From NCBI GenBank assembly GCA_029266935.1, contig JAQSVY010000007.1, positions 1 to 16,358 on the forward strand: DNA of 16,358 nt, in the 5' to 3' direction. The position numbers and the translations under genes were made by a program. Shown here one piece after another: positions 1 to 16,358 of this stretch; positions within the stretch are counted from its first letter, which is position 1, and each line of letters opens with the position of its first letter. Source of the DNA: Burkholderiales bacterium. Its GTDB lineage: Bacteria > Pseudomonadota > Gammaproteobacteria > Burkholderiales > SG8-39. The notes beneath the pieces were generated by a model that saw nothing but the letters and a program-made list of their open reading frames with translations, ran no database searches and had not been told where the DNA came from.

Positions 1-1568
<1,568 letters not shown>

Positions 1569-1584
<16 letters not shown>

Positions 1585-2495
1585 GAAGGCCTTTCAGGCT
1601 GGGTCAGGAGTAGGGCACGCTGCCGCCGATACCATGCGTTGACCAGCCGCTCGTGGCGGTCGAAGCGGCGCTTTTCGGCGAGAAAGCATCGGAGCTGCGG
1701 ATAGCACGCTTCGGTCTGCTCGCGCGTCGCCTCGGGTGTGCAGGCAATGTGGAAGGCGCCGCCGGCGGCAATCGCCGCATCGATCAGCTCCCGGCGCACC
1801 TGCATCGCCTTGAGCGATGACCCGAGGTTGCCGTGGCGGGTCAGCTGCAGCGTCACCTCGGCATAATCGCGACGTGCCCAGCGCAGGAACGTTTCCGCCT
1901 CGGCACGCGTGGCGCGCACCGCCTCGGCCTCGATGGCGACGCGCCATTCGCCGCAACGCTGGCGCGCCGCGGTGAGGAATCCCGCCAAGGCCTCGGGCGG
2001 CACGAGCAGGCGCAGGGCATCCCTCGGCATGCGCTCAGGCGGCGACGCTGCGCTATCGCTGACGGCGCGCGCGAGCGACTCGACGCGCAGCGTGACGCTA
2101 TATGGCGCGCCAAATAGCCCTTGGCCGCCGACCGCGAGCGCGAACAACTCCGCGTTGGCAACGCGGCTGACGCGCCGCAGCTCACCCTCCGGCGTAACGA
2201 GAGTGATCGACTCGACATGGGTCACTGCCGGACGGCCGTCCGGGCCCGCGGCATTCCAGGCGAGGCTCTCTCCCACGGTGGGTAGCGTGGTGCGAGCCGC
2301 GCCGGCCTGCGGATCGCCCGGGCGCAGGCGCTCGGCGAGGCTACGCCAGGTCACGCTTGCCTGCACCTCGACCAGGCCCCGGTCCTCGTCGACGCGCAGG
2401 ATGCGGTCAAGCCGTGACGCATCGAATGCGCGTGCGCCGCGCATAGCCTCGCAAAGCTCGGCGGCGGAAAGCGGGCGGAAAAGCGGCTCGGCCAT
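1569..2495 (-). CDS. Short FAD-linked oxidase-like protein (N-terminal FAD subdomain reduced)
   Basis: A 308-residue protein resembling the PCMH-type (FAD_binding_4) family of FAD-linked oxidoreductases. Visible family blocks are RILRVDEDRGLVEVQA (about 31-46), the WRSLAERL stretch, HVESITLVTPEGELRRVSR (93-111), and the motif AELFALAVGGQGLFGAPYSV (115-134). The C-terminus has CYPQLRCFLAEKRRFD followed by a WYR, typical of the subgroup. Members are usually about 420-460 residues. Here the glycine-rich pyrophosphate-binding loop near the N-terminus (RGxxHSxGG type) is absent, so flavin binding is uncertain. The start is set at the ATG at 2495, because GGGAGGA sits just upstream; an 18-residue extension to 2549 is open but lacks such a site. 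It is divergent to the XRE gene. The substrate is unknown. Confidence 0.75.
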
Positions 2496-2590
2496 GGCGG
2501 TCCTCCCTCGTTGGCGCGGATTGTCGGCCGGCCGCATTGCGCGATGCAATACCGCTCTGAAAGGTAGCGTTATCTGATACCGTACGGCGC
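2496..2590. promoter_or_regulatory. Divergent intergenic region between FAD-oxidase-like and XRE genes
   Basis: This 95-bp spacer separates two divergently transcribed genes and must hold both promoters. Two small symmetric sequences are visible: ATTGC-N5-GCAAT at 2536-2550 and TATC-T-GATA at 2571-2579. Either could be an operator for the neighbouring XRE regulator, since such regulators often control the divergent gene, but that is inference. I could not find a convincing -35/-10 pair in either direction. The Shine-Dalgarno of the minus-strand gene lies at its left edge. Confidence 0.3.
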
Positions 2591-3191
2591 ATGGCCATGC
2601 GCCGCCGCTTCGTCGACGCGCTCAAGCGCAGCCTGCGCGCGCGCGGGCTGACCTACGGCGCGCTGGCGCGCGAGCTGCGACTTTCCGAGGCGAGCGTCAA
2701 GCGCATGTTCTCGCGCGGCACCTTCACGCTCAGCCGTATCGAGCAGATCCTCGCCGTGCTCGATCTGGAGCTCGATGAGTTGGCGCGCATGAGCCGCAGC
2801 GCCGAGGCGCAGGCGCGCGAGCTGAGCCTCGAGCAGGAGAGCGCGCTCGCGAAGGACGAGCGGCTGCTCTCGGTGTTCTGGCTGCTGCAGAACGACTGGC
2901 GCTTCGGGGCCGGTGAAGAAGGTCTACGGGCAACGCGTCATGCAGGAGTTCCTGCAGGGGCGCTTCGACGCGCCCCTCGAGCTGCTGCGCTTCGAGTCCC
3001 GCGTGCTCTCGACCGAATCGGCCATGGTGCTCAAGCGCCGGCTGGAGCGGCTGGCGCGCGACTTCAACGAGTTCGCGGAGGCCGACGCTTCCGCGCCGAG
3101 CGCGCGACGGACGAGCGTCGCGCTGCTCGCGGCCTGCCGCCCCTGGGAGTTTTCCGTGGTGAACGCGCTGAAGCGCCGCAGAAGCGCTTAG
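2591..3191 (+). pseudogene. XRE-family helix-turn-helix regulator, disrupted by internal deletion and frameshift
   Basis: The first part encodes an N-terminal XRE helix-turn-helix: RRRFVDALKRSLRARGLTYG, then ARELRLSEASVKRMFS and FTLSRIEQILAVLDLELDEL, then an acidic linker ending LLSVFWLLQNDWRFG. After about 2905 this frame turns to arginine/alanine-rich sequence of the kind seen in shadow frames. The family-like sequence resumes one frame over as GPVKKVYGQRVMQEFLQGRF and continues through LELLRFESRVLSTES to CRPWEFSVVNALKRR, with stop at 3189-3191. From memory of the family, about 45-50 residues between WxF and GPxxxxF are missing. The break is therefore a deletion that also changes frame. If translated, only the DNA-binding half would be native. 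An assembly error is the alternative. The start is the ATG at 2591, or 2597; no clear ribosome binding site is seen. It overlaps acyP by 4 nt. Confidence 0.75.
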
Positions 3192-3466
3192 GCGGAGGGG
3201 CGAAGCTCGAAGCCGGCGTGCGCGCCTTGCGCGGCGGCCTCGGCTATCTGGACATCCGACACGCGCGCCGCCGGCGGGCCGCGCCGAGCCCAGGCGATCA
3301 ACGCCTCGACCGCGGCGGCCGGGCCGTGCGCGAGGGCCTCGACGCTTCCATCGGCGCGATTGCGCACCCAGCCGGTCACGCCGAGTGCCTGCGCCTGCTC
3401 GCGCATGGTGGCGCGGAAGCCGACGCCCTGGACGATGCCACTGACACGAATTTGCCGGGTCACCAT
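3188..3466 (-). CDS. acyP: Acylphosphatase
   Basis: A 92-residue protein of the usual acylphosphatase length, a small cytoplasmic enzyme that hydrolyses acyl phosphates such as carbamoyl phosphate and 1,3-bisphosphoglycerate. The signature GIVQGVGFRATMREQA carries the phosphate-binding loop with catalytic Arg18. The second signature GWVRNRADGSVEALAHG carries the water-positioning Asn36. The single alpha/beta acylphosphatase fold fills the protein. The start is the ATG at 3466; upstream sequence shows no strong Shine-Dalgarno. Its stop overlaps the end of the convergent XRE gene by 4 nt, and it is divergent to the pilin-like gene across 87 bp. Its neighbours suggest no pathway, which is common for acyP. 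Confidence 0.95.
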   Translation of the reverse strand: MVTRQIRVSGIVQGVGFRATMREQAQALGVTGWVRNRADGSVEALAHGPAAAVEALIAWARRGPPAARVSDVQIAEAAAQGAHAGFELRPSA

Positions 3467-3553
3467 GCCGCGAGAGCGAGGCCCATGTTAAGCTGCCGCG
3501 CGAAAACCGCAGCAGGAAAAAGGCGGGGAAGGGCAGGAAAAAGGGGGAAGAAG

Positions 3554-3946
3554 ATGCGCATCGGCTTGCTCTTATTCGCGGGTCTCGCCTTGATCGGCTT
3601 CCTCGTCGTGGCCGTCGTCCTACCGCAGATGGAGGGCTCCGGCTTGAAGGAGGCCGCCCTGGCGCTGGTGAGCGGCGCCGATCCGGCGAAGCAGCAGGTC
3701 GCCGCCACGGCGGAGAAATCGGGCGGGCTCGCCGGCGCCGGCCGTGGCGTGAAGCTCGCGCCGAGGAATGACGCCAAGCACGGCGAGATGAAATGGATCA
3801 TCGGCGACGACGGCTCGATCCGCGGCTGGAACGAGAAGAACGCGCTCGAAATCGCCCTGCTGCCCACCCTGCAGGCCGGCAGGGTAACCTGGAGCTGCAA
3901 GGGCTACCCGGTCAACGCGATGCCCCAGAGCTGCGCCGGGCGCTAG
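3554..3946 (+). CDS. Single-TM protein with type IV pilin-like C-terminal domain
   Basis: A 130-residue protein that I do not recognise as a named gene. Residues 4-24 (IGLLLFAGLALIGFLVVAVV) form one hydrophobic helix. A helical stretch LKEAALALVSGADPAKQQVA follows, resembling the alpha-1 continuation of type IVa pilins. The C-terminal half has GSIRGWN, ALEIALLPTLQAGRVTWSCK and VNAMPQSCAGR. This matches the pilin pattern of a WxC strand followed by a proline-Ser-Cys disulfide loop. What is missing is the prepilin peptidase site and the GFTLIEL-type N-terminus, so it should not be processed as a normal pilin. The start ATG follows AGGGGGAAG by a few bases, a good ribosome binding site. The 3' end overlaps the convergent small-subunit gene by 35 nt. 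No pilus assembly genes are in the window. Confidence 0.72.
   Translation: MRIGLLLFAGLALIGFLVVAVVLPQMEGSGLKEAALALVSGADPAKQQVAATAEKSGGLAGAGRGVKLAPRNDAKHGEMKWIIGDDGSIRGWNEKNALEIALLPTLQAGRVTWSCKGYPVNAMPQSCAGR
3866..3885. repeat. Perfect 7-bp inverted repeat near the operon end
   Basis: ACCCTGC and GCAGGGT are separated by 6 nt, forming a GC-rich hairpin. It lies inside the end of the pilin-like gene and 26 nt past the stop of the minus-strand complex operon. No T-run follows on either strand, so it is not a classical intrinsic terminator. It could stabilise the 3' end of the operon transcript or be chance in GC-rich coding DNA. Confidence 0.35.
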
Positions 3947-4451
3947 TGCTGCTCACCGCCGTCAGCATGCCCTGAATGATGGCTGCGGGCGCCGGCGGGC
4001 AGCCCGGCACCGCCACGTCGACCGGGATTACGTTCGACACCGCGCCGCGGCTGGCGTAGCTCTCGCCGAAGATGCCGCCGCTGCAGCCGCAATCGCCGAT
4101 CGCCACCACCAGCTTGGGCTCGGGCGTCGCTTCGTAGGTGCGGCGCAGCGCCGTCTCCATGTGGCGCGACACCGGGCCGGTCACGAGCAGCAGGTCGGCA
4201 TGCCGTGGGCTTGCCACGAAGCGGATGCCGAGTCGCTCCAGGTTGTAGTGGGGGCTGTTGCAGGCGTGGATCTCTAGCTCGCAGCCGTTGCACGACCCTG
4301 CATCCACATGGCGCACCGCGAGGGAGCGGCCGAAATGCCCGAGCACCGCGTCCTGTAGGCGCTGCGCGAGGAGGCGCAGCGATTCGTCGGCCTCCGGCGC
4401 CGGCTCGGTGACGATGCCGGTCTTGGCGATCTGCTTCAGGAGCCTGTACAT
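3912..4451 (-). CDS. ehrS: Small (NuoB/HyfI-like) FeS subunit of Ehr-type complex
   Basis: A 179-residue homologue of NuoB and HyfI, the subunit holding the terminal [4Fe-4S] cluster (N2 type) at the junction with the large subunit. Motifs are AGSCNGCELEIHAC (Cys54, Cys57), VAIGDCGCSGGIFGE (Cys121, with Cys123 nearby) and VAVPGCPPAPAAIIQGML (Cys151). The four family cluster ligands are therefore present. RHADLLLVTGPVSRHM is also a strong family block. It is the last gene of the operon and starts 3 nt after the large-subunit stop (TAAGCCATG), which implies translational coupling. The C-terminal tail after GMLTAV is Ser/Arg-rich and is mostly encoded opposite the pilin-like gene, so it is probably an accidental extension. 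Cysteine ligands intact here contrast with their loss in the partner subunit. Confidence 0.93.
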   Translation of the reverse strand: MYRLLKQIAKTGIVTEPAPEADESLRLLAQRLQDAVLGHFGRSLAVRHVDAGSCNGCELEIHACNSPHYNLERLGIRFVASPRHADLLLVTGPVSRHMETALRRTYEATPEPKLVVAIGDCGCSGGIFGESYASRGAVSNVIPVDVAVPGCPPAPAAIIQGMLTAVSSTSARRSSGASR

Positions 4452-4454
4452 GGC

Positions 4455-6008
4455 TTAGAGGTCGTGCCCGCTGTAGGACAGGTTGAACGACTTGTTGATG
4501 AGCGGAAAGTCCGGGACGATGTTGCCGAGCACGGCGCGCTCGAGGAGCGGCCAGTTCTGCCATGATGGGTCGTGCACGTGCACGCGGTGCAAGGCGCCTT
4601 CGGCGCCGGTCTCGAGTGCGATGAAGACCTCGCCGCGCCAGCCTTCCACCCAGCCGCAGCCGCGCCGCGCGGCGCCCGGGCGCTCTAGCGCGAGCCGCAG
4701 CTCGCCGGGCGGCAGCGCATCGGCGAGCGCGCGGATAAGACGAAACGACTCGGCGAGCTCCTCGAAGCGCACCGAGACGCGGGCGGCCACATCGCCGCGG
4801 ATGTGCCCCGAGACGCGCACTTCAAGACCCCGGTAAGGCGCAATGGGGTGCGCCGCGCGCAGGTCGTGCTCCTGCCCGCTCGCCCGGCCGGCCAGACCGG
4901 TGAGGTCGAGCGCGGCGGCGAGCTCGGGCGTCACCTGGCCGGTCATGATGAAGCGGTCCTGCGCGCCGGCGTGCTCGTCGTAGATCGTGCGCAGCTCGCC
5001 GATCTCGCGCTCGATCGCTGCGAGGGCGTCGATTAGGCGAACGCAGGCAGCGGCGCCGGGATCGCCGGCCACGCCGCCTGGAACGACGTAGTCCATCAGG
5101 TAGCGGTGACCGAACAGCTCGCAGTTCAGCCGCAGCAGGTCCTCCTTGAGTCGCCAGAACTGGAAGAAACCGAAGGACAGCCCGACATCGTTGCCCAGGT
5201 AGCCGAGGTCGCCGAGGTGGTTCGCGACGCGCTCGAGTTCTAGCGCGACCCCGCGCAAGGCCGCCGCGCGCGGAGGCACCTCGACGCCGAGCAAGGCCTC
5301 GAGCGCCATGGCATAGGCCCAGGCATACGCGACCGTGGAGTCCCCGCTCACGCGCCCGGCGAGGCGCGCCGCGTCGAGCGCCGTCATGCCCTCGAAGCGC
5401 TTCTCGATGCCCTTGTGCTTGTAGCCGAGCCGCTCCTCGAGCTTGAGGATCTTCTCGCCCACGATCGAGAAGCGGAAGTGCCCGGGCTCGATGGTGCCGG
5501 CGTGCACCGGGCCGACCGGGATTTCGTGCACTCCCTCGCCTTCCACGCGCACAAAGGGATAGCGGTCCTCGCTCGCTTCGAAGCGCGCGCCGGCATCGAA
5601 GTCCTTGCGCAACGGGAACTGGCCGCCGGGCCAGGCGGCATGGCGCAGCCACTTGCGATGGTCCGGGCTATCCTGCGCGTGGACGCCCACCAGGTCGTAG
5701 GCGGCGCGCTGCATGCGCGCGGCAGCCGGGAACAAGTCGGCGATCCCGGGATAGCGCGGATGCTCGCGCTCGAGCGGCACGCCGATCCAGAGCAGCCCTT
5801 CGCGCAGCGCCAGCGCGACGTGCAGCCCGTAGCCGGCGCCGCGCGGCGTCTCGTCGCTCGCCCACAGGGCGACCAGCCGCGCCTGGCGCGCCTTGGCCTT
5901 CTCGGCCAGCGCGCGCAGGGCGCCGGGCGCGACGGGGGCGTGCCACGCTGGCAGCGCGCCCGGCAGACGCTGCGCCTCGATACCCAGCGTGGCGAAGGGG
6001 TGCGTCAT
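4455..6008 (-). CDS. ehrL: Large (NuoC-NuoD fused, HyfG-like) subunit lacking the NiFe ligands
   Basis: A 517-residue protein fusing a NuoC-like N-terminus (block VPLEREHPRYPGIADLFP, about 78-95) to a NuoD/HyfG-like domain. Family blocks include GPVHAGTIEPGHFRF (166-180), GEKILKLEERLGYKHKGIEK (184-203), LELERVANHLGDLGY and GRASGQEHDLRAAHP. In real hydrogenases the motif after this reads RVCGxC; here it is RVSGDS, so both cysteines are serine (221 and 224). The C-terminal DPCxxC motif is replaced by NLSYSG (509-514), with Ser511 and Gly514 at the cysteine positions. No NiFe site can form in the usual way. The protein would sit on the cytoplasmic face with the small subunit. The start ATG at 6008 overlaps the upstream stop as ATGA, which decides the start over a long open extension to 7067. 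Confidence 0.93.
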   Translation of the reverse strand: MTHPFATLGIEAQRLPGALPAWHAPVAPGALRALAEKAKARQARLVALWASDETPRGAGYGLHVALALREGLLWIGVPLEREHPRYPGIADLFPAAARMQRAAYDLVGVHAQDSPDHRKWLRHAAWPGGQFPLRKDFDAGARFEASEDRYPFVRVEGEGVHEIPVGPVHAGTIEPGHFRFSIVGEKILKLEERLGYKHKGIEKRFEGMTALDAARLAGRVSGDSTVAYAWAYAMALEALLGVEVPPRAAALRGVALELERVANHLGDLGYLGNDVGLSFGFFQFWRLKEDLLRLNCELFGHRYLMDYVVPGGVAGDPGAAACVRLIDALAAIEREIGELRTIYDEHAGAQDRFIMTGQVTPELAAALDLTGLAGRASGQEHDLRAAHPIAPYRGLEVRVSGHIRGDVAARVSVRFEELAESFRLIRALADALPPGELRLALERPGAARRGCGWVEGWRGEVFIALETGAEGALHRVHVHDPSWQNWPLLERAVLGNIVPDFPLINKSFNLSYSGHDL

Positions 6009-7453
6009 CCGATGAACGCCGCCGCCTGCCGGTACCAGTCGACCAGGTAGGGCGGGATGTAGAGGCCGAGCAGCAGCACGATCGCGAGGTGCACGAACAC
6101 CGGCACCAGCGCCGGCGGATGGGTCAGGCGTTGCGCGGTGGTTTCGCCGAACACCATGGGCTGCACCTTGCCGAAGATGGCGGCGAAGGCGACGCCGAGC
6201 GCGAGGAGCAGGAACGGCGTGGCCCAGGCGTGCTGCCGCATGGCGGTGGTGAGGATCATGAACTCGCTGGTGAACACGCCGAAGGGCGGCATGCCGAGAA
6301 TGGCGAGGGTGCCCAGCGCGAGGCCCCAGCCGATGGTCGGGCTCTGCTGAATCAGGCCGCGGATCGACGCCATGTCCTGTGTGCCGCTCGCCTGCGTCGC
6401 GTGGCCCACGGTGAAGAAGATCGCCGACTTGGTGAGCGAGTGCACGGTCATGTGCAGCAGGCCGGCGAACGCGGCCACCGGCCCGCCCATGCCGAAGGCG
6501 AAGGTCATGATGCCCATGTGCTCGATCGACGAGTACGCGAACATGCGCTTGATGTCCTTCTGGCGCGAGAGAAAGAACGCGGCCACCACCACCGAGAGCA
6601 GGCCGAAGCCCATCATCAGCCCGCCCGAGAAGTTGCGCTCGAGTGCCCCGTCGACCAGCACCTTGCTGCGCACGACCGCGTAAAGCGCCACGTTTAGCAG
6701 CAATCCCGAAAGCACCGCCGAGATCGGCGTCGGCCCTTCCGCGTGTGCGTCGGGCAGCCAGTTGTGCAGCGGCACCAGCCCGACCTTGGTGCCGTAGCCG
6801 ACCAGCAGGAACACGAAAGCGAGCGAGAGCACCGTCGGCTCGAGCTCGCCGCGCACCTCGTGCAGGTGCGTCCACAGCAGCGCGTTGCCGCCCGGTCCCA
6901 GCACCTTCTCGGCCGCGAAGTACAGCAGGATGGTGCCGAACAGGGCCTGCGCGATGCCCACCGAGCACAGGATGAAGTATTTCCACGCCGCTTCCAGGCT
7001 CGCCGGCGTGCGGTACAGCGACACCAGCAGCACCGTCGACAGCGTCGCGCCCTCCATGGCGACCCACAGCATGCCGACGTTGTTCGACAGCAGCGTGAGC
7101 AGCATGGTGAAGCTGAAGAGCTGGTACATGCTGTGGTAGAGCCGCAGCCGGGCGCTGTTGACCCGCTTGTGGTGCTCCTCGGTTCGCATGTAGGGCCGCG
7201 AGAAGAGCGCGGTGGTGAAAGCCACGAACGCGGTGAGGGCGACGAGGAACACGTTGAACGGGTCGACAAACACCTGCTCGTTTAGCGCCGTCATCGGACC
7301 GTCGGCGATGACGCGGCCGGTGAGCAGGGCCGCGGCGATCAGCGTGCCGAGACTGGCGAGCGCGTTCACCTCGGGCGCCCAGGACCGCTGGCCGAAGGCC
7401 GCGAGCACCATTGCGCCGGCGAGGGGCACGCCAAGGACGAGGGCGATCTCCAT
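6005..7453 (-). CDS. hyfF: HyfF-like (NuoN/NuoM-type antiporter-like) membrane subunit
   Basis: A 482-residue polytopic membrane protein of the Mrp/NuoLMN antiporter-like family, closest in pattern to HyfF. Residues used for ion transfer in this family are visible. Glu134 lies in MLWVAMEGATLSTV, Lys223 in GYGTKVGLVPLHNWLPDAHA (His230 also there), Lys264 in VVRSKV, and Glu397 in FTSEFM. KDIKRMFAYSSIEHMGIM and HSLTKSAIFFTVGH are further family blocks. It should form one of the two proton- or cation-translocating modules of the complex in the cytoplasmic membrane. The start overlaps the preceding gene as TGATG, and its own stop overlaps the next start as ATGA, so it sits in the middle of a coupled operon. 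Length and residues show no sign of decay. Confidence 0.95.
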   Translation of the reverse strand: MEIALVLGVPLAGAMVLAAFGQRSWAPEVNALASLGTLIAAALLTGRVIADGPMTALNEQVFVDPFNVFLVALTAFVAFTTALFSRPYMRTEEHHKRVNSARLRLYHSMYQLFSFTMLLTLLSNNVGMLWVAMEGATLSTVLLVSLYRTPASLEAAWKYFILCSVGIAQALFGTILLYFAAEKVLGPGGNALLWTHLHEVRGELEPTVLSLAFVFLLVGYGTKVGLVPLHNWLPDAHAEGPTPISAVLSGLLLNVALYAVVRSKVLVDGALERNFSGGLMMGFGLLSVVVAAFFLSRQKDIKRMFAYSSIEHMGIMTFAFGMGGPVAAFAGLLHMTVHSLTKSAIFFTVGHATQASGTQDMASIRGLIQQSPTIGWGLALGTLAILGMPPFGVFTSEFMILTTAMRQHAWATPFLLLALGVAFAAIFGKVQPMVFGETTAQRLTHPPALVPVFVHLAIVLLLGLYIPPYLVDWYRQAAAFIG

Positions 7454-8115
7454 CAGTCCTCTTTCAGCTTCTCCATGTGGCGGATGTCGAGGCTGTCGAA
7501 CTGCTCGCGGATGTGGAAGAAGAAGATGCCAAAGATGAAGGTGCCGACCAGCACGTCGAGCGCGACGCCCAGCTCGACCACCAGCGGCATGCCGTAGGTG
7601 GCGCTGGTGGCGGCGAAAAACAGGCCGTTCTCCATCGACAGGAAGCCGATCACCTGTGGCACCGCCTTGCGGCGCACGATCATCATCAGGAAGGACAGCA
7701 GCACGCTGGCGAGGGCGATGCCGAGCGTGGAACGGGTGACGGTGCTCGCCATCTGCGAGATGGGCGCGGCGAGCGAGAAGGCAAAGATCGCCACGCCGAT
7801 GCCGGTGAGCATGGTGGTGGGGATGTTGATCAGCATCTCGATGTCCCAGCGCACGTTCAGCTGGTCTATTAGCCGGTGCAGCAGCCAGGGGATCAGGATC
7901 ACCTTCAGGGCGAGCGTCAGGCCTGCCGAAAAGTACAGGTGCGTCTGGCCGGTGGCGTGGGCGACGATGGCGGTGGAAAGCGCGAGCGCCGCGCCCTGCC
8001 AGGCGAACAGCTTGATCAGCGTCAGCACGCGGCGCTGCGCAAGCATCGCGAACGCGAGCAGCAGCAGCAGCGCGGCGAGCAGGTTGACGATCTGGCTGCT
8101 CAGCGAAAGCGCCAT
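7453..8115 (-). CDS. hyfE: HyfE-like (NuoK-related) membrane subunit
   Basis: A 220-residue membrane protein with several hydrophobic helices, matching HyfE, the subunit whose C-terminal half resembles NuoK. The block VPQVIGFLSMENGLFFAATS carries Glu162, and MPLVVELGVALDVLVGTFIF carries Glu181; two buried glutamates in adjacent helices are the NuoK hallmark for ion transfer. The C-terminus is charged (DIRHMEKLKED). The start is placed at the ATG at 8115, one base after the stop of the preceding gene (TGACATG). A GTG at 8124 is an in-frame alternative that would add three residues. The stop forms TGATG with the next start. The subunit would link the antiporter-like modules to the HyfC-like subunit. 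Confidence 0.92.
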   Translation of the reverse strand: MALSLSSQIVNLLAALLLLLAFAMLAQRRVLTLIKLFAWQGAALALSTAIVAHATGQTHLYFSAGLTLALKVILIPWLLHRLIDQLNVRWDIEMLINIPTTMLTGIGVAIFAFSLAAPISQMASTVTRSTLGIALASVLLSFLMMIVRRKAVPQVIGFLSMENGLFFAATSATYGMPLVVELGVALDVLVGTFIFGIFFFHIREQFDSLDIRHMEKLKED

Positions 8116-8116
8116 G

Positions 8117-9073
8117 TCACCCACGCACCAGGAAGTGGATCAGCATGCCCAGCACGCCGAGCAGGAAGGCGGTGGACAGGAACTCGGTAACCAGGAAGAT
8201 GCGCATCTTGGCGAGCAGGGTCTCCAGGAACGCGAGGCCGGCGCCGGCGAGCGCGAGCTTCGCACCCAGCGCCGCGAACGCCATGGGCAGTGCCGCCCAG
8301 TCTCCGGCTGGCGCGATGCCCCAGGGCAGGAACAGCGCGAAGCCGATCGCCATGTACGCGACCAGCTTGATCGCGACCGCCCACTCGATGAGCGCGAGGT
8401 GGCGCGCCGAGTACTCGAGGATCATCGCTTCGTGGATCATGGTCAGCTCGAGGTGCGTGGTCGGGTTGTCGACCGGGATGCGTGCGTTCTCGGCGAGCAG
8501 CACCATCAGGAACGCGACCGCGGCGAACGCGAGGCTGGGATAGATGGCGAATTCGCGGTGCGCGAGCGTCTCGACGATGGTCTGCAGCTGCGTCGAGTCT
8601 GAGATGAACGCGGCGGTGAACAGCGTCATCAGCATGGCGGGCTCGGCGAGGAAGCCGATCATCATCTCGCGGCGCGCGCCCAGGCCGCCGAAGGAGGTGC
8701 CCGTGTCCATGGCCGCCAGCGCGCCGAACACCCGCGCCACCGCGAACACGCCCACCAGCGCGATGATGTCCGCGGCGGGCGCGAACGGCAGGTCGGTGAC
8801 AAGCACCGGGACGATGCCGGCGGCGAGCCACATGCAGCCGAACAGCACGTAGGGCGTGATGCGGAACAGCGGCGAAGCGGTATTGGCGATCACCGCATCC
8901 TTGTGGAAGAGCTTTGCCAGCGTGTAGTACGGCAGCCAGATGCTGGGCGCGGAGCGGTTCTGCAGCCAGGCGCGGCAGATGTTCACCCAGCCCGTCACCA
9001 GCGGCGCGACGAGCACCACCAGCAGCGATTGCAGCACCTGCAAGGCGACTCCAGAGGCCATGGCCGGGGTCAT
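8117..9073 (-). CDS. hyfC: HyfC-like (NuoH-related) membrane anchor subunit
   Basis: A 318-residue membrane protein of the NuoH/HyfC family, the subunit that connects the soluble small/large pair to the membrane ion pumps. Family blocks are SIWLPYYTLAKLFHKD (44-59), GTSFGGLGARREMMIGFLAE (125-144), and the signature LLAENARIPVDNPTTHLELT (192-211) followed by MIHEAMILEYS. Acidic residues such as Glu195, Glu209 and Glu215 lie on the loop that faces the quinone-like cavity in complex I. Whether a quinone binds here cannot be told. The start ATG at 9073 overlaps the preceding stop as ATGA and decides the start over a long artefactual N-terminal extension. The stop is followed after one base by the next ATG. 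Confidence 0.95.
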   Translation of the reverse strand: MTPAMASGVALQVLQSLLVVLVAPLVTGWVNICRAWLQNRSAPSIWLPYYTLAKLFHKDAVIANTASPLFRITPYVLFGCMWLAAGIVPVLVTDLPFAPAADIIALVGVFAVARVFGALAAMDTGTSFGGLGARREMMIGFLAEPAMLMTLFTAAFISDSTQLQTIVETLAHREFAIYPSLAFAAVAFLMVLLAENARIPVDNPTTHLELTMIHEAMILEYSARHLALIEWAVAIKLVAYMAIGFALFLPWGIAPAGDWAALPMAFAALGAKLALAGAGLAFLETLLAKMRIFLVTEFLSTAFLLGVLGMLIHFLVRG

Positions 9074-11076
9074 CGGACGAACACCAGCAGCCCGATCAGG
9101 GTGAGGAAGCTGTAGAGCAGGTAGACGCTGATGCGCCCGCGTTGCAGCAGGCCGATCTTGGAGGAGGTGTACTCCACGAGCCGCGCCAGCGGCAGGTAGA
9201 GCCAGTACCAGTGGCGGTCCTCGATCTTGATCGAGTACCTGGGGTTCGCGTCCTCCGGCCCGGGCAGGTGGCGCTTCATCAGGTACAGCGGGCCGAACAC
9301 GTGGCGGATGGGCTGGCCAAAGGCGTCGGCGGTGTCCTGCATCCGCGTGGTCTGCTCGGGATAGCCGCAGTCCCACGGATCGGCTACGCGAATGCGCCCG
9401 TGGTAGAAGACGCGCACCAGCCGCACGGTGATGAGGACCACCGCGAGCACCACCAGCAGAAAGATGATCGCGCTGTAGCTCGCCTGCATTGGCTGCGTCG
9501 GCACTACCCACAGCCAGTTCGACTCCAGGGCCTGGGCGCTGAGGCTGCTGCCGGTGAGCGAGGCGGCGACCCGGTTGAGCATGAGCAGCATCGCGGCAGG
9601 GAAAAGGCCGAGGAAGAAGCAGCCCGCGGTAAGCCACGCCAGCCCCAGGCGCTCGCTCAAGCGGGCGTCGCCGTGGGCTTTCTCGGCGGAATGGCGCGCG
9701 CGGCCAAGGAACGCCACGCCGAACACCTTGACGAAGCACATCGCGGTGAGCGCGCCAGCGAGCGCGAGCACGGCGGCGAACAGCGGCAGCAGGCTGCGCA
9801 CCACGCCGTGCTCGATCAGCGAGGCCTGCAGCGCGGTCTGGAAGGTGAGCCACTCCGAGACGAAGCCGTTGAGCGGCGGCAGCGCGGAGATCGCCAGCGC
9901 ACCCACGAGGAAGTAGAACGCGGTGGCGGGCATGGTGCGTATCAGTCCGCCCATCGCGTTCAGGTCGCGCAGGCCCGTCGCATGCAGGATCGAGCCCGCG
10001 CCCAGAAACAGCAGGCCCTTGAACACCGCGTGGTTGAGCGTGTGGTAGAGCGCCGCGATCAGGCCGAGCACGCCGGCCTCGCGGTGTCCGAAGCCGAAGA
10101 ACACCATCGACATGCCCAGGCCGAGCAGGATGATGCCGATGTTCTCGACCGAGTGGTAGGCGAGCAACCGCTTAAGGTCGTGCTGCATCAGCGCGAACAG
10201 CACGCCGAACAGCGTCGTACCGGCGCCCACCACCAGCACCAGGATCCCCCAGTCCCATCGCACCGCGCCGATCAGGTCGTAGCTGATGCGCACCATGCCG
10301 TAGATGGCGGTCTTGATCATCACGCCGCTCATCAGCGCCGACACCGGGGAGGGAGCGGCCGGGTGCGCCTCGGGCAGCCAGGCGTGCAGCGGGATCAGGC
10401 CGGCCTTGGCGCCGAAGCCGAAGAAGGCGAGCAGGAAGGCGACGCTGGCCCAGAACGGGCTCAGCTCGGCCGCGCGCAGCGCGTCGAAGGTGTAATCGCC
10501 GCCGCCGCCGTGCATCACACCGAAGCACAGCAATACCGCGATGGCGCCGATGTGCGCCACCAAAAGGTACAGGAAGCCCGCGCTGCGGATCGCCGGGCGC
10601 TGGTGGTCCGTGGTGACGAGGAAGTACGAGGCTAGCGCCATCGTCTCCCAGGCCACCATGAAGAGGTAGGCGTCGTCGGCCAGTAGGACGAACGCCATGC
10701 TGGCGAGGAAGAAGTGGTACTGCAGGCAGATGAGCCGCAGGCGCGCGCCGGCCTCGTCGCGGAAATAGCCGATGGAATAGACCGAGACGCCCGCCGCCAC
10801 CGCGCCCAGCAGCAGCAGGAAGAAGCCGGCGAGGGGATCGAGCCGGAGATGGAACGGCAGGTCCGGCAGCCCCAGGGGCAGCACCAGGCTCGAGGCGGGG
10901 TACCAGACGCCCTGCGCGCCCAGCGCCGCGAGCGCCAGGCTGGCGGCGGCGCCGGCGGGGAACAACGCGCGCCGCACGAAGGCCGCGCCGGCGGGGAGCA
11001 GGCCGAGCAGGCCGATCGCCAGCCAGGCGGTGGCCGCGAGCAGGGCAGCGGCGAGCAGGCTGGGGGGGCTGTCCAT
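9070..11076 (-). CDS. hyfB: HyfB-like (NuoL/NuoM-type antiporter-like) membrane subunit, first gene of operon
   Basis: A 668-residue polytopic membrane protein, near the length I recall for HyfB, of the NuoLMN antiporter-like family. Key residues are Glu144 in FMVAWETMALASYFLVTTDH, Lys224 in FGFGAKAGLIPLHAWLPEAH, His231, Lys255 in MIKTAIYGMVR, and the later block NHAVFKGLLFLGAGSILHAT. The C-terminal extension contains VADPWDCGYPEQTTRMQDTA and AFGQPIRHVFGPLY, typical of HyfB-type proteins and not of NuoL. The start is the ATG at 11076. An upstream extension to 11133 would run through the promoter region and through the opposite gene, so it is rejected. No Shine-Dalgarno is seen, and a TATAAT lies only 10 nt before the ATG, so the transcript may be nearly leaderless. 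It opens the six-gene operon. Confidence 0.95.
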   Translation of the reverse strand: MDSPPSLLAAALLAATAWLAIGLLGLLPAGAAFVRRALFPAGAAASLALAALGAQGVWYPASSLVLPLGLPDLPFHLRLDPLAGFFLLLLGAVAAGVSVYSIGYFRDEAGARLRLICLQYHFFLASMAFVLLADDAYLFMVAWETMALASYFLVTTDHQRPAIRSAGFLYLLVAHIGAIAVLLCFGVMHGGGGDYTFDALRAAELSPFWASVAFLLAFFGFGAKAGLIPLHAWLPEAHPAAPSPVSALMSGVMIKTAIYGMVRISYDLIGAVRWDWGILVLVVGAGTTLFGVLFALMQHDLKRLLAYHSVENIGIILLGLGMSMVFFGFGHREAGVLGLIAALYHTLNHAVFKGLLFLGAGSILHATGLRDLNAMGGLIRTMPATAFYFLVGALAISALPPLNGFVSEWLTFQTALQASLIEHGVVRSLLPLFAAVLALAGALTAMCFVKVFGVAFLGRARHSAEKAHGDARLSERLGLAWLTAGCFFLGLFPAAMLLMLNRVAASLTGSSLSAQALESNWLWVVPTQPMQASYSAIIFLLVVLAVVLITVRLVRVFYHGRIRVADPWDCGYPEQTTRMQDTADAFGQPIRHVFGPLYLMKRHLPGPEDANPRYSIKIEDRHWYWLYLPLARLVEYTSSKIGLLQRGRISVYLLYSFLTLIGLLVFVR

Positions 11077-11079
11077 CGC

Positions 11080-11100
11080 GATGTGAATTATATTATCATC
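11080..11100. promoter_or_regulatory. Divergent promoter with imperfect palindrome (candidate RHH operator)
   Basis: The 32 bp between the divergent hyfB-like and RHH genes are strikingly A/T-rich against a GC-rich background. Positions 11080-11100 form an imperfect palindrome GATG-N2-AAT-N3-ATT-N2-CATC with 14 of 20 arm positions symmetric. It covers a TATAAT on the minus strand (11092-11087) and a TATTAT on the plus strand (11091-11096). A protein bound here would block both directions. No good -35 box was found for either promoter. The likely regulator is the adjacent ribbon-helix-helix protein; this is inference. Confidence 0.55.
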
Positions 11101-11108
11101 CAGCGCAC

Positions 11109-11282
11109 ATGGCGAAAGAGCAACGCACCGCACGCCTCACGATCCTGGTCGACCCGCGCAAGAAAGCGGTGTTCGAGCGGCTGTGCGCGGAGGAGGATCA
11201 GACGCCCTCGCAGGTGGTGCGCCGGCTTATGCGCGAGTACATCGAGAAGCGCCTGGGCCGCCCCTGGGCGGCGAAAGGCTAG
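11109..11282 (+). CDS. Small ribbon-helix-helix (CopG-like) DNA-binding protein
   Basis: A 57-residue protein fitting one ribbon-helix-helix domain. RTARLTILVDPRKKAVFERL supplies the beta strand that inserts in the major groove and helix 1; TPSQVVRRLMREYIEKRLG supplies the turn and helix 2. Such proteins act as dimers on short palindromes, often as autorepressors. The start is the ATG at 11109, with no visible Shine-Dalgarno and a very short space to the TATTAT box, so a leaderless message is possible. It is divergent to the complex operon across 32 bp that contain a palindrome. Its 3' end overlaps the convergent kinase gene by 4 nt. No toxin partner follows on the same strand, so an antitoxin role is unsupported. 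Confidence 0.85.
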   Translation: MAKEQRTARLTILVDPRKKAVFERLCAEEDQTPSQVVRRLMREYIEKRLGRPWAAKG

Positions 11283-12523
11283 CGCTTCTGCGGGTTGTCG
11301 CGCTTGACGATCGCGCGCGCAACCGCCAGGCCGAACAGCGTCGCCGCGCCGACCAGCAGCCAGTCGCGCCGCCGCCATCTGGCCGGGGGCGCGCGCGGCA
11401 GGGAGCGGATCGCCTGCGTCGCCGTCTCGCGCGAGTTGCGCGTGGTGAGGGGGGCGCCCGGCGCGGTGGCGGCGCCGGTCAGCACGGCAAGGCGCTGCGT
11501 CGCCTCGTTTGAGTCGAACGACGGCGCCACGCCGCGCGCCGGGGCGCTTGCCACGTCCTGCGGCGTCTTGTCCGCTTCGCGCGTGCGGTTCACGGTCTGC
11601 GCCAGCGCCACGGTCCTCGAGCGCGTGTCGACCAGCTGGGGTTGCGCGCCGCTCGCGAGGGCGACCGGCGGGCGCGCTACGCTGACCGCGGGCGGCGCGG
11701 CGAGCTGGCGCTCGCACTCGCGCAGGTCGCGCGCCAGCTCGCGCGCGTCCTGGTAGCGCTCCTCGAGCGGCTTGGCGAGCATCTTGGCGATGATGTAGTC
11801 GAGCATTTCCGGCAGGGCGGCGTTGATGGCGCTCGGCGCGGGAGGCGCGAAGTTGACGATCTGGTACATGAGCGCGGTGACGTTCTCGCCGTTGAAGGGC
11901 GCCGCGCCGCACAGCATCTCGTAGAGGATCACGCCCAGCGAAAAGAGGTCCGAGCGGTGGTCGGCGCGCTTGCCGATGACCTGCTCCGGCGACATGTATT
12001 TCGGCGAGCCGAGCATCAGCCCCGTCTGCGTCAGGTCGGCGGAGGCGCGCATGCGGGCGATGCCGAAGTCGGTGATCTTCACCGGACCGTTGGCGACTAC
12101 CATGATGTTGGCCGGCTTGATGTCGCGGTGCACGACGCCACGCTCGTGCGCGTAGGCGAGGCCTTCGGCGACCTGCGCGGCGATCGACAGTGCCTGCGCC
12201 ATGGCGAGCTGGCGCCCTTCGCCGATGAGCGCGCGCAACTCTACGCCCTCGATGTATTCCATCGCCATGTACACCACGTCACCCGCCTTGCCGGCGTCGT
12301 AGACGGTGACGATATTGGGATGGTTCAGCCCACCGGCGGCGCGCGCCTCCTGGTAGAAGCGCGCCTCGTACTTGTCGGCGTGGTCTCGCTCGAGCGCCAT
12401 GTTGACCGTCTTGACGGCGACGACGCGCTCGAGCACGGTGTCCATGGCCTTGTAGACGACACCCATCGCGCCGCGGCCGATCTCGGACTGGATGACGTAT
12501 CGGCCGAGCTGTGGTTGCTCCAT
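11279..12523 (-). CDS. Membrane-anchored Hanks-type serine/threonine protein kinase
   Basis: A 414-residue protein with a complete eukaryotic-like kinase domain at about 8-270. All catalytic elements are present: glycine loop IGRGAMGVVY (15-24), Lys38 in VAVKTV, Glu59, HRDIKPAN (132-139, catalytic Asp134), DFG (152-154), activation segment GSPKYMSPEQ and Asp192 in HRSDLFSLGVILYEML. It should be active and bind ATP-Mg. A Ser/Thr/Ala/Pro-rich linker of about 100 residues follows, then a C-terminal hydrophobic helix at about 388-406 flanked by RWRRR and KRDNPQKR. This gives a cytoplasmic kinase tethered to the inner membrane, without a PASTA or other sensor domain. It starts 8 nt after the lipoprotein gene, so they are probably co-transcribed. 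The phosphorylated target is unknown. Confidence 0.95.
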   Translation of the reverse strand: MEQPQLGRYVIQSEIGRGAMGVVYKAMDTVLERVVAVKTVNMALERDHADKYEARFYQEARAAGGLNHPNIVTVYDAGKAGDVVYMAMEYIEGVELRALIGEGRQLAMAQALSIAAQVAEGLAYAHERGVVHRDIKPANIMVVANGPVKITDFGIARMRASADLTQTGLMLGSPKYMSPEQVIGKRADHRSDLFSLGVILYEMLCGAAPFNGENVTALMYQIVNFAPPAPSAINAALPEMLDYIIAKMLAKPLEERYQDARELARDLRECERQLAAPPAVSVARPPVALASGAQPQLVDTRSRTVALAQTVNRTREADKTPQDVASAPARGVAPSFDSNEATQRLAVLTGAATAPGAPLTTRNSRETATQAIRSLPRAPPARWRRRDWLLVGAATLFGLAVARAIVKRDNPQKR

Positions 12524-12531
12524 TGCGGCGC

Positions 12532-13191
12532 CTAGCGACCCGCCTTCACCGCGCGGAACACCGGCCCCCAGGCCGGATGCCCGGCCTCGGCGGGCGCAAG
12601 CTCAAGGGCGGGGTAGATGGCGAGCGCCTTGCGGAACTCCTCCCTGCATGGCTGCTGGCGGTCGGCAGCGCAATGGATGAAGGCGAGGTGCTTGTGCGCC
12701 CTGGCGCGGTCCTTGTCGGGCAAGCCGCGCTCGATCGCACCCTGCAGGGTCTTCGCGGACTCCTCGTATTTGCCTTCCTCGTAGAGGCGCAGCCCGGCGC
12801 TGAGCGGCGGCTCGCCGCTCTTCATCGAGCGGAAGATCGGCCCCCACACCGGGTGTCCTGCCTCCGCGGTAGTAAGGTCCATGTTCGGCTCGACGGCGAG
12901 CGCCTTGCGGAAATCCTCGCGGCACAGGCGCTCGCGGCCTGAGGCGCAATGGATGAAGGCAAGGTGCTTGTGTGCGCGCGCACGCTGCGCGTCAGCCAGT
13001 CCCAGATTCACCGCGGCCTGCAGATTGCGCGCCGACTCGACGTACTGGGCGTTCTCGTACTCTCGCATCCCCGTGGCGAAGGCGACGTCACCCTTGCTCG
13101 TCCAGAGAAGCTGCTGCAGGTCGCGCATGGGCGCGCTGGAGCACGCCGAGAGGACGAGCAGCATGCCGGCTGCGATGGCGGCGCGAATCAT
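12532..13191 (-). CDS. TssQ-like lipoprotein with two 92-residue repeats
   Basis: A 219-residue predicted lipoprotein. The signal peptide ends in lipobox LSAC with Cys17. The mature part consists of two copies of a 92-residue TPR-like unit (about 36-125 and 128-217). Both contain RARAHKHLAFIHCA, a C-R-E/D-x-FRKALA helix and AEAGHPxWGPxFR. This pattern resembles the TssQ family of type VI secretion-associated lipoproteins as I remember it; the match is from memory and should be tested. The start overlaps the cyclase stop as TGATG, and the kinase starts 8 nt downstream. It is the likely envelope partner of the two membrane-anchored signalling enzymes. No type VI secretion genes are in the window. 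Confidence 0.8.
   Translation of the reverse strand: MIRAAIAAGMLLVLSACSSAPMRDLQQLLWTSKGDVAFATGMREYENAQYVESARNLQAAVNLGLADAQRARAHKHLAFIHCASGRERLCREDFRKALAVEPNMDLTTAEAGHPVWGPIFRSMKSGEPPLSAGLRLYEEGKYEESAKTLQGAIERGLPDKDRARAHKHLAFIHCAADRQQPCREEFRKALAIYPALELAPAEAGHPAWGPVFRAVKAGR
12541..12810 (-). repeat. Internal repeat copy 2 of the lipoprotein gene
   Basis: This encodes residues 128-217 of the lipoprotein and is related to copy 1 with a 276-nt (92-codon) offset. The DNA remains recognisably similar, for example around 12671-12697 against 12947-12973, where CAATGGATGAAGGC is shared exactly. Confidence 0.8.
12817..13086 (-). repeat. Internal repeat copy 1 of the lipoprotein gene
   Basis: This encodes residues 36-125. 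It is collinear with copy 2 without gaps over most of its length (HKHLAFIHC at 74 and at 166; GHPxWGP at 112 and 204), which indicates duplication of one ancestral unit. Confidence 0.8.
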
Positions 13192-14186
13192 CAGCGGAAC
13201 CTGTGCCGTATTTGGATGGCTTCCCCTGCCTTCACTTCGACCTTTGCGACATGCGCCGGAAACGTCGAGTTTCGGATTTCTATCCGATGCGGGCCGGCGG
13301 GGATTTCAACCGTGCGCAGGGGCGGGCTGACGCCGCGGCTCTTGCCGTCGATCAGAACCTCGCCCCAGGGTGCGACCGCGAAGACGATGGTACCGACGCC
13401 GGCTGACGTGGGCGCCTGTGCGTGGCGCTCGGGCTTCGGGGTAGCCGGTGCGGCAGCGACCGGCCTGGACGCCGGCGGCGTAGGCGGAACATCGCGGTCC
13501 ATCACTGCGCGCGCCACGACACCGCCTGCGACCATGAGCAGGAACACAAGGGGGGCTGCAAGCAGCGCGGAGCGTCGCAGACCGAGCGGCCCGGTGCCGC
13601 GCAGCCACCCCGTCGGCCCCTGCGCGCCGACCTCGATCGTGAGCGTGTCGGACAGGCGCCGCCCGGCCGGTGCGCCGCCGACGACAGAATAGACGTCGTG
13701 CTCGCGCACATGCTTGTCTGTGCGAGCGCCCTCGTGCTGGAAGAGGCCCACATAGTCGCGCGACAGGCAGGAGACGACCTCGTAGAAGGAGCGTGAGACG
13801 AGCAGCTGTCCGGGGCCGGCGAAGCTCATGACGCGCTGTGCCACGTTGATGCCGTCGCCGATGATGTTCGTCTGGTCGTTCAGGTCCTTGACCAGGCGCA
13901 CCGGGCCGAGGTTGACGCCCATGCGCACGCCGACCGAGGTGGCCATGTCGCGCATCGCAATCGAGGCGAACAGGGCGTCCTCGGGATCGCCCATGAAGGT
14001 GACTGCCGCGCCATCGCCGGTATCGAGGATGATGCGATCGCGCGAGGCCACCTGCTCGAGCGCCTGGGAGAGCGCCTGGTTGAAGGCCTGCTTGAGCTGT
14101 AGCTGCTCCGCGACCGGCTTCTTGGAGTACTCCGCGATGTCGAGAAACAGCACGCTGCAGACCAACGTGCGGCCCGCGCCCTCCAT
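13191..14186 (-). CDS. Class III adenylate/guanylate cyclase with C-terminal PEGA domain
   Basis: A 331-residue protein with a cyclase catalytic domain at about 8-170. Metal ligands are visible: Asp16 in VLFLDIAEYSK and Asp58 in ILDTGDGAAVTFMG. Transition-state residues Asn114 and Arg118 lie in IGDGINVAQRVM. The usual RMGVNLGPV block precedes them. A hydrophobic helix at about 206-228 (SALLAAPLVFLLMVAGGVVA) is followed by a Pro/Ala-rich linker and a PEGA-type domain at about 264-331 (GEVLIDGKSRGVSPPL, IPAGPHRIEIRN). The cyclase would be cytoplasmic and the PEGA domain periplasmic. The nucleotide made (cAMP or cGMP) cannot be decided. The start is the ATG at 14186, preceded by GAGGA at 6 nt; a TTG at 14210 is less likely. 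The stop overlaps the lipoprotein start. Confidence 0.92.
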   Translation of the reverse strand: MEGAGRTLVCSVLFLDIAEYSKKPVAEQLQLKQAFNQALSQALEQVASRDRIILDTGDGAAVTFMGDPEDALFASIAMRDMATSVGVRMGVNLGPVRLVKDLNDQTNIIGDGINVAQRVMSFAGPGQLLVSRSFYEVVSCLSRDYVGLFQHEGARTDKHVREHDVYSVVGGAPAGRRLSDTLTIEVGAQGPTGWLRGTGPLGLRRSALLAAPLVFLLMVAGGVVARAVMDRDVPPTPPASRPVAAAPATPKPERHAQAPTSAGVGTIVFAVAPWGEVLIDGKSRGVSPPLRTVEIPAGPHRIEIRNSTFPAHVAKVEVKAGEAIQIRHRFR

Positions 14187-14230
14187 CAGGTGTCCTCGCC
14201 CTTGCGGCAAAACCCGCGCCGCGACGCGAG

Positions 14231-16306
14231 CTATTTTACGCGCATGCCGGGCTGCGCCCCTGCGTCCGCGGAAATGAGGAAAATCCCCGGCCCGTCGCCC
14301 GAGGCGGCGAGCACCATTCCCTCTGAAACGCCGAATTTCATCTTGAGCGGGGCGAGGTTCGCGACCAGCACCGCCAGGCGGCCCTCAAGCTGCTCGGGGC
14401 CATAGGCGGGCTTGATCCCGGCGAACACGGTGTGCGTGGCGCCGCCGAGGTCGAGAGTCAGCTTGAGCAGCTTGTCGGCGCCTTCGACCGCCTCGGCGCG
14501 CACGATCTTCGCCACGCGCAGGTCTAGCTTCGCGAAATCGTCGATGGTGATCGTTTCGGTCACGGACCGCTCCTTCGTCTGGTGCTGCTGCTTCTCGGCG
14601 TGTCGCTGCGGCGCCAACGGTTGTGGCACGGACGCAACATCGAAGAGCGCATCGATCTGCTTCTCCTCGACGCGTGTAATGAGGTGCTTGAAAGGGCGGA
14701 TGCGGGTCGGGCGGGTCTCGCGATCAGCGAAAACCAGGCTGCGCTCGATACCGAAGAGCCCTCGCGCTACTCGAGCCGCGGTAGCGGGCAGGATGGGCGC
14801 CAGATAAACCGTCAGCACGAAAAACGCGTGGATCGCGTCGCTGCATGTCTGGTGCAGCACCTCGCGCTTTCCGGGGTCCTTGACCAGGTCCCATGGCTTC
14901 GCCTGATCGAATCGCTGGTTGGCGATGTCGGCCAGCCGCATGACCTCGCGGACAACCTTGCCGAACTCCCGGTTCTCGTACGCTTCGGCGATTAAGTCGC
15001 CCGACGCGACCGCCACCCCCCAACTGTGCTGGGTGTTCATGTTCGCCGGCGTGAATTCGTACAGCATGCCGCCGAACTGCCTGGCGATGAACCCCGCGGC
15101 GCGGCTGGCGATGTTTACGTACTTGCCCACGAGGTCGCTGTTGACCCTGGCGAGGAAGTCGTCGGGGTTGAAGTCGAGGTCCTCGACGTTGGCGTTGAGC
15201 TTGGCGGCGATGTAGTAGCGCAGCCATTCCGGGTTCATGCCGATGTCGAGGTAGCGCAGTGGGCTGATGCCGGTGCCGCGCGACTTGGACATCTTGTCGC
15301 CAGACACGGTGATGAAGCCGTGCACATACACATGGTCGGGCAGCTTGTATGGCCTGCCCGCGAATTTCAGCATGGCCGGCCAAAACAGCGTGTGGAAGTA
15401 GATGATGTCCTTGCCGATGAAATGGATCTGCTCAGTCCCGGGGTCCTGCAGGAACGCCTCGAAGTCGAGCTGGTTCTTCGCGCAGTAGTTCTTGAAGCTG
15501 GCGAGGTAGCCGATCGGCGCGTCGAGCCAGACGTAGAGGTACTTCTCCTCCTTGAGGTCGGGGATGCGGATGCCGAAATAGGGCGGGTCGCGCGAGATAT
15601 CCCAATCCGAGAGCGCCTTGTCGCCGGCACCTTCGAGCCACTCCTTGGCCTTGTTCACCACCTGGGATTGCAGGCGCCCCGGTTTGTCCAGCCATTCGTT
15701 GAGGAACCGCTTGCAGGCAGGATCGGAGAGCCTGAAGAAGTGGTGCTCCGAGGACTTGAGCACGGGCTCCGCGCCCGACAGCACCGAGTAGGGGTTCCTG
15801 AGCGCGGTCGCGGCGTACACCGTGCTGCAGTTCTCGCAGGCATCGCCGTACTGATCGGCTGCGCCGCAATTCGGGCACTGGCCTTTGATGTACCGGTCGG
15901 CAAGGAACATGCCCTTCACCGGGTCATAGAACTGCTCGACCGGCTTGGCGTAGATCAGCCCCGCCGCCTTCAGCTTGCGGTAGATGTCCTGCGAGAGCTC
16001 GACATTCTCCGGGGAATCCGTGGAATGCCAGTTGTCGAAGGAGATATGGAAGCCCTGCAGGTAGCGCGGTCGCTCGGCGCCGATGCGCGCCACCAGCTCG
16101 CGTGGCGTAATTCCCTCGGCCTCGGCCTTGAGCATGATCGGCGCGCCGTGGGCGTCGTCGGCGCCGACGAAATGCACCTCGTGGCCCTGCATGCGCTGGA
16201 AGCGCACCCAGATGTCCGCCTGGATGTACTCCATGATGTGGCCGATGTGGAAGGAGCCATTGGCGTACGGCAGCGCGGTGGTGACGAAGAGCCTGCGGCG
16301 GGGCAT
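14231..16306 (-). CDS. metG: Methionine--tRNA ligase
   Basis: A 691-residue methionyl-tRNA synthetase, which charges tRNA(Met) in the cytoplasm. The Rossmann catalytic domain opens with [20 protein letters not shown]; the HIGH motif is at residues 20-23. The connective domain has a zinc knuckle with CPNCG and a second cysteine pair in DACENC. The second signature is [13 protein letters not shown]. The C-terminal region from about [18 protein letters not shown] holds the EMAP-II/Trbp111-like tRNA-binding OB-fold used for dimerisation, giving the long bacterial form. The start is the ATG at 16306 with AGGA close upstream; 14 more codons are open upstream but run across the short intergenic space. 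The cyclase gene follows after 44 nt on the same strand. No defect is seen. Confidence 0.98.
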
Positions 16307-16350
16307 GGATCCTGCTCGGGAAAGGCGCGATTTTAGCTTACACTTCAAGC

Positions 16351-16358
16351 ATGTCCCT
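16351..16358 (+). CDS. Possible start of a divergent gene (apbC/mrp-like?), cut by window end
   Basis: An ATG followed by TCC and CT begins here, divergent to metG across 44 bp. In E. coli and many other proteobacteria metG is divergent to mrp/apbC, an FeS-cluster carrier ATPase, so that identity is plausible. Only two codons are visible, so the sequence itself cannot confirm it, and no Shine-Dalgarno is obvious in front. Confidence 0.35.

Follow-up and report, generated by a model that had tools for sequence, protein, structure and literature searches.

A type-1 energy-converting hydrogenase-related (Ehr) operon in Burkholderiales, its altered NiFe pocket, and inorganic-carbon genes at some related loci

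Sets of genes that resemble hydrogenase 4 but encode a large subunit without CxxC motifs have been described in several chemolithotrophic lineages. In the portions of the literature available to us, the hyfBCEFGI set of A. ferrooxidans is stated to be a non-hydrogenase with a possible role in formate metabolism (PMC7735108), complexes of the same kind in comammox Nitrospira (PMC10284858) and Sulfobacillus (PMC4378227) are named Ehr and listed as being of unknown function, and a hyfBCEFGI set in comammox Nitrospira is called a putative group 4 hydrogenase (PMC5596200). According to those portions, Ehr occurs in several iron-, sulfur-, and ammonia-oxidizing autotrophs, and its function is given as unknown or is confined to the suggested role with formate.

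The window analyzed here is a 16,358-nucleotide (nt) stretch from a Burkholderiales bacterium, and its Ehr is another member of this group and not a new kind: compared by description with the published accounts available, it has the same group 4/complex I-like set, and no difference in kind was found. Its B, C, E, F, G, and I subunits are homologous to those of E. coli Hyf and Hyc, but the operon has no A, D, or H subunits and no formate dehydrogenase, and the protein that corresponds to HycE has neither the NiFe cysteines nor the C-terminal extension. With NDH-1MS, the cyanobacterial CO2-hydrating complex I, Ehr shares a complex I-type membrane arm and, by hypothesis, a link to CO2; set against the available description of that complex (PMC13144422), CupA/B were not seen in the operon, and there is no ferredoxin-input subunit. 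The vectorial carbonic anhydrase DAB (DabA-DabB) also has a NuoL-like proton subunit and, as Ehr does in some loci, linkage to RuBisCO genes, but Ehr has no DabA in its operon, consists of six subunits with a [4Fe-4S] site, and has a distribution that is not clearly related to that of DabA. What is new relative to published Ehr, so far as the available texts describe it, is the linkage in some loci to SulP, gamma-carbonic anhydrase (gamma-CA), and DASS-like genes, the co-occurrence with RuBisCO, a ribbon-helix-helix (RHH) regulator with a predicted operator, and an upstream four-Cys sister hydrogenase.

Operon layout and gene calls

The window contains an intact six-gene operon, ehrB-C-E-F-G-I, in which all six frames are open (Table 1). 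The genes are coupled as the original prediction had it, with junctions ATGA (B/C), TGACATG (C/E), TGATG (E/F), ATGA (F/G), and TAAGCCATG (G/I), and the complete order recurs in 86 of 101 loci, which is more than chance. Among the 15 loci with an incomplete order, 13 reach a contig end, and two (L095 and L130) show no E in the gene calls. The main large subunit is of type 1 in 96 of the 101 loci and of type 2 or 2b in L050 to L053; in L125, the large-subunit frame ends out of frame. In the window, the operon is flanked by genes for a kinase, an acylphosphatase, DnaE, and MetG.

Table 1. Features of the Ehr locus and of the related four-Cys hydrogenase (window coordinates unless a locus is named)
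Feature	Location	Strand	Basis
ehrB-C-E-F-G-I operon	3912-11076	-	six open frames
ehrB, HyfB/NuoL-M-like antiporter subunit, 668 aa	9070..11076	-	Pfam Proton_antipo_M 6e-56
ehrC, HyfC/NuoH-like membrane subunit	8117..9073	-	Pfam NADHdh 3e-30
ehrE, HyfE-like membrane subunit	7453..8115	-	open frame, junctions, BLASTP to E. coli HyfE
ehrF, HyfF-like antiporter subunit, 482 aa	6005..7453	-	Pfam Proton_antipo_M 8e-53
ehrG, large subunit, NuoC-like + NuoD/HycE-like	4455..6008	-	Pfam Complex1_30kDa + 49kDa
ehrI, small subunit, proximal [4Fe-4S] ligand pattern	3912..4451	-	Pfam Oxidored_q6 3e-33
Divergent RHH protein, 57 aa	11109..11282	+	Pfam RHH_9 1e-21
Predicted operator ATGATAAT-N3-ATTATCAT, palindromic	11081..11099	-	between RHH gene and ehrB; 2/16 mismatches
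Four-Cys sister hydrogenase	L036 2-1820; L065; L156		RICGVC + CYSC motifs intact, H subunit present

The best PDB matches are FHL subunit 4 for EhrC (7z0s_D, 1.6e-38), HycE for EhrG (7z0s_E, 5.5e-58), and MbhJ for EhrI (6cfw_J, 1e-41). EhrE had no match in the Pfam/NCBIfam scan and aligns with E. coli HyfE at 23% over 223 columns (5e-11). EhrB and EhrF exceed the NCBIfam cut-offs for "hydrogenase 4 subunit B/F," so that automatic annotation yields the hydrogenase 4 label that the original prediction had called misleading. Judged by its sequence, the complex is a type-1 Ehr, a membrane machine derived from complex I or group 4 hydrogenases. It has retained the B, C, E, and F proton-path subunits, both the large and the small subunit, and a single [4Fe-4S] site, whereas the residues that bind NiFe, those that bind quinone in NuoD, and H, the ferredoxin-like subunit for electron input, have been lost.

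The former NiFe pocket, the proton path, and the iron-sulfur subunit

EhrG has none of the four cysteines that bind NiFe in HycE; the residues at their positions are Ser219, Ser222, Ser509, and Gly512 (EhrG is numbered here and below as in alignment A1, which starts at His3, so that protein numbers are higher by 2). In the alignment with HycE, HyfG, and NuoCD, RVCGIC has become RVSGDS, DPCYSC has become NLSYSG, and the C-terminal processing extension is absent. Among 102 type-1 sequences, position 219 is Ser in 85, Ala in 9, and Cys in 8; position 222 is Ser in 93, Thr in 8, and Ala in 1; position 509 is Ser in 87, Ala in 7, Asn in 7, and Cys in 1; and position 512 is Gly in 101 and Ala in 1, with no sequence having the four cysteines together. 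An aspartate gained in EhrG, D221, is invariant (102/102), as are D478, N503, K504, and H167. The variation at the former ligand positions alongside the invariance of their neighbors indicates that the site is under selection, though not as a four-Cys metal site, and we reject decay of the pocket on the same grounds. The quinone ligands of complex I, which we take to be H38 and Y87 of T. thermophilus Nqo4, are both missing, their positions being occupied by I171 (102/102) and G220 (101/102). A Pfam scan found no carbonic anhydrase domain in EhrG.

The large-subunit tree, which leaves out Ech, MBH, MBX, and the Ehr sequences named in papers, places type 1 in a clade of its own (support, 100/98), apart from HycE/HyfG and resolved from types 2, 2b, 3, 4, and 5; the tree program warns of long branches for NuoCD, for L139, and for Ehr4 with Ehr5. 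The expectation that the large subunit would fall outside the functional hydrogenases is borne out, with one qualification: the wider Ehr clade also contains, as a close sister to the Ehr families, a large subunit with all four cysteines. This sister shares the C-terminal signature VPDFPLVNKSF with Ehr but differs in its intact metal-binding motifs and its H subunit (Table 1), and in two genomes, one of them from the window's genus, it is encoded immediately upstream of Ehr. The sequences record the loss of a hydrogenase site and its electron-input subunit alongside retention of the proton machinery, and in two genomes the four-Cys sister is still next door.

Antiporter-like subunits move protons through a set of conserved charged residues. 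In EhrB, E144, K224, and E408 are kept in 71 of 71 homologues and K255 in 66 of 71, and in EhrF, E134, K223, and E397 are kept in 94 of 94 (window numbering; homologues with >52% identity). The presence of these residues, asserted from the window alone, holds with one exception, the TM8 lysine of EhrF, which is Asn in all 94 homologues and also in E. coli HyfF. Across the 101 loci, 102 of 104 small subunits, some of which belong to neighboring paralogous sets, carry the EhrI ligand pattern CxxC[ED]..GxC..GCPP; the remaining two are truncated (L106) or end in GCPV (L113). Searches of the 101 loci with E. coli HyfH, HycF, and NuoI (tblastn) detected no ferredoxin-like H subunit in the Ehr operon, and no NuoEFG-like or NuoI/HyfH-like gene was detected within it, whereas an H-like subunit is present in the four-Cys sister, Ehr3, Ehr4, and one HycE-like set. 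In L086, NuoF/G-like genes lie about 4 kb past ehrI.

Inorganic-carbon genes near Ehr and across genomes

The survey of gene neighborhoods that the original prediction had proposed turned up inorganic-carbon genes as a lead. In 9 of 101 loci (L041, L048, L062, L070, L072, L081, L117, L121, and L130), the window not being among them, ehrB is overlapped by, or lies within 120 bp of the end of, a same-strand gene for SulP, gamma-CA, or a CitMHS/DASS-like protein, and the same arrangement is seen in L152 and L153, which lie outside the 101 and were chosen for their nearby RuBisCO. RuBisCO was found in each of the seven of these nine genomes that were searched for it (those other than L070 and L121), in L130 as fragments; one part of the search used 50 of 80 loci. 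SulP is upstream in 12 loci, always on the same strand, and downstream in 1, against an expected upstream share of 34.5% (P = 2.5e-5, treating loci as independent). With a count of 10, it is also the most frequent Pfam family in a scan of 103 proteins adjacent to Ehr. These were chosen from 224 candidates non-blind, with earlier results in view, once the genes for MetG, DnaE, acylphosphatase, GlcE, kinase, TPR, and cyclase proteins had been set aside.

The gamma-CA neighbor has carbonic anhydrases and CcmM as its best PDB matches. The match to the DASS model is below its cut-off. The SulP family models used here do not separate sulfate from bicarbonate, the match to the BicA equivalog being below its cut-off. 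RuBisCO genes are near Ehr in L041, L061, and L062, with a 32% match in L126; large and small RuBisCO subunits and CbbQ are Ehr neighbors in some loci; and CsoSCA-like proteins are close to Ehr in L041 and L072. DabA was not found in the Ehr operon and is near it in 1 of 101 loci (L080, tblastn) and additionally in L151, a locus chosen for its RuBisCO, which holds an ehr-cbb-DAB cluster. In L042 and L048, the neighbors of ehrI that were suspected of resembling carbonic anhydrases are instead a member of the enolase superfamily and an Fe-ADH.

Across the order, RuBisCO is present in 72 of 97 Ehr genomes, each at least 90% complete, versus 77 of 301 genomes without Ehr (odds ratio [OR], 8.4; 6.3 [3.6-11.2] when the model includes hypD and DabA), in statistics that ignore phylogeny; the window's genome was kept out of every 2x2 table. 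Within the window's own family, the one family tested with all genomes listed, RuBisCO occurs in 24 of 40 genomes with Ehr versus 3 of 25 (P = 2e-4), in 22 of 35 versus 5 of 30 for type 1 alone (P = 3e-4), and in 12 of 18 versus 0 of 6 at the genus level (P = 0.014). Three matches to EhrG that are weak (1e-63 to 1e-75) and belong to Ehr3 (two) or Ehr4 (one) do not enter the stricter Ehr count. RuBisCO is absent from 25 of the 97 Ehr genomes, and among the five genomes of the window's genus that are at least 85% complete, four have Ehr (two of type 2b) and none has RuBisCO; a search of the genome that holds the window, which is 56% complete, found neither RuBisCO nor DabA. Most of the 72 genomes that have both Ehr and RuBisCO do not have them side by side, and by eye, among the places listed, at least 8 have them within 30 kb on one contig (G049, G118, G224, G307, G312, G350, G395, and G460).

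Ehr also associates with hypD (OR, 3.2, same model), leaving a general link to lithotrophy possible. Judged by hypD, the sole maturation gene searched, Ehr shows no dependence on hydrogenase maturation: hypD was not found in 36 of the 97 Ehr genomes. No clear link between Ehr and DabA emerged (OR, 1.3; P = 0.40; 0.54 [0.29-1.02] in the model), and the idea that Ehr replaces DAB, the two being mutually exclusive, is unsupported, including within RuBisCO-positive genomes (OR, 0.58; P = 0.13).

Proposed function and regulation

As proposed from the window alone, the complex is presumably assembled and would couple some event to ion transport. We tentatively favor the view that Ehr works as a proton-coupled machine that helps to supply inorganic carbon. 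Proton movement through B, F, C, and E would be linked to some change, conformational or chemical, in what was the NiFe pocket, perhaps rebuilt around the invariant D221, and the output would be net CO2 hydration or bicarbonate accumulation. By analogy with NDH-1MS and DAB, Ehr could act alongside SulP transporters and gamma-CA; in heterotrophs, among which the window's genus may fall, it might supply bicarbonate for ordinary carboxylations. The SulP/gamma-CA linkage in some loci and the co-occurrence with RuBisCO within one family would turn "function unknown" into a concrete CO2-related hypothesis. Against this view, RuBisCO is absent from the window's genus, Ehr and RuBisCO are apart in most genomes that encode the two, EhrG shows no carbonic anhydrase domain in the Pfam scan, and none of the genes beside the operon in the window has to do with carbon uptake. 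Sulfate, too, is a substrate of SulP proteins, and names such as Thiobacillus are found among the linked genomes. It also gives the retained [4Fe-4S] cluster no role, and the conservation of the cluster ligands in essentially all EhrI proteins argues for a redox step. An extended version is unlikely to hold as a whole. In it, type-1 Ehr would join NDH-1MS and DAB as the third inorganic-carbon pump of the complex I family: the substrate of the Asp221 pocket would be CO2 or bicarbonate, the flow of protons through EhrB and EhrF would make the reaction vectorial, a small RHH repressor would run the operon, and the change from hydrogenase to pump would have gone with the loss of H.

A redox step is central to a substantial possibility, though one we would not put at even chances, that Ehr pumps ions at the expense of a redox reaction: a carrier, either soluble or in the membrane, would dock directly on EhrI, electrons would pass via the one [4Fe-4S] cluster of that subunit to some acceptor in the rebuilt pocket, and protons would be pumped, or the reaction would run in reverse at the expense of the proton-motive force. 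The nearly universal cluster pattern, the conserved proton-path residues, and the redox machines that are its nearest homologues all favor such a pump, as do the formate role suggested for A. ferrooxidans and, in the part of that report available, a link to formate dehydrogenase proposed in other lineages (PMC6349859). It is harder to reconcile with an operon in which no H/ferredoxin subunit was detected, with an EhrG that has neither NiFe nor complex I quinone ligands, and with the neighborhoods, since no widely shared redox partner was found among the neighbor clusters or the 25 neighbor families listed. Redox genes do lie near Ehr in single loci (L051, L064, and L086). In L051 and L064, these are HycB-like genes with a molybdopterin oxidoreductase or NrfD nearby.

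We consider it quite improbable that Ehr energizes or balances general anion or pH homeostasis, for example sulfate/bicarbonate exchange with SulP or DASS-like proteins, and not carbon supply as such. The SulP and CitMHS/DASS-like neighbors (the latter below the model cut-off), the relatives in Thiobacillus and Gallionella, and the inability of the SulP models to tell sulfate from bicarbonate are compatible with this role, but the gamma-CA, RuBisCO, CbbQ, DabA, and CsoSCA-like neighbors in some loci point to carbon, as does the RuBisCO association inside one family. A working group 4 NiFe hydrogenase (hydrogenase 4 or formate hydrogenlyase), as the equivalog labels of B and F suggest, is rejected as extremely improbable, and the identification as Ehr is upheld, because the four cysteines and the processing extension are gone, no H subunit was detected, the clade is apart from HycE/HyfG, many Ehr genomes lack hypD, and the sole NiFeSe_Hases match in the window's 56.5%-complete genome is at 18.9 bits, below the cut-off of 25.8.

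Whichever function Ehr serves, the divergent RHH protein is the probable regulator of the operon, judging from its sequence and position. Matches to it (tblastn) occur in 29 of the 101 loci, the window included; of the others, 16 are divergent and within 400 bp upstream of ehrB, 5 are on the same strand within 300 bp upstream of ehrB, and 7 are more distant. The pattern of the predicted operator was derived from the same loci on which it was scored and is in that respect partly circular. By eye, the predicted operator overlaps a TATAAT -10-like element.

Gene set and former NiFe pocket

The window is an entire contig (G000:C185, 16,358 bases) of a genome that is 56.5% complete, and reading of its sequence bore out the position and junctions of the six ehr genes given in the original prediction; the genes are on the minus strand. 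EhrB and EhrF match antiporter-like subunits, EhrC matches NuoH, EhrG matches NuoC plus NuoD, and EhrI matches NuoB (Pfam and NCBIfam); EhrE has no match in either database yet can be aligned with E. coli HyfE. The best solved relatives of EhrG and EhrC are subunits of E. coli formate hydrogenlyase, and that of EhrI is MbhJ. The identification of the operon as energy-converting hydrogenase-related (Ehr), a further member of a described kind, is secure. Ehr complexes, and a hyfBCEFGI set that lacks the NiFe motifs, are already described in passages of PMC6349859, PMC10284858, PMC7735108, PMC10432482, PMC7304191, PMC4378227, and PMC5596200.

We compared 101 loci: the window, 20 relatives, and 80 loci from genome contigs that were the best of at least 572, picked by similarity. 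As predicted, the ion transfer residues of the antiporter-like subunits are present, with E144, K224, and E408 of EhrB in 71 of 71 cases (K255 in 66 of 71) and E134, K223, and E397 of EhrF in 94 of 94, the TM8 lysine of EhrF being replaced by asparagine. Of 104 small subunits, some of which come from adjoining paralogous sets, 102 have the full EhrI cluster pattern; the exceptions are truncated (L106) or end in GCPV (L113). No ferredoxin-like H subunit was detected in any Ehr1, Ehr2, or Ehr2b operon among the 101 loci, 86 of which have the full gene run. The HyfH-like genes of four loci (L036, L065, L100, and L113) each lie in a second, paralogous cluster, and the HycB- or NuoF/G-like genes of L051, L064, and L086 lie elsewhere, outside the Ehr operon. 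In additional loci, Ehr3, Ehr4, and a HycE-like set are accompanied by an H subunit, and none was detected with Ehr5.

The NiFe site is missing from the large subunit, as originally claimed. Aligned with HycE, HyfG, and NuoCD, EhrG has RVSGDS in place of the L1 motif RVCGIC and NLSYSG in place of the L2 motif DPCYSC, and it has no cleavable C-terminal extension. Among 102 type 1 large subunits, the former ligand positions hold Ser (85), Ala (9), or Cys (8) at 219; Ser (93), Thr (8), or Ala (1) at 222; Ser (87), Ala (7), Asn (7), or Cys (1) at 509; and Gly (101) or Ala (1) at 512 (alignment numbering; protein number is 2 higher). Asp at 221, between the first two of these positions, occurs in all 102, and its equivalent is Asp in 13 of 13 Ehr2, Ehr2b, and Ehr3 rows; the 4 rows from hydrogenases and the four-Cys group have Ile or Val there. 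I171 and G220 stand where Nqo4 has H38 and Y87, the quinone ligands of complex I. Because the former ligands vary, D221 is constant, and the quinone ligands are replaced, the pocket, judged from these alignments, would support neither NiFe nor quinone chemistry and looks rebuilt, not decayed.

Large-subunit phylogeny and sister sets

A phylogeny of the kind that had been proposed as a check separates Ehr from HycE/HyfG: in a maximum-likelihood tree of 50 rows, type 1 Ehr is one clade (support, 100/98) inside a wider clade (100/100) that also holds Ehr2, 2b, 3, 4, and 5 and the four-Cys group. The tree program's long-branch warning concerned NuoCD, locus L139, and the meeting of Ehr4 with Ehr5. 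The tree leaves the branch order of the four-Cys, Ehr4/5, and Ehr1-3 groups unresolved, so that one loss of the NiFe site and two are both possible.

Four-Cys large subunits carry RICGVC and CYSCTDR, the final Arg of which is their last residue. Their gene lies directly upstream of Ehr in genomes G002 (of the window's genus) and G067, and in G067 the set reads B-C-E-F-G-H-I and is preceded by a histidine kinase and a response regulator. Over the 322 residues present in G002, the two four-Cys copies share 92% identity, and the Ehr large subunits of these genomes, at 79% and 60% to that of the window, are less alike, which suggests recent transfer. Type 1 and type 2 sets occur in tandem in L091, L145, and L147 and are probably head-to-head in L068.

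Coordinates and signatures of features in the window and in compared loci (L numbers)
Feature	Source	Coordinates	Remarks
ehrB-C-E-F-G-I	Window	3912-11076	Minus strand
Predicted palindromic operator	Window	11081-11099	2 mismatches; upstream of ehrB
Kinase/TPR/cyclase-like block	Window	11279-14210	Between ehr and metG
HTH gene	Window	2591-3191	Apparent frame change near 2900
ORF	Window	2591-3946	Plus strand; C-terminal part ~3560-3946
Four-Cys group 4 hydrogenase-like set	L036	2-1820	With H (ferredoxin) subunit; sister to Ehr families
Same	L065	2-4407
Same	L156	11389-18999
Ehr3, Cys-less large subunit	L100, L113, L140, L141		C-terminal signature NKSFDLSYCGNDL
Ehr4, Cys-less large subunit	L142-L144		C-terminal signature INEASFGL
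Ehr5, Cys-less large subunit	L136-L138		C-terminal signature ILSTFDLS
Spermidine-synthase-like gene	L079	3928-4686	Also in other loci
Same	L094	3946-4773
Same	L091	3893-4648
CsoSCA (carboxysomal carbonic anhydrase)-like protein	L041	11310-12371
Same	L072	12334-13392

Inorganic carbon genes and RuBisCO

The best lead found, held tentatively and at somewhat less than even chances, is that type 1 Ehr serves carbon supply. The neighborhood survey proposed earlier hints at such a role: in 9 of 101 loci, the window not among them, the end of a SulP, gamma-carbonic anhydrase (gamma-CA), or CitMHS/DASS-like gene overlaps ehrB or is no more than 120 bp away from it. SulP genes precede ehrB on its own strand in 12 loci and are downstream of it in 1, and SulP is the most frequent family (10) in 103 adjacent proteins hand-picked, not blind, out of 224; its family models cannot separate bicarbonate from sulfate carriers here. 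The order is SulP, gamma-CA, ehrB in L081, with an 11-bp gamma-CA/ehrB overlap (or a 4-bp gap, should translation begin at a later ATG), and CitMHS-type transporter, gamma-CA, ehrB in L048, where the intervals are 37 and 10 bp. The gamma-CA is similar to carbonic anhydrases of solved structure and to CcmM and falls under NCBIfam equivalog cutoffs. The CsoSCA_cat-like protein (353 amino acids) near ehrI in L041 and L072 matches part of the catalytic domain only. In L151, chosen for its nearby RuBisCO, genes for CbbQ, both RuBisCO subunits, a LysR regulator, a DabB-like protein, and DabA follow ehrI within 15 kb. Among the 101 loci, the stretches of L041, L061, and L062 contain a RuBisCO large-subunit gene, and L126 has a 32% match.

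When 398 genomes from the order were compared, a RuBisCO large-subunit match (PF00016, E <= 1e-100) was present in 72 of the 97 that have Ehr (completeness 90% or more, EhrG E < 1e-100) versus 77 of the 301 others, with no correction for kinship. In a logistic model for Ehr, with phylogeny not modeled, the odds ratios are 6.3 (3.6-11.2) for RuBisCO, 3.2 (1.8-5.6) for hypD, and 0.54 (0.29-1.02) for DabA. The maturation gene hypD is absent from 36 of these 97 genomes, and none is seen in any of the ten genomes that share the window's genus (drafts, 60-97% complete). Within the window's family, all 65 other genomes of which were listed, RuBisCO is found in 24 of 40 Ehr versus 3 of 25 non-Ehr genomes (P = 2e-4), in 22 of 35 versus 5 of 30 for type 1 alone, and in 12 of 18 versus 0 of 6 with one row per genus (P = 0.014). 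A PF00016 match occurs in 42 of 50 genomes that supplied contig loci, some being fragments or weaker, RuBisCO-like.

Two observations count against this link: in the window's genus, 4 of 5 genomes carry Ehr (type 2b in two of the four) and none carries RuBisCO, and, among the matches listed, most of the 72 genomes that have Ehr as well as RuBisCO do not have them as neighbors, the two lying within 30 kb, by eye, in at least 8. A redox-driven pump with partners not yet named follows close behind carbon supply as an explanation. Among the papers listed from open-license literature, none was recognized as tying Ehr or Hyf-like complexes to inorganic carbon uptake, a tie that may be in print elsewhere; the literature covered includes passages of PMC13144422 and of PMC6458275, and in the latter hyf and hydrogenase do not occur.

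Probable regulator and other neighbors

Members of the window's family often have the operon between dnaE and metG. A 57-amino-acid ribbon-helix-helix (RHH) protein (Pfam RHH_9) is encoded in 29 of 101 loci, divergently and within 400 bp of ehrB in 16 besides the window. Upstream of ehrB, the palindrome ATGATAAT-N3-ATTATCAT, with up to 4 mismatches in 16, is present in 14 of the 22 loci where an RHH gene is close by and in 7 of the 64 where none is, 5 of these 7 having an RHH gene farther off; the operator is a prediction, since the pattern was derived from the very sequences scored.

The block next to metG encodes a Ser/Thr kinase, a TssQ-family TPR lipoprotein, and a weakly adenylate-cyclase-like protein; L040 has a comparable block, as does L047 except that the TPR gene is missing there. 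Of the 101 loci, 17 have a spermidine-synthase-like gene in the vicinity of Ehr, in some of them adjoining ehrB or ehrI. A membrane protein, presumably DUF1275-like, is found near Ehr chiefly in Paraburkholderia and relatives (L082, L094, L098, L099, L107, L109, L110, and L118). The HTH gene (Pfam HTH_26, slightly below cutoff) seems to have its N-terminal part in one frame and its downstream part, from 2913, in another, through a frameshift or assembly error. The C-terminal part of the plus-strand ORF resembles a separate small membrane-anchored protein, and its 3' end overlaps that of ehrI by ~35 bp.
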